DNA from: Chitinophaga pinensis
GTDB lineage: Bacteria; Bacteroidota; Bacteroidia; Chitinophagales; CAIOSU01
NCBI GenBank assembly: GCA_945901065.1
Contig: CAMDKI010000002.1
Location: 248,001-312,000, forward strand
Length of the DNA stretch: 64,000 nucleotides
Reading direction: 5' to 3'
The position numbers and the translations under genes were made by a program. Positions 1 through 64,000 of this stretch are shown here, one piece after another; position 1 is the first letter of the stretch, and every line of letters starts with the position of its first letter. Under the pieces are notes generated by a model. It worked only from the letters and a program-made list of their open reading frames with translations. It was not told the DNA's origin and ran no database searches.

Positions 1-3000
1 TGTACAGCTACGACCTCACAATCGGTTACAGCACAAAACAAGCCAACCGCAGCCTTTACTGCACCGGCGTTTTGCGCTGGCACCAGCAGTACATTTACCA
101 ACAACGCTACTGGCGCCACCGCTTATGCTTGGAGTTTTGGCAATGGCAATACTTCCACGGCAAATGCCCCTGCAAACACCTATGCCTTAGGTGGCAGCTA
201 TACAGTTACGCTGATAGCTACAAATGCTGCCGGCTGTGCCGATACCGCTACGCAAACCGTGCTAGTGAACGCTAACCCTGTACCCAACTTCAGCGTAAGT
301 GGCGACACCTTGGCATGTACCAACCTCAACGAGATATACACTACCAGCATCGGCGGTGGCAATACCATCACTTGGGCACTATCAGGTGGCGGCACTATTA
401 CTAGTGGACAAGGTACCAACAACATTAACGTTGATTGGGACACTGCCGGAACGTACTTTGTAAAAGTAACAGCAACTGGCACAGCAGGTTGCACCACCAG
501 CGACTCATTAGAAGTGGTGGTTAACAATGTGATTAATGTAGCCATACCCACCAACACCAATGCTTGTGCAGGTGAAATAACGCAGTTTACCGCAAACACT
601 CCAGCCACTGGCGGTCCTTACACGTTCCTTTGGAACTTTGGCGATGGCGCCATTAGCACCGACGAGAATCCAACCCACATATTTAACCCTGCGGGCACAT
701 ACTCAGTTACGTTGGCGATAACCAGCCCTAGCAACTGCATTGGCACTAGCACCAACAATGTGGTTGTGCCTGCTAAACCAGTAGCTAGTTTTGTAGCTAC
801 TCCGGCTTGCCCAGGTGGCAATGTAACCTTTACCAACACCTCTACTAACGCAACTAGCTACGAATGGAGCTTTGGCGATGGTACTACCAGCATTTTGGCC
901 AACCCAACACACGCCTACATCGTAGCGGGTACTTATACGGTTACCCTTCGCGCCATTTCTACTGCCAATTGCGATGCCGTTATTACCCAAAGCGTAACCG
1001 TGAGCCCGCGCCCGGTGGTTGAGTTTACTGCTACCAATGCTTGCCCCGATAGCTTGGTAACCTTTACCAACCTTAGCACAGTGGCTAGTGGCACTATCAC
1101 TACTTATAGCTGGAACTTTGGCGATGGAAGCACCAGTGCAGCTGCCAACCCAACCCATGCTTACACCGCGCCCGGTACTTACCAGGTAACATTGGTTGCC
1201 ACCAGCAACATTGGCTGCCAAGACAGTATAAAGCACAGCGTGACCATTTATAACAGGCCTTTTGCCGGATTCAATGCAAACAATGTTTGCGATGGCGAAA
1301 CCGTAGTTTTTACTAACATTAGCAGCATAGGCACTGGCACTTTGAGCTTTGTTTGGGGCTTTGGCGATGGAAGCACCAGCACCAACATTAACCCAACACA
1401 CTTATACCTAGCCGCTGGCACGTATAACGTAACGCTTACCGCTACCAGCGATAATGGCTGTTCTCGCACTATTACCAAGCCGGTGATTGTTAATGCCACA
1501 CCAACTGCTAGCTTTACAGCTTCTGCTACCACTATTTGCTTTGGCGATACCATTACCTTTACCAATACTTCGACCACAGGTACCAATGTGGTTTATAACT
1601 GGGACTTTGGCGATGGCAACTTTAGCAACTTTGTAACCGATACCCAATACGTATATGCAGCGGCAGGTAACTATACCGTTACGCTTGAGGCAATTGATAC
1701 CATAACCTTCTGTGCAACGGTTACTACTTTGAATATCACAGTGCACGAAGAACCCGTTGCAGGATTTACTCTTGCCAATGTATGTGATGGCACCTCAGTA
1801 ACCTTTACCAATACCAGCACCATACCAACTGGTACTTTGAGCTACTTATGGAACTTTGGTGATGGCGCAACCAGCACAAACATAAACCCTACCCATTTGT
1901 ATAGCGGCCCAGGTACTTACAGTGTATTGCTTACAGCCACTAGCAACAATGGCTGCGTTGATACTCTTACGCAACAGGTAACCGTTCACCCAGAGCCAGT
2001 TGCTGACTTTACGCTGAGCAATACCACCGCTTGCGATAGGGATACCGTAACGATGACCAACAACTCGATAGTTGTTGGAACCGATATACTTTACACGTGG
2101 ACTTTTGGCGACGGAAACACCAGCAACGATGTAAGCCCTGCTTACGTATATGGTGCGCCAGGTAGTTACAGCGTGGTACTTACCGTAACCGATACTGTAA
2201 CTGGTTGCACGGATGTAGCGAGCGATACGGTCACTATTTTCCACCGCGCAGTGCCGGCCTTTACTACCGCCGATGTTTGCTTAGGCGCTGCTGCAAGTTT
2301 CACTAACGGCACCACCATTGGGGTAGGCACAGTAAGCTACTTCTGGGATTTTGGCGATAGCACTTTCAGCACGGACATTAATCCAACCCACATTTACGAT
2401 AGCATCGGTATCAAAACCATTACTTTGATAGTAACTACTAACAATGGTTGTACCGATACCGTAACCCGTACCTTGATTGTAAGCCCATTGCCTGAAACCG
2501 ACTTCTCGGTAGGGCCTACTTGCTTTGGAAACCCGACCGACTTTACCAACCTTACTACCATTGTATTTGGCACTACCACTTACCTATGGAACTTTGGCGA
2601 TGGAGTAACCGATACTGCTGCTAACCCAAGCCACACCTACACGGTGCTTGGCAACTATACCGTTACCCTTACCACAACCAGCGATGCCGGTTGTGTTGAT
2701 GTGGTCAGCAAAGTAATTACCGTTCACCCGAACCCAACAGCTAGCTTCACTGCTACAAATGTTTGTGAAGATGATGCCGTGGTGTTCGATAACAACTCCA
2801 CCATACCTTACGGAACCCTAACCAGCTTCTGGGATTTTGGCGATACGTTTACTTCTATTGACCAAAACCCAACCTATACTTACACTGGCTTCGGCACCTT
2901 CACCGTTACTTTGGTGAGCACCAGCAATAATGGCTGCGCCGATACCACCACAAGGGCCATTACCGTTTATCCTAAGCCTATTGTGGCTTTCGATGTGGAG

Positions 3001-3936
3001 GATGTTTGCATAGGCGAGTTAGTAGTGTTTGACAACATCTCGGCAGTGCCAAACAACGGCACCATTGCCGATTTGAGGTGGTTCTTTGGCGATGGCTCAG
3101 TATCATTAGAAGTAAGCCCTAGCCACTTGTATGCTGCTCCTGGCATTTATGAGCCATACTTGGTAGTAACCTCAACCCAAGGCTGTACCGATACCCTTAG
3201 AAAGACGGTTGTAGTGCACGAGTTGCCACCTGCCACTATTCAAGCACTTGGCCCATTGGCCTTCTGTGATGGCGGTAGCGTTGATTTGAGAGCCCCTGCT
3301 GGCCAAGCTGGATACGAGTGGAGTACGGGCGAAACTACCCAAACCATAACTGTTACCACTTCGGGTACTTACTATGTTACGGTTACTAGCACTTTCAACT
3401 GTACCAATACCGATAGCATTGAGGTAATTGTATGGCCATTGCCGATTGCGAATGCCGGAAACGACACAACCATAAGCAAAGGCTATACCGCGCAACTAAA
3501 CGGTAGCGGTGGTGCCGACTATGAGTGGACACCGATTGAAAGCTTGAGCAACCCTAGCATAGCCAACCCTGTAGCCAAGCCTTTGGGAACTACCACTTAT
3601 ACCCTATTGGTAACTGATACCAATGGTTGCCAAGACACGGACGAGGTTACGGTATTTGTAAACGAAGACTATCTGGTACAAGCTACCAACACGCTTACCC
3701 CTAACGGTGATGGCAAGAACGACTTCTGGTACATCATTAATATTGAAACATACCCCGATGTGGAGGTGCTGATATTTGATAGATGGGGAACCGAGGTGTA
3801 TACCAGCAAAGCATACAACAACGATTGGGGAGGTACTTATAAGGACAATAAGCTACCGGAAGGAACGTACTATTATGTTATCCGCTTTGAAGGCTCAGAC
3901 CGCCTATACAAAGGAGCTGTAAATATTCTTCGCTAA
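1..3936 (+). CDS. PKD-repeat surface protein with T9SS type-B/gliding C-terminal domain (5' truncated by window edge)
   Basis: Frame 1 is open from base 1 (CTATTSQSVTAQNKPTAAFTAPAFCAGTSS...WSFGNGNTS...), so the ORF-track start at GTG 259 is an artefact. About 12 PKD-like W-x-FGDG units. C-terminus NTLTPNGDGKNDFW...VLIFDRWGTEVY...LPEGTYYYVIRF resembles the gliding-motility/CHU_C type-B sorting domain. Confidence 0.93.
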   Translation, partial: CTATTSQSVTAQNKPTAAFTAPAFCAGTSSTFTNNATGATAYAWSFGNGNTSTANAPANTYALGGSYTVTLIATNAAGCADTATQTVLVNANPVPNFSVSGDTLACTNLNEIYTTSIGGGNTITWALSGGGTITSGQGTNNINVDWDTAGTYFVKVTATGTAGCTTSDSLEVVVNNVINVAIPTNTNACAGEITQFTANTPATGGPYTFLWNFGDGAISTDENPTHIFNPAGTYSVTLAITSPSNCIGTSTNNVVVPAKPVASFVATPACPGGNVTFTNTSTNATSYEWSFGDGTTSILANPTHAYIVAGTYTVTLRAISTANCDAVITQSVTVSPRPVVEFTATNACPDSLVTFTNLSTVASGTITTYSWNFGDGSTSAAANPTHAYTAPGTYQVTLVATSNIGCQDSIKHSVTIYNRPFAGFNANNVCDGETVVFTNISSIGTGTLSFVWGFGDGSTSTNINPTHLYLAAGTYNVTLTATSDNGCSRTITKPVIVNATPTASFTASATTICFGDTITFTNTSTTGTNVVYNWDFGDGNFSNFVTDTQYVYAAAGNYTVTLEAIDTITFCATVTTLNITVHEEPVAGFTLANVCDGTSVTFTNTSTIPTGTLSYLWNFGDGATSTNINPTHLYSGPGTYSVLLTATSNNGCVDTLTQQVTVHPEPVADFTLSNTTACDRDTVTMTNNSIVVGTDILYTWTFGDGNTSNDVSPAYVYGAPGSYSVVLTVTDTVTGCTDVASDTVTIFHRAVPAFTTADVCLGAAASFTNGTTIGVGTVSYFWDFGDSTFSTDINPTHIYDSIGIKTITLIVTTNNGCTDTVTRTLIVSPLPETDFSVGPTCFGNPTDFTNLTTIVFGTTTYLWNFGDGVTDTAANPSHTYTVLGNYTVTLTTTSDAGCVDVVSKVITVHPNPTASFTATNVCEDDAVVFDNNSTIPYGTLTSFWDFGDTFTSIDQNPTYTYTGFGTFTVTLVSTSNNGCADTTTRAITVYPKPIVAFDVEDVCIGELVVFDNISAVPNNGTIADLRWFFGDGSVSLEVSPSHLYAAPGIYEPYLVVTSTQGCTDTLRKTVVVHELPPATIQALGPLAFCDGGSVDLRAPAGQAGYEWSTGETTQTITVTTSGTYYVTVTSTFNCTNTDSIEVIVWPLPIANAGNDTTISKGYTAQLNGSGGADYEWTPIESLSNPSIANPVAKPLGTTTYTLLVTDTNGCQDTDEVTVFVNEDYLVQATNTLTPNGDGKNDFWYIINIETYPDVEVLIFDRWGTEVYTSKAYNNDWGGTYKDNKLPEGTYYYVIRFEGSDRLYKGAVNILR

Positions 3937-3956
3937 ACCACTGAAACGGACTAACC

Positions 3957-5465
3957 ATGAAAAAGCTAATCATCATCATAGCATTTGCCGCGGCCGCTTT
4001 CACAGGCTTACAGGCTCAACAAATACCTTTGTATTCGCAATACTGGTATCACCCATTTTTATACAACCCCGCGCTTACCGGTTCAACAGGTTCGCCTCAG
4101 TTGTTCTTTATCTATCGCAGGCAGTGGGCAGGCTTTGATCAAGCACCTGAAACCAGGGCAGCAACCTTTGACATGCCCGTAATGAGCAACAAAGCAGGCT
4201 TTGGCGGTTATGTGTACAACGACCAAAGCAGCATTTTCCGTCGTTGGGGAGGCAGTTTTTCTTATGCTTACCACATCAATTTTGCCGAGAACCATCGTCT
4301 TTCATTAGGATTATCGGCAGGTGCACAATCAGTGCGCATTAATTACAACGACGTATTTGTGCTTGACCCTACGGATGAATTGATAACCAATGGCATACAG
4401 CGCAACGCATACTTCGAGGCTGGTTTCGGTGTTAATTACATGCTGAAAGACTGGAGCTTGGGCTTATCCGTTCCTAGTTTGTTTGGCACCGATTTGAGTT
4501 ATCTTAGCCAAAACGGCAGAACCGGCTACGAAACCGCTCGCCACTATGTAGCCCAAACGAGTTACAAGTTACGTTTGGCACAGGATAAGTTTACCATACA
4601 GCCAACCGTTATGTTCCGTACTACCGAGGCCATTAACTTCCAATTGGACGCTGGTGCCTCGTTTATGTACAAAGACTGGGTTTGGATTAACGGTATGTAC
4701 CGTTACGACTATGCCGTATCCGTTGGCGGTGGTTTCAAAGTGCACAACATGATTACTGTTGGCTATTCTTACGATTTGCCCATCAATAACCTAAATGGCT
4801 ATACTACTGGCAGCCATGAAATTTTATTGGGTATTACTTTCGGTAAGAAGAAGAAAGGTGAAGAAACTGATAACCAAGAATTGGTTGACAAACTTGCTGA
4901 GGTTACCGCCAAAAACGACAGCATCCTTAGCGAGTTATTAGGCAAAGTGGATTCGCTTGGCGGCGAAGTGGATTCATTGAAAGGATTGCTTGCTAATGGC
5001 CTTGAAGTGGAAGGAGACGGAGCAGGCACCGCGGCAGACCAAGCAGAATTGGATAGCTTGAACAAGCGTGTTACCGACCTAGAACAACAACTGCAGAACA
5101 AGCTTGACTCGCTGCAAAAACAAGTGAATAAAACTTCAGACATAGTAGACGACCAAAATGAAGAACGCACACGTATTGTTGACGAAAACGACTTGGAGTA
5201 CAAGCGTGGCGCTGAATTAGGTAACTACTTCATGGTAGTAGGTTCGTTCCGTATTGAGCAGAACTCCTATAACTTCCAAGAACAGCTTACTAAAGAAGGA
5301 TTTAAAGCAGGTGTGGTTTACGACAAGAAACGAAAATGGTTTTACGTTTACCTATCGCAGCCAGACAACTGGGAGAAAGGCTTAGAGCAATTATTTAAGC
5401 TCCGAGAAGAGAACGAGCGTTTCAATAAAGCGTGGATTCACATCATGGAAAAATCTTTCAGATAG
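3957..5465 (+). CDS. PorP/SprF family T9SS outer-membrane protein with C-terminal coiled coil and SPOR-like domain
   Basis: Signal peptide then QQIPLYSQYWYHPFLYNPALTGSTGSPQLFFIYRRQWAGF (PorP/SprF N-terminus). Coiled-coil region around aa 300-400, then NYFMVVGSFRIEQNSYNFQEQLTKEGFKAGVVYDKKRKWFYVYL (SPOR-like). Confidence 0.88.
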   Translation: MKKLIIIIAFAAAAFTGLQAQQIPLYSQYWYHPFLYNPALTGSTGSPQLFFIYRRQWAGFDQAPETRAATFDMPVMSNKAGFGGYVYNDQSSIFRRWGGSFSYAYHINFAENHRLSLGLSAGAQSVRINYNDVFVLDPTDELITNGIQRNAYFEAGFGVNYMLKDWSLGLSVPSLFGTDLSYLSQNGRTGYETARHYVAQTSYKLRLAQDKFTIQPTVMFRTTEAINFQLDAGASFMYKDWVWINGMYRYDYAVSVGGGFKVHNMITVGYSYDLPINNLNGYTTGSHEILLGITFGKKKKGEETDNQELVDKLAEVTAKNDSILSELLGKVDSLGGEVDSLKGLLANGLEVEGDGAGTAADQAELDSLNKRVTDLEQQLQNKLDSLQKQVNKTSDIVDDQNEERTRIVDENDLEYKRGAELGNYFMVVGSFRIEQNSYNFQEQLTKEGFKAGVVYDKKRKWFYVYLSQPDNWEKGLEQLFKLREENERFNKAWIHIMEKSFR

Positions 5466-5515
5466 TTTTAGCGTGAAAAGCAACTAGCTAAGTATAGCAT
5501 AACCGATTGTATAGC

Positions 5516-5546
5516 TGGGCCGCTCGAAAGGGTGGCCCACTTTTTT
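5516..5546 (+). terminator. Rho-independent terminator
   Basis: TGGGCCGCTC-GAAA-GGGTGGCCCA hairpin with GNRA loop followed by C and TTTTTT, downstream of the PorP/SprF CDS. Confidence 0.8.
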
Positions 5547-5619
5547 AATGTCTTGTTGCTCTCTGACGAAATGTTAGGGAGCCCATCACCAATCGCCCTA
5601 ATTCATTAACTTAGCCAAT

Positions 5620-7083
5620 ATGAAAGCTGATTTTCAAGTTGGTATTATCGGTGCAGGTTTTGGTGGCTTGGTGGCTGCCTTGCGCTTGCAAAAGGAAAAC
5701 CGCAACTCTTTTGTGATATTTGAAAGGGCTAGCGAAGTAGGCGGCACTTGGCGTGATAATGTTTATCCTGGCTGTGCTTGCGATGTACCTTCACACCTAT
5801 ACTCTTTTGCCGACGAATTGAATCCCAACTGGAGCCGTGCATTTAGCAAGCAACCCGAGATATTGGAGTATATTAAGCTTGTAGCTGAAAAACACAACCT
5901 TCGCAACAAAATCCGCTTCAACACCGATATTGTTGGCCTAAAATTTATTGAAGAACACGGCCTATGGGAAATAACCGACCAACACGGTATCATCACCCAA
6001 GTGAAGTTGGTTATTTCGGCCACGGGGCCGCTAAATAGGCCCAACACGCCAAAATTCGAAGGCATGGAGCTTTTCCAAGGCAAAGTTTTTCATAGTGCCG
6101 AATGGGACAAAAACTACGACCTGAATGGTAAACGGGTGGCCGTTATTGGCACCGGTGCCAGCAGCATACAAATAGTGCCCAACATTGCGCCTATAGTGGG
6201 GCAACTGACCGTTTTTCAGCGTACGGCAGCTTGGGTGCAAATGCGCCCCGACCATGCTTTCTCAGGCTTTGCAAAAGGGCTGTTCAAGACAGCCCCTGCC
6301 ATTAACAAGTTATATCGAGAGATGATCTACTGGCGAAATGAGTTTTTCGGGAAAGCTTTTGTGGGCAACGAAACCATTAATCGCATTGGGTCAAAACTAT
6401 CGCTTAGGCATTTGAGCAAGCAAGTAAGCGACCCCGAAACCCGCAGAAAGCTAACACCTAACTATAAAATGGGTTGTAAGCGAGTGTTGGTAAGCAACGA
6501 CTACTACCCTGCGTTCAATAGGCTAAATGTAACCCTCGAAACCACCAGCATACAAGAATGGAATGCTAAAGGCATAATAACCGCCGATGGCAGACAACAT
6601 GACTTTGATGCCATAGTGCTGGCTACAGGCTTTGTGGCTGCCGAAATTGAGCTGTACACCACCATTTCGGGCCTAAACAACCGTGACTTGCTGAGCGAAT
6701 GGCGCCAAACTGGCGCACAGGCGTACCGTGGCACCACGGTCTCTGGGTTCCCGAACCTAGCCTTTATTCTGGGGCCCAATACCGGGCTAGGCCATAACTC
6801 AGTAGTGCACATGATGGAAAGCCAGATGAACTACCTAGTAGATTATCTAAAACTTTTAGAGAACCAGGGACCCAATGGCTACTTGGATGTTAAAGCCGAT
6901 GTGCAGGCAAAGCATAACCAACAACTGCAAACCCAATTTGAAGGCACCGTTTGGCAATCGGGGTGCCAAAGTTGGTACTTAAACCGTGAAGGCAAAAACA
7001 CCACACTATACCCGCGGCTAACCGCGCAGTTTAGGAAGGAGCTAAGGCATTTGGATGAGGGTGCGTATGAGTTGGTGGGTTAA
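5620..7083 (+). CDS. Flavin-containing / Baeyer-Villiger-type monooxygenase
   Basis: GAGFGGLVAALRL Rossmann motif, second GTGASSIQIVP motif, and FQGKVFHSAEWD matching the FxGxxxHxxxW(P/D) BVMO fingerprint. Confidence 0.88.
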   Translation: MKADFQVGIIGAGFGGLVAALRLQKENRNSFVIFERASEVGGTWRDNVYPGCACDVPSHLYSFADELNPNWSRAFSKQPEILEYIKLVAEKHNLRNKIRFNTDIVGLKFIEEHGLWEITDQHGIITQVKLVISATGPLNRPNTPKFEGMELFQGKVFHSAEWDKNYDLNGKRVAVIGTGASSIQIVPNIAPIVGQLTVFQRTAAWVQMRPDHAFSGFAKGLFKTAPAINKLYREMIYWRNEFFGKAFVGNETINRIGSKLSLRHLSKQVSDPETRRKLTPNYKMGCKRVLVSNDYYPAFNRLNVTLETTSIQEWNAKGIITADGRQHDFDAIVLATGFVAAEIELYTTISGLNNRDLLSEWRQTGAQAYRGTTVSGFPNLAFILGPNTGLGHNSVVHMMESQMNYLVDYLKLLENQGPNGYLDVKADVQAKHNQQLQTQFEGTVWQSGCQSWYLNREGKNTTLYPRLTAQFRKELRHLDEGAYELVG

Positions 7084-7131
7084 GTGATTAGGTGCGATTT
7101 ACGAGGTACGAAATACGATTACAATCTACCT

Positions 7132-7154
7132 CATTTTCAAATTAGCACATTTTC
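7132..7154. repeat. Dispersed repeat family A: CATTTTCAAATTAGCACATTTTC
   Basis: Exact 23-mer, inverted copy at 16212..16234; related CATTTTCAAATT sequences at 16322 and about 51957. Confidence 0.8.
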
Positions 7155-7176
7155 TCTCGTCTGAGACGAGACCTAT

Positions 7177-7557
7177 TCATTTGTCCTCTCCTCTTAGCTT
7201 ACCCATATCCCTGCGCTCTTTTTTGGTGGGGCGGCCTGCGCCGCGCTCGCGGGTTGGGAAACGGAACACCGAAGGCATGGCTGCAGTCTCGCGTTCCTCA
7301 GGTGGAGTTAGGTCTTCGTAGCAGAGTTGCGCTTCGGGTGCCCCTACCCTTTTATCTATTAGCTTAATTATCTTGTAAGTAAGGCGTTGCTGCTCTTTGT
7401 TGATGGTAAGGGTATCGCCCACTTTCAGGTCTTTGGCTGGCTTGATACTGTCGCCACTAAGTTTCACCTTTCCAGCATTGCAAGCATCGCTTGCTAGGCC
7501 CCGTGTTTTAAACAGCCTTATTGCCCACAACCACTTATCAGCACGTACTTTTTCCAT
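7177..7557 (-). CDS. S4-domain RNA-binding protein (Hsp15-like)
   Basis: MEKVRADKWLWAIRLFKTRGLASDACNAGKVKLSG S4 domain. The ORF track starts at 7575, but the first six codons run into a dispersed repeat, so Met at 7557 is the better start. Confidence 0.85.
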   Translation of the reverse strand: MEKVRADKWLWAIRLFKTRGLASDACNAGKVKLSGDSIKPAKDLKVGDTLTINKEQQRLTYKIIKLIDKRVGAPEAQLCYEDLTPPEERETAAMPSVFRFPTRERGAGRPTKKERRDMGKLRGEDK

Positions 7558-7572
7558 TCCATTAAATTGTCT

Positions 7573-7597
7573 CACCCTGAGCGGAGTCGAATGGGTG
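7573..7597. repeat. Short palindromic intergenic repeat CACCCTGAGCGGAGTCGAATGGGTG
   Basis: CACCC...GGGTG ends flank TGAGCGGAGTCGAAT. Resembles a dispersed element seen in many environmental bacterial genomes; only one copy in this window. Confidence 0.5.
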
Positions 7598-7604
7598 CGG
7601 TTGC

Positions 7605-7623
7605 GGGTTACGAGTTGCGAGTT
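7605..7623. repeat. Dispersed repeat family C: GGGTTACGAGTTGCGAGTT
   Basis: Identical 19-mer at 43271..43289; inverted partner at 43325..43350. Confidence 0.8.
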
Positions 7624-7665
7624 AAATAAACAATTCAGAAACTAAAAAGTAAAACACCCTCTATA

Positions 7666-8046
7666 TTATTCCCCAATTGGTTCCCAAAGCTCAATGGCAT
7701 TGCCTTCTGGGTCGAGTATGTGCACAAACTTACCATAGTCGTAAGTCGCAATCTCATCAATTATCGTAACGCCTTCTTTCTTTAGCTCACCCACCAGCCA
7801 CTCCAGGTTCTCTACACGGTAGTTTACCATAAACTCTTTGGTGCTGGGTGCAAAATACTTGGTATCGGCAGCAAAAGGGCTCCACTGGCTTGAGCCTTTC
7901 TTGGTAGGGTCATCTAAATGCCTCCATTCGAACGTAGTGCCCCACTGGTTAGTATCGAAACCTAAATGCTCTCTATACCAATCTTTAATTTTATCAGGGT
8001 CGTGGCTTTTAAAAAAGATGCCACCAATGGCGGTTACACGTTTCAT
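7666..8046 (-). CDS. VOC/glyoxalase family protein
   Basis: FFKSHDPDKIKDWYREHLGF...KFVHILDPEGNAIELWEP. Confidence 0.85.
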   Translation of the reverse strand: MKRVTAIGGIFFKSHDPDKIKDWYREHLGFDTNQWGTTFEWRHLDDPTKKGSSQWSPFAADTKYFAPSTKEFMVNYRVENLEWLVGELKKEGVTIIDEIATYDYGKFVHILDPEGNAIELWEPIGE

Positions 8047-8163
8047 AGTTAGTTGTGGGTTAATTGGTTGATTTGTTGATTAGTGAAAATAGGGAAAAAC
8101 ACCCACTTGTAACCGCCCCTCAACCTCATGAACAGTGAACCATTCAACTAGTAACCAACAACG

Positions 8164-8775
8164 TTACATTTTGCTTACCCAAACCAATAAAACCTGTATA
8201 ACGCCAATAAGGAAACCTAGCACAGCGCCGATTAGCTCAATAAACTGGAACTCCTTTTTAAGGATTTCCATTATTAGTTTTTCTAAGGTGATTGGGGAAA
8301 GCAAGGAAACCTTTTGACGCACAATTTTCTCTACATCGAAGGAGCCTTCGAGGTTTTCCATGTATTTATCTATCACTACTGGGGTTACTGACTGTACTTC
8401 TTTCAAAAAATCGCCTTTCATTTTCAATCGGGCCTTTTTTCCCAAAAACATTGACATCATAGGATATTTGGCGGGAAAGGTCTCGTCTAAATACTGGTCA
8501 ACCTTGGCCTCAATGTTTTGGTTAATCGATTCAAGGTTCTTGGGGTCGTTTATGCGGTCTTTAAGGTCACTTACGTTCAATAACTCAGCAGCTACCATTT
8601 TACCAATTTTCTCGGCCATGGCATACTGGCGCTTTGGAAATACGCCTTGAATATCAAAAAAGAGAATGCGAATTTTCTTGCGCGGATGGAAGAGCATCTT
8701 TATGGCTACCCAGTTGGTAAACCAACCTATGGCACCGGCAATTACTGGTAATAAGATGTAAGATAACCACTCCAT
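8164..8775 (-). CDS. DUF445 family membrane protein
   Basis: LLPVIAGAIGWFTNWVAIKMLFHPRKKIRI...GVFPKRQYAMAEKIGKMVA, characteristic DUF445 N-terminus, and a C-terminal TM. Confidence 0.85.
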   Translation of the reverse strand: MEWLSYILLPVIAGAIGWFTNWVAIKMLFHPRKKIRILFFDIQGVFPKRQYAMAEKIGKMVAAELLNVSDLKDRINDPKNLESINQNIEAKVDQYLDETFPAKYPMMSMFLGKKARLKMKGDFLKEVQSVTPVVIDKYMENLEGSFDVEKIVRQKVSLLSPITLEKLIMEILKKEFQFIELIGAVLGFLIGVIQVLLVWVSKM

Positions 8776-8871
8776 TATTTCGCTCTGATACTCTAGGTTA
8801 CACTATCGATACATGATAGTGCGGTAAATATACTAATTCAGAGGATATTGCCTAAATCCGTAAGTGTTAAG

Positions 8872-9597
8872 TTATGCACCCTTGCGTGTGCCCCATGCGA
8901 ATAAGTATTGCGATGATAAGTATGTGCTCATAATAACCAATGGAGCCATACTAAACGGTGTATGGAATTTATTGATGGCTATGTTGCTATCAGAGAACAT
9001 AAACAACAGGGCGCCAGCCAATACCGCGCTATAGCTTGCTGCCGATACTTTACCTTGCCGGTTGATGGCAAAAAGAACCATGGCTGTAATAACAGAAGCA
9101 TAAACTATTACTGGTATCAACATATCGGGCTCTGCTGCATTAATGGCTGGCAACAAAAATGCCAATAAACCAACATAACCTACTAAAACAGGCAATGCCA
9201 GCCAAGGCTTGGTTTTTAATAACGAAGTGTTGGTATTATTAGCGAGGTCTTTTCTGAAAGCTAGCATGTATAATACATGGGTAATAAGGAACGAAACCAA
9301 GCCTGCTAAAAAGAACAATTCTTCGTAAGCTTTAAAATGCTCCAAACGGGGCATCATTAAATTCACATCGCCCGACCAGGAAAAGATAAAACCAACCAAT
9401 ACAAGTTTTTGCACCGAACCTAATGAGCCGCCAGAGGCTTTGTAATAATACCAAATTAATGCAGGCATCAATAGTGCTTTGGTTACCATTGCTGGCAGCA
9501 AAGCTTGTTGCATACCAGCTATCAGCATACCCTCGAATACCAAATGAGTGATGGTAAATACCCAGTACAAAATTGAAAGCGATTTGGCGTTGTTCAT
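8872..9597 (-). CDS. Lysoplasmalogenase (YhhN/TMEM86 family)
   Basis: Multi-TM protein with KALLMPALIWYYY...GFIFSWSGDVNLMM...ISHVLYMLAF-like pattern (here FLITHVLYMLAF) and C-terminal GALLFMFSDSNIAINKF, matching the YhhN family. Confidence 0.85.
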   Translation of the reverse strand: MNNAKSLSILYWVFTITHLVFEGMLIAGMQQALLPAMVTKALLMPALIWYYYKASGGSLGSVQKLVLVGFIFSWSGDVNLMMPRLEHFKAYEELFFLAGLVSFLITHVLYMLAFRKDLANNTNTSLLKTKPWLALPVLVGYVGLLAFLLPAINAAEPDMLIPVIVYASVITAMVLFAINRQGKVSAASYSAVLAGALLFMFSDSNIAINKFHTPFSMAPLVIMSTYLSSQYLFAWGTRKGA

Positions 9598-9601
9598 GGA
9601 A

Positions 9602-10099
9602 TTATATCAGCTTAAATGATTTCACCATCTCTTCAATATTATTGCTATACTTTTCTTTGCGGCGGGTAAGGGTCCAACCTAACACTTGGTAGTAGTGCTC
9701 TTTTCCTTCAACTACTGCTAGGTAGTACCATACCCCCTCATCAGTTATAACACCTTCAATTTTATAACCTAAAGTAGGGGCGCCACTTATTGATATACTG
9801 TCTATTACGTCAATAGTCGAATCTTTTAGCACAGTAGCAATCCTGCTAGAGGCCAATTGGCCATATTCAGCAAGCGAATGTCCTGTTTTGGTGGTATCCA
9901 GCACCAATAGATAAACAGTACGGTATGGGCTTGAATACTGAAAAACCGCTTTAGGATGCAAGTTATCTGCCTCGCTCATGTAATCGGTTACACTAATCTT
10001 AAATCGGCCTGGCACCTCTTTCTCTTCCAACCCTTCTGAGTATTTGCAGCTTGCTATAGTAGCTACCAGCAATAATACCATCCAATATTTTACGCTCAT
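9602..10099 (-). CDS. Putative lipoprotein of unknown function in the ether-lipid operon
   Basis: Signal peptide with lipobox-like LLVATIASCKYS; start overlaps the upstream stop as ATGA. Confidence 0.7.
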   Translation of the reverse strand: MSVKYWMVLLLVATIASCKYSEGLEEKEVPGRFKISVTDYMSEADNLHPKAVFQYSSPYRTVYLLVLDTTKTGHSLAEYGQLASSRIATVLKDSTIDVIDSISISGAPTLGYKIEGVITDEGVWYYLAVVEGKEHYYQVLGWTLTRRKEKYSNNIEEMVKSFKLI

Positions 10100-11088
10100 G
10101 CTGCTTTAGTTTCCGATTTTTGCAACGCCAGCTTTTCGGCGTCTTTATGCGATGGCTTAATGAGGCCCGTGCGTTGCTCCTCCAAATGTAACTGTTTCTG
10201 CAGGAATTTTGCAGTTTGGTTTGGGCCGTTTGGGCTCCAACCTGGAGGATTAACCAACAGTTTTAGTTTGTCTTTAAAGGTTGGCATCCGTTTCAAATCT
10301 TCCCAAATAGAGGCATACTCGTGCGTGGCAATTTTTACGGGGTTATACGTATCAATATTATTAGTGATGCCGTAAATAGGCTCATCTTGGTCTAACTCTT
10401 CTTGGTAAGTGCCAAACATACGGTCCCAGATAATGAGCATACCTGCATGGTTTTTGTCCATGTAGCGCACATTGCTAGCATGGTGCACTCGGTGTGCCGA
10501 AGGGGTGTTAAAAATCCACTCCAAGGGACCCAATTTGCCTACCAGCTCGGTGTGCTGCAAAAACTGGAAAATGAGGCTGAAACTCATCATGGTTAATATC
10601 ATCCATGGCTGAAAACCAACAACGGGCAACCATAGCCAAAAAAAGTATTTGTGAAACAACTCGGTCCAGCTTTGGCGCAACGCAGTAGAGTAATTTAGAT
10701 TGGTGCTACTATGGTGGTTTACATGGGCAGCCCAAAGGATGCGCACTTCGTGACTGAGGCGGTGGTGCCAATAAAAACTTAAATCGTCGGCAAATATCAA
10801 TAATACCCAAACCCACCAAACACTGCCCAATTCGAAAATATGGAAATGGGTGTATAAAAACGTGTAGGCAAAAAACGCGGCGGCTTTCATTACCAAATTA
10901 ACAAACAACGAACCGATGCCCATGGTTACAGAGGCAACACTATCCTTACCATTATATAACTCCCTCGATTGCAAAAAATTGACAACCAACTCTAGTACTA
11001 TGGCCGTAATAAATACCGGAAAGGCATAGAAAATAACCTTATCGGCAGGCTGAAACGAATCGAATATTGATTGTAGTGAACTAAGCAT
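10096..11088 (-). CDS. Fatty acid hydroxylase/sterol desaturase superfamily protein, alkylglycerol monooxygenase-like (short form)
   Basis: Histidine boxes HHRLSHE, HVNHHSS, HRVHHASN; LGPLEWIFNTPSAHRVHH...AGMLIIWDRMFGT...YGITNNIDTYNPVKI...PGWSPNGPN resembles the AGMO core as recalled. Confidence 0.85.
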   Translation of the reverse strand: MLSSLQSIFDSFQPADKVIFYAFPVFITAIVLELVVNFLQSRELYNGKDSVASVTMGIGSLFVNLVMKAAAFFAYTFLYTHFHIFELGSVWWVWVLLIFADDLSFYWHHRLSHEVRILWAAHVNHHSSTNLNYSTALRQSWTELFHKYFFWLWLPVVGFQPWMILTMMSFSLIFQFLQHTELVGKLGPLEWIFNTPSAHRVHHASNVRYMDKNHAGMLIIWDRMFGTYQEELDQDEPIYGITNNIDTYNPVKIATHEYASIWEDLKRMPTFKDKLKLLVNPPGWSPNGPNQTAKFLQKQLHLEEQRTGLIKPSHKDAEKLALQKSETKAA

Positions 11089-12364
11089 TGGCTACTGCAG
11101 ACTCCTCTTCTGCTCGCTTTAAAATATTATGGTAAGGTATTAACCAAGCAAACGAAATTAATGCAACGATGGGCACAACAATGGTTACCGCTAGCGGATT
11201 AACTGCGGATTGCAAAGCCAAAATAGCCGCAGGCACCGTAACTATTAACCGAAACAACTCCATAAAAAATGCCCAACGCTTATTTTCCAGCAAACCTCCT
11301 AAAGTGACCAGAGTTATTACTATTAACAATGCAAACGCCAATTTGGTTAACCACTCAAGATTTTCGGCCACTAACAAATAACCTGTAGCGCCAGCCAATA
11401 GCAACACAAACTGAAAAAAGATGTAATAAGCCAAACCAATGGCAATGCTCGTATCGTACTTTTGGAAACTTTGGGGGGTTACCTCTTTAAAGGGCTGCAC
11501 GCCACCTAGGTAGTCGGGTTTCCAACCTGGTTTCAACATCAGCATTTTAACCGCATCCTTCAAGTTGCGCGCTTTGGCAACGTCTTTAAAAAGTCCGCCC
11601 CAATATTCAAAATTCAACCACAGTGGGTTCCAGCTCTTGGGTTGGCCTGTGATACCAAACACCACTTCCTCCTCTTCTACTTGAAAAGTACCGAACATGC
11701 GGTCGAAAACAATAAAAGTTCCGCCATGGTTACGGTCAATATATTTAGGGTTTACGCCATGGTGCACCCTGTGGTGGCTAGGCGTATTCAATACGTATTC
11801 GAACCATGCGGGCATTCGGTCAATGGCTTTGGTATGAATCCAAAACTGGTAAAGCGTTTGAAAAGAGCCAACGGTAAGAAACATTACAGGCTCGAAACCC
11901 ATGATGGCCAAAGGCAGATAAAACACCCACGAGAAAGCACCCTGCAACCAAGCCTGGCGCAATGCAACCGTAAGATTATACTCTTCGCTCTGGTGGTGCA
12001 CTACATGGCTGCCCCAAAGCACACTTATCTCGTGTGCCAAGCGATGAAACCAATAATAGAAAAAATCGACCCCTACGAATAATAAGCTAAAGGTAAGTAC
12101 TACCGCCCAAGTGGGAGCACCCGTATCGAAACCGGGTAGCGTAAACAATCGGAAATGCTTGTACAGGTATAGATAGCCAACAAAAACAAACAACTTTAAA
12201 AATACACCGCTCACCTGGGAGCCTATGCCTAAGCTAAGGTTTGATATGGCATCGTTGAAACGGTAATAGTTTGTTTTGCGCAGGCGGTCAAACAGTAGCT
12301 CTATCCCTATCAACAGGAAGAACACTGGTATTGCCAAAACAATGTAACTTACCGCCTTATCCAT
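11081..12364 (-). CDS. Fatty acid hydroxylase/sterol desaturase superfamily protein, alkylglycerol monooxygenase-like (long form with C-terminal TM bundle)
   Basis: YYWFHRLAHE, HVVHHQSEEYNLTVALRQAW, LNTPSHHRVHHGVNPKYIDRNHGGTFIVFDRMFGTF, PGWKPDYLGG; extra C-terminal TM helices as in full-length AGMO. Confidence 0.87.
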   Translation of the reverse strand: MDKAVSYIVLAIPVFFLLIGIELLFDRLRKTNYYRFNDAISNLSLGIGSQVSGVFLKLFVFVGYLYLYKHFRLFTLPGFDTGAPTWAVVLTFSLLFVGVDFFYYWFHRLAHEISVLWGSHVVHHQSEEYNLTVALRQAWLQGAFSWVFYLPLAIMGFEPVMFLTVGSFQTLYQFWIHTKAIDRMPAWFEYVLNTPSHHRVHHGVNPKYIDRNHGGTFIVFDRMFGTFQVEEEEVVFGITGQPKSWNPLWLNFEYWGGLFKDVAKARNLKDAVKMLMLKPGWKPDYLGGVQPFKEVTPQSFQKYDTSIAIGLAYYIFFQFVLLLAGATGYLLVAENLEWLTKLAFALLIVITLVTLGGLLENKRWAFFMELFRLIVTVPAAILALQSAVNPLAVTIVVPIVALISFAWLIPYHNILKRAEEESAVANA

Positions 12365-12485
12365 AACTGGTGCACCTAATACGCTGATTGCCTACAAATT
12401 AAAACAAAATTATGCTATTGTAGTTTTAAAAATGAGCCGCAATTAAGTTGAAAGACGAATAATGTTAAAATAGTTGAAGAATCAC

Positions 12486-13589
12486 TTAAAACTTGTAGGC
12501 ATAAGTAATGAGCAAAAGATAATCGGCAAAAGCCGCATCGCCATGCCTAGGCTTGCCCGTTAATGCCTGTGTTTCTTTATCAGTAAGGCTTTGCAACCTA
12601 TTTCTATACAATGCTGCTGGCACGCTAACGTTTACCTCATGCTTTTGTTTGATTTTATAGGTAACACCTGGCTCAATAGAAACAATAAACCCTGGCCTCC
12701 TGAAACCATCGCTTTTTCCAAAAGCATCTTTTACAGGCACACCCTCCACCCGGGCACCTAGCGTAACGTTCAATTTGTTATTGTTCATAGGGTAAAAACT
12801 TAAACCACCACGAACCATAAATTGATCGGTAATAGACATAATGGCTTCATTGGCCAATATCGGGTTCAACGAATCGCGATAGGTGCGCACACCATTGGTA
12901 TTCATCGGGTTGAACAAATAAAACCCATTGGCATAAGCATACAACCGATGCGCTATATGGGTGTAGGCTTGAAACTCAACATTAACACCCCAGCCACCAT
13001 CGCCTGGCTGAATTGATTGATCAACAGGACGCTCTTGTGGGCCATTTACGGTATAAAATACATCGGTTGTGTTCTCGTTGCCCGTCGGCAATTTAAGGCC
13101 ACCGCCAATGGAAACATTGCGCTTCATGCTTTTCATTGGATCCAGAATCCAATAGGTAGCGGTTAAGCGCATATCGCCAATACCGTATGCTTTGGTATTA
13201 AATCTATTTTTACGGTCATGCTCGTAAAGCGATGACCTATCGGAATAAACTAAGGGCATGGTGGCATTCAAAACCAGCTTTCTATTTACGGCATAGCTCA
13301 GCGTAATGTCCATTGATGTAGTGCGATTTATCACTTCGGTTTGCTGCTCCACTCGCTCTACTTGCTCCTCGTCACCCTTAAAATGCTTGTATGAATGCAA
13401 AAAGCGGTAGCCTAAAGTAAGCTGAAACTGACCCTTGTTTAAAAAGCCACTGCTATCAGTGGCGGTGCACATACCCATATGTCGCACTGCAATGCAACCC
13501 TGACCATAGGTATCAATAGCATAAAAGAAGCCCAAAAAGGCAGCCAAACACAAGGTTACCGAATAGAAACTGGGAGAAAATTTCTTCAT
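12486..13589 (-). CDS. Outer-membrane beta-barrel / transporter-like protein
   Basis: Signal peptide at MKKFSPSFYSVTLCLAAFLGFFYAIDTYGQ (internal Met at 13589); beta-barrel-like alternation and C-terminal aromatic YAYKF. Confidence 0.7.
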   Translation of the reverse strand: MKKFSPSFYSVTLCLAAFLGFFYAIDTYGQGCIAVRHMGMCTATDSSGFLNKGQFQLTLGYRFLHSYKHFKGDEEQVERVEQQTEVINRTTSMDITLSYAVNRKLVLNATMPLVYSDRSSLYEHDRKNRFNTKAYGIGDMRLTATYWILDPMKSMKRNVSIGGGLKLPTGNENTTDVFYTVNGPQERPVDQSIQPGDGGWGVNVEFQAYTHIAHRLYAYANGFYLFNPMNTNGVRTYRDSLNPILANEAIMSITDQFMVRGGLSFYPMNNNKLNVTLGARVEGVPVKDAFGKSDGFRRPGFIVSIEPGVTYKIKQKHEVNVSVPAALYRNRLQSLTDKETQALTGKPRHGDAAFADYLLLITYAYKF

Positions 13590-13742
13590 CGTTAGGTTTT
13601 TAGTTGTTATCAAATTTAGCAAAACAAAGTGTATGGGCAACAAAGATATTTTACCCGCAGGCAGAAACTAACAAGCATGCAATGTTGAGCAATCGCTTAT
13701 ACAGATTATTTGCATATATTGTTGCAAAATTTCCCTGTCGGC

Positions 13743-14189
13743 ATGAAAAATATTTTCTATACCGCATTTCTATTGGTAACAACTATCGTTGTAGTGGCAA
13801 GCTGCAAATCGACCTCGACCCTGTTTATTAAACTTTCTGACTATAAAGGACAACGATTGCAATACGGAAGCCAAGGAGGTATTACCGGTGGAGGAACTAC
13901 TATTTCAATAATTGAAAACGGGCAAATATTTTCGACCACCACAAACCCAGAAGTAGAATATTATCATGGCCAAGCAAATGCCAAAGAGGCTGCTAACTTG
14001 ATTGCAGAAGCGATGACGCTAATAGACAAGCATGGAGAAATGACTGGCTCAGGCAACATGACCTACTACCTAGTATATAATGACGGTATCACCGCGAGGA
14101 GGATTACTTGGGCTGCAGAAGCTTTTCCGCCGGAGGATGTGAAAGCATTTACTGCTAAAGTGGAGCAGTATTTACGCAGTGCTAAATAA
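13743..14189 (+). CDS. Hypothetical exported protein
   Basis: MKNIFYTAFLLVTTIVVVASCKS lipoprotein-like signal; preferred start is Met at 13743. Confidence 0.65.
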   Translation: MKNIFYTAFLLVTTIVVVASCKSTSTLFIKLSDYKGQRLQYGSQGGITGGGTTISIIENGQIFSTTTNPEVEYYHGQANAKEAANLIAEAMTLIDKHGEMTGSGNMTYYLVYNDGITARRITWAAEAFPPEDVKAFTAKVEQYLRSAK

Positions 14190-14198
14190 ACCGCTTGG

Positions 14199-14705
14199 TT
14201 ATTGCTCTTTTGCTGGTTTTTGCACTTTTGCCTTCGGAGCTTTTGCAACCTCAACCCTAAGACCAAATGCCATTACATCGGCCAAATCATCGGTGCGCAT
14301 AATTTGCTCGAAAGCAAGTTTGTAGGTTCCAAGTTGGTTGAAGAAAACCCGCTGCTGAATGTATTGCTGCACGGTACAAATATCGCCAGTGCAATCGCCA
14401 AACCATTGGCCTTTTTCGTCGGCCAAAGTTAGTTGCAAACGTTGTTGCTGAACCGTGTCGTTAGGATAAGTGGTATACACCATTACCCATAAGTTACTGT
14501 TCGGGTAAAAGGTAGTATGGCGTAGATTGACCAATATATCGTAAAACTGGGTTGTATCGCTAATATCGAAGCTAAACTCGACCATATGGTCTTTGTTCCA
14601 TACCTGGTTCGGAATATCGTGGTTCTCTTCAAACACCTTTGCTGGGTCATCGCACCCGACCCAAAAGCTAGCAGCCACTATCATCAAAAACGCTAAGTAT
14701 CTCAT
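14199..14705 (-). CDS. gldH: Gliding motility lipoprotein GldH
   Basis: Lipobox FWVGCDD; NQVWNKDHMVEFSFDISDTTQFYDILVNLRHTTFYPNSNLWVMVYTTYPND...DIC...FNQLGTYKLAFEQIMR is GldH-like; located next to ricT/holB. Confidence 0.88.
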   Translation of the reverse strand: MRYLAFLMIVAASFWVGCDDPAKVFEENHDIPNQVWNKDHMVEFSFDISDTTQFYDILVNLRHTTFYPNSNLWVMVYTTYPNDTVQQQRLQLTLADEKGQWFGDCTGDICTVQQYIQQRVFFNQLGTYKLAFEQIMRTDDLADVMAFGLRVEVAKAPKAKVQKPAKEQ

Positions 14706-16180
14706 GCTGCGTCTCCTCCTCCTTGGTTGTTACCACCTTCGCCACCACCACGGTTGCGGTTGCCCCTGTTACGGTTGCGCCCACCTCGGTTGCGGTTTGC
14801 ACCGCCTTCTCTAGGCTTACCATCGCCAGCCGAGCTATTAGCAGGGCCTTGTGGCTTTGGTGTTTCGCTACCTTCTGTGTTGGGTTTCTGCTCACCAGTT
14901 GGCCTAGACCTATCGCGTTGTTGGTTTCGGTTATTCGGTTGTCCTTCGCCTCGGTTGCGCTGCTGTGCTCCTCCACCTTGTGGCTGTGCACCACCTTCAC
15001 GTGGAGCGCCTTGTTGTGGTCTTCCCTCACGAGATTCGCCACCGCCGCCGCCTTTTTTCTTTTTCTTACGCTTCTTGCCTGTTTTTTCAAGGGTGCTGAG
15101 GGTTATTTGGCCAACAGTATCGGCATAATCCTGTTCAACTTCTTCCTCTTCTACTTCCTCTACTATTACTATTTGCCCTAGTGGCTGACCTTTCTTGCCA
15201 TTCTCGTTCAGCTCTATAATATCGGCAACTTGCTCAACCGTTAGTGGGTAAAACGTTGGGTCGCCAGCGTAAGTATACCACATTAGGCGTTTAAGTATAT
15301 CGGTTTTCATCAAGAAAACCACACCTGTTTCGGTTTCAAGCTTTTCTGCCTTTTTAGGGAAATCTTGAAGGGCCTCCATGTACATATCCAACTCATAGTT
15401 CAAGCAGCATTTCAAACGACCACATTGGCCTGATAGCTTAGCTAGATTGATGGACAGGTTTTGGTAGCGGGCAGCGTTGGTTGATACCGATTTGAAATCG
15501 GTTAACCAGGTTGAGCAGCATAGCTCCCTTCCGCACGAACCAATGCCCCCTATTTTGGCAGCTTCTTGTCGGGCACCAATCTGGCGCATCTCAATTTTCA
15601 CCTTAAACTCACGGGCGTACTCTTTAATCAACTCCCTAAAATCCACACGGTCTTCGGCAGTATAGTAAAAAGTTGCTTTCTTTTTGTCGGCTTGAAACTC
15701 CACTTGGCCTATTTTCATATCTAGTTTCAAGGCACGAGTAATAGCGCGGGCACGCACCATAGTTTCTTGCTCAAGGGCTTTAGCCTCCTTCATCAAATCA
15801 AACTCGGTATCGTTGGCCAAGCGCAATATGTTCTTAAAATCAGCATTGCGCTCCTTAACTTTCTTTTTGCGCATTTGCAGCTTTACCAACTCGCCAGACA
15901 AGGAAATTTGACCAATATCGTAACCCATTGACGTATCAACCACCACCCAATCGCTGGTATGCACGGGTACTTTTTGGTCGTTTTTGAAAAACTCTTTGCG
16001 ACTACCTCCATTGAAGGTTATCTCGTAATACTCAGGACCTTCTTGGCTTCCGAATGCTATAGGCATCTCGGCCAACCAATCGAAAGTATTCATCATATTG
16101 CAAGCGCCACTGGCACAACTGCCATGCGACTTACAACCCTTCGGTAATCCATTATCTGTGGCACAACTGGTGCATCCCAT
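14702..16180 (-). CDS. ricT: PSP1-domain protein, RicT/YaaT-like, with Arg/Gly-rich C-terminal tail
   Basis: GGIGSCGRELCCSTWL...LSINLAKLSGQCGRLKCCLNYE is the RicT/PSP1 signature; tail ANRNRGGRNRNRGNRNRGGGEGG. Confidence 0.9.
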   Translation of the reverse strand: MGCTSCATDNGLPKGCKSHGSCASGACNMMNTFDWLAEMPIAFGSQEGPEYYEITFNGGSRKEFFKNDQKVPVHTSDWVVVDTSMGYDIGQISLSGELVKLQMRKKKVKERNADFKNILRLANDTEFDLMKEAKALEQETMVRARAITRALKLDMKIGQVEFQADKKKATFYYTAEDRVDFRELIKEYAREFKVKIEMRQIGARQEAAKIGGIGSCGRELCCSTWLTDFKSVSTNAARYQNLSINLAKLSGQCGRLKCCLNYELDMYMEALQDFPKKAEKLETETGVVFLMKTDILKRLMWYTYAGDPTFYPLTVEQVADIIELNENGKKGQPLGQIVIVEEVEEEEVEQDYADTVGQITLSTLEKTGKKRKKKKKGGGGGESREGRPQQGAPREGGAQPQGGGAQQRNRGEGQPNNRNQQRDRSRPTGEQKPNTEGSETPKPQGPANSSAGDGKPREGGANRNRGGRNRNRGNRNRGGGEGGNNQGGGDAA

Positions 16181-16211
16181 AATTTATATTTTATGTACGA
16201 TTTGAAAATTT

Positions 16212-16234
16212 GAAAATGTGCTAATTTGAAAATG
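16212..16234. repeat. Dispersed repeat family A (reverse-complement copy)
   Basis: GAAAATGTGCTAATTTGAAAATG is the exact reverse complement of 7132..7154. Confidence 0.8.
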
Positions 16235-16391
16235 GTATTACCATTCAAAGCAACTAAAAGTCAAAATTTCAAATCATAATCCTTCTTAAAACAATAAAAC
16301 CTATTCAGTGAATGGCAAATTCATTTTCAAATTGCCTTATTTTCCAATTCGCAACATCATTTCCAAATTTCCAAATTATCTCATTTTCAAA

Positions 16392-17522
16392 CTAAACTGC
16401 GGCATTCTGCGGTTTCACCAGCTTGGTTAACCTAATACTCAAATCGAGCATGAGTATTTTGCCGCTAGCGTTGCGCTCTATGTGATAATAAGCATCGTTG
16501 AGCCAATCGGCCAAACGAGCCATTTTTTCTTGATTGAATTTACCCGCCATATCCCCTACCACATTCTTTTCGCTACCGATAAGCACGTCCGATGGTTTGC
16601 CATAAACCTGCAAGTGCAATACCTCGCGCAGTATGTGCAGCGCATATACCATAAAAGATTTTTGCGCTTCGCGGCCCAAAGCACCAAATGTATCGGCCCA
16701 GCGAACGTGCGCCATTGGGTCGACATTGCGGCTCAATATGGCTTCCATCCATTGCTCAAACAGCTCGGCATGCTCGCCTGCCGAATGGTTTATCAAATCT
16801 AAGGCCTCAATATAGTCACCATTGGCCAAACCAGCAATTCGGTAAGCCTCATCCGGTTGCAATTGTTGCAAATTGACCAAGGCATCGGCCAACTGTTGCT
16901 GCTCAATGGGTGCAATTTTAATAATTTGCGTGCGCGAAATAATGGTACTTAATACGGTCTCCAAATTCTCGGCGACTAGCAAGAAAACCGTTTGAGCAGG
17001 CGGTTCTTCCAATATTTTAAGAAGTGTATTGCCCTCTTTGCCTAAATACTCGGGCAGCCAAATAAGCATTATTTTATAACCCTGCTCGTATGCCTTGAAA
17101 CTCAGCCTGCGCATTACATCATGGCATTCGGTTATCGGTATGTTGGGCTGTTTGTTTTCGGCATTGAATTTCACCATCCAGCGGTGCAAACTCAAGTAAG
17201 GGCTTTGGTTTAGTACTTCGCGCCATTCGGTAATGCTTTCGGTACTTATTTTGCGCTTCTCAACACTCGGAAAAGGGAAGCTAAAGTGCAAATCAGGGTG
17301 CGCCAACTTTTGCATTTTAAGGCAGCTTGGGCACTCGCCACAGCTATCCTCAAGCTGGGGGTTTACGCAGTTTAGGTATTGGGCATAGGCCAATGCAATA
17401 GGTAAACCACCAAAACCCAATGGCCCCAAAAACATTTGGGCATGGGGCACATGGCCTTCGCGCACCGAAGAGGTGAGTTGCTGCTTTAAGTGGCCCTGGC
17501 CGATGATGTCTTTAAACTGCAT
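16392..17522 (-). CDS. holB: DNA polymerase III delta' subunit
   Basis: FKDIIGQGHLKQQL...HAQMFLGPLGFGGLPIALAYAQYLNC...CGECPSCLKMQKLAHPDLHF...EGNTLLKILEEPPAQTVFLLV...ISRTQIIKI. Confidence 0.92.
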   Translation of the reverse strand: MQFKDIIGQGHLKQQLTSSVREGHVPHAQMFLGPLGFGGLPIALAYAQYLNCVNPQLEDSCGECPSCLKMQKLAHPDLHFSFPFPSVEKRKISTESITEWREVLNQSPYLSLHRWMVKFNAENKQPNIPITECHDVMRRLSFKAYEQGYKIMLIWLPEYLGKEGNTLLKILEEPPAQTVFLLVAENLETVLSTIISRTQIIKIAPIEQQQLADALVNLQQLQPDEAYRIAGLANGDYIEALDLINHSAGEHAELFEQWMEAILSRNVDPMAHVRWADTFGALGREAQKSFMVYALHILREVLHLQVYGKPSDVLIGSEKNVVGDMAGKFNQEKMARLADWLNDAYYHIERNASGKILMLDLSIRLTKLVKPQNAAV

Positions 17523-17656
17523 GGGTTTTCTGTTGCTTTTAAGGTGTAATGTTTAGTGGTCGGACGAGCTTACCGTTTGGGTTGCTCATTCAGTCATTCA
17601 ACAATCACACTTCGGCTATGGTAGTCGACAGACCACTTCTAACCTACAACAAGAAC

Positions 17657-18139
17657 TTACGCGGGCATGTATGGTAGCATGGCTTCGATGGGGTCGGCAG
17701 TAGAACCGAAAGAGGCAATAAGCACTCCTTCTTCGTCCAACAAAAATTTATGGAAGTTCCATTTTATCTCGTTGTCCCACAATCCGTTCAACTCTTTGGT
17801 AGTAAGAAACTGGAATATAGGAGCTTGATTAGGAGCCTTCGTGCTCAGTTTTTCGGTAAGCGGGAAGGTAACGCCATAGTTGCGCTCGCAAAACGCGGCA
17901 ATGGTATCGGCAGTGCCAGGCTCTTGTCCGCCAAAATCGTTGCAAGGTATGCCCACCACCACTAAACTATCTTTATACTCTTCCTGCAACTCTTGCAACT
18001 GCTTATATTGAGGCGTTAAACCGCACTCGCTGGCCGTGTTGGCCACCAATATCTTCTTGCCACGGAACGCGCTAAAATCGACTGTTCCGCCCGTTAATCC
18101 CAATAAACTGAACGTATGTATACTATTGTTTGAAGCCAT
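17657..18139 (-). CDS. Glutathione peroxidase family protein (Cys form)
   Basis: ILVANTASECGLTPQYKQLQELQEEYKDSLVVVGIPCNDFGGQEPG...IKWNFHKFLLDEEG. Confidence 0.92.
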   Translation of the reverse strand: MASNNSIHTFSLLGLTGGTVDFSAFRGKKILVANTASECGLTPQYKQLQELQEEYKDSLVVVGIPCNDFGGQEPGTADTIAAFCERNYGVTFPLTEKLSTKAPNQAPIFQFLTTKELNGLWDNEIKWNFHKFLLDEEGVLIASFGSTADPIEAMLPYMPA

Positions 18140-18194
18140 GCCGGTAGCCTTTTGTTAGTTCCGGTTGATAGCGTAAAGTTGGTGAAAATTTGTG

Positions 18195-18226
18195 AATAGT
18201 CGATGGTCAACTATCCACGGTCGAGG
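18195..18226. repeat. Dispersed repeat family B, degenerate copy
   Basis: AATAGTCGATGGTC (18195..18208) is the reverse complement of 22044..22057. Confidence 0.6.
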
Positions 18227-18327
18227 GATAAAAATGATAGGATTAAAAATCTATTTCATTAACGTAAAAGAAATTATCTTTTCTAATAGCCAAATTGAGC
18301 TAATTTTAGTTTTACCAAGCTATCGCT

Positions 18328-18335
18328 TACTTTTG
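18328..18335 (+). promoter_or_regulatory. Bacteroidota -7 motif (TACTTTTG)
   Basis: Matches TAnnTTTG, 20 bp upstream of the ATG at 18356. Confidence 0.4.
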
Positions 18336-18355
18336 CCAGCAATACAAAAAGGGAC

Positions 18356-18967
18356 ATGAGAAACACTTACCTAACCTGCCTATTGGCACTTTTGCTTTTA
18401 CCTATTTCAAGCGCATTTTCGCAAAGCCATTTAGGATTGGGCGTTGAACTCTTAGCGCCAATTACCCCATACTCCAAAGGCTACGGTTTAGGTTACGGTG
18501 CAAGTTTTATGTACCGAAGGTTCGAAATGACTCGTCCGCTAATATTGGATGTTTCAGTGGGCTTTACTCGTACCTCGGCAAAAAAAGATGCAAACTTTGC
18601 CTACGGCAGTGGTTTTAACTCGTACATTTATAAGCCCTATACGCTTAGGTCATATTATGCCAAATTTGGCTTGGGATGGGCATTCCTACCTAATGCATCG
18701 CCTTACACACAGCCCTATGCGGGTTTCGAATTAGGTTATTCATTAAATAGCGAAGGAAGCAATATTACCCACAACCAGTACCTCGCAGGCCTTCGCCTTG
18801 GGTGGATGACTTACCTAGCGGAACGTGTGCTGTTTGGGCTGGAAATGAAGTATAACGCCATGATATCTCTAGATGGACGGTCCGATAAAGAATATACTTC
18901 TATTGGCGAAATCATGGACCATCAAATGTCTTTTCAATTTACTACTAATGTAAGGTTGGGTAGGTAA
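18356..18967 (+). CDS. Hypothetical outer-membrane protein
   Basis: Signal peptide MRNTYLTCLLALLLLPISSAFSQ; Gly/aromatic beta-barrel-like sequence. Confidence 0.65.
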   Translation: MRNTYLTCLLALLLLPISSAFSQSHLGLGVELLAPITPYSKGYGLGYGASFMYRRFEMTRPLILDVSVGFTRTSAKKDANFAYGSGFNSYIYKPYTLRSYYAKFGLGWAFLPNASPYTQPYAGFELGYSLNSEGSNITHNQYLAGLRLGWMTYLAERVLFGLEMKYNAMISLDGRSDKEYTSIGEIMDHQMSFQFTTNVRLGR

Positions 18968-18970
18968 TTG

Positions 18971-19990
18971 TTACTGCTTTGCTTGCGGCATTGACAGCTC
19001 TATCATGAATTTATCATCTAGCACGTTTAGGTACCGTGCTGCGCCGCCTGAGACTTTTACAATAAAGCTTTCGTTGCTTTTGTTGTTTGGCAACTTGCCA
19101 ATTACCTTGGCATATATCACGCGGTCGTTCATGAGGTTGCGCACCTTAACTACCGAGCCAATTGGGGCGGTTTTGTGCAAGGCATAAAAGCGGTACTGGT
19201 TTTCGTGCGAAGGGTCGTTAAGCCAGCCAGCGGTACCTTTAAGTACTAGCTCGTTGCCGCTTGCAACAGATGCGTTGTACTTCACTTTTAAATCAGATAG
19301 CATAACCAAATCGAACGACGCTACGGTTGATCCTCCATCATCGCTCACTGTTGCGTCATTGGCATTTACCGCTGGGGCAGCGCTGCCAGATGGTTTGCTT
19401 GGGGTAAATATGGCATTGCTATCAATTGGCGGCTGGCCAGCTGGCGGTGCACTGTACTTTGGTGCGGTAGGGTTAGTTGTTGAGGCCTTACTACCCGGTA
19501 TTAAAAGCACTTGGCCAATACTCAAGCCTTCCACTTGTAATTTGTTCAGCTCCTTAATGGCCGCAACGGTAGTGTGTGGGTATAGCCTTGCTACAGAGTA
19601 CAGCGTTTCGCCGGTTTTTACAATATGTTGTGCTTGCTCTTTAGTGCTAGCGGTAGTTGCAGTTGGTGTATTGTTGGTTGGCTTTGTTGGGGCTGTTGGC
19701 GTGTTTGGGGATGCATCATCCAGTTTAACTGCATACAACGGCACCACTAGCATATCGCCGGGGCGCAGTGCCGCGGCAGGGTCTGTTAGTCGGTTTACGC
19801 TTCGCAAACTATCGACCTGCACTTTATAGGTTTGGGCTATGGAGTAAAACGTTTCGCCCACGCGCACTTGGTGCACCGTGTATGCCTTACCATCAATATT
19901 AACTTTGGTTTGAGATAGCAAAGTACCGGCAAACAACAAGCAAAAGGAGAGTAAAACTGCTTTAAGGTAGGTGCGAAACATGTTAAACAA
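18971..19990 (-). CDS. LysM-repeat protein with RlpA/DPBB-like C-terminal domain
   Basis: Two LysM motifs (HQVRVGETFYSIAQTYKVQVDSLRSVN; HIVKTGETLYSVARLYPHTTVAAIKELN) plus HKTAPIGSVVKVRNLMNDRVIYAKVIGKLP. Confidence 0.85.
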   Translation of the reverse strand: MFNMFRTYLKAVLLSFCLLFAGTLLSQTKVNIDGKAYTVHQVRVGETFYSIAQTYKVQVDSLRSVNRLTDPAAALRPGDMLVVPLYAVKLDDASPNTPTAPTKPTNNTPTATTASTKEQAQHIVKTGETLYSVARLYPHTTVAAIKELNKLQVEGLSIGQVLLIPGSKASTTNPTAPKYSAPPAGQPPIDSNAIFTPSKPSGSAAPAVNANDATVSDDGGSTVASFDLVMLSDLKVKYNASVASGNELVLKGTAGWLNDPSHENQYRFYALHKTAPIGSVVKVRNLMNDRVIYAKVIGKLPNNKSNESFIVKVSGGAARYLNVLDDKFMIELSMPQAKQ

Positions 19991-20069
19991 AATGGCTAAA
20001 TTTGATTGGGTTGGGGAAAACCACCTATAATAAACCGAAAATTAGGGCAAATTATTATCTGCACGCATT

Positions 20070-21506
20070 ATGAGAGCTAGCTTTTACAAACCGATACTGC
20101 AATGGGTGTTCATGATTTTAGGCACACTGCCTTTGGCGCTCATGGCCCAAGATACACCTATTAACGCCATCGACACAGGCTACCAAGCACCTATTGTGAA
20201 AGATACCACCCAAACGGTGCAAAGCTATAGCGGCAAACAAAAAGTGTACTACTTTAGGCTGCACGATGAAATAATGCCACCGGCGGGCCGCTTAATAAAT
20301 AAAGCCCTTGACGAAGCCGAAGCATGGGGTGCCAATTTAGTAATAATGGAACTGAACACCTTTGGTGGCCGAGTAGATATTGCGGATGAAATACGCAACA
20401 AGATATTGAACGCCAAAATGCCCATAGCCGTGTGGGTAAACGATAACGCCGCCTCGGCTGGTGCGCTTATTTCCATAGCTTGCGACAGCATATACATGGC
20501 ATCGGGCAGCAGCATTGGCGCAGCCACCGTAGTAAGTGGCGAAGACGGCACCCAAATGCCCGACAAATACCAAAGCTATATGCGCAGCACTATGCGCAGC
20601 ACTGCCGAGGCCAATGGCCGCGACCCACTTATTGCCGAAGCTATGGTGGATGACCGTATTGTTATACCTGGCATTATCGATTCGGGCTTTACCCTTACGT
20701 TTACTGCTGCAGAAGCCCTAAAACATGGCTACTCAGAAGGTACTGCCGAAAACCGAGAAGAGGTATTGAAGTTAATAGGCGTTGCCGATTATGAGTTGAA
20801 AGAATACGAACCTGACAGTATCGATGCCATCATTTCGTTTTTACTGAACCCCGTGGTCAACTCACTTTTGCTATTAGCAATTATTGGGGGCATTTACTTC
20901 GAGCTGCAGGCTCCAGGTATTGGTTTCCCATTGGCTTTGGCAGTTACTGCTGCAGTGTTGTTTTTTGCGCCGCTGTATCTCGAGGGGCTTGCCGCTAATT
21001 GGGAGATTTTGCTTTTTATAGTAGGCGTAATACTCTTGATTATGGAGTTATTTGTGATTCCTGGCTTTGGTATAGCGGGCATCAGCGGTATTATTCTTAT
21101 TGTGGGCTCCTTAATACTTTCATTAGTAGCCAATATTGATGGCTTTGATTTCACATTTGCCAGTGGCGAACAGCTAACTAGGGCGGTACTGCAAGTTACG
21201 GTTATACTTACGCTGTCTATAATAGGTTTCTTGGTGTTTAATGAGCGCATAACCAATAGTGCCGCCTTCAAAAAACTGACCTTGCAAGATTCATTGAGCG
21301 GCGAAGGCTATACTGCTGGGCTTGCAGAGCTTGATAACCTAGCCGGCCAGCAAGGCACTGCTGTTACCGATTTGCGCCCATCAGGTAAAATATCTATAGG
21401 CGAAAATCGCTATGAAGCATCAACCGATGGTGAATTGATAGAAAAAGGTACAGATGTTGTTGTGGTGAAATCGAGAGGTAACTACTTGCAGGTGCGAAAA
21501 GCTTGA
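20070..21506 (+). CDS. NfeD-family membrane serine protease (ClpP-like + NfeD)
   Basis: MELNTFGGRVDIADEIRNKI...VWVNDNAASAGALISIACDSIYMASGSSIGAATVV, TM region, C-terminal OB-like GKISIGENRYEAST...VVVVKSRGNYLQV. Confidence 0.9.
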   Translation: MRASFYKPILQWVFMILGTLPLALMAQDTPINAIDTGYQAPIVKDTTQTVQSYSGKQKVYYFRLHDEIMPPAGRLINKALDEAEAWGANLVIMELNTFGGRVDIADEIRNKILNAKMPIAVWVNDNAASAGALISIACDSIYMASGSSIGAATVVSGEDGTQMPDKYQSYMRSTMRSTAEANGRDPLIAEAMVDDRIVIPGIIDSGFTLTFTAAEALKHGYSEGTAENREEVLKLIGVADYELKEYEPDSIDAIISFLLNPVVNSLLLLAIIGGIYFELQAPGIGFPLALAVTAAVLFFAPLYLEGLAANWEILLFIVGVILLIMELFVIPGFGIAGISGIILIVGSLILSLVANIDGFDFTFASGEQLTRAVLQVTVILTLSIIGFLVFNERITNSAAFKKLTLQDSLSGEGYTAGLAELDNLAGQQGTAVTDLRPSGKISIGENRYEASTDGELIEKGTDVVVVKSRGNYLQVRKA

Positions 21507-21887
21507 TTAAGCATGCAAGCGCGCGCCTAACCACAAACCACCAAAAGCAAGCAACACACCGAGTATGTTGCTAAGTAACGCATACAACAACGCGGACTTA
21601 ATGTCGCCGACCTGTATACGCTGCATCATTTCGATGGCAAAGCTAGAGAAGGTAGTAAAGCCGCCCAGAAAACCTACGAAAAGGAAATTCTTGAGCGTTT
21701 CGGGCATTTGAGGCACATCCAACCAACCCCAAAGAAAACCAATAAGCAACGAGCCAACCATGTTTACGGTAAAAGTGCTAGCCGGAAAGCCGAGCCACTG
21801 CTGATTACCCATCCAATGTAACACCCCATAACGGCCTAATACGCCCAATGAGCCACCTACAATAAGTGATAGTATGTTGTACCACAT
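21507..21887 (-). CDS. crcB: Fluoride efflux channel CrcB/FluC
   Basis: GGSLGVLGRYGVLHW...TFTVNMVGSLLIGFLWG...FLFVGFLGGFTTFSSFAIEM. Confidence 0.92.
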   Translation of the reverse strand: MWYNILSLIVGGSLGVLGRYGVLHWMGNQQWLGFPASTFTVNMVGSLLIGFLWGWLDVPQMPETLKNFLFVGFLGGFTTFSSFAIEMMQRIQVGDIKSALLYALLSNILGVLLAFGGLWLGARLHA

Positions 21888-21907
21888 GTGGCAAAGGTAG
21901 CGGTTTT

Positions 21908-21940
21908 AGTCGATGGTCGATAGTCCATGGTTTATAGTCC
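21908..21940. repeat. Dispersed repeat family B, first copy (AGTCGATGGTCGATAGTCCATGG...)
   Basis: Inverted relative to 22025..22057; related copy at 18195..18226. Confidence 0.75.
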
Positions 21941-22024
21941 AAAAACTTGAAAAGAAAATATTAACAAAAAATAGGCTAAACCTGTCCGTGCTGCCCCTAA
22001 TAACTCTATTTATCCTAAAAAAAT

Positions 22025-22057
22025 CCATGGACTATCGACCGTCGACCATCGACTATT
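22025..22057. repeat. Dispersed repeat family B, inverted copy (CCATGGACTATCGACCGTCGACCATCGACTATT)
   Basis: Its reverse complement shares TCGATAGTCCATGG and AGTCGATGGTCGA with 21908..21930. Confidence 0.75.
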
Positions 22058-22161
22058 CAAATATTTCCATCGAAATGTATCAACAACACTTGGGCATGAC
22101 AGCCAAAGCACCTATTTTTACTGCCCAATAAGAATCCCAAACATTTACTACATAACCAGTC

Positions 22162-22497
22162 ATGAAAAATTCTACCAATAAAGCGTTGTTTGAGAAGGCA
22201 GTAAAAATTGCCCAAGACGGAAAGGACTTAACAAGTGCTATACCGGTGTTGATGCAGTTGCGTGAACAAGCCAAAGCTGCCGAAGACCCTCTAGTAACTA
22301 AAGTATTGCGCCTTGCTAGCCAACACATTGAAAACAACGAAAGCTTTGAGGTTGGTCAATATTTTGAAGAAGAGCCACTACCAGATGACATGAGCAACTT
22401 GGAATATTTCCTTCAGTTGGTTGCAGATAGTGACAATAAATTTAACCGTGAGGAACTGGCCCAATTCCGTGATGTATTTAACCAATTGGCTCAGTAA
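22162..22497 (+). CDS. Hypothetical 111-aa protein
   Basis: Clean ORF with no convincing alternative frame; followed by a strong terminator. Confidence 0.65.
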   Translation: MKNSTNKALFEKAVKIAQDGKDLTSAIPVLMQLREQAKAAEDPLVTKVLRLASQHIENNESFEVGQYFEEEPLPDDMSNLEYFLQLVADSDNKFNREELAQFRDVFNQLAQ

Positions 22498-22518
22498 TCA
22501 ATAGTAACATCCTACACT

Positions 22519-22556
22519 AAAAGCCCCGTTTTGCTTAAGCAAAACGGGGCTTTTTT
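22519..22556. terminator. Bidirectional Rho-independent terminator
   Basis: Perfect palindrome AAAAGCCCCGTTTTGCTT/AAGCAAAACGGGGCTTTT between convergent genes, followed by Ts. Confidence 0.93.
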
Positions 22557-22581
22557 ATGGTCTAATGAGCAGCAGCAACCT

Positions 22582-24234
22582 TTATTCAAGTAATATTTTA
22601 CCCGCTGCAACCTTACCTGAATGAGTAATAATTTGATATAAATACAGGCCTACTGATACCTTTGGAAGATTAACAGCATTAGCATCGGTGGTTAAGTTGG
22701 TTTCGAAAACTAAAACACCCGAGACACTGGTCACCTTCATTACACCTGTTTCGCCTACAGGTAAGGTTACTTGTATACTACCCGTTGATGGATTGGGAAA
22801 TAGGCTTGGATTAAAAGTAATGGTTTGGTCTATTCCGGTTGTGTCGGTAACATAAATCTGGCAAGTGCTAGGCAAGGGGTTTAGCTCAATCGGCCCTTGT
22901 GGGGTTAGGTTTTTACCTGCGAATGCTGGAAAATCAACCCCATATCGCAGCGCTTGAAAGGTATTGTTAGAAATTGGCTGCAAACCTTGCGAAACAGGCC
23001 CAAGTGCATTCACCGGCACTATGTATTGCCATACAATCGAGTCATTTGGAGCAATTTCGAACAAGCGACCTTCTGTGCCTTCACAAACCAAAATGTTACC
23101 GTTTGGCAATGCTTGCGCACCACTTATATTCCGAGAGTAGAAACCTAACGGAGGATTGGCTGTGTAATTATAAAATGCCGTATCGGGACCAAATGGCTGC
23201 CCAGGTTGCAAAGTATAGTTGCCATCGGTCAATAGCGGTGGCACTATCATTTCAACGGTTGAGTAATCGCCTGCTGGCCTTCCTTGTCCATTGTTGTATA
23301 TGGTAATATTGCCTGAATTAGGATAGCCTGATTTTACCCATTGCGCATCATGTTGTTTGTATAAAATTTGGTCAGAAAGGGTACCACGTTTATAAGCAGC
23401 TGGGTTGCCCCAACGGTACAACAAATCGCCACCCTTACCTGCATTTCCACCGATTGAGCTAGCAGCCTCAGCAGTAGTGGTGCTATGGTCAATAATCCAT
23501 ATTTCATTGAAACGATGTACGCTCAATAGTATTTGGTCGAGCGATTCATCATAGTCAATCCCATTCAAGTGCAGCCAGTCCGCATCCAAATTATTTGGGT
23601 AGTTAATGTTTATCTTACCCGGGTTGGCGGCTACCACGCCATAATTGGCCTTAGTGCTATCATAGTCTTGAACAGAATGGTCAGTGGCATGCCACTCCCA
23701 AACAATGTTGCCAGTGCCCATGCCAGTTGGCTGCACTTCAATAATGCGCCCATCCCAAAAATCTCCATCTACTGTTGCTGAGTTTCGGCCAAGGGCAAGG
23801 GCCGTATCTTCGGTAATGTCATAAAATGCTAACATCAGCACGTTTCCATTGGGCAGCACTTGTATGTCGTGGTTGCTTACTTTGTTGCTATCGTTATAGT
23901 CGTAATACCAAAGAATGTTTCCGTCCCAATCAAACAACTCTACCCTTCCGGCAACCCCGCCTGCCGTAAAGTTGATATTAGTATTCAGTTTGGCCGACCG
24001 AATTAAATTGCCATTAGGCAGCAAATAGCCAGTAAGCCCTGGTTGAAAGGCCGATTGCCAAGTATGCACTACCTCGCCACAATTGTCAATAAGATAGGTG
24101 GTTTCATATGCAGAAGGGCAAAACAAAGTATAACCGTTGTAGGACGCGCGATCGTTGCGAAACAAGCCAATAGTTTGCTGTGCAATTGACTGCAAACCTA
24201 CTAGAACTAAAAAACAAAGCAAAAAGTAGCGCAT
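22582..24234 (-). CDS. Arylsulfotransferase (ASST)-like secreted protein with T9SS type-A sorting domain
   Basis: TYLIDNCGEVVHTWQS...GYLLPNGNLIRSAKL...LPNGNVLM...NGNILVCEGTEGRLFEI; C-terminus FPNPSTGSIQVTLP...VGLYLYQIITHSGKVAAGKILLE. Confidence 0.85.
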   Translation of the reverse strand: MRYFLLCFLVLVGLQSIAQQTIGLFRNDRASYNGYTLFCPSAYETTYLIDNCGEVVHTWQSAFQPGLTGYLLPNGNLIRSAKLNTNINFTAGGVAGRVELFDWDGNILWYYDYNDSNKVSNHDIQVLPNGNVLMLAFYDITEDTALALGRNSATVDGDFWDGRIIEVQPTGMGTGNIVWEWHATDHSVQDYDSTKANYGVVAANPGKININYPNNLDADWLHLNGIDYDESLDQILLSVHRFNEIWIIDHSTTTAEAASSIGGNAGKGGDLLYRWGNPAAYKRGTLSDQILYKQHDAQWVKSGYPNSGNITIYNNGQGRPAGDYSTVEMIVPPLLTDGNYTLQPGQPFGPDTAFYNYTANPPLGFYSRNISGAQALPNGNILVCEGTEGRLFEIAPNDSIVWQYIVPVNALGPVSQGLQPISNNTFQALRYGVDFPAFAGKNLTPQGPIELNPLPSTCQIYVTDTTGIDQTITFNPSLFPNPSTGSIQVTLPVGETGVMKVTSVSGVLVFETNLTTDANAVNLPKVSVGLYLYQIITHSGKVAAGKILLE

Positions 24235-24287
24235 ATTGTGTTTCTATGCCTATAAAGATAGGAGATAAAAGACAAAGCAAATACGCC

Positions 24288-24956
24288 TTAATGGCAACTA
24301 TGCCCAACAGCTGGGCTTACAAAAGGAATGCCCAAACCCATACCACGAAGAATAAAAAGACAACCGATAATGCATACAAATGCAGGTATTATGTATGGCG
24401 ACATCTTGGCTAACCGCTTGCCCAACCAACCGCCGCCCAAACTTACGCCAACCAAGGCACCTGTGGTGCCCAAGCCAAACATAGCCATAAAACCTGCCGA
24501 CTGCCATAGGCTGGTGCCGGCCAAAGAGCCTGCCACGGCAACATAAACCATACCACATGGTAACAGGCCGTTGAGCATACCAGTAATGCCGCTGCTTAAC
24601 AAGGTGCGTTTCTGCATTTGCTGCGAAATACGACTGGTTACCGGGCTGAAGTTGATTGTTGCACCTTTAAACCAACCGGTGCGTGGCAAGAAGTAAATGG
24701 CCAATATCAGGATACCCGAAATAATGGATAACCATTGTTGCCAACCACCAATGCGCACACCCAAACCCAATAAGCCAGCCAAAAGACCTAAAACTATATA
24801 GGTACTCACCCTGCCACCCTGATATAGTAATAAGCGCTCCCAGCCTTTGCCATTTAAACCGTTTGCACGGTTCATAGCTATTACAATGGGGCCGCACATA
24901 CCCACACAATGCAGGCTAGAGGCCAATCCTAGTAAAAAACCACTGAGCACAAACAT
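24288..24956 (-). CDS. Sulfite exporter TauE/SafE family (UreH-like) membrane protein
   Basis: GLASSLHCVGMCGPIVIAMNR...GLLPCGMVYVAVAGSLAGTS; last gene of the cco cluster. Confidence 0.88.
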   Translation of the reverse strand: MFVLSGFLLGLASSLHCVGMCGPIVIAMNRANGLNGKGWERLLLYQGGRVSTYIVLGLLAGLLGLGVRIGGWQQWLSIISGILILAIYFLPRTGWFKGATINFSPVTSRISQQMQKRTLLSSGITGMLNGLLPCGMVYVAVAGSLAGTSLWQSAGFMAMFGLGTTGALVGVSLGGGWLGKRLAKMSPYIIPAFVCIIGCLFILRGMGLGIPFVSPAVGHSCH

Positions 24957-24957
24957 A

Positions 24958-25389
24958 CTAGTAGGTTAATACTTGTTCGGTTAGATAATCTTTGCCCGCT
25001 GCGGTAAAGTTTACTTTTATGCGCCATAAACCAAATGGTTTGTCTTTCATTGATAATATCAACGGTTCGCCAACGGCCAAACTAAAAGTTTCATGCACAT
25101 CTTGCTCACTATCTGAAGGGCGATAAAGCCAAACTTTACCCGTAATAGCCTCCTGAACCGGAAAGGTAACCGTTATTTGTTCCGCTTCTCTCATAGGCTC
25201 CACCAGTGGCTTTCGGCCGCTTTCTAAGGTTAGTTCTCGCTGGTTTATTTCGTCTTGGTAGGTCAAAGTTTGAGTATAATAATCAGGCGTAACCAAGCTT
25301 ACATCCTCTTGCATAGCTTTGTATACCATAAACATGATTAAGCAGGCAAAAGCACCGTAAAGTATTGCTATTTTATGTCCCCAGTTCAT
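24958..25389 (-). CDS. ccoH: FixH/CcoH family protein
   Basis: N-terminal TM then VSLVTPDYYTQTLTYQDEINQRE; located directly after ccoG. Confidence 0.85.
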   Translation of the reverse strand: MNWGHKIAILYGAFACLIMFMVYKAMQEDVSLVTPDYYTQTLTYQDEINQRELTLESGRKPLVEPMREAEQITVTFPVQEAITGKVWLYRPSDSEQDVHETFSLAVGEPLILSMKDKPFGLWRIKVNFTAAGKDYLTEQVLTY

Positions 25390-25426
25390 AGTAAATTGTT
25401 TTTGATATGCTTACTATTATTTTAAG

Positions 25427-26824
25427 TTAGTGTTTGCCAGCAGGCCCGAGAAAACCAGTTTTTACGCTTCCTACCTTTTTGTTGCCATTCATCAAATTGA
25501 TTCGAATGTTGGTTTTAATGCCATCTAGTTCTTTGGGGTTCATATCCAAAAAGAAACTAGACTCAGCCATACCACCAGACGGTACTGTTAGGATACTGTC
25601 TTTGCCAATTAACCTCACTGTTGCATGTTCACTAGGCGACAAAGCAATGCGCATCGTATCAAAGGTTTTATTGATGATTTTTACTTGATAAAGATTGCTC
25701 ACCCGGCCATCATCCAACTTTTGAAACAAGGTACCTGGTGTGCGCAACACTGTGGCCTCAACATCGCTCCTTAAAAACAACAACGTGACCATTACCCCAA
25801 CTAACAGCACCAATACGCCAGTGTACGCCTTCATGCGGGTAGTAAAGTTAAATCCACGTTTCTCGGTAATGCTATTCTCCGATGCATAACGGATAAGATC
25901 CAAAGGCTTGTGTACCCTTTCCATTACCTCATTACAAGCATCAATGCAAGCGGTGCAATTCACGCACTCCATTTGTGTACCGTTTCTTATATCAATACCC
26001 GTAGGGCATACCCGCACACAAAGACCGCAATCAACACAATCGCCAAGGTCGCTATTATCGGTGTCTTTTTTGATTTTACCTCTAGGCTCGCCGCGTACAT
26101 GGTCGTATGCCACAATCATGCTATCGTTATCCAACAACACCCCTTGCAATCGGCCATAAGGACAAAAAGTAGTGCACATTTGCTCTCTAAACCTGGCATA
26201 TACCCCATAGAAAACGAATGTACCAGCAATCATGGCTATAAAGCCCCCTTGCTGCTTCAAAGGCGAGGTGCTTACCAAATTCCACAAACTATCAACACCA
26301 ATAAGCCAAGCAATAACGGTATGCGAAATAATAAAGGCTATTACTAGAAAAAAGCTATGCTTGCCAATACGTTTTATGGTTTTCTCCTTGTTCCAAGGGG
26401 CGGCATTAAGCTTGCGCTGAGCGCTTGCATCACCTTCTATCCAATACTCTATTTTCCTGAATACCATTTCCATGAATATGGTTTGGGGGCAAACCCAACC
26501 ACAAAACACACGCCCATATACTACCGTAAACAATATGATAAATACAAAGAACGTAATCATGGCCAACCCGAAGAGGTAAAAATCTTGAGGCCAAAACACC
26601 GCACCGAACAAGATAAACTTCCTATCGAACACATCGAGCAAAAACAATGGATGGTCGTGTATTTTTATCCAAGGGACAAAAATAAGGAAGGCCAAAAGAC
26701 CAAAGCTTACCCAAGTGCGGTAGTTGTAATACTTACCCGAAGGTTTGGTAGGATATAACCATATTCTATCTCCCGCTTCATCAACAGTTGCTAATGAGTC
26801 CCTAAATTCCTCGTGATAATCCAT
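25427..26824 (-). CDS. ccoG: Cytochrome c oxidase accessory protein CcoG
   Basis: VFCGWVCPQTIFMEMVFRKIEYWIEGD...CTTFCPYGRLQGVLLDNDSMIVAYDHVRGEPRG...CVDCGLCVRVCPTGIDIRNGTQMECVNCTACIDACNEVM. Confidence 0.95.
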   Translation of the reverse strand: MDYHEEFRDSLATVDEAGDRIWLYPTKPSGKYYNYRTWVSFGLLAFLIFVPWIKIHDHPLFLLDVFDRKFILFGAVFWPQDFYLFGLAMITFFVFIILFTVVYGRVFCGWVCPQTIFMEMVFRKIEYWIEGDASAQRKLNAAPWNKEKTIKRIGKHSFFLVIAFIISHTVIAWLIGVDSLWNLVSTSPLKQQGGFIAMIAGTFVFYGVYARFREQMCTTFCPYGRLQGVLLDNDSMIVAYDHVRGEPRGKIKKDTDNSDLGDCVDCGLCVRVCPTGIDIRNGTQMECVNCTACIDACNEVMERVHKPLDLIRYASENSITEKRGFNFTTRMKAYTGVLVLLVGVMVTLLFLRSDVEATVLRTPGTLFQKLDDGRVSNLYQVKIINKTFDTMRIALSPSEHATVRLIGKDSILTVPSGGMAESSFFLDMNPKELDGIKTNIRINLMNGNKKVGSVKTGFLGPAGKH

Positions 26825-26833
26825 AACTCGTTA

Positions 26834-27802
26834 CTATTGTACTGTGGTATCCACTGCAATTGCAGTAATACTATCTACTGGCGCAACAGCAGTTGTATCA
26901 CTTACCCCAGTTTCCTCCCAAAGTGTGCCTTGTGCCTCTTTCTGGTTAGGTGGGTTGGTGCCTTGCATGGTCAAAATATAGCTCGCTACATCTTGCATAT
27001 CCTTAGCACCCATTTGGTCCTTCCACGATATCATGCCTTTTGCAGGCACACCATACTTAATGGTGGTAAACAAGTTTTTGATACTACCGCCGTGTATCCA
27101 AAATTTGTCGGTAAAGTTAGGTCCTACCCCACCCTCGCCTGATTGGCCATGACAGGCTGCACAATAAGAAATAAATATTTGCTTACCATTGGTTAAACTG
27201 CTACCATCACTCAATAGTGTAACGTTGTTCTCGTTTACCAAGTTAGCCATCTTAGCTAGGTAGGTATCTTTTTGCTCTTGTGCTATGGCCATGTCTTGCT
27301 CGTACTCGGCAAACTGGCTGCGATCGGTGCCAGATAGTTGGAAGTAGAAGAAATATACAAAACCGAACACTATAGTCATGTAAAACATGGCGGTCCACCA
27401 AGGTGGTAAGTGGTTATCAAGCTCTTTTATACCATCATAGTCATGGTCGAGCATTATATCCTCTTCTTGCTCAATTGGCACAGCATCTGTAAGCGTTTTA
27501 GAGATATTACCCCAATCAAAAAAATTCGAAAATGGAATAAATTCTACATCCCTTAAATGCTCCTGTTGCTCTTGAGTCATTGTTGCTTTGGTCATCGATA
27601 CCAGCATGCTGGATAAGTAGAACACCGCAAACAGCATAATTAACATAACCGTAGCAAAAAGCCCGATAAGTATTTCAGTTTGGTGCGTATCCATAAAGCT
27701 GGGTAGCGGCTGCGCGGGAGCAGTAGTTTGGGCAAAGGCAGGTACTGTCATTGCTATGATAAATATTACCGCAGCTATGTGTTTTAACATCTTACTTTTC
27801 AT
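26834..27802 (-). CDS. ccoP: cbb3-type cytochrome c oxidase subunit III (CcoP), single haem-c motif
   Basis: IKELDNHLPPWWTAMFYMTIVFGFVYFFYF and GKQIFISYCAACHGQSGEGGVGPNFTDKFWIHGG; only one CxxCH. Confidence 0.92.
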   Translation of the reverse strand: MKSKMLKHIAAVIFIIAMTVPAFAQTTAPAQPLPSFMDTHQTEILIGLFATVMLIMLFAVFYLSSMLVSMTKATMTQEQQEHLRDVEFIPFSNFFDWGNISKTLTDAVPIEQEEDIMLDHDYDGIKELDNHLPPWWTAMFYMTIVFGFVYFFYFQLSGTDRSQFAEYEQDMAIAQEQKDTYLAKMANLVNENNVTLLSDGSSLTNGKQIFISYCAACHGQSGEGGVGPNFTDKFWIHGGSIKNLFTTIKYGVPAKGMISWKDQMGAKDMQDVASYILTMQGTNPPNQKEAQGTLWEETGVSDTTAVAPVDSITAIAVDTTVQ

Positions 27803-27996
27803 TGCTGATGTTTTGAAGGGGTGGTAGTCAATGTTGCTTCTTCTTCAAGGGGCATAGTGCTCATATGAGCTACGTGGGCCTTATTGGCCGTTAACACATA
27901 AATCAATAAACCCAAAAAGAACAGAAAAAATATGGTGAAGGAGATGGTCGGGAATATGCCGATATTGTCCACACCGCGTAATATCTCTTTATACAT
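27799..27996 (-). CDS. ccoQ: CcoQ/FixQ-like small subunit
   Basis: 65 aa with one TM between ccoNO and ccoP; ATGA overlap with ccoP. Confidence 0.7.
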   Translation of the reverse strand: MYKEILRGVDNIGIFPTISFTIFFLFFLGLLIYVLTANKAHVAHMSTMPLEEEATLTTTPSKHQQ

Positions 27997-27999
27997 GGC

Positions 28000-30138
28000 T
28001 TATTTATTAGTGCTTACAGGTTGCTGAATATCTTTTACCTTAATATCGGTACCCAGGCGCTGTAGGTAAGCTATTATGGCTATTATCTCACGGTCGGCCA
28101 TTACTTCTATGCCTTCTTTGTTAAGGCCAGCGGCTATGCTATCGGCTTGCGCGGTGAGGTTTACGTTTGCTATATCAGCAAAACCTGCTTCGTAAGGCAC
28201 ACCAAGCGTTTGCATACCTTCAATTTTGGCTTTGGTTGTGCTGGTGTCAAGCTTATCTTCCAACAACCATGGATAGGCTGGCATCAAAGAGCCAGGCGAC
28301 ATCAGTGGCGGACTCATCATATGGTAATAGTGCCAGCTATCAGGATATTTCTTGCCTTCACGAGCCAAATCTGGTCCAGTACGTTTTGAGCCCCAAAGGA
28401 ATGGGTGATCGTAAACAAACTCACCTGCTTTAGAATATTCTCCAAAACGTTCGGTTTCGCTACGGAACGGACGAATCATTTGGCTATGGCAACCTACACA
28501 TCCTTCGCGGATGTATATGTCGCGACCCTGTAGCTCAAGTGGCGTATATGGTTTTACCGATGAAATAGTAGGTATATTTGATTTGATAAGGTACGTGGGA
28601 ATAATCTCTATCATACCACCAATCAATATGGCTACCAGCGACAAGCCAGTGAATATTACAGGGCGCCGCTCCAACCAACGGTGCCAGTGGCCACCGCTAA
28701 TATGGGCTTTGGCCTCAAGGGCAGGTGCTTCAGCAGCTTCGTTAGGAACAAACACACCTTGTTTAGCCGTTTTAAATAGGTTGTAAACCATTATCAAAAC
28801 ACCACTTAGGTATAGCAAACCACCAAAAGCACGCATGGCATATAGTGGTTTTAGCTGGGTAACGGTCTCCAAAAAGTTAGGGTATTTTAAGAAACCTTCA
28901 GCGGTAAACTCTTTCCACATTAAGCTTTGGGTAAAACCAGCCCAATACATTGGTAGGGCATAGAAAAGAATACCCAAGGTACCCACCCAGAAGTGAATAT
29001 TGGCCAATTTGCGAGAGAATAATGAAGTGCCCCACATACGAGGTATTAGCCAATACAACACGCCAAAGGTTAAGAAACCGTTCCACCCAAGGCCACCAAC
29101 GTGCACGTGAGCTACAATCCAGTCAGTAAAGTGGCCGATAGCATTTACGTTTTTAAGCGATAGCATCGGGCCTTCGAAAGTAGCCATACCGTAGGCGGTA
29201 ACGGCTACTACCATGAATTTCAAAACAGGATCGACCCTTACTTTATCCCAGGCACCGCGCAAGGTAAGCAGGCCGTTGAGCATACCGCCCCAACTAGGCG
29301 CAATTAGCATTATCGAAAAAACAACACCCAACGACTGCGCCCAACTTGGCAAGGCAGTGTACAATAAATGGTGAGGGCCTGCCCAGATGTAAATAAATAT
29401 TAGAGCCCAGAAGTGAATGATGGATAAGCGATAAGAATAAACAGGGCGATTGGCCGCTTTAGGTAAGAAATAGTACATTAAACCCAAGTAAGGGGTAGTA
29501 AGGAAAAATGCTACCGCATTATGACCATACCACCATTGTACCAAAGCATCTTGAACGCCAGCATATACCGAGTAGCTTTTGAAAAGCGATACCGGCAGCT
29601 CAAACGAATTGACAATGTGCAGCACCGCAACCGTAACAAATGTGGCTATATAAAACCAAATGGCCACGTACATGTGCCGCTCTCTCCGTTTGATGATGGT
29701 ACCAATCATGTTTATGCCGAACACTACCCATATAAGCGCAATGGCTATATCAATTGGCCACTCCAACTCGGCATACTCTTTCGATGTGGTTAAGCCTAAG
29801 GGCAGGGTTATGGCTGCCGAAACTATAATAAGCTGCCAGCCCCAAAAATGTATCCAGCTGAGTGCATCGCTAAACATACGCGCCTTAAGCAAGCGCTGCA
29901 ATGAGTAGTAAACACCCATAAAAATACCGTTGCCCACAAAGGCAAAAATAACCGCATTGGTATGCAGCGGCCTTAAACGCCCGAAGGTAGTATAAGGCAA
30001 ATCAAAGTTGAGGGCGGGAATAAAGAGCTGGCATGCTATAAGCAGCCCCACCAACATGCCAACAACGCCCCAAATGGCTGTGGCAATAGCGAAGTACTTC
30101 ACTATTTTGTTGTCGTAAGAAAAACGTTCAATTGCCAT
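28000..30138 (-). CDS. ccoN: cbb3-type cytochrome c oxidase subunit I/II fusion (CcoN-CcoO)
   Basis: N-terminal 12-TM haem-copper oxidase (HNAVAFFLTTPYLGLMYYFLPK, HVHVGGLGWNGFL) fused to IYIREGCVGCHSQMIRPFRSETERFGEYSKAGEF (CcoO). Confidence 0.95.
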   Translation of the reverse strand: MAIERFSYDNKIVKYFAIATAIWGVVGMLVGLLIACQLFIPALNFDLPYTTFGRLRPLHTNAVIFAFVGNGIFMGVYYSLQRLLKARMFSDALSWIHFWGWQLIIVSAAITLPLGLTTSKEYAELEWPIDIAIALIWVVFGINMIGTIIKRRERHMYVAIWFYIATFVTVAVLHIVNSFELPVSLFKSYSVYAGVQDALVQWWYGHNAVAFFLTTPYLGLMYYFLPKAANRPVYSYRLSIIHFWALIFIYIWAGPHHLLYTALPSWAQSLGVVFSIMLIAPSWGGMLNGLLTLRGAWDKVRVDPVLKFMVVAVTAYGMATFEGPMLSLKNVNAIGHFTDWIVAHVHVGGLGWNGFLTFGVLYWLIPRMWGTSLFSRKLANIHFWVGTLGILFYALPMYWAGFTQSLMWKEFTAEGFLKYPNFLETVTQLKPLYAMRAFGGLLYLSGVLIMVYNLFKTAKQGVFVPNEAAEAPALEAKAHISGGHWHRWLERRPVIFTGLSLVAILIGGMIEIIPTYLIKSNIPTISSVKPYTPLELQGRDIYIREGCVGCHSQMIRPFRSETERFGEYSKAGEFVYDHPFLWGSKRTGPDLAREGKKYPDSWHYYHMMSPPLMSPGSLMPAYPWLLEDKLDTSTTKAKIEGMQTLGVPYEAGFADIANVNLTAQADSIAAGLNKEGIEVMADREIIAIIAYLQRLGTDIKVKDIQQPVSTNK

Positions 30139-30167
30139 AAGAAAATGCTAGGAGTTAATAATAGTTA

Positions 30168-30175
30168 CAAAGTTA
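30168..30175 (-). promoter_or_regulatory. Bacteroidota -7 motif of ccoN promoter (TAACTTTG)
   Basis: Minus-strand TAACTTTG matches TAnnTTTG; about 30 bp upstream of the ccoNO start. Confidence 0.55.
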
Positions 30176-30197
30176 ATTTGGGGGTATTTCGTTAAAC

Positions 30198-30211
30198 ATG
30201 ACTGAAATCAG
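30198..30211. promoter_or_regulatory. FNR/CRP-family-like palindrome upstream of ccoN
   Basis: Minus-strand CTGATTTCAGTCAT; centred about 36 nt upstream of the last base of the -7 motif, consistent with a class II activator position. Confidence 0.5.
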
Positions 30212-30325
30212 GTGAGGAGTAGACTTTTGTTTGCTGTAGGCTATACTTGGCGGTTTTGAGAGGCTGCCGACGCTACAAACGAAGCCCACTGAACTTTACA
30301 ATGCGCGTAGAACCTTCCAGTTGTT

Positions 30326-30514
30326 TTACAGCTTCTTCTCTTCCGAGGCTTTTGAGCCTTTGCCTTTAGCAGGAGCATTGTTATCAAACAACATTCTTAG
30401 CTGCGGGGTGCTAGTATCGTCAAACTGTCCGTTGCGCATACTGAGCATAAAAGCAACCAAAAAGGCCAATGCCAACAGCATGCTAAAAGCGATGAGAACC
30501 ATAATAACTGACAT
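30326..30514 (-). CDS. ccoS: cbb3-type oxidase assembly protein CcoS
   Basis: MSVIMVLIAFSMLLALAFLVAFMLSMRNGQFDDTSTPQLRMLFD, typical CcoS. Confidence 0.92.
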   Translation of the reverse strand: MSVIMVLIAFSMLLALAFLVAFMLSMRNGQFDDTSTPQLRMLFDNNAPAKGKGSKASEEKKL

Positions 30515-30517
30515 AGC

Positions 30518-32980
30518 TTAAGATTTAATGGTGATGCCACGTTTACGGGCCATAATATTGGTTGCTAAGGTTACTGCTAACACTACGCTAATACTACTAA
30601 GCGGCATTAATATTGCTGCAATCAAAGGTGTTAGCAAGCCCGCTACCGCTATACTAATACCGGTAACATTGTATGCCAATGATATGACCAAACAAGACCT
30701 TATAATGGTAATGTTATCCTTACTGAACTGTAAAAACTGGGGTAGCTTGTTAATGTGCTGTGCATGAAGCATGCCATCGCTAGCCGGAAAAAACTGGTTT
30801 ATGTTATCGGCTACCGCTATGCCCACCTCGCTTTGTTTCAGTGCTCCGGCATCGTTTAAGCCATCGCCCAGCATCAGTACATGATGCCCTTGCTGCTGTA
30901 TCACAGCCAAGTTGGCCATCTTATCGGCTGGCGATTGATTGAACAATAAGGTGCTGGTATTGCCCAATAAAGGCTTAAGCTTCTGCTCCTCAGCATCACT
31001 ATCACCGCTTAGCAAGGTAAGCTGGTATTGGCTGCTAAGTTGTTGCAATGTATGCTCAATACCTTCCCTGTATCGGTTGCTGAATAAAAATGAGCCAAAA
31101 AACTGCCCATTGATGGCTAAATATGACTTGGTACTGCCATTGGTTACTGGGTGCAGCACTGTAACCTGATAACGATGCAACAGATTGCGCGAACCTATAA
31201 TGAATTCAACTCCATTGGCTATTCCATAAATGCCTTCGCCGGGGTATTCTTTAAATTCTTCTACCAGTATATAAGGTTTTACAACATACGCCTTGGCTAT
31301 CGCCCGGCTCAAGGGATGTGCCGAGTTTTTTACAACTGCTGCTAGTGCGGCTGCATCAGCGTTTTCAATGGTTATGCCGTGATAAGAAACCTCGCTATCG
31401 TCATTTACAGTAAGCGTGCCTGTTTTGTCGAGCACTATATTATCTACAGTGGCCATTTTTTCTATTACCGTGCCGTTTTTGAGATAGAGGCCTGCTTTGG
31501 CCAAAAGGCGTAAGCTATTGCCGTAGGTAAAAGGTGCAGTTAGTGCCAAGGCACAGGGGCAAGCTACTATAAGTATGGTGGCAAATACGTAAAGGGCAGT
31601 GTGCAAACCAGCCGCTACCCACCAACCCACTAAAGAGAGCGTGGCGATGGCCAAGACTACAAAGGTAAAATTGCGGCTGATTCGGTCAATCAGTACACTA
31701 AAGCGTTCTTCGTCTTTTTTACGGAAAATGTCGCGGTTCCAAAGGCTAGTAAGGTGGCTATTGCTTACTGCTTTTTGCACTTGTACGGTTATTTCGCCAC
31801 CAGTTTGTTTACCACCAGCATATAGCAAGTCGCCAATATTTGCGCGCACGGGCATGGCCTCGCCCGTAACAAAGCTATAATCTACCGTGGCATTACCCAT
31901 CAATAGCAAACTATCGGCAGGTATCAAATCTTGGTTTCTAATAAACAGAATGTCGCCCGGTACAACTTGCTCAATAGGCACATTTTCTTCACCCGTTTCG
32001 GTTTTGCGCTTCACAGCCAATGGAAAGAAGGAGCGGTAATCCCTATCAAATGAAAGAAAATCGTAAGTGCGCTGTTGAAACCATTTGCCGATGAGCAAGA
32101 AAAATATCAAACCTGCCATCGAATCTAAATAGCCGCTACCTAGTTGGCTCACTATTTCCCAAATGCTCCAGGTAAACAACGCTATAATGCCAATAGCTAT
32201 GGGCACATCAATATTTACTTGTCGGTTTACAATTGCTTTCCAACCGGCCTTCAAATAATCAAATCCGCCAAAAAACAATACCGGTAAGGAAAGAATAATA
32301 TTGAGCAACGAAAACAGCCTGTTAGCAGATTCTTCAGGTGCATCCCAAAGCGATAGGTATTCTGGAAAGCTAAATAGCATGATGTTGCCAAAGCAAAACC
32401 CAGTAATGCCAATTTGCATTACCAATCGCCTATTTACGTTGTTGGCAGCTTTACTGCCCGATTGGTCGGCCTCGGTGCGGATATCGGGCGGATAACCCAA
32501 CTTGTCGAGCAATTCTGCAATTTGCCTTAAGCTTACCTCTTGCGATTTATAAAGTAACGTGATTTTCTTAGCACCAAAATCGACTTGGCTAACAGTAATG
32601 GCCGGATTGATTTTGTACAATTGCTCCAACAACCAAATACACGAACTGCAATGTATCTCCGGCAAATGGAAACTTACCCGAGCCTTTTCGGCATCTTGGT
32701 ATTCCAGTATTTGTTGAGCAATTTCGGGCAAATCGAGGTGGCTGTAATCGCCAGTTCGGGCATTTATGCGAGTTGCCCCTGGCTTTTGGTCGATGCTATA
32801 AAACTCGCAAAGCTCGTTCGACGAAAGTATTTGATACACTGTTTCGCAACCCTGGCAGCAGAAGTATTTTTCTTGATATGCGAAGTTATGGTCGGGGCAA
32901 TCATTGCCGCAGTGCGCACAAACTGTAAGCCCCCCAACTAATACATTTTTTTCAACCTTTGTAGCAACCACTATGCCCAT
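30518..32980 (-). CDS. ccoI: Heavy-metal (Cu) P1B-type ATPase CcoI/FixI
   Basis: N-terminal CAHCGNDC...CCQGC, IHCSSCIWLLE, CPCALALTAPF, DKTGTLT, GDGLNDAGAL. Met at 32980 preferred to 33010. Confidence 0.92.
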   Translation of the reverse strand: MGIVVATKVEKNVLVGGLTVCAHCGNDCPDHNFAYQEKYFCCQGCETVYQILSSNELCEFYSIDQKPGATRINARTGDYSHLDLPEIAQQILEYQDAEKARVSFHLPEIHCSSCIWLLEQLYKINPAITVSQVDFGAKKITLLYKSQEVSLRQIAELLDKLGYPPDIRTEADQSGSKAANNVNRRLVMQIGITGFCFGNIMLFSFPEYLSLWDAPEESANRLFSLLNIILSLPVLFFGGFDYLKAGWKAIVNRQVNIDVPIAIGIIALFTWSIWEIVSQLGSGYLDSMAGLIFFLLIGKWFQQRTYDFLSFDRDYRSFFPLAVKRKTETGEENVPIEQVVPGDILFIRNQDLIPADSLLLMGNATVDYSFVTGEAMPVRANIGDLLYAGGKQTGGEITVQVQKAVSNSHLTSLWNRDIFRKKDEERFSVLIDRISRNFTFVVLAIATLSLVGWWVAAGLHTALYVFATILIVACPCALALTAPFTYGNSLRLLAKAGLYLKNGTVIEKMATVDNIVLDKTGTLTVNDDSEVSYHGITIENADAAALAAVVKNSAHPLSRAIAKAYVVKPYILVEEFKEYPGEGIYGIANGVEFIIGSRNLLHRYQVTVLHPVTNGSTKSYLAINGQFFGSFLFSNRYREGIEHTLQQLSSQYQLTLLSGDSDAEEQKLKPLLGNTSTLLFNQSPADKMANLAVIQQQGHHVLMLGDGLNDAGALKQSEVGIAVADNINQFFPASDGMLHAQHINKLPQFLQFSKDNITIIRSCLVISLAYNVTGISIAVAGLLTPLIAAILMPLSSISVVLAVTLATNIMARKRGITIKS

Positions 32981-33050
32981 ATTGAGAATATAATGGGACA
33001 AAGATGTCACAAACTAGTACCCTATATTATGACTAGTGTTTGAGGAAATA

Positions 33051-33064
33051 TTGACTTTAGTCAG
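33051..33064. promoter_or_regulatory. FNR/CRP-family-like palindrome upstream of ccoI
   Basis: TTGACTTTAGTCAG; minus strand CTGACTAAAGTCAA shares CTGAYTNNAGTCAW with the ccoN site. Confidence 0.5.
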
Positions 33065-33077
33065 CTATACACAATTA

Positions 33078-35873
33078 CTAGAACGCGCTATCAAACACGT
33101 TTTTCTTTCGGCTCAGCTTAAGCTCTTGCAACACTTGCGATTTTACGTTAAGCTGTATGGCATACGTTTGGCGCTCGAGCGGGAACGGTACCCAGTTGAA
33201 ACTCAACACCCAGCAATGCATATCGCGTATTACGTTCATGCTGGCATATACCAAGCTATTCTTCGAAAAATCGTAAGCTGCGGCAACATCCACTTTCCAC
33301 TTTCCGGTAATGGTTACATCGGCACCAAGGGTAATGCTGTTGCTGCTTATAACCAATGTATCGGGGTTGTTGGTTGAGCCCCTGCGCATACCAAAGTTGT
33401 AATTGAAATTGAAACTCCAAGGCACATTAAAATCGTAGTAATTGGTATAGTTAGCCATTACAATATCGCGTTCTTGCTCCCTCCCTTCCTTTACACCGGG
33501 CGTGTCGCTACTACCTTGCTTAGAGCGGAAACTACTGCCAATGGTAAAATTGAAGCTGCGCAATTGCACCAAACGGCGGTCTTCCTGCCACAAAAAGCGG
33601 TCAACCTTAACGTTTCGCTCATCGTAAACATACGGGTCGAGAACGGTGTTGAAATTGATATTGAGCTTACCAAACAAAGTGGTATTCATGTTCATTGATA
33701 GCGGAGCCAATTTCAATGAGTCGGCGGCAAAGTTGTAGTTGGTATTTAAAGAGAAGTTATCAATTAGCTTTACTTTCTTCTCATTTTTGATGGTATCGTC
33801 TTTCGAGAAAATTTTCATTTCTAGGTTATTCGTCACGTTTATACCCAAGCTCATTTGCTCTCCTGCCGATGGCGCCCCAAATAATGACTGCACAGGTTCG
33901 TAAATGGAGTAGCGCTGCTTTTGCCCCTCGGCATTGGTCTGCACTTCCTTGTAATAGCCCCAGCGAGGCTTACTGAAATCGGGTCGGTAGGTAAATGTTA
34001 AAGTGGGCGTCATTACATGCCTTATCGCCTTTAACTTACTGCGCTTAAACTGCAGCATACCAAAAATTTTGGTTGTAATTGAGGTTTGAAAATTGAAATC
34101 GCGGGCAGGTTTAAACTTATAAAAAGTATCGGCCACCACCTGGCCATAAACGGTATCAATGGTGGTAACGGTACTATCGCCTATCAACTGTGTAGAGGTT
34201 ATATATTGCGTGGTTGGGTCCCAGTTTTTCTCTACATTTTTAATGTACCAGGTTTCGTTGTAATTGAAACGCGGGTTTACAGTAAAATACTTCAATACCC
34301 TGAAATTGCTGCCCACAGGTATTGTGTGCTTCATTCCCGATTTCATATTCTCAAACGTACTTACCGTTAAGAAGTTAGAGTCTATGGCCTCAATTCGGTT
34401 GGCAATATTGGCGGTATAGCCAATAGTAATAGTTTCGTACCAAGCCTTTTTGGCAGCCGGTATTTTACGCTGAAATGGAGCAATGGTGGTGAGAGCAAAG
34501 TTTATATCGGGTAAAGTAAGGTTTACGGTTCGGTTCACTAAGTTTTGGTCGTGGCGAATATTGATACCAAAATTATATGGCTTACCTGCCCAAGATTTGC
34601 TGTACGAAATGTTCGAGTTGAGCGTATTTCGCACCACTTGGCTCTGGTTAGTGTTATTGGTATTCTTATCGTAGGTTGCCGTGCCAAAATTGGCATTTGC
34701 CGAAAAACGACTGCCAGGGCGCGCCTTGCTATCTTGGTTGTGCGACCAAGTAACCCTAAAATCGTTGAGCACATTAAACGTTGGCGCCTCTACATCGCCG
34801 GTGCGGTTTCTATTATAGGCCAGTAGCAAATTGCCATTGTATTTATAACGCCTAGTGTAGCGCATGGTATTGCCCAAACCCCAACTGCCATTGGTATAAA
34901 TAGAGCCTGTGAGAGCCATATCAAAGTACTCGCTTACGTGAAAGTAGTAGCCGCCATCCCTAAAAAAGAAACCACGGTTTTGCTCGGCGCCATATTGCGG
35001 CAGAATGATGCCCGAGCGACGCGTTTTTTGGATGGGAAATATGCCAAAAGGCGCAAAAAGCGGCGTGGGAATATCGTGTATAACCAAATTGGCCGGGCCC
35101 GAAACAATAACCTTATCAGGTACTAGTTTCAGTTTTTTGGCACTGATGTAAAAATGGGGGTGGTCTAAGTCGCAGGTGGTGTATTTGCCGTTTCGGGCAT
35201 ACCACTCTTCATGTTCATTTCGTTTTATGGTATCGGCATGTATGTAGCCCTCTCCTTCTTGTGTGCGGGCCTCAATCACTTTTCCCTTCTTCGTTTTGAA
35301 ATTATACATTATTGTTTTGGCGAAGTACTCGCTCTCTGCATCTTTAAACTTAGCCTTCTCCACTGGATTGCCCAACGAATCTTTCAATGACTCAGCAATC
35401 ACCATATTGTTGGCCCAATCCAGCTGAATGTAGTTCGCTTCTAGGGTCAAATCCTTATACACCACAATGGCATTGCCGTACAGGTGAACCTTTTCGTCCA
35501 GTATATCATAAATCAATGAGTCACTTGCATTATATTGCACAGCGGCATCGAACGAATCGGCCGAAACTTGATACATCATTTCATCAGGCGTTAGGGGCCT
35601 TATGTCATCCACTAAATTTTTAGTGGTATCTTTCAATATGGTATCATTTGGCAATAATAGTATTACGCTGTCCGTTGCTATTACAACGGTACTATCGGTA
35701 GCAATTAGCTTGTTACCCTTTCTGGTAACGTTGCTATTTTTGGGAACTGTATCAAAAGGCGTTACTACTGCGAAGTCGGTGTTGTATGTAAAATAGGACA
35801 AAACAGGGTTTGCATGGGCATGAAAAGCTACCGCAAATACGAGCAATATCAACAAACCCAGCAATCTCGCCAA
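33078..35873 (-). CDS. LptD/OstA-like LPS-assembly outer-membrane protein
   Basis: Signal peptide; IYDILDEKVHLYGNAIVVYKDLTLEANYIQLDWANNMVIAE OstA-type repeat; PTPLFAPFGIFPIQKTRRSGIILPQYG...GFFFRDGGYYFHVSEYFDMALTGSIYTNGSWGL (LptD-like). Confidence 0.88.
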   Translation of the reverse strand: MARLLGLLILLVFAVAFHAHANPVLSYFTYNTDFAVVTPFDTVPKNSNVTRKGNKLIATDSTVVIATDSVILLLPNDTILKDTTKNLVDDIRPLTPDEMMYQVSADSFDAAVQYNASDSLIYDILDEKVHLYGNAIVVYKDLTLEANYIQLDWANNMVIAESLKDSLGNPVEKAKFKDAESEYFAKTIMYNFKTKKGKVIEARTQEGEGYIHADTIKRNEHEEWYARNGKYTTCDLDHPHFYISAKKLKLVPDKVIVSGPANLVIHDIPTPLFAPFGIFPIQKTRRSGIILPQYGAEQNRGFFFRDGGYYFHVSEYFDMALTGSIYTNGSWGLGNTMRYTRRYKYNGNLLLAYNRNRTGDVEAPTFNVLNDFRVTWSHNQDSKARPGSRFSANANFGTATYDKNTNNTNQSQVVRNTLNSNISYSKSWAGKPYNFGINIRHDQNLVNRTVNLTLPDINFALTTIAPFQRKIPAAKKAWYETITIGYTANIANRIEAIDSNFLTVSTFENMKSGMKHTIPVGSNFRVLKYFTVNPRFNYNETWYIKNVEKNWDPTTQYITSTQLIGDSTVTTIDTVYGQVVADTFYKFKPARDFNFQTSITTKIFGMLQFKRSKLKAIRHVMTPTLTFTYRPDFSKPRWGYYKEVQTNAEGQKQRYSIYEPVQSLFGAPSAGEQMSLGINVTNNLEMKIFSKDDTIKNEKKVKLIDNFSLNTNYNFAADSLKLAPLSMNMNTTLFGKLNINFNTVLDPYVYDERNVKVDRFLWQEDRRLVQLRSFNFTIGSSFRSKQGSSDTPGVKEGREQERDIVMANYTNYYDFNVPWSFNFNYNFGMRRGSTNNPDTLVISSNSITLGADVTITGKWKVDVAAAYDFSKNSLVYASMNVIRDMHCWVLSFNWVPFPLERQTYAIQLNVKSQVLQELKLSRKKNVFDSAF

Positions 35874-35883
35874 AATTTTGCGT

Positions 35884-35891
35884 TATTTTTG
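35884..35891 (+). promoter_or_regulatory. Bacteroidota -7 motif (TATTTTTG)
   Basis: Matches TAnnTTTG in the 36-bp divergent gap, 19 bp upstream of the amidase ATG. Confidence 0.4.
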
Positions 35892-35909
35892 TAGTATAGT
35901 TAAGTAATA

Positions 35910-37181
35910 ATGGGCGCTAAAATACAAAAGCTAAACGATACCCTATTGAACGCTAAACGTATCATCATATTATTGTTGATTGCAGCAATGGTATCAATAC
36001 CTACGGTCAACTTTTCGGTGCCAAAGGTAAACGAAGACTTTACCATTGAAACTGTTGTTATTGATGCGGGTCATGGTGGCCACGACCCTGGCACTATAGG
36101 CTACTCAAAAACCCATGAAAAGAATATTGCGCTGCAAGTTTCCTTAAAAGTTGGCGCATACATAAAAGAGAATTTTCCGAAGGTAAAGGTGCTTTACACC
36201 CGCGACAAAGACGTATTTATTGAATTGCACGAACGCTCTAACATAGCCAACAAAAACAAAGCCGACCTATTTATTTCCATCCACTGCAATGCCTTCACAT
36301 CAACATCGGCATATGGCACCGAGGTATTTGTGCTGGGGTTGCATAAAGAGAAAGAAAACCTGGATGTAGCCATACGCGAAAACTCGGTGATATTGCAAGA
36401 AGACAATCACGAAAATAATTATGATGGCTTCGACCCCAAGTCGCCGGAAGCATTGATATTAATGTCTATTCAAACCAGCGCCTTCCTTGATCAGAGCATT
36501 AGTTTAGCCCAAAAAATAGATAGCCAGTTTAAAAACAAAGTGAACCGCAGCAGCCGTGGTATTAAACAAGCTGGGTTTGTGGTGCTATACAAAAGCGCCA
36601 TGCCTAGCGTATTGGTTGAGCTGGGCTTTATTAGCAACAAAAACGAAGAAACCTTTTTAACCACCGAAGAGGGCCAATCATACATGGCATCGGCTATTTA
36701 TCGCGCGTTCAAAGATTACAAAATAGAATACGAAAAAAATGGTCCTTCTGGACTTACCAATACACAAATGCCTTTGCCCGACAAAACGCCAGAGCCACCT
36801 AAAACTATTGATAAGCCTACTCCTACCCCACCTAAAACCGACCCAAAACCAACTGATAAACCAGTTGTTGACACCCCGGTAGCGAACAAACCAGCAGATA
36901 AACCTGTAACTGCCCCGCCAGCAACGAACAAAGTGATTTTTAAAGTCCAGTTTTTAGCTTCAGACAAAGAATTGCCTATAACCGCACCCGAGCTAAAAAA
37001 AGTAAAAGACTGGGAAATGATAAAAGTGGATAAGCTGTATAAGTACCTAACTGGCTCAGCGGATAGCTACGATGCAGCCCTTAAGCTTCAAAAAGAAGTA
37101 AGGGCAAGCTTTCCACAAGCCTTTATGGTGGCTTATAAAAATGGCGTAAGGATAACCATTACCGAAGCCTTAGGAAAATAA
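35910..37181 (+). CDS. N-acetylmuramoyl-L-alanine amidase with Pro-rich linker and SPOR-like C-terminus
   Basis: TVVIDAGHGGHDPGTIG...EKNIALQVSLKVG...FISIHCNAF...SVLVELGFISNKNEE (Amidase_3); C-terminal IFKVQFLASDKELP...ASFPQAFMVAYKNGVRI. Confidence 0.93.
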   Translation: MGAKIQKLNDTLLNAKRIIILLLIAAMVSIPTVNFSVPKVNEDFTIETVVIDAGHGGHDPGTIGYSKTHEKNIALQVSLKVGAYIKENFPKVKVLYTRDKDVFIELHERSNIANKNKADLFISIHCNAFTSTSAYGTEVFVLGLHKEKENLDVAIRENSVILQEDNHENNYDGFDPKSPEALILMSIQTSAFLDQSISLAQKIDSQFKNKVNRSSRGIKQAGFVVLYKSAMPSVLVELGFISNKNEETFLTTEEGQSYMASAIYRAFKDYKIEYEKNGPSGLTNTQMPLPDKTPEPPKTIDKPTPTPPKTDPKPTDKPVVDTPVANKPADKPVTAPPATNKVIFKVQFLASDKELPITAPELKKVKDWEMIKVDKLYKYLTGSADSYDAALKLQKEVRASFPQAFMVAYKNGVRITITEALGK

Positions 37182-37315
37182 AGGCAAACCAAATTAACGA
37201 CGTGCAAAAACAATAAATAGATAATCAAACAGTATATTCGGTTCGCAACCGTGTAGGCATTATGCACTACTAAATACTTTTAGCTATTTTTACCGCTTGA
37301 CTAAAACCGCTCCCG

Positions 37316-38287
37316 TTGAAAATATCTGATGAAACCAAGGTCGGCATAATGGCAGCTTTTGGCATTGCCATTATGATTATTGGCTATAGCTTCCTAAAGG
37401 GCAACAACATTTTCGACAAATCCGTAAAATTATATGCGGTTTACGAACGTGTTGATGGGCTTACCAAATCAAGCGCAGTAGTAGTAAACGGCTACGGAGT
37501 TGGAAGGGTTGGAAATATTAGTATGCGCCCAGACGGCAAATTGGTTGCCGAAATAAAAATTACGGACGAAACCGTAAGAATTCCTAAAAACTCAACTGCA
37601 AAACTGGTGAGCCTTGATTTTTTGGGCACCAGAGCTGTACAAATAATTTTTGCAGATGAAGTAAATGGCTATGTAGTAGCCGGCGACACGCTCATAAGCG
37701 CCCTGGAGCCCAAGCTGGCCGACATGGTTAACGAACAGATTGCCCCCTTGAAAACGAAAGCAGAAGGCTTGATCTCTTCTATAGATACGGTAATGAGCGT
37801 AGTGGAAGGTATTTTAGGAAACAACTCCATCAACAACAGTTTAACCAATGTTGAATCGGCAACTGCTAGGTTCTCTATTTTGGCCAAACACGTTGATTCA
37901 CTGTTGCTGAGCGAAATGCAGTCGATACAAGGTATTATACGAAACCTAGAAGATGTGCTTGCTATCGTAAAGCGCAATGGCGATAACCTAGATTCTACGT
38001 TTGTAAACTTGAACCATCTTACCGGCTCACTTGCCGAATCGGATATAAAGGGTATGATAACCACCCTTGATAGTACCCTAAACCAAGCCAAGTTATTGCT
38101 CAAGCAAATAAACGAAGGCGAAGGAACGGTAGGGATGCTGATTCATGACAGAGCGGTTTATGACAACCTTGAAAAAGCAACTGCCGATTTGGATAGTTTG
38201 TTGGTCGACTTTAAAGAATCGCCGGGCAGATATATTCACTTCTCCGTTTTTGGACGCTCCGACAAACCCAAAACTCCTAAAAAGTAA
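37316..38287 (+). CDS. MlaD/MCE family lipid-transport protein
   Basis: KVGIMAAFGIAIMIIGYSFLKGNNIFDKSVKLYAVYERVDGLTKSSAVVVNGYGVGRVGNISM (MCE domain). TTG start at 37316. Confidence 0.9.
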   Translation: MKISDETKVGIMAAFGIAIMIIGYSFLKGNNIFDKSVKLYAVYERVDGLTKSSAVVVNGYGVGRVGNISMRPDGKLVAEIKITDETVRIPKNSTAKLVSLDFLGTRAVQIIFADEVNGYVVAGDTLISALEPKLADMVNEQIAPLKTKAEGLISSIDTVMSVVEGILGNNSINNSLTNVESATARFSILAKHVDSLLLSEMQSIQGIIRNLEDVLAIVKRNGDNLDSTFVNLNHLTGSLAESDIKGMITTLDSTLNQAKLLLKQINEGEGTVGMLIHDRAVYDNLEKATADLDSLLVDFKESPGRYIHFSVFGRSDKPKTPKK

Positions 38288-38345
38288 TTCCCGTTGTATT
38301 GGCTTGCTTTTTGAGTACGCTGGCTCAAATTCCCAATATCATCAA

Positions 38346-40013
38346 ATGACTATACGGTTTGTATTTGCCCTTTTGTTTCTTACCTATTCTGTCTCCTCGC
38401 TTGTAGCGCAGGAAAAGAAAAAGATTGAAATACTAGGTGCTGATATACTTACCAAAGGTAACGTACGTGGCGAAAATGTACGGAAGCTTATAGGTAGCGT
38501 AAAAATGAAGCAAGGCGATGTGTACATGGACTGCGACAGCGCTTACTTTTATGCCGACCGAAATGCCGTTGATGCATTTGGCCATGTATACATACACCAA
38601 GGCGATTTACAAATCTACTCCGACTCGTTGAAGTACAACGGCGATGAACGTATTGCCGACTTATATGGCAATGTGCGTCTTTTAGAGCCACGAATGGAAT
38701 TGACCACAAAAAAATTAACGTATAACCTTAATACCAAAACCGCCAAATATAGTAATGGTGGCCACGTAATAAGCGAAGGCACCGATTTGGTGAGCCGCAT
38801 TGGTTACTACTATTCGGAAAATAAGATGGCTTATTTTAGATATGGTGTAAAGCTAGTAAACCCCAACTACACCCTAGAATGCGACACGCTGGGCTATAAT
38901 ATGGAGCGCGAAATAAGCTACTTTTTTGGCCCAACTAAGATTACTACCAACGAGAGTAAAATATATTGCGAAAGCGGCTGGTACAACAGCAAAACTGAAA
39001 TATCAAATTTCGGGAAAAACACAGTACTAGACAATCCGCCGCAAATACTATATGCCGATAGCTTGTATTATGAAAAGAAGAAAGGGTACGGCGAGGCCTA
39101 TTATCACTTCGATTGGATAGATACGAGCCAAAACATCATACTCAGTGGCGGCAAGGCTATTTTTTATGAACTGACCGACTCTATAACAGCTACCGAAAAG
39201 CCGCTACTTACGTACATACTAGATGGCGACTCGTTGCACATTGCCGCCGATACGCTCATCAGCCGAAAAGATACCGTTGCAGAGCGCGAACTGTTTGCCT
39301 TTCATAAAGTACGCCTTTTTAAAAGCGACATGCAAGGCAAATGCGACTCGCTGGTATATGCTTTTCGCGATTCAACAATTCGTATGTATCGAGAGCCGGT
39401 GTTATGGGGCGATAAAAGCCAAATGACTGGCGACACTATTTACCTATACATGAAAGATAGCAAGATGGATCGGGTGGAGCTTTTTCCGAACGGGTTTATC
39501 ATTAACGAATCGTTCCCAAAATTATACGACCAAATAAAAGGCCGACATATTTGGGGTTATTTTGTAGATGGCGACCTAAACAACATGCACGTTGCTGGCA
39601 ACGGAGAAAGCGTTTACTATGGCAAAGACTCGCGAAGCGCTTACCTAGGCATAAACAAGGCGCAGTGCAGCGAAATGTGGATATACATTAACGAAAACAA
39701 AGTAAACAGGATAAAATTTTATACCAAACCTACGGCAACATTTCACCCAATACAGTTGGTTGACCCTGAAACATTTAAGCTCGAAAACTTTAACTGGCGC
39801 TACGACCAACGCCCCCAAAGCAAAGAAGACTTGCTAACCGAACCTGAGCCCGCACCCCTGCCTGCCACCGATGCAAATGCAAATGGCGCGCGCAAAGGGA
39901 CAAAGCCAGCTGCAAATACTACTTTTGATAAGCCCACTGGCGAAGCGCCAATGCCGCCCCCCAGCCCACAACCCATAACCAACGATACGAGCGCGGCACC
40001 CATTAAACCTTAA
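38346..40013 (+). CDS. OstA-like (LptA/LptD N-domain-like) exported protein
   Basis: Signal peptide MTIRFVFALLFLTYSVSSLVAQ; repeated OstA motifs (VYMDCDSAYFYADRNAVDAFGHVYIHQGDLQIYSDSLKYNGDERIADLYGNVRL). ORF-track start at 38145 overlaps mlaD and is unlikely. Confidence 0.88.
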   Translation: MTIRFVFALLFLTYSVSSLVAQEKKKIEILGADILTKGNVRGENVRKLIGSVKMKQGDVYMDCDSAYFYADRNAVDAFGHVYIHQGDLQIYSDSLKYNGDERIADLYGNVRLLEPRMELTTKKLTYNLNTKTAKYSNGGHVISEGTDLVSRIGYYYSENKMAYFRYGVKLVNPNYTLECDTLGYNMEREISYFFGPTKITTNESKIYCESGWYNSKTEISNFGKNTVLDNPPQILYADSLYYEKKKGYGEAYYHFDWIDTSQNIILSGGKAIFYELTDSITATEKPLLTYILDGDSLHIAADTLISRKDTVAERELFAFHKVRLFKSDMQGKCDSLVYAFRDSTIRMYREPVLWGDKSQMTGDTIYLYMKDSKMDRVELFPNGFIINESFPKLYDQIKGRHIWGYFVDGDLNNMHVAGNGESVYYGKDSRSAYLGINKAQCSEMWIYINENKVNRIKFYTKPTATFHPIQLVDPETFKLENFNWRYDQRPQSKEDLLTEPEPAPLPATDANANGARKGTKPAANTTFDKPTGEAPMPPPSPQPITNDTSAAPIKP

Positions 40014-40978
40014 GGTTTGTTTTGGTTTATATCGCCATGCACATTAGTAGATGGTTGAGGCAGCGGCGGGTTGCCCCTATCAATAGTAAGCAGATACACA
40101 TTAGATATGTACTTCCACTTTCCGTCTTTCCATTCAAAAGCGTCGTAACTGCCATCGGGTATCAACGAAACCGGTATATCTTTTCCAAAATCTGAGGTAG
40201 ACTTAATGTGGTCGAACACTACGATATTGTCATCGGGGTTATAATTGAGCGTAAGCTTGGCATCAAACTTATAATAAACCAGAAACCTAGTCTGCGGCTT
40301 GGTTACCGGGTATGGAAACGTCTCGGCAATGGTATCGGGTATATCGAATATTGGGGCACCAAATACGGGCTTACCTTCATCAAAATGCAGTACATCCATC
40401 ACCTTTACACGGCTATACAAATCGTTACCATCAAAGCCAAACAGCGTGTAATAAGTTTTGCCTTTAGCTTTGGTTTCAATAAGGTTATAATAAAATGCAC
40501 CATACCAGCAACTAGGCGATAGCAGCGTATCTTGAGGGCTAGCGATGGAGTCGGTGCGGTCTATTAGTGGATAAAGCATCAAATCCTTGCCATTGTTCAT
40601 TTGTATCGTGCCAAAGTAGCGATATGCCCCACCTTCCAGCGAAACCTGCCACGTTATTACCCTAAAACTACTATCGGTTGGGTACAGAATGGATAGAATA
40701 GGCACCGAATCGAATGGATAGTTAAATGAGCCAGGAACTTTTAAAGCCTCCACAAGTTTTGGGATAAAAGCATAGCAGGCCTTCATCCGGTTTAGATTGT
40801 TTGTGTCGCCAAACATGATATAAGACAGCGGATTCAAGGTTTCTTCTACTTGAAGCAGTTTTGCCCTGTTTTCTGGGGTGAGCTCAACCTTACCTTTAGT
40901 TGGGCTCTTTTTACTGCCCTTACCTTGCCCAAAAGCAAAAAGTGGCAACCACACTATCAACAAACAAATGTATTTCAT
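40010..40978 (-). CDS. Hypothetical secreted protein
   Basis: Signal peptide MKYICLLIVWLPLFAFGQG; no confident family recognised. Confidence 0.75.
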   Translation of the reverse strand: MKYICLLIVWLPLFAFGQGKGSKKSPTKGKVELTPENRAKLLQVEETLNPLSYIMFGDTNNLNRMKACYAFIPKLVEALKVPGSFNYPFDSVPILSILYPTDSSFRVITWQVSLEGGAYRYFGTIQMNNGKDLMLYPLIDRTDSIASPQDTLLSPSCWYGAFYYNLIETKAKGKTYYTLFGFDGNDLYSRVKVMDVLHFDEGKPVFGAPIFDIPDTIAETFPYPVTKPQTRFLVYYKFDAKLTLNYNPDDNIVVFDHIKSTSDFGKDIPVSLIPDGSYDAFEWKDGKWKYISNVYLLTIDRGNPPLPQPSTNVHGDINQNKP

Positions 40979-40998
40979 AGGGCAAAGTTAGTTATTAC

Positions 40999-41045
40999 CG
41001 GAGACTCAAGACACAAGACTCAAGACACAAGATATGAGACATAAG
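40999..41045. repeat. Short tandem/low-complexity intergenic repeat (ACTCAAGACACAAG units)
   Basis: GAGACTCAAGACACAAGACTCAAGACACAAGATATGAGACATAAG contains two near-perfect 14-bp units. Confidence 0.75.
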
Positions 41046-41197
41046 AAGCATTATCCCTGATGATATTTAGAATAACCCATGGACCCCAAACTTTTTAAAA
41101 AACGGATATTTTCCCAATTTCATTGCCCTTAGCATTTAAACAGCTGGTCACTTTCAACTCAGCACATGAGCCTTTCGGCATGCAGGTTCCCAAATTT

Positions 41198-42439
41198 TCA
41201 AATTTCAATCAAGTATTTTCTAAACAATTCTAGTGCCATAAGTGCTGTAAGCTGTATGTTTTGTTTACGGTTACCTTTAAAAGTCAATTTCTTGGTTCGC
41301 ATATCGGTTGGCGCACCATATGCTATCCATACTGTGCCCACTGGTTTATCAGGAGTGCCACCTGCAGGTCCGGCAATGCCTGAAGTTGCAATGGCATAAT
41401 CAGTGCCAAACTTGGTACACACCCCAAGCAACATTTCTCTTACGGTTTCTTCGCTTACGGCACCAAAGCTATCCAGTGTTTCTTGTTTTACACCCAACAA
41501 TGCTTGCTTCGATTCGTAAGTATAGCTCACTACGCTTCCATTGTAGTAGGCCGAGCTACCTTCAACCATGGTTATTTGGCTGGCAATATAGCCCCCAGTG
41601 CAACTCTCTGCGGTGGCTAAGGTTTTGTCTTTTGCCGTTAGAAGCTTTCCAATTATTTCTTCTAACTGGTCGTCGTCATAACCGTAAATGTGCTTATCAA
41701 TTTGGGCAACCAACTTAGCAACTTCAGCATCCAAAGCTTCTTGCACCACTTCCCTATTTGTGCCATTTGCGGTTAAACGTAGTTTAACTGAACCAATTCC
41801 CGGCAGGTAAGCCAGCTTAATATTGGTGGGGAGGTTATCCTCAAAATCGGCAATCTGCTCTGCCAAAAACGACTCTCCAATACCAGCGGTAAGAATGTGC
41901 TTATGTATAATTACCGGCAGTTTAAAGTATGTTTTCACTTTGGGCAATACTTCTTGTTGCATCAAAGCCTCCATTTCAAAAGGCACTCCTGGCATCGATA
42001 CAAATACTTTTCCGTTTTTTTCGAACCACATACCCCAAGCCGTTCCCCTATCGTTGCGCAAAGGTGTGCAACTTGCTGGCATCAAAGCTTGGTCGGCATT
42101 CGATTGCAACATTGGCCTATTTCGGCTGGCAAAAAAGGCTTCCAGCTGTGCCAATATCTCCTGATTGCGCAACAAAGTGGTGTTAAAATACTGAGCTAGA
42201 GTAACTTTGGTAATATCATCTTTTGTTGGGCCAAGGCCACCAGTTATTAAAACCAGATTTGATGCCTGCTCAGCGCGAGCAAGTGCCTCCAGTATAGCCG
42301 ACTTATCATCACTTATAGATAGTATTTCTCTTACACGAATACCTAATAGCGCGAGCTCGCGGCCCATATACGCCGAGTTGGTATCAATGGTTTGGCCGTA
42401 TAGCAGTTCGTCGCCAATGGTAATAATGGTGGCTTGCAT
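41198..42439 (-). CDS. cinA: CinA family protein (competence/damage-inducible, nicotinamide-nucleotide amidase)
   Basis: IITIGDELLYGQTIDTNSAYMGRELALLGI...LITGGLGPTKDDITK...LATAESCTGGYIASQIT...IATSGIAGPAGGTPDKPVGTVWIA. Met at 42439 preferred. Confidence 0.94.
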   Translation of the reverse strand: MQATIITIGDELLYGQTIDTNSAYMGRELALLGIRVREILSISDDKSAILEALARAEQASNLVLITGGLGPTKDDITKVTLAQYFNTTLLRNQEILAQLEAFFASRNRPMLQSNADQALMPASCTPLRNDRGTAWGMWFEKNGKVFVSMPGVPFEMEALMQQEVLPKVKTYFKLPVIIHKHILTAGIGESFLAEQIADFEDNLPTNIKLAYLPGIGSVKLRLTANGTNREVVQEALDAEVAKLVAQIDKHIYGYDDDQLEEIIGKLLTAKDKTLATAESCTGGYIASQITMVEGSSAYYNGSVVSYTYESKQALLGVKQETLDSFGAVSEETVREMLLGVCTKFGTDYAIATSGIAGPAGGTPDKPVGTVWIAYGAPTDMRTKKLTFKGNRKQNIQLTALMALELFRKYLIEI

Positions 42440-42493
42440 AATATTGATGATTGGTAAGTAAATATAACGCCTGAGCGGTGCGAATGGCAAAAA

Positions 42494-43243
42494 TTATTTT
42501 AAACCCTTGTACATGGCAAAGTTAGCCAAGCCTATGCGCTGCAAGAAGTGTTTAGCACTTACCCCTAAAACCCCGAAGCCATAGATAGTGCTTCGGCGAA
42601 GGTTAATGGAACTAGCCTCGGCAAAATATTTAGTTGGGCAGGTAACCTCACCGATACCAAAACCTGCATAAATAATCTGCGATAGCATTTGATTATCGAA
42701 CACAAAATCGTCGGAATTGATTTCCAAATTCAATTTGGTAAGCACTTCTTTGCTAAAAGCCCGGTAGCCGGTATGGTATTCTGATAGTTTTTGGCCTGTA
42801 AGCACGTTCTCGGTAAAGGTAAGCAAGCGGTTGGCAATGTATTTATAAACGGGCATACCGCCTTTCAGGGCACCATTACCCAATATACGCGAACCTAAAA
42901 CCACTGGATACAAGTCGTTGGCAATAATACTGGCCATGGCTGGTATCAGTAACGGAGTATACTGGTAATCGGGGTGCACCATAATCACAATATCGGCACC
43001 CAGTTCAAGAGCGGTTTTGTAACAAGTTTTTTGGTTGCCACCGTAGCCACGGTTATTCTCGTGGCGCACCACATGCTTTATACCTAATTTCCGGGCAAGT
43101 TCTGATGTAGCGTCGGTGCTATGGTCATCCACCAACACTACGTCGTCCACAATATCAAAAGGAATTTCGCGGTATGTTTTTTCCAGTGTAAGCTCCGCAT
43201 TATAGGCAGGCAATACTACCACTACTTTTTTACCGTTCATCAT
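42494..43243 (-). CDS. Glycosyltransferase family 2 protein
   Basis: VVVLPAYNAELTLEKTYREIP...VVLVDDHSTDATSELARKLG...NNRGYGGNQKTCY...HPDYQY. Confidence 0.92.
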   Translation of the reverse strand: MMNGKKVVVVLPAYNAELTLEKTYREIPFDIVDDVVLVDDHSTDATSELARKLGIKHVVRHENNRGYGGNQKTCYKTALELGADIVIMVHPDYQYTPLLIPAMASIIANDLYPVVLGSRILGNGALKGGMPVYKYIANRLLTFTENVLTGQKLSEYHTGYRAFSKEVLTKLNLEINSDDFVFDNQMLSQIIYAGFGIGEVTCPTKYFAEASSINLRRSTIYGFGVLGVSAKHFLQRIGLANFAMYKGLK

Positions 43244-43270
43244 AGCAGGGCAAAAATAATAAATAGTTAT

Positions 43271-43289
43271 GGGTTACGAGTTGCGAGTT
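43271..43289. repeat. Dispersed repeat family C, left arm (GGGTTACGAGTTGCGAGTT)
   Basis: Identical to 7605..7623. Confidence 0.8.
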
Positions 43290-43324
43290 GATAGTTAATA
43301 AAAAAATATCCCTATCCACTAAAA

Positions 43325-43350
43325 AACTCGCAACCCGTAACTCGCAACCC
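43325..43350. repeat. Dispersed repeat family C, inverted right arm (AACTCGCAACCCGTAACTCGCAACCC)
   Basis: Near reverse complement of the left arm, forming an inverted pair in the divergent promoter region. Confidence 0.8.
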
Positions 43351-43391
43351 ACGTCTAAAGCATAACTTTACAGCACCTTAACTCTATTTTC

Positions 43392-43901
43392 ATGCCTATT
43401 AATGTATTTGTTACTGGCGGTACGTTTGATAAAGAATACGACATCATCAACGGCCGCTTATTTTTTAAGGATACGCACCTTCCCGAAATTTTTAAATTGG
43501 GGCGCTGCACGCTGGATGTAAACATTCGCACCTTAATGATGATTGATAGTCTGGAAATGACTGAAGAGGATCGCGAGTTGATAGTAAAGCACTGCAAACG
43601 TTGTGTTGATGAGCAAATAGTAATTACCCATGGCACCGACACCATGGTAGACACCGCCAAAACCCTTGCCGCGGCACAATTACCTAAAACCATTGTGCTC
43701 ACCGGAGCTATGATGCCCTATAAGTTCGGTAGCAGCGATGGGCTCTTTAATCTAGGTAGCACATTAGCCTTCGTGCAAATATTGCCCCACGGCGTATATA
43801 TTGCCATGAACGGAAAGTTTTATACGGCCGATAACGTTCGCAAAAACAAACGCACTGGCTATTTCGAGGAACTAAATGACCCTGCAAAGGTTTCACAATA
43901 A
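43392..43901 (+). CDS. Single-domain asparaginase-like protein
   Basis: FVTGGTFDKEYD...ITHGTDTMVDTAKTL...IVLTGAMMPYKFGSSDGLFNLGSTLAFVQ; only the N-terminal asparaginase domain (169 aa). Confidence 0.88.
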   Translation: MPINVFVTGGTFDKEYDIINGRLFFKDTHLPEIFKLGRCTLDVNIRTLMMIDSLEMTEEDRELIVKHCKRCVDEQIVITHGTDTMVDTAKTLAAAQLPKTIVLTGAMMPYKFGSSDGLFNLGSTLAFVQILPHGVYIAMNGKFYTADNVRKNKRTGYFEELNDPAKVSQ

Positions 43902-43904
43902 CGG

Positions 43905-44570
43905 ATGGAAGACTTTAGTAAATATTTGGATGCTACCGCGTTTGTGGATAGCGACAACCCCAACATTGTAGCTTTTGCCTACAAAGCGGTGGGTACGATT
44001 ACTAATCCTGTTGAACAGGCCGTGAAGTTGTATTATGCCGTACGCGATAAATTCCCTTACAACCCTTACGAAGTAGACTTAAGCGAGCATGGCCTAAAAG
44101 CGAGTACTGCGATGGCCCGAGGATATGGCTACTGTGTAGAAAAAGCCAATATTATGGCGGCTTGTGCTCGTGTATTGGGCATACCGAGCCGTTTTGGTTT
44201 TGCCGATGTAAAAAACCACGTAGGCACGGGCAAACTGATGCAAGTATTGCAATCAGATGTGATGGCTCTGCATGGTTATGTAGAGTTGTACTTGAATGGC
44301 AAATGGGTGAAAGCCACACCAGCATTCAACAAAGAGCTTTGCGAGAAGTTAAATGTAGCACCTTTAGAGTTTAATGGCGTTGATGATTCTATTTTTCAAG
44401 AGAACGACGGCGAGGGAGGGAAATTTATGGAGTATGTGTATTACCACGGCACATACCCTGACCTACCTCGCGAATACATGATACAAGTATTGCGCAACCA
44501 CTACCCACACCTGTTTCCTGAAGATGCTGAGGCCGCAGCTAATATGGGTGCGGCAGTGTTCAAAATGTAA
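43905..44570 (+). CDS. Transglutaminase-like family protein
   Basis: YYAVRDKFPYNPY...ARGYGYCVEKANIMAACARVLGIPSRFGFADVKNH...LHGYVELYLNGKWVKATPAFN. Confidence 0.88.
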   Translation: MEDFSKYLDATAFVDSDNPNIVAFAYKAVGTITNPVEQAVKLYYAVRDKFPYNPYEVDLSEHGLKASTAMARGYGYCVEKANIMAACARVLGIPSRFGFADVKNHVGTGKLMQVLQSDVMALHGYVELYLNGKWVKATPAFNKELCEKLNVAPLEFNGVDDSIFQENDGEGGKFMEYVYYHGTYPDLPREYMIQVLRNHYPHLFPEDAEAAANMGAAVFKM

Positions 44571-44758
44571 CACCCGCTGTTGCAAATAAGATTTTAGAAT
44601 TTATAGCACCCATCCTTTACCGAGATGGCGCAAAGAAACGTCCAACTACCTATTTTTTTACACAAACAGTTTGTCGATTGTTTAAAACCACTGCCCTGAT
44701 GTTAGCGGAATTCTACCTAATTTCACGATTTGATTTTTAAGTGTAGAATTAATAGGAT

Positions 44759-47041
44759 ATGACTATACGTTTTTGGGCTTTATTGCTCCTAATTTTCGGC
44801 ATTACCACAGCAGCAGTAGCGCAAGAAGATGGCACCGTACGCGGTACTGTTTACGACAAGGGCAATGGCGAGCCTATGATATTTACGAACGTGTATATTA
44901 AGGGTACTACCCGTGGTACCACTACCGATATCAACGGTTTCTATGCTATCCCCAATGTGCCGCTGGGCACTTACACCTTGGTAAGCACCACGCTTGGCTA
45001 CGACACCATGGAGGTAGAATTCACACTTACAAAAAAAGGGCAAATAGTAAGCCAAAACCTATACCTAGCGTTGAACGACATTATGCTAGATGTGGTAAAT
45101 GTCTCTGCCGAAAAAGAGAAAAAACAAACTGAGGTTGATGTTTCGCATGTGCGAATCACTACAAAAGAAATATCTCAAATACCATCGGTTGGCGGCGAGC
45201 CCGATGTTGCACAATACCTGCAAGTAATGCCTGGGGTAGTGTTTACCGGCGACCAAGGAGGGCAATTATACATTCGCGGGGGTTCGCCAATACAAACACG
45301 TGTGCTCTTAGATGGCTTATTGATATACAACCCGTTTCACTCCATTGGTTTGTTTTCGGTTTTCGAAACCGACTTAGTACGGAACATTGACATTAGTACG
45401 GGTGGTTTCGGCGCTGAGTATGGCGGAAGGCTGTCAGCGGTAATGGATGTGCGCATGCAGGATGGCAATAAAAAACGTACTGCCGGCAAAATAGGTGTAA
45501 GTCCGTTTCTAGCAAAAGTAATTTTAGAGGGCCCATTGGTAAAACAAAAAGACAATGGAAGCAGCCTAACTTATGTGTTCTCCGGACGATACTCATACCT
45601 AGATAAAAGCTCAAAAGCGCTATATAAATACGTAGAAGGCAATAATGGTATACCCTTCTCATTTGCCGATTTTTATGGCAAATTGGCTTACACTGGTGGC
45701 AACGGTTCTAAAATTACGTTGTTTGGTTTCAACTTCAACGATTTGGCCAACTACCAAGGCATCGCTAAATACAAGTGGAACTCCTTTGGCATAGGTACCA
45801 ATTTTGTATTGGTTCCCGGCGGTTCAAACCTGCTAATGAACGGTACAGTTGGCTACACCAACTATAAAATAGCCCTTCAAGAGGCTGACGATAAGCCTCG
45901 CGAAAGCTCGGTAGGTGGTTTAAACGTAAACATGAACTTTACTTATTTTATAACAGCCGGTCAATTCGATTACGGTATAAACGTAAATGCTTTTAAAACC
46001 GATTACCGCTTTTACAATAGTACTGGCACCATTAGCAGCGAAACACAAAACACAACCGAGCTAGGCCTTTACTTCAAATTCAGGAAGGTTATTGCCAAAA
46101 AACTAGTGCTTGACCCAAGTATTCGTTTCGACTATTATGCCTCACTGGCCAATATATCCGTTGAGCCTCGGTTGGGTATTAAATACAACGTGCACAATAG
46201 TTTCCGCTTGAAGGCCGCTGGTGGCTTGTACTCTCAAAATTTAATAAGCAGCCGAGCGGACAGAGATGTGGTTGATTTGTTCAACGGTTTCCTATCGGGT
46301 ACCGAAGAAGAGCTTACTCGCCCCGACGGAAGCCAGGCCAACCACAAGCTGCAAAAAGCCTGGCATGCTATAGCGGGTTTTGAAGCCGATATAACCAACA
46401 ACCTAACCCTAAACGTTGAAGGATATTACAAATGGTTTACCCAGTTGATTAGCCTTAACCGCGACAAACTATTTGCGACTGAATCGGACTATATGCTCGA
46501 AACTGGCAAAGCCTATGGCATAGATTTTATGATGAAGTACCAAAACAAGAACTGGATGCTCTATGGTGCCTATTCATTGGCTTGGGTAAATAGATTTGAT
46601 GGTGAACAAACCTATTATCCGTTTTACGACCGCAGGCACAACGCCAACTTTGTAGCCGCATATACTTTTGGCAAATCGCTTACCTGGCAGGCCAGTGTGC
46701 GCTATAACATTGGCTCGGGCTTTCCTTTTACCCGCACCCAATCGTTTTACGAGCAAGTTAACTTTAACGGCGGCGTAAACACCAATTACACCAATGCCAA
46801 TGGCAGCTTGGGGGTAATATACGAGGAAGAGTTAAATGCAGGCCGATTGCCAGCATACCACCGGTTAGACTTAGCTATACAAAAGGAAGTAGCCTTAGGA
46901 AAATATATGTCGATGAAGATTTCGGCAAGCGTAACGAATGCCTACAACCGCGACAATATTTTCTACTTTGACAGAGTTCGATACACCAGAGTAAATCAAC
47001 TGCCTATACTACCTAGCCTATCTTTATCGTTATCATTCTGA
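44759..47041 (+). CDS. TonB-dependent receptor with carboxypeptidase-regulatory-like N-terminal domain
   Basis: GTVRGTVYDKGNGEPMIFTNVYIKGTTRGTTTDINGFYAIPNVPLGTYTL...GDQGGQLYIRGGSPIQTRVLLDGLLIYNPFHSIGLFSVFETDLVRNIDISTGGFGAEYGGRLSAVMDVRM; terminal SLSLSF. Confidence 0.93.
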   Translation: MTIRFWALLLLIFGITTAAVAQEDGTVRGTVYDKGNGEPMIFTNVYIKGTTRGTTTDINGFYAIPNVPLGTYTLVSTTLGYDTMEVEFTLTKKGQIVSQNLYLALNDIMLDVVNVSAEKEKKQTEVDVSHVRITTKEISQIPSVGGEPDVAQYLQVMPGVVFTGDQGGQLYIRGGSPIQTRVLLDGLLIYNPFHSIGLFSVFETDLVRNIDISTGGFGAEYGGRLSAVMDVRMQDGNKKRTAGKIGVSPFLAKVILEGPLVKQKDNGSSLTYVFSGRYSYLDKSSKALYKYVEGNNGIPFSFADFYGKLAYTGGNGSKITLFGFNFNDLANYQGIAKYKWNSFGIGTNFVLVPGGSNLLMNGTVGYTNYKIALQEADDKPRESSVGGLNVNMNFTYFITAGQFDYGINVNAFKTDYRFYNSTGTISSETQNTTELGLYFKFRKVIAKKLVLDPSIRFDYYASLANISVEPRLGIKYNVHNSFRLKAAGGLYSQNLISSRADRDVVDLFNGFLSGTEEELTRPDGSQANHKLQKAWHAIAGFEADITNNLTLNVEGYYKWFTQLISLNRDKLFATESDYMLETGKAYGIDFMMKYQNKNWMLYGAYSLAWVNRFDGEQTYYPFYDRRHNANFVAAYTFGKSLTWQASVRYNIGSGFPFTRTQSFYEQVNFNGGVNTNYTNANGSLGVIYEEELNAGRLPAYHRLDLAIQKEVALGKYMSMKISASVTNAYNRDNIFYFDRVRYTRVNQLPILPSLSLSLSF

Positions 47042-47063
47042 CCTAACTAAATTGGAGGCTGCC

Positions 47064-50000
47064 GTGAAGAGAGTCCTATTACTACTATTCGTGTTGGGCA
47101 CACTATCTGCACCAACCGCAACCAAAGCCCAGCAGTCTACCGTTTATAAAGACCCTTGGGCTATTTATAACGAGGCCATTCAATTTTTCGATCAGCAAAA
47201 CTATGAAACAGCGCAACGGTTGTTCCGCGAGTATGGTAATTTTAAGCTAACAGCTTACGACGTTGCAAACGGCACTGCCCGCAGCCATGCTCAATTTATG
47301 GTGGCCGTATGCGCAGTAGAACTTTTTCAGCCCGATGCCGAAAAGCTTTTACTCGATTTTATCTACAGCACCCCTTACGAAAACCCAGATAAGCGCATGG
47401 CTTATTACTTTTTGGGTCGTTATCACTTTAGGGAGCACAACTACAAGGATGCTATTGAGTACTTCAAGAAAATAGAAACCGGTGATTTAAGCAAGGCCGA
47501 ACTGGAGGAGTATCGTTTTATGATGGCCTACTCTTACTTTTTTAATAAAGACTTCGATAAAGCATATCCGCTGTTTAAGCAAACCAAGAACGTAAACAAC
47601 AAATACTACTATGCCAGCAACTATTACTATGGCTATATTGCTTTTACCAAAGGTGATGTAGACCAAGCGCTGGAGAGTTTTGAGAAGATAAAGGAAAGCA
47701 AAACGTACGAAAAAATTATCCCATTCTACATTGCCCAAATTCGCTTCAAAAAAGGCCAGTATAAGGAAGTAATTTCTTACCTGCAGCCAATAATCAGCGA
47801 TACCAAATTATCAAATTTTGCCGAACTAAACCTTACCTTGGGCCAAAGCTACTTTGAGCTTGAGCAATACTCCAGCGCGGTAAAATACATCGGAATATAT
47901 GCCGAAAAAAACCGTAGCCTTAAAAAAAGCGAATTGTATCAATTGGGTTATGCTTACTACCAAATTGAAGACTGCAAAAATGCGATAGCTAATTTCACGC
48001 AGCTTGCCGACCTAAAAGATACCGTGGGCCAAAATGCCCTTTACTTATTAGGCGATTGCTACTTGAAGAGCGGCAATAAGTTAAATGCCCGCAGCGCGTT
48101 TCAAAAAGCTGCATCGTTCGATTTTGACCCTGCCATAACCGAAAGCGCAAGATTCAACTACGGAAAACTAAGTTATGAAGCAGGATTGGACAACGAGGCG
48201 GTAGTTGCCTTGGAAAGTTTCATCAAAGATTATCCAAAATCGAAATACGGCAACGAAGCCAAATCACTGCTTTCGCAGTTATTGGTATCGTCAAGCGATT
48301 ATGTAAAGGCATTAACCATTATCGAAGGTATTACTGACCAATCGCCACAGGTAAAAAAGGCCTACCAAGTGGTTGCATTTAATCGTGGAGTGCAATTATA
48401 CAACAACCAGCAATACAACGAAGCCATTCAAATGCTCGATGTATCACTCAAAAACCCAATTATACCTAAGTACAAGGCCATGGCCTACTACTGGAAAGGA
48501 GAAGCTTTCTTTGCTCAAGGCGAATACCAAAAAGCAGGATGGCAGTATTCAAATTTCAACGGAATTGCAAGTGTATCAGAAATAGAAAATGCTGAGTGGT
48601 ACCAGATAAATGGCAACTACGGACTCGGATATTCATTCTTAAAACAAGAGCGTTATAGAGATGCAACCCTTTACTTTGAGAAAGCGATAACCGATGCACG
48701 GAAGAGCAAAAACAACGAAATTCAAAAACGGGTATTGCCCGATGCCATTTTACGAAACGGCGACAGCTATTACTTGCTGAAAGAATATACCAAAGCACTT
48801 ACCAGCTACGATGAAATATACAGCCGCAGCGCTAATGGTAAAGATTATGCTATGTTTCAAAAAGGTATGATTGAAGGCCTGCTTGGTAAATTAGATGGAA
48901 AAATTAGTTCGATGCTGGAGCTACAGAAGCAATTCCCAAACTCGCTGTATGCCGATGATGCGCTGTTTGAAGCAGCCAATACCAGTTTTGAACAGGGCAA
49001 AAACGCAACCGCGGTAGTTTATTACCAAAAATTGCAAAAAGAATATTCGAGCACCCAATATAAAGTAGAAAGCTATCTAAAACTTGGCCTTATTTTCTTT
49101 AACGATAAGGATTACAAAAAAGCAGTTGATAACTACGAGAAAGTGCTGCAATTAGCTCCCAATACCTCAAAGGCAAAAGAGGCTTTTGCGGGCATACAAG
49201 AAGTAGCAATTGCTACTGGCGATAAGAACATTGTGCTGAATATAATGAAGAAGTACAATGTGGAAATAGATGAGGCCGACGAGCTGAATTACCGCATTGC
49301 AGAAAACCAATTCGCCAAAAAGAACTTTGCACAAGCCATTAAGCTCTTTAACGAATATCTGATTGGGTTCTCAAAAGGGGCTTATGCACTAAACGCTTAC
49401 TACTATCGTGCTGATAGCTACTTAGAATTAAACAAGTATAACGATGCCTTGCCCGATTATGAGACAGTAATTGACATGGCACCCAATCACTTCTTAGAGC
49501 CAGCCTTGGCAAAAGCCTCATGGATAGCCTTTTATAAAGTGAAAGATTACGAAAAGTCTTACAAGCTGTTCAAGCTTTTGCTTGATAACACCCAAGATAA
49601 AGAGAGCATATTTGCTGCAAACCTTGGCTTAATGCGCAGTACTTTTATCCTGAAAAAATTTAACGAAACGGAAAAATATGGCACTGCGCTTATAAGCTCA
49701 GGCCAAGCTAGCCCAAAAGAGGTGTTCGAAGCCGATTACTATATTGGCAAAGTAGCCTTTAACAACAAAGACTTTGCTAAGGCCGAAACCCAGTTCAAGA
49801 AAATAGAAGCTACCGATAACTTGGAAGGTACCGATGCCAAATACCTATTGGCAAAAATTTTATACCTCAATGCCAGCTACGACAAATCAATTGAAAAGGC
49901 TTACGAGGTGATAAACAAACGTGGTAGCTACGAGGAATCAGTTTTACAAAGCTACTTGCTACTTGCCGACAATTACTTTAAGAAAGGTAACAACTTCCAA

Positions 50001-50192
50001 GCAAAGGCTACCCTTCAAAGCATACTAGACAATTACGCACCCGAGGACGAGTACAAGGAAGAAGCGCGCACCAAAATGCAAATGATTATTGATGCTGAGG
50101 CTGACACCAATAAGTTGGCGCCTGAAGATGAAGATGATGGCGGTACCTTGGTGCCCGATCCATCTGGAACCATTGATTTGAATCAACCTTAA
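47064..50192 (+). CDS. Large TPR-repeat exported protein
   Basis: Signal peptide VKRVLLLLFVLGTLSAPTATKAQ (GTG at 47064 preferred to TTG 47052); many TPR motifs along 1040 aa. Confidence 0.88.
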   Translation: MKRVLLLLFVLGTLSAPTATKAQQSTVYKDPWAIYNEAIQFFDQQNYETAQRLFREYGNFKLTAYDVANGTARSHAQFMVAVCAVELFQPDAEKLLLDFIYSTPYENPDKRMAYYFLGRYHFREHNYKDAIEYFKKIETGDLSKAELEEYRFMMAYSYFFNKDFDKAYPLFKQTKNVNNKYYYASNYYYGYIAFTKGDVDQALESFEKIKESKTYEKIIPFYIAQIRFKKGQYKEVISYLQPIISDTKLSNFAELNLTLGQSYFELEQYSSAVKYIGIYAEKNRSLKKSELYQLGYAYYQIEDCKNAIANFTQLADLKDTVGQNALYLLGDCYLKSGNKLNARSAFQKAASFDFDPAITESARFNYGKLSYEAGLDNEAVVALESFIKDYPKSKYGNEAKSLLSQLLVSSSDYVKALTIIEGITDQSPQVKKAYQVVAFNRGVQLYNNQQYNEAIQMLDVSLKNPIIPKYKAMAYYWKGEAFFAQGEYQKAGWQYSNFNGIASVSEIENAEWYQINGNYGLGYSFLKQERYRDATLYFEKAITDARKSKNNEIQKRVLPDAILRNGDSYYLLKEYTKALTSYDEIYSRSANGKDYAMFQKGMIEGLLGKLDGKISSMLELQKQFPNSLYADDALFEAANTSFEQGKNATAVVYYQKLQKEYSSTQYKVESYLKLGLIFFNDKDYKKAVDNYEKVLQLAPNTSKAKEAFAGIQEVAIATGDKNIVLNIMKKYNVEIDEADELNYRIAENQFAKKNFAQAIKLFNEYLIGFSKGAYALNAYYYRADSYLELNKYNDALPDYETVIDMAPNHFLEPALAKASWIAFYKVKDYEKSYKLFKLLLDNTQDKESIFAANLGLMRSTFILKKFNETEKYGTALISSGQASPKEVFEADYYIGKVAFNNKDFAKAETQFKKIEATDNLEGTDAKYLLAKILYLNASYDKSIEKAYEVINKRGSYEESVLQSYLLLADNYFKKGNNFQAKATLQSILDNYAPEDEYKEEARTKMQMIIDAEADTNKLAPEDEDDGGTLVPDPSGTIDLNQP

Positions 50193-50203
50193 GCACCGAA
50201 ACT

Positions 50204-51862
50204 ATGAGAACCCTACATAAGAGCATAATAGTTGCTGTTGCCGGATTGATGTTAAATACAGCGATGGCACAAACAGGTGGCGCACCAAAAGATTCAATTG
50301 GTGCACAAACCGTTACGGTATTTTCTGACCAAACACCAGTAGTACAAGACGCCGTAAAGGTGAACTACCCCGCCGAAATACCCGTTTACGTGCGCGAAAC
50401 TACTGTTCCTAAATACGATATACCCAATAGGCAGGCCGAAGTAACCTACGAACCCGTAACCATTAGGCCGCTGGGTATAGCCAAAGAAAAACCTATTGAT
50501 TTTCCGAGCAGTTTTGTGAAAATAGGGTTTGGTACCCAGTTGAGTCCTCTTTTTGAAGCCATGCACAACGGTAGAAAATTGGTAAAAGATCAAGAAAAGT
50601 TTAGCTATGGCCTGTACCTTAAGCATCACTCAGCTTATGGCCAGAAAATAGACTTTCAAGATTTTAGCGAGAACCGTGCCGCCGTCAATGGCAGTATTTT
50701 TCTCAATAGTTTGCGCATCAACACTAAATTAGAGTACCGCAGGGATGCACGGTTCTACTATGGTATTGATGTACCCGATTCGGTTGACGTAAAAAAGAAA
50801 GATGTTAGGCAAGCCTTTAATCAATTTAACGCCACTGTTGAGTTGCTTAACACCAAAATCAATAAATCGCATTTCGATCATAGCACCATCCTCAACTTTT
50901 ACAACTTCAGTGACAAATTCGGGCAAAAAGAATTCGGCATTTCGGCCTCGGCCAAATTGCAAAAGAGCTTCAAGGAAAAGCACTTTGTGGCCTTGCGCAT
51001 TGATGAGGACTATGTCAGCTTTAAAAGCAACACTATCACCAGCAGCCGAAACTTGTTTATGCTGCGTCCTTTTTATGAGTACAACGATCTTACTTGGAAA
51101 ATTACCGGTGGGGTAGGTTTTGCCTACGAGGACAAAACTTTCCACTTGTTGCCTCAATTGGGCTTCGAAAGACCTTTGTTCAAGGAGTATTTGGTAATGT
51201 ACAATGGCTGGAAAATGGAGTTGCGACGTTTGGGCTATCGTGAGTTAGCTGGCGCTAACCCTTGGATAATGCCTGAAAGTTTTGAGTTGAAACACACGCG
51301 CTATGAAGAACGATTGATTGCTGGTTTTAAAGGAACCGCGGGTAAGTTTAGCTATGACGGAAGTGTTCGCCAAATAGTGCTACGCCGCGCCCCGCTGTAT
51401 GTAAACAACCCCGACGAACCCAGTAAATTTAATGTACTGTATGCACGCGGAAGGCTGAACATTCTAAAGCCGATGGCAGAGTTTTCTTATCGCGTAAACA
51501 GTAACTTAGATTTTACCTTGTTTGGCGAGTACAATATGTACGAAGTTGAAGTTGAACAATATGCTTGGCATATGCCCCGCTGGTATGCAAGTTTCACCAC
51601 CCGCTTAAAAATAGGCGACAAGTTGTTTATGAACGCTAAAATATACACCATTGATGGTGTATATACCAAACTAGCTGATGGCACTGCCTTGAAACTGAAA
51701 GGTACTGTAGATGTAAACTTAGGCGCCACCTACAAGTTCAGCAAATCGTTCTCGTTTTTTGCCAACTTAAACAATGTTGCCAATTTCAAATACCAACAGT
51801 ACTACCTGTACCCTACTTATGGTTTTAACTGTATGGCAGGCGTTATATTTACGTATAATTAA
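50204..51862 (+). CDS. Outer-membrane beta-barrel (TonB-receptor-like) protein
   Basis: Signal peptide MRTLHKSIIVAVAGLMLNTAMAQ; C-terminal FSFFANLNNVANFKYQQYYLYPTYGFNCMAGVIFTYN typical of TonB-receptor-like barrels. Confidence 0.75.
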   Translation: MRTLHKSIIVAVAGLMLNTAMAQTGGAPKDSIGAQTVTVFSDQTPVVQDAVKVNYPAEIPVYVRETTVPKYDIPNRQAEVTYEPVTIRPLGIAKEKPIDFPSSFVKIGFGTQLSPLFEAMHNGRKLVKDQEKFSYGLYLKHHSAYGQKIDFQDFSENRAAVNGSIFLNSLRINTKLEYRRDARFYYGIDVPDSVDVKKKDVRQAFNQFNATVELLNTKINKSHFDHSTILNFYNFSDKFGQKEFGISASAKLQKSFKEKHFVALRIDEDYVSFKSNTITSSRNLFMLRPFYEYNDLTWKITGGVGFAYEDKTFHLLPQLGFERPLFKEYLVMYNGWKMELRRLGYRELAGANPWIMPESFELKHTRYEERLIAGFKGTAGKFSYDGSVRQIVLRRAPLYVNNPDEPSKFNVLYARGRLNILKPMAEFSYRVNSNLDFTLFGEYNMYEVEVEQYAWHMPRWYASFTTRLKIGDKLFMNAKIYTIDGVYTKLADGTALKLKGTVDVNLGATYKFSKSFSFFANLNNVANFKYQQYYLYPTYGFNCMAGVIFTYN

Positions 51863-52066
51863 GCAATTTGAAAATTGATTTGACACCATCAGTAGTTTAC
51901 AGTGTTCAGGCTCAGCGCATAAGGATAATTTGCGTAACCACATCGTTGCCAAAGCATTTTCAAATTACCAAACTACGCAATTAACATCCTTGCTACTTAT
52001 TTCTTTTTATTGTAAATTGCGTAGCTACGGTGCAATTTTGGCCGGTTAGCTTTGACTTTACCTCCT

Positions 52067-53158
52067 GTGGAAATCAATCGTTATATTAAGGATCTTTTGC
52101 TGGAACATGACTGTGTAGTAATACCAGGCTTAGGTGGTTTTATCGGCACTGCCATGCGCGCCGAGGTACAAACCATAACCAAAACCATTAACCCACCAGG
52201 AAAACGCATTAGCTTTAATGGCCAATTGCAACGAAACGATGGGCTGCTGATTCACCACATATCATTAGTTGAGCGAATAACCTATGATGAGGCCGAAGAA
52301 GGAGTGCTAAACTTTGTAAAAGCCTGCAAAAGGCGCTTAGAGCAAAGCGGTTTGATTATTTTCCCAGAAGTAGGTAAGTTGATAGCCGATGCAGAAGGCA
52401 CCATTAGTTTCCACCCGACACCTGGTCGTAACTTGCTGCAAGAGTCGTTTGGGCTTAAACCTGTTCATTACCGTCAAATATTCAACACGGTAACCGAACA
52501 GGCAATAGAAACACCTGAGATTGCTCCTTTGCAACCCGCACGTGGAAGCAAGGGTAAAACCAAAAACCTGATTGGCACTTATGGTTTATCGTTGGCGGCT
52601 ATGTTGGTTTTGGCCATATTTATCGCAAAAGACATTTACTTGCAACCCATTGCTTTGGAAAACTTTGGTTTTTTTAAGCCTGAACTGTTCTTGGGGTCAA
52701 GCAACGAAACACCCAGCACCACACAAATACATATTATTGCCGACCCTGTAGCAGCTGGCACCCTTGTATTGAGTGGTGCGCTGGATACAGCAACAACAGT
52801 TCCTGTTATTGAAGAGGTAACTGCTACTGAAACAGTTACCCCCTCAACAACCACTACTCCACCTGCTGAAGTAGTAAAAGAACCAACCAGCGTTATGGTG
52901 CCGCACATCACCGAAATACAAACCAACGATATTGATGCTGGCTATTACATCGTGTTAGGTGCGTATTCAAGTAAGCGCAATGCCAACAACTATATAAAGG
53001 AGCATAAAGCCCTTTCAGGGTTAATTACCATACCGGCCAATGGACTTTACCGTGTTGCACTGCCTGCCGGGAATATTGCTACCACTGCTTACCAGTTATT
53101 GGAAACAAAAAGGCAGCAAGAAAATCCTGCTGCCTGGCTAATATTTAATAACAAATAA
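52067..53158 (+). CDS. HU-CCDC81-like DNA-binding domain + TM + SPOR domain protein
   Basis: VEINRYIKDLLLEHDCVVIPGLGGFIG...RISFNGQLQRNDGLLIHHIS (HU-CCDC81_bac-like), TM GLSLAAMLVLAIFIAKDIYL, SPOR DAGYYIVLGAYSSKRNANNYIKEHK. GTG at 52067 preferred over TTG 52052. Confidence 0.85.
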   Translation: MEINRYIKDLLLEHDCVVIPGLGGFIGTAMRAEVQTITKTINPPGKRISFNGQLQRNDGLLIHHISLVERITYDEAEEGVLNFVKACKRRLEQSGLIIFPEVGKLIADAEGTISFHPTPGRNLLQESFGLKPVHYRQIFNTVTEQAIETPEIAPLQPARGSKGKTKNLIGTYGLSLAAMLVLAIFIAKDIYLQPIALENFGFFKPELFLGSSNETPSTTQIHIIADPVAAGTLVLSGALDTATTVPVIEEVTATETVTPSTTTTPPAEVVKEPTSVMVPHITEIQTNDIDAGYYIVLGAYSSKRNANNYIKEHKALSGLITIPANGLYRVALPAGNIATTAYQLLETKRQQENPAAWLIFNNK

Positions 53159-53190
53159 TTTTTCTGTTTTTCCAGATGCTTTAAAATTAT

Positions 53191-54210
53191 TTAAAGCACG
53201 GGGCAATAATCGGTACGGTTTTTCTTGTTCTTGAAATTGCCAGCATAAATCAATGAAATCTCTGGTCCGCCGTTCAATTTGGTAGCTTTCGTAAGTTTCG
53301 ATACGTTAAGATCGTAGCTAAAGCCCAAATTGAAACCTGCTATGTCAAATCGGGTAGCCAAAATAAGCGCATCCTTTAGCCTATAGTATCCACCAACATA
53401 GAATGCTGTATTGTTGGTAGGGATTGAAGACATACGGAACTTAACCAAAGAACCTAGGTTAAATTGATTGTGCGGGCCTTGGTTGAGATACATAAAACTA
53501 GGTAGCAAATGCACCATGCGGGTAAGCTTAAAATAACCACCACCATGTACAGTTACTTTCATGTAGAGCTTCTCCGTTCTGTCGTCCATAAACGATAGGT
53601 TGGGTTGATTTACGTGCGTTACCGCTACACCAGCATAATAGTTGTTGTTCTTGTTAGCAGTATAGCTCCACAACATACCTGCACCTACATCAGCATAAAG
53701 TTTTCTGCTGTTTGTAAAGTTCTCGCCTGTAGGGTTGTTGGGGTCAAAGCCTTGGTCGCCAAACTGGCTATCGGTAGTAATTTTCGAAAAGTCGATTGAA
53801 CGTTGTCCAAAACCACCTACCAGACCTGTAGTAAGGGTTTGTGAACCTTTGTTGTTAAGCAGCACGGTATACGTTAAGTGTATATTTACCTGGGTGGTAC
53901 TAAAACTCAAATCACCTGCACGGTCGTTGAAAAACGAAATACCTACGCCTCCGTAATTAGACTTTTTGGTTCTTTTAAGCACAGCCATGTCTGCCGAAGC
54001 GGCAATGGTATTAAACTTGCCCAAGCCCGCCCATTGCGAGCGATAAGTAGCCGCAACTCTATAATCACCGCCGTTCACACCTGCAAAGGCGGGGTTTAGA
54101 AACAAAGGTTGCTGGTTATACTGCGAAAAATGAATGTCCTGTGCCTGTACCTTAAAAAAGGTAAGACAGAACATGACTAACACCACGGGTCTCCACACAC
54201 ATCTCATCAT
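53191..54210 (-). CDS. PorP/SprF family T9SS outer-membrane protein
   Basis: QDIHFSQYNQQPLFLNPAFAGVNGGDYRVAATYRSQWAGLGKFNT...VGGYYRLKDALILATRFDIAGFNLGFSYDLNVS. Confidence 0.93.
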   Translation of the reverse strand: MMRCVWRPVVLVMFCLTFFKVQAQDIHFSQYNQQPLFLNPAFAGVNGGDYRVAATYRSQWAGLGKFNTIAASADMAVLKRTKKSNYGGVGISFFNDRAGDLSFSTTQVNIHLTYTVLLNNKGSQTLTTGLVGGFGQRSIDFSKITTDSQFGDQGFDPNNPTGENFTNSRKLYADVGAGMLWSYTANKNNNYYAGVAVTHVNQPNLSFMDDRTEKLYMKVTVHGGGYFKLTRMVHLLPSFMYLNQGPHNQFNLGSLVKFRMSSIPTNNTAFYVGGYYRLKDALILATRFDIAGFNLGFSYDLNVSKLTKATKLNGGPEISLIYAGNFKNKKNRTDYCPVL

Positions 54211-54216
54211 AGTCGG

Positions 54217-57200
54217 TCAATTTATTATCGTCACATTGCCCGTTTTAGTAAGTTTCGAACCACTAAAACATTCGGCCTCGACAACATATACGTAAACGCC
54301 TGAATTAAGTTGCTCCCCTTTAGAATTTTCACCGTTCCAGCCAGTATAAGAGTCATTAGTTTCGAAAACCAAATTACCCCATCTATCGAATATACGGAAA
54401 ATGATTAAACGTTTCAAACCCTGCAAACGAGCGTAAGCCACATCATTTACTCCATCGCCATTGGGCGTAAAGCCATTACCCACAAAAATTTGGTCTTCGC
54501 TGCACTTTTCAACCACCGCTACCGTAACCAATTTGGTATTGGTACAACCCAAACTATCAATTATCGTAACCGAATAGGTGGTGGTGGTATCTGGTTTTGC
54601 CAATGGCGATGCACAATCAACACAACTTAATCCGGTTGGCGGCTGCCAGAAAATAGTATCGTATGGCAACGTTTCGTTTGATAATATTACCGAATCACCT
54701 TTCAATATCTCAAATGCCGAGGCTACCCCCAACAATGGGGTCGCATTTACCTCAACTAAAACATTTGCGGTATCAAACGGACAAACGCCGTAAGTAATAT
54801 GCGCTACATATGTAGTGGTTACCTGCGGAGATACTATAGGGTTAAAACTATTATCGTCATCAATATCAACGTTTGGTGTCCAATAAATGGTGTCGCCTCC
54901 TACAGCCGTGAGTTGTATCGCATCGCCAAAACAGATAATAGTGTCTGGCCCAGCTTCCGGTTCGGCTGGGTGGTCAACACGTGCAATTTGCTGCAGCGTA
55001 TCCATACAACCCAGCACATCCGTTAATATCAATGTTACCGTATAATTTCCCGAATCAGCATAAGTATAGTTAGGGCTTCGCACAGTCGACCCATCACCTA
55101 GATAACCAAAATCCCAGTCCCAGGTTACTATTGGCAAATCGCTGGTGCTGCTCAAATCAACAATATCGGTCCTGCTACCTAAACATACCCGCTCTACCAA
55201 ATAACTGGTAAAGAATCGATTGACTACTATTTTAACCGAATCGGTTCTGTTACATCCGTTAATATCAACAGTGTAAGCAATATATGTAGTGGTTTGGGCC
55301 GGTGTAGCAATTGGAGTTGATGAATTTGGATTATCAAGCCCATCAGGTGGCGACCATAAAAAAGCTATACCGTTACTAACAGCAGTAAGCTGTACGGTAT
55401 CGCCCTCGCAAATAGCAGTGTCGGGGTATGGACTAACGGCTAAAGTAGGTAATGGATTTACGATTACATGTATGGAGTCAACCGTAAAACACCCATAAAT
55501 ATCAGTAGTTATCAGCTGGTAATCAATAGTATCGAGAGGCACGCTGTATGGCCGCGCTATAGTAGAGTCGCTAAGCCAGATACCAGGGCTCCAATCATAC
55601 GCGGCATATGTAGTATCGCCTAGCAGTTGCAGTGTATCAAAAATACACACTGCCACCGTATCGGGGTTTGCCAACCCTGTAGGGTTTGGATACACGTTTA
55701 TGGTTTGAAATGCAGTATCAAAGCAACCATTGCTGTCTGTTACTAGCAGCGAAGCGATATACTGGCCGGTATCAGCATAAAAGAAAGCACCCGGGTTTTG
55801 AACAATACTAGTATCGTTGGTTGAATCTATCACACCAAAATTCCAAAACCAAGCGTTTATCGGCGCATCGCCCGCTACCGACTGGTCGGTAAACAATACC
55901 GTCAATTGCTCACATCCAATAGTATCCGAAGCATCAAAAGCAGCTGTTGGCCTACTCCAAACCAACTGTTGTCGGACAACAGAACCCACACACCCATAAC
56001 TGCTATAAGCTGTAAGGGTTACATTTATCAAACCTGAAACTTGGAACCGATGTACTGGGTTTTGGTTAGTATCAATTGCAGTGCCATCGCCAAAATCCCA
56101 CTCCCAAGCTACAATTGGATTATTTGCTATAGTAAAGGATGTATCGGTAAACTGTACTAACTCGTTTTGGCAAACAGTATCCAAATCACTATAAAATCCG
56201 GCAATAACAGTATCCACTACTATAGTATCGGCATATGTAAGTATATATTGGCAAGCCGGAACCTGCGTATCAATCAATAACACCGCTGGTTGGTAAAAAC
56301 CAGCTTGGGTGTAAAGATGGCAAATAGTATCGTCGCCCGACTCCCAGGGGCTGTTATCGCCAAAAAACCAGATATGGCTTGCCGCCGAGCTATCGGTATT
56401 GGCATCAAAACATACATTCAACGGCGAACAACCCGAATCGGGCACGGCGGTAATATTTCCTACCACTCCGCCTATGTTAATATAGTTGGGATAGCAAATG
56501 CTATCTTGACAACCATTAACAAATTTAACTTTTAAGCAAACCGTAAAACTCCCAGCCGTGTTATATATATACGACGGTTGAAGCAAACTTGAAAAACTGC
56601 CATCGCCAAAATCCCAAAGCACACTTTCTACTTGCACCGTATCAAAGCTGGCAAAATTGGTAAAATTCACTAAATGTGGTGGGCAATATCTAAACGTATC
56701 GTTAGCTGCAAAACTCAGCCTAGGTACATCAATATTTATCAATTGCGGTTTTACCATGGTATCCTTGCAACCGAGCAAGCCATCTGTCATTATCAATGTT
56801 ACTGTATATGAACCAGTATCATTGTATACATAACTAGGGTTTCTTAGGTTCGAGGTATCGGCAGTTGGGTTGTTTGGGTCACCAAAATCCCAAGAATACG
56901 TAGTTCCAGTATTTTGACCTGATGACAAATTTGTGAATTCAATTGCCTGCCCTACGCAGAAGAGGTTATACGTTGATGTAAAGTCGGCAACAGGTTGCCT
57001 TACGGCTACAAAACTAGGCTTAGTAATGGTAGAAGTGCAACCCAACGAATTGGTTACGGTAAGCGTAACATCGTAAGAACCTTGTGCGGTATATTGCTTG
57101 CTCGGATTTTGCAAGGCGGAGTTTGAAACAGGTGTTGTACCAAAATTCCAGCTCCAACTAGTTATTGTTGACGAGCCGTAGGTGGTGGATAAATCGGTAA

Positions 57201-59712
57201 AATTGATGTTGGGGTAAGAAGAAAGGTTAGATGGTATGCAACCAGAACGTGGATTGGCATCGAATTGTGCTGTAACATCAGAAATTGAAATAACGTTTGT
57301 CATCAACATGGTATCGCTGCAGCCAAACACATCAGTTATGATCAACCTTACCGTATACACGCCCGGATTGTTATAAACATGCACAGGACTTCGTGTTGCG
57401 CTACTATTGTTCGGCCCAGGATCGCCGAAATTCCATAAATACGTTAGCCCTGAACCTGTTGAGCTATTTACGAATGTAACACTTTGCGGCGCACAACCAG
57501 TTACCCGGTTAGGGGCAAAGTTGGCATTAAGCACCGATACATCTATCTCTTTTTCAAACTCATGAACACAACCAGTAGTAATATTCGTTACGGTAAGTGT
57601 AACGGTATACAGACCTGACACAAGATACGTATGAGAGGGGTTTTGAAGGTTCGATGTTCCACCATCGCCAAACTGCCACGCCCAAGTGTCGGCGCCAATA
57701 GATTGATCAATAAACGTTACGCTACCCGGTGCGGTGCAACTAATGGTTTGGTCAAAATCAGCCTGAGCAGGCAATACGGTAATCGTAATTGAACTGTCGT
57801 CTCTACAGCCATTTTGACCAACAGAAAGGTTGATCACAAATGTACCAGGTTCATCGAAAGCAAATGGTGCAGGACTATTTGCTACACTACTTTGCCCACC
57901 AGGGAAACCAAAAGTCCAAGTTACTTGGTTGATTAAGCCTGTTGATGAATTTATGAAGCTTATCGGCTCATCAACACAAACTACCAAACTACTCACACTA
58001 AATGCTGCCGTGGGTGAATTGCCAACTGAAACATCAATACACCGTGTTCCCACGCAACCCGATTGGGTTACTATGGTAAGACATGCGTTATAAACTCCTA
58101 CACTGCTGTATACGTGAGATGGGTTTAGCAAATTGGATGTATTGGAACCGGTACCACCTGGGTCGCCAAAATCCCAACTCCAACCAATAATTGGGTTATT
58201 TGCAGGCGATGTACTTGCGTCAGTAAAATTTACAGTCAATGGCGCGCAGCCACTCGGCGTATCAACTAAAAAATCAACCGTTGTTGGCGCTATATCAATA
58301 ATATTATTGTATGTTATGGAGCTTTGGCAGCCAAACTGGTTTCGGGCAGTTAAGTTTACGGAGTAAATGCCCGGTGTGTTATATGTGTAAGTAGGGTTTT
58401 GCTGACCGGTAGTAAATATTGGCGATGGCGCCTGAAAAAGCCAAGTGTAGGCTGTAGCCCCAACCGATAGGTTGGTAAAACTAACCGGAAAAGGAGCTTG
58501 ACAACTATTTGCTGGATTGGGGCTATAACTAAAATTAGCAGTTGGTAGCGGAAACACCGTAACCAGCCCAACGTAAGTAGTATCGTGCTCACAACCGTTT
58601 GCTGAAAACACCCGCAACGTAACATCCCAAGTTCCGGCTTGTGTGTATGTATAAGTGGGGCTCAACTGTGTACTGGTTTGGTTTGCCGGTCCAAACTCCC
58701 AGACAACATTGGTGTAGGCACCCGTAATAACTGGTGTAAATCGTACTGTTTGACCCAAGCAAAAAGAATCATTGTTGGCAGTAAAACTTACCTTAACATC
58801 ACTTACACTTATGTATCCGGTTTTGGTTATGGTATCAAAAGTATTACAAGCCGTATCTTGAACAATCAATGAAACATCGTAAGTGCTAGTTCCGGCCGGA
58901 TAAGTATGGCTTGGGTTTTGAAGCGTAGAGCTAGGGTTATTGTTCGGAAAGTTGAAACGCCAGAAATAAGCTAGACCACTGGTGCTTTGAGAGGTATCGG
59001 TAAACTGCACCGTAAACGGCGAATCGCATACGGCTTGAACATCTGAGGTAAACCCTGCACTTGGCCTTGGATTGATGCAAATGTAATTACTCTTGGTAAG
59101 CGACTTTTGACAACCAAACTGGTTTGTTGCGATGAGCGTAACCGAAAAACAATTGGCATTTACACCCGGAGTTTGAGTAAACGTGTGGGTTACGCTACAA
59201 ACATTGGTGTATACTGTACCATCACCCATCGACCATGTGCAATTGGTGCTACCAGTAGTTGTATCGGTAAAAGTAACAGTAAGCGGGCTACAACCACTTA
59301 CACGGCTTGCCGTGAACCCAACCACGGGTTCTGGGAAAACGGTTAGCTGCCTGGTAACGGTATCGAAATTTATACCGTTATTGCTTACAATAAAGGTTAT
59401 TGTATATGTTCCGGGAGTGCTGTAAACAAAATTTGGCGACCTTTGGGTTGAAGTATTGTTCAATGCGTTTCCAAAGAACCATTGATGCGAATCGTAACTC
59501 CCACCACTTGCAATTGATGAGTAAGCAACTGGGTTACCATTAAATTTCGCACTATCAATAAAAAGCACTACTAAAGGCTGGCATCCTGAAGTAATTGAAT
59601 CACCAACAAAATTATCCATCCTAAACGAAGCACGCAACTGGGCTTTTGCACCAATGGAAACCATTAGCAAAAATGCTACCAGAAACATCATTTTTAAGCT
59701 ATTCCAACCCAT
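54217..59712 (-). CDS. Giant PKD-repeat surface protein with T9SS type-B/gliding C-terminal domain
   Basis: Signal peptide from Met at 59712 ([25 protein letters not shown]); about 16 PKD units; C-terminus [70 protein letters not shown]. Confidence 0.93.
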   Translation of the reverse strand: [1831 protein letters not shown]

Positions 59713-60243
59713 ATATCGCCTACGGCAAATTGACACAAACTGAAATTACAAAAAAGGCTTGAAATAAGTAAAAACTAGTAGTTAAACTTAGTAACAATGT
59801 AACACCAATATGGTTTAGATTGATATATAGATAATTAAAACAATCTAAATAGCAAATCTGCACCAAATAATAACCCTGTTTTTCAATCACTAAGTTCACT
59901 AATCATTACAAATTTATTCGCCTGTTAAGTTGTCTGTTGTCGGACTATCAGAACCATCAGGGTTTGCATTTGGTAAGGTAGGGCTTTCGAGTTAGCGCTA
60001 TCATTATTATTACTTCAAGGTTTAAGAATGCAAGAACAGTAATGCTAACTATAAAACAATCGCTCTTCAACTTAAATATAGGTTATTGTCTTGAAAATTC
60101 CTAAACTTAAGCACGCCACACATAAATATAGCTCCGTTAAAAAAACTAAATGGCAACGCTTACTCCTATTTTAAGCCGAAGCAATAAAATTAGCAGTTAA
60201 TTAGAAAGGCTAAAAACAAATTTTCTTCTGACCTGAAGATTTC

Positions 60244-61275
60244 CTAAAACCTTGGGCAAAACAACAATGATTTGTTGTCGACAACACGCGGCAATCCCAT
60301 AATGATAAGAGACATCTCGAATGCTCCTGTTGGTTTAGGCGTGTATTTCAAAGAAGATACTGTAGCATCGTAGCTAAAGCCTAAACGCACAACTTTGTAT
60401 TCAAATGCTGCATAAAAGATACCTGCATCAGATGCTCCAAACTTACCATCTAGCTTATCAACTACACGATAGTATGCACCAGTGTGCAGATAAACATCTT
60501 TGGTCATATCAAAACCAACCGAAAAGCCGAGGTTCAAAGAGTTCTCTTTGGCCTGGTTCAGGTATATTACCGATGGCATTAAACGAACCACTTTACCTAT
60601 TGCAATTTCGGCTCCGGCATGACCCACATAGCGTCGTTTCAGCTCATATTCGCCTGCGCCAATTAGCTGCTCCTTAGGTTGCAGCACATGAAACATAGAG
60701 CCACCATAGTAAATAGAAACTTTTTTGCTCAATTGGTTGTAACCTAATAACCCGATTTGCAAATCAAAATTACCGTCTTGGGTAGCTATGTTGTCTTCAT
60801 TGCTAGGCAAATTTGAGTTGAAAACTCCACCGTCAAATTGATTATAGAATCGCAAATCGTTGCGGTCAAGTCGGCGCTGGTAGTACCCAGCCTGCACACC
60901 TAGGCTCAATGAATGCTTGCCTTTTTTATCAAGTGCCTTGTGATAGGCAGCTGAGCCCATAATAACCGTATTGTTATACAAGCCATTATTGGTTTGATCA
61001 TTTACGATAACCACACCCAAACCTAGGGCATCTTTTTTGAACATAATAGGCGCATCAAATGAGCCCGAATAAGTTATAAAAGGTTTCTCTGCTGGGTTAA
61101 ACCATTGGTTTCGATAATTCAAAGCAGCCCTAAAGCTACCATTCACCTTACCAGTAAGGGCAGGATTAAGCGTTAGGGGAGAATTGAAAAATTGAGTGAA
61201 CTGATAATCTTGGGCATTAACCCCTATTGAAAGGGTTGATAGCACAAGCAAAAAAGCCAGGGCCTTAAGTTTCAT
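60244..61275 (-). CDS. PorP/SprF family T9SS outer-membrane protein
   Basis: QDYQFTQFFNSPLTLNPALTGKVNGSFRAALNYRNQWFNPAEKPFITYSGSFDAPI...GIFYAAFEYKVVRLGFSYDATVSSL. Confidence 0.93.
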   Translation of the reverse strand: MKLKALAFLLVLSTLSIGVNAQDYQFTQFFNSPLTLNPALTGKVNGSFRAALNYRNQWFNPAEKPFITYSGSFDAPIMFKKDALGLGVVIVNDQTNNGLYNNTVIMGSAAYHKALDKKGKHSLSLGVQAGYYQRRLDRNDLRFYNQFDGGVFNSNLPSNEDNIATQDGNFDLQIGLLGYNQLSKKVSIYYGGSMFHVLQPKEQLIGAGEYELKRRYVGHAGAEIAIGKVVRLMPSVIYLNQAKENSLNLGFSVGFDMTKDVYLHTGAYYRVVDKLDGKFGASDAGIFYAAFEYKVVRLGFSYDATVSSLKYTPKPTGAFEMSLIIMGLPRVVDNKSLLFCPRF

Positions 61276-61454
61276 AGCGGTTGGTTATTCGGTCAGTTAG
61301 TATTATCACCCAATGAAAGGGGCATAGCAAAAATAAGCAAAAACCTTTGCTATGCAAGCCTATCAAAAATGAGAAAAAAAATGATGATTATACTATTATC
61401 GGGCACTATTAATTGCACAACAGGACGATAATGATAAATTCTTTAAGGTCCAAT

Positions 61455-61850
61455 CTATATTTGAAGGGAACTATCTTGACTAGTGATGATTAATGTACCT
61501 CCACTTATTGAGCCACTTTTATCTACAACCGTAGATATTTTGATGCCACTTAATGCACCCACACCAAATAAACTATACAACTCCTCGGCTATAACCAAAG
61601 TGCCGCGAGTTTGACTTTTAAAAGTTATTCGCTTTATGATTTCTTCATGCAACGCAAATACAGCTAACAAATTCTGCCCGATGCACAACTCTCTACTCAA
61701 TCCAATCAATCGCTCTATTGCGGGGTTCCAATCAGTTAAATCAAGTTGCGAGTTGAAAACCAAAATTCCATAGGGGCTTTTATAGCTAACTGTATTCGCA
61801 AACTCATAATTATTTATCTCTTTTTCCATTATAGATACTTCCTTGGTCAT
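61455..61850 (-). CDS. Stand-alone PAS-like domain protein
   Basis: YKSPYGILVFNSQLDLTDWNPAIERLIGLSRELCIGQNLLAVF resembles a PAS fold; no kinase or HTH attached. Confidence 0.6.
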   Translation of the reverse strand: MTKEVSIMEKEINNYEFANTVSYKSPYGILVFNSQLDLTDWNPAIERLIGLSRELCIGQNLLAVFALHEEIIKRITFKSQTRGTLVIAEELYSLFGVGALSGIKISTVVDKSGSISGGTLIITSQDSSLQI

Positions 61851-61981
61851 AAGAGCTTTACTAAAGCGAGTTATTAATCACTTTGTAAAAATACAGCGAT
61901 TATCATGGGCCAAGTAAAATATTCGTTAAGCGAAGTACTTATGACGATAAAGGGAATACTTTAGGGGTTCGATATATTAAA

Positions 61982-62314
61982 TCACCTGCTTCCCATCGGT
62001 CTTTCGGTTATTCTGAAGCGCATATCCAAACCAGTGCGCCTCCATATACGGTCTTCAATGGCACAAAAAACAGGTAGCTTGCCTTGCTGGTAGCTATATC
62101 CTTGCGGTGGTGCTGTTGTAATTGATACAATTGGTAAACTTTGAGGTATTGAAACTACGCCATAGGTTCTATTTACATCAAACTGGGCTGCTTTTGATTT
62201 CACTAACCTACCTTGCACCAAATAAAAAGTTTGGTTGGACACCATTACCGAATCTTGGGCAATTGCGGTGTATGCTAAAAGCAACAATACTATGGTAAGT
62301 TTTACCGAGCGCAT
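61982..62314 (-). CDS. Hypothetical exported protein
   Basis: Signal peptide MRSVKLTIVLLLLAYTAIAQ. Confidence 0.65.
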   Translation of the reverse strand: MRSVKLTIVLLLLAYTAIAQDSVMVSNQTFYLVQGRLVKSKAAQFDVNRTYGVVSIPQSLPIVSITTAPPQGYSYQQGKLPVFCAIEDRIWRRTGLDMRFRITERPMGSR

Positions 62315-62351
62315 GCTTAATGAACTATAAAACCATCAAAAAGGTTTTGTA

Positions 62352-62359
62352 TAACTTTG
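62352..62359 (+). promoter_or_regulatory. Bacteroidota -7 motif (TAACTTTG) immediately upstream of the arfB ATG
   Basis: Exact TAnnTTTG match ending 5 bp before the ATG at 62364. Confidence 0.5.
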
Positions 62360-62363
62360 CCCC

Positions 62364-62777
62364 ATGCCCGAAAAGATAAATATACCTGCCGAAAAACTAA
62401 GTTTCCGCGTATCTCGCAGTTCCGGACCTGGGGGCCAGCATGTAAACAAAACCGATACTAAAGTTGAGGCTGTGCTGCATATAGCAAGTGCCGATTTTTT
62501 AACTGAAGAGCAACGTGCCAAAATACAGGATAAGTTAAAAAACCGGATTAATAAGGAGGGGCAATTGTGCGTGGTTTGCCAACAAACCCGATCGCAGATA
62601 ACCAATAAAGAAAAGGCTATAAATAAACTTAAAGCGTTGCTTTACAAAGCGCTTGAAGAAGAAAAGCCCCGAAAACCAACCAAAGTACCTAAAGCAGTTA
62701 AAGAAGAGCGCATAAAGGTAAAACGTATCAGGTCAGAGAAGCTAAAAGGTAAAACCGAGTGGAAAAAATTATTATAA
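62364..62777 (+). CDS. arfB: ArfB-like peptidyl-tRNA hydrolase / release-factor-like protein
   Basis: LSFRVSRSSGPGGQHVNKTDTKVEAVLHI (GGQ motif) and Lys/Arg-rich C-terminal tail. Confidence 0.9.
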   Translation: MPEKINIPAEKLSFRVSRSSGPGGQHVNKTDTKVEAVLHIASADFLTEEQRAKIQDKLKNRINKEGQLCVVCQQTRSQITNKEKAINKLKALLYKALEEEKPRKPTKVPKAVKEERIKVKRIRSEKLKGKTEWKKLL

Positions 62778-62819
62778 AAAAAGAACGGGGAACTATTGCT
62801 AGTTCCCCGTTCTTTTTTT
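62776..62819. terminator. Bidirectional Rho-independent terminator
   Basis: AAAAAAAGAACGGGGAACTA-TTGC-TAGTTCCCCGTTCTTTTTTT perfect stem between convergent genes. Confidence 0.93.
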
Positions 62820-62845
62820 GCATATTCGGCTTTCTTCGCTCCTAA

Positions 62846-63715
62846 TTAAGGGAAACTAACAAAAGTTTCGTCGCTTAGTTTAGGATTAACTACAACGTTG
62901 TGAAACTCGTAGCGTTCGAATTGGCCTACCTCGTCGTGCATTATTTGCACTATAGGTAACAAGGTTAGCTGATCGATATACAGGGTTGTCTTTTTGGCGT
63001 AAGTAGTAGGAACCTTAATTACCTGCCCTGCGCTCAAATCAGTAAAATCGCTAACACCTGGGTTTTTCTCAACAATCAAAAAACCGCAAACATTTTTGTT
63101 TTTGGCAATTATGTCGGCAGTTTCGCCAGCCTTCACAGTATAGTTTTCATACTTAAAGGTAGGGTCATTAATTACTACTTTGTAGCACTTTCTGTTACTC
63201 CATACCACATCGCCTTCATAAATAAAATGTTTTTCAAACTCGCCAGCAGCTTCTTTATCGGCTTTCAATATGGCAGCCCTAATAATCTTTGACAAAAAGG
63301 CGAATCCAGAATTCAAGATGGTATGATGCTGCCCTTTGCGCATTTTCGAGCCATACGGATCAAGGCTAACATTTGGTAACCAAGAGCCCGGGTTTACAAA
63401 TGCCTTTTTGCCGTGGCTAGCTTCGTTGTATATTATCTGCACACCATCATTGGGAGCTGCCTTACTGTATAGATGTACTTTAAAAGGGCTTACGTTCAAT
63501 TTAGTGTCAACTTCGCTGTAGTTGTCTTTGTTACCTACACGCTCCCATCCTTTCAAAGTATATTGTAAGGTTTTTAACTTGTCAATACTAGCCAGCATGT
63601 TATTGATTATATCTCTTGAGCTGGCTGTTGTTGTATTTTCAGATGCTATTGGCGCATAACGAAATGCGACGAAACTAACCGTAGCTAGCAATAAAACAAA
63701 AAGTGACTTTTTCAT
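62846..63715 (-). CDS. DUF1571-like exported protein with an embedded LysM-like module
   Basis: Signal peptide; LQYTLKGWERVGNKDNYSEVDTKLNVSPFKVHLYSKAAPNDGVQIIYNE...; YTVKAGETADIIAKNKNVCGFLIVEKNPGVSDFTDLSAGQVIKVP is LysM-like. Confidence 0.75.
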   Translation of the reverse strand: MKKSLFVLLLATVSFVAFRYAPIASENTTTASSRDIINNMLASIDKLKTLQYTLKGWERVGNKDNYSEVDTKLNVSPFKVHLYSKAAPNDGVQIIYNEASHGKKAFVNPGSWLPNVSLDPYGSKMRKGQHHTILNSGFAFLSKIIRAAILKADKEAAGEFEKHFIYEGDVVWSNRKCYKVVINDPTFKYENYTVKAGETADIIAKNKNVCGFLIVEKNPGVSDFTDLSAGQVIKVPTTYAKKTTLYIDQLTLLPIVQIMHDEVGQFERYEFHNVVVNPKLSDETFVSFP

Positions 63716-63814
63716 TTGAGATTAGGGCAATTTGGGAGTTTATAAATAAAATATGGCTCTTGCACAGCAAAAGTAATGCCAGAAGTAGTTGAAATGTTCA
63801 CTTGAATCTAAAAA

Positions 63815-64000
63815 TTATTTGTACGGTAGTCCCACTTTTTTTAGCGCAAAGTGAAGCAACCAAGCCGGACCAATCAACAAAAACTGAAGATCTTTGAAGA
63901 ATGACGGTTTCTTGCCCTCAATATTGTGCCCAATGAACTGGCCTACCCAAGCTAAAATAAAAATTAATAGGCTAACCAAAACTTGAAGGCCCGGATTGCC
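63815..64000 (-). CDS. Mpo1/DUF962-like membrane protein (N-terminus beyond window edge); absent from ORF track
   Basis: Minus-strand reading from the window end: GNPGLQVLVSLLIFILAWVGQFIGHNIEGKKPSFFKDLQFLLIGPAWLLHFALKKVGLPYK*. WxxQFIGHxxxEGKKPS is the DUF962/Mpo1-like core. Confidence 0.8.
   Translation of the reverse strand, partial: GNPGLQVLVSLLIFILAWVGQFIGHNIEGKKPSFFKDLQFLLIGPAWLLHFALKKVGLPYK

Follow-up and report, generated by a model that had tools for sequence, protein, structure and literature searches.

AGMO cuts alkyl-ether lipids, and lysoplasmalogenases of the YhhN family cut vinyl-ether lipids; what would a bacterium do with genes for both in a single operon? Within the 64,000-nucleotide stretch of DNA analysed here (the window), positions 8872-12364 of the minus strand hold four open reading frames in the order AGMO1, AGMO2, lipoprotein, YhhN (Table 1). 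Their coordinates agree exactly with the arrangement described in the initial annotation, with an 8-nt overlap between AGMO1 and AGMO2, a 4-nt overlap (ATGA) between AGMO2 and the lipoprotein gene, and a 4-nt gap between the lipoprotein gene and YhhN. Comparison with a congener (G003) gave dN/dS values of 0.096 for AGMO1, 0.041 for AGMO2, 0.158 for the lipoprotein gene and 0.044 for YhhN; all four ORFs are real genes under purifying selection. Promoter and terminator scans of the locus gave signals no higher than shuffled sequence, and the operon contains no gene for a transporter, a phospholipase A or an aldehyde dehydrogenase. The next gene upstream lies 121 bp from the operon, and a DUF445 gene is found 96 bp after YhhN.

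Table 1. Genes and domains of the four-gene locus, in window positions.
Feature	Position	Strand	Description
AGMO1	11081..12364	-	427 aa; predicted AGMO-family di-iron membrane monooxygenase; catalytic core and C-terminal 4-helix membrane domain
FA_hydroxylase domain of AGMO1	11687..12085	-	aa 94-226; Pfam and residue mapping
AGMP_C-like C-terminal domain of AGMO1	11189..11431	-	aa 312-392; PF24858, below cut-off
AGMO2	10096..11088	-	330 aa; short AGMO-like paralogue; catalytic core only
Small PsbP-like lipoprotein	9602..10099	-	165 aa; lipobox
YhhN	8872..9597	-	241 aa; predicted YhhN/TMEM86-family lysoplasmalogenase by PF07947 and residues

Both putative hydroxylases matched the FA_hydroxylase domain of Pfam (AGMO1 with 98.5 bits and AGMO2 with 93 bits), and the motifs first quoted for them, His boxes and AGMO-like stretches, are present in the sequence. 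Like animal AGMO (TMEM195, EC 1.14.16.5), AGMO1 appears to combine the FA_hydroxylase core with a C-terminal domain of four extra membrane helices. AGMO1 matched AGMP_C (PF24858) at 22.1 bits (E 1.5e-4), which is under the 28.3-bit cut-off, and AGMP_C matches 15 of the 23 members of the AGMO1 family alignment, with a best E of 4e-9. AGMO2 gave no match to AGMP_C and forms its own clade with full support in the AGMO tree. Of the proposal that the two are tandem AGMO-like paralogues, the FA_hydroxylase core stands for both proteins, whereas an AGMO-type C-terminal membrane domain is indicated for AGMO1 alone. The AlphaFold model of AGMO1 was confident (pLDDT 92.6, pTM 0.90); a fold search with this model against the PDB gave no match at E < 0.8, and sequence searches of the PDB gave no useful match. 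The human AGMO sequence used for comparison is a lead and not a database record; it has the published length of 445 and agrees with the literature at all published residue positions. Against this sequence, AGMO1 is 35% identical over 378 aa and AGMO2 is 38% identical over 288 aa.

The sole NCBIfam match of AGMO1 and AGMO2 is the ornithine-lipid hydroxylase OlsE (NF052566), which shares with them the FA_hydroxylase superfamily and a weak similarity in the core. This match favours a rival reading, in which the two proteins would be OlsE-like head-group or acyl-chain hydroxylases of the cell's own ornithine, glycine or sulfono-lipids and YhhN would act on a related non-ether lysolipid; that Bacteroidota produce unusual amino lipids counts for it as well. 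So does the report that lysoplasmalogenase is encoded by many microbes unable to make plasmalogens, in which its substrate was asked about (PMC9052158). However, the OlsE scores (56.2 and 64.0 bits) are far under the cut-off of 475 and the match is limited to the core, so OlsE identity was rejected; furthermore, the C-terminal domain and the residues that mark AGMO are present in the AGMO1 family, and the YhhN-family proteins characterised in PMC9052158 and PMC11994398 cleave lysoplasmalogens. We consider hydroxylation of the cell's own lipids unlikely. CarF identity was rejected likewise: CarF/PEDS1 plasmanylethanolamine desaturases are related His-rich membrane enzymes acting on the same ether-linked carbon, but they synthesise rather than cleave, and their profile (PF10520, Lipid_desat) matched neither AGMO1 nor AGMO2. 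Checked against the OlsE and CarF/PEDS1 profiles, the Pfam domains and residues favour the AGMO-like character first proposed for both hydroxylases, and the placement of AGMO1 with AGMO, rather than with OlsE-type hydroxylases or CarF, is supported.

Residues important in human AGMO have been listed (PMC3617469, PMC7911779). AGMO1 keeps 14 of the 16 published residues, as mapped via this human sequence, which is not a database record: the eight-His motif (H107, H111, H120, H123, H124, H198, H201 and H202), the pterin-contact Glu E112 (human E137), and Q137, H177, D210, N212 and D221, which correspond to human Q162, H201, D233, N235 and D244 and make up 5 of the 7 other essential residues. AGMO2 keeps all eight His, the pterin Glu (E114) and 6 of the 7 other essential residues, so that both bacterial proteins share with animal AGMO the His motif, the Glu and the equivalents of Q162, H201, D233, N235 and D244. 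They differ from the animal enzyme, besides being encoded by bacterial genes, at Y236, which is His in both (H213 in AGMO1, H214 in AGMO2), and at W243, which is Phe in AGMO1 (F220) and retained as Trp in AGMO2; AGMO2 also lacks the C-terminal domain of animal AGMO. The Glu beside the second motif His (E137), which interacts with pterin, is reported to be absent from other FA-hydroxylase proteins (PMC3617469). Across the family, the eight motif His are invariant in 133 of 133 aligned rows, and the human-essential Y236 position is His in most Bacteroidota members. The pterin Glu is kept in only 17 of 34 YhhN-linked AGMO rows (AGMO2 fragments counted twice are among them) and is otherwise replaced by Q, V, T or G, so that some of the linked proteins may use a pterin in another way. 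For the window's own genome a pterin route is plausible, since the genome search for a cofactor source that had been suggested found both a homologue of pterin-dependent aromatic hydroxylases (PF00351) and pterin-4a-carbinolamine dehydratase (PF01329). The latter is present in 54 of the 61 genomes surveyed, the window's own included, and PF00351 is missing from several operon carriers.

The identity of the last gene as a YhhN/TMEM86-type lysoplasmalogenase is backed by a full match to PF07947 (136.1 bits, cut-off 25.6) and by its residues. Alanine mutants of K, G-D, H, G, S-D and Y have been tested in TMEM86A/B, and all except that of the first Gly alter activity (PMC11994398); the window YhhN has all eight of these residues (K40, G76, D77, H107, G195, S202, D203 and Y226). 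Furthermore, lysoplasmalogenase activity has been proven for YhhN from Legionella and from M. tuberculosis (Rv1401) (PMC9052158). The window YhhN resembles these and TMEM86A/B in domain and residues but differs in adjoining AGMO, to which its relatives may be fused, and in its setting, a genome without known plasmalogen-synthesis markers from an organism that is no known pathogen.

The third protein carries a lipobox (...IASC-18). Its own Pfam match to PsbP/PsbP_2 is weak (E 0.045, below cut-off); two of its relatives match PsbP_2 (PF18933), with a best E of 1.7e-7, and PsbP matches 5 of 11, and on these profiles we describe it as PsbP-like. A single-sequence fold prediction was unusable (pLDDT 36).

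We surveyed 61 genomes of relatives for the conservation of this arrangement. The four-gene order is kept within the genus (G001, G003 and G004), and the contig of G002 stops inside the lipoprotein gene. A member of a different family (G021) also has the full four-gene order, with a YhhN that lacks its N-terminal third, including the Lys and the Gly-Asp. Elsewhere the lipoprotein gene is kept beside AGMO2 or YhhN: G005 holds AGMO1-AGMO2-lipoprotein, G019 holds AGMO1-AGMO2 and lipoprotein-YhhN on two contigs, lipoprotein-YhhN is found in G026 and G039, and the lipoprotein gene has an AGMO-like neighbour in G032 and G057. AGMO and YhhN stand as a bare pair in G059, G035, G008, G013 and G055. The operon adjoins the same holB-yaaT-gldH block even in distant families of Chitinophagales, which indicates that the linkage is in part inherited vertically.

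AGMO-YhhN linkage is found again and again in Chitinophagales, Sphingobacteriales, Flavobacteriales and Cytophagales, and in Pseudomonadota it takes the form of a reversed pair (Dyella) and of Burkholderiales fusions. Among the best 80 AGMO loci in named genomes, YhhN lies within the flank in 15, of which 13 are directly adjacent and one is a fusion. Direct neighbours occur in Pedobacter species, a Chryseobacterium MAG, Flavobacteriales, Cytophagales, other Bacteroidota and Dyella japonica, the last with reversed gene order, and in Acidovorax radicis AGMO and YhhN are fused in frame. YhhN was matched in 22 of 400 Burkholderiales genomes, and the 15 YhhN loci examined there included six in-frame AGMO-YhhN fusions (in six genomes) and two adjacent pairs. 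The one fusion analysed in detail has 16 of 16 AGMO residues, including Y236 and W243, together with a complete YhhN domain (Pfam); searched against plasmids, the fusion protein gave no full-length match, only AGMO halves. Conserved linkage in related genomes, which had been set beforehand as a test of the proposal, was strongly evident, and to it are added the Burkholderiales fusions.

In 199 Bacteroidota genomes, AGMO was found in 48, YhhN in 43 and both in 35, where about 10 would be expected if the two were independent (Fisher p ~1e-20, with kinship ignored). The two genes are adjacent in 10 of these 35 genomes (the window's own genome being counted via the operon) and unlinked in the remaining 25; each also occurs singly. 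On the AGMO tree (FastTree; some rows are long-branched and the position of the human row is uncertain) the linkage needs 10 changes. The 25 genomes without adjacency and the shared holB-yaaT-gldH flank of distant Chitinophagales families are what would be expected if the neighbourhood were chance or inherited synteny devoid of functional meaning. However, the linkage extends across orders and phyla, in both gene orders, in unrelated neighbourhoods and as fusions, and about 0.04 adjacent cases would be expected in 35 genomes by our estimate against the 10 observed. We regard an absence of functional meaning as exceedingly improbable, and chance adjacency is essentially refuted by the fusions and also by the recurrence.

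When all neighbours of 36 linked loci were clustered, AGMO and YhhN were the only families to recur in different contexts, and the lipoprotein came next with seven Chitinophagales loci; a further recurrent operon member, for example an aldehyde dehydrogenase, was sought in this clustering, which gave none besides AGMO and YhhN. The lipoprotein is part of the module only within Chitinophagales. Its proposed place as a pathway component would apply to the loci of that order; elsewhere only AGMO and YhhN recur.

To assess the source of substrate we searched the 61 genomes for markers of plasmalogen synthesis. PF10520 (CarF/PEDS1) is absent from the window's own genome and from 60 of the 61, and PF09989 (DUF2229), which we take to be associated with the anaerobic plasmalogen enzyme PlsA, is present in none of the 61. 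Plasmalogens are held to be missing in aerobic bacteria except myxobacteria (PMC9131029). Because these markers are absent and aerobic bacteria are held to be plasmalogen-free, acquired ether lysolipids appear likelier substrates than plasmalogens of the cell's own, the marker search having covered the CarF/PEDS1 route and the anaerobic PlsA route; a CarF-made plasmalogen as substrate was rejected, as its marker PF10520 is missing. The description of the locus in the initial annotation as an ether-lipid/plasmalogen degradation operon is supported in its AGMO assignment and YhhN linkage, while the marker results speak against breakdown of plasmalogens made by the cell itself.

Together, these data point to a shared bacterial role of AGMO and YhhN in dismantling ether lipids, and the locus probably encodes a module that cleaves ether-linked lysolipids. 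We infer the activities, cofactor use, substrate source and lipoprotein role as follows. The AGMO proteins would act as di-iron monooxygenases in the membrane. With O2 and a tetrahydropterin they would hydroxylate 1-O-alkyl lysolipids or alkylglycerols at the ether carbon, giving a hemiacetal that would break down to the glycerol head and a fatty aldehyde. With AGMO and YhhN together, an aerobic bacterium could detoxify and use both kinds of ether lysolipid from its surroundings, and the PsbP-like lipoprotein may pass on substrate in the periplasm. A vinyl ether on hydration and an alkyl ether on hydroxylation both pass through a hemiacetal-type intermediate, which may explain the pairing, and even the fusion, of both activities.

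This common intermediate, the tight coupling seen in the in-frame fusions, and the loss of the pterin Glu in half of the linked rows, which leaves room for changed chemistry, would also fit sequential action, in which the AGMO-like protein makes a hemiacetal or vinyl ether from an alkyl lysolipid and YhhN resolves this product to aldehyde and glycerol head. However, a fusion would fit two parallel reactions with common aldehyde handling as well, AGMO and YhhN are also found alone, and human AGMO is not known to require a partner for aldehyde release; we hold sequential action to be distinctly improbable. Quite unlikely, too, is a single substrate-channelling machine for ether cleavage made up of the AGMO-like protein and YhhN, covalently fused in Burkholderiales, in which YhhN would act on the AGMO-like product: a hemiacetal or, should the linked AGMO-like enzymes without the Glu be desaturases, a vinyl ether. 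If true, such a machine would constitute a two-step route of alkyl-ether cleavage unlike that of animals and would explain the lysoplasmalogenases of bacteria without plasmalogens.

In the open-access PMC literature we found no description of a bacterial AGMO, an AGMO-YhhN operon or an AGMO-YhhN fusion, in line with the initial annotation, which knew of no such operon, and no bacterial AGMO homologue whose activity had been measured. AGMO has resisted purification, and the bacterial family, which is large and has cultivable members, could help its study. Reviews treat AGMO as an animal enzyme (PMC3617469, PMC7911779), and the bacterial proteins differ from it in being co-encoded or fused with YhhN. 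Both enzyme families and the activity of bacterial YhhN are known (PMC9052158); their pairing and fusion in bacteria appear to be new. For the preferred reading, a module for ether-linked lysolipids, the operon and the fusion offer a testable answer to the question of the YhhN substrate (PMC9052158), namely ether lysolipids generally.

The operon is flanked by a block in which gldH stands together with PSP1/YaaT-like and holB-like genes. Because this block adjoins the operon in distant families too (genomes G005 and G021), its presence suggests that the operon occupies an old chromosomal position. A DUF445 gene follows YhhN in the observed genus members (loci L161-L163), and could lie on the same transcript. 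Close to the operon, in the window and likewise in G004 of the same genus, there was also a gene for a Baeyer-Villiger-type monooxygenase; its closest NCBIfam relative is pentalenolactone D synthase, with a score far under cut-off.

In the distant full operon of G021, YhhN is truncated: the N-terminal third, with the catalytic Lys and Gly-Asp, is missing, through either decay or an assembly error. In Burkholderiales, AGMO and YhhN are fused in-frame in the Acidovorax radicis locus and in L189, L193, L195, L199 and L200; in L191 and L196 they are separate genes that adjoin and overlap.

Alignment showed that, among AGMO rows linked to YhhN, roughly half carry Gln, Val, Thr or Gly instead of the pterin-contact Glu, with Gln mostly in Pedobacter- and Flavobacteriaceae-type rows. 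All eight His were invariant. The genome's own FA_hydroxylase-family loci number six in total. A CarF/PEDS1 homologue (PF10520) was found once in 61 genomes, in a member of the same order that also carries AGMO-type and YhhN genes.

Coordinates of operon neighbours and related genes
Feature	Position	Remark
gldH, PSP1/YaaT-like and holB-like block	window 14199-17522	
Baeyer-Villiger-type flavin-dependent monooxygenase, FMO-like	window 5620-7083	
DUF445 membrane protein	window 8164-8775	next after YhhN
Truncated YhhN	L164:5648-6184	G021
AGMO-YhhN in-frame fusion protein	L155:5947-7809	Burkholderiales
Third AGMO-type paralogue	G000:C1:458546-459724 (L001)	44% identity to AGMO1
CarF/PEDS1 homologue	G049:C38:401839-402303 (L157)
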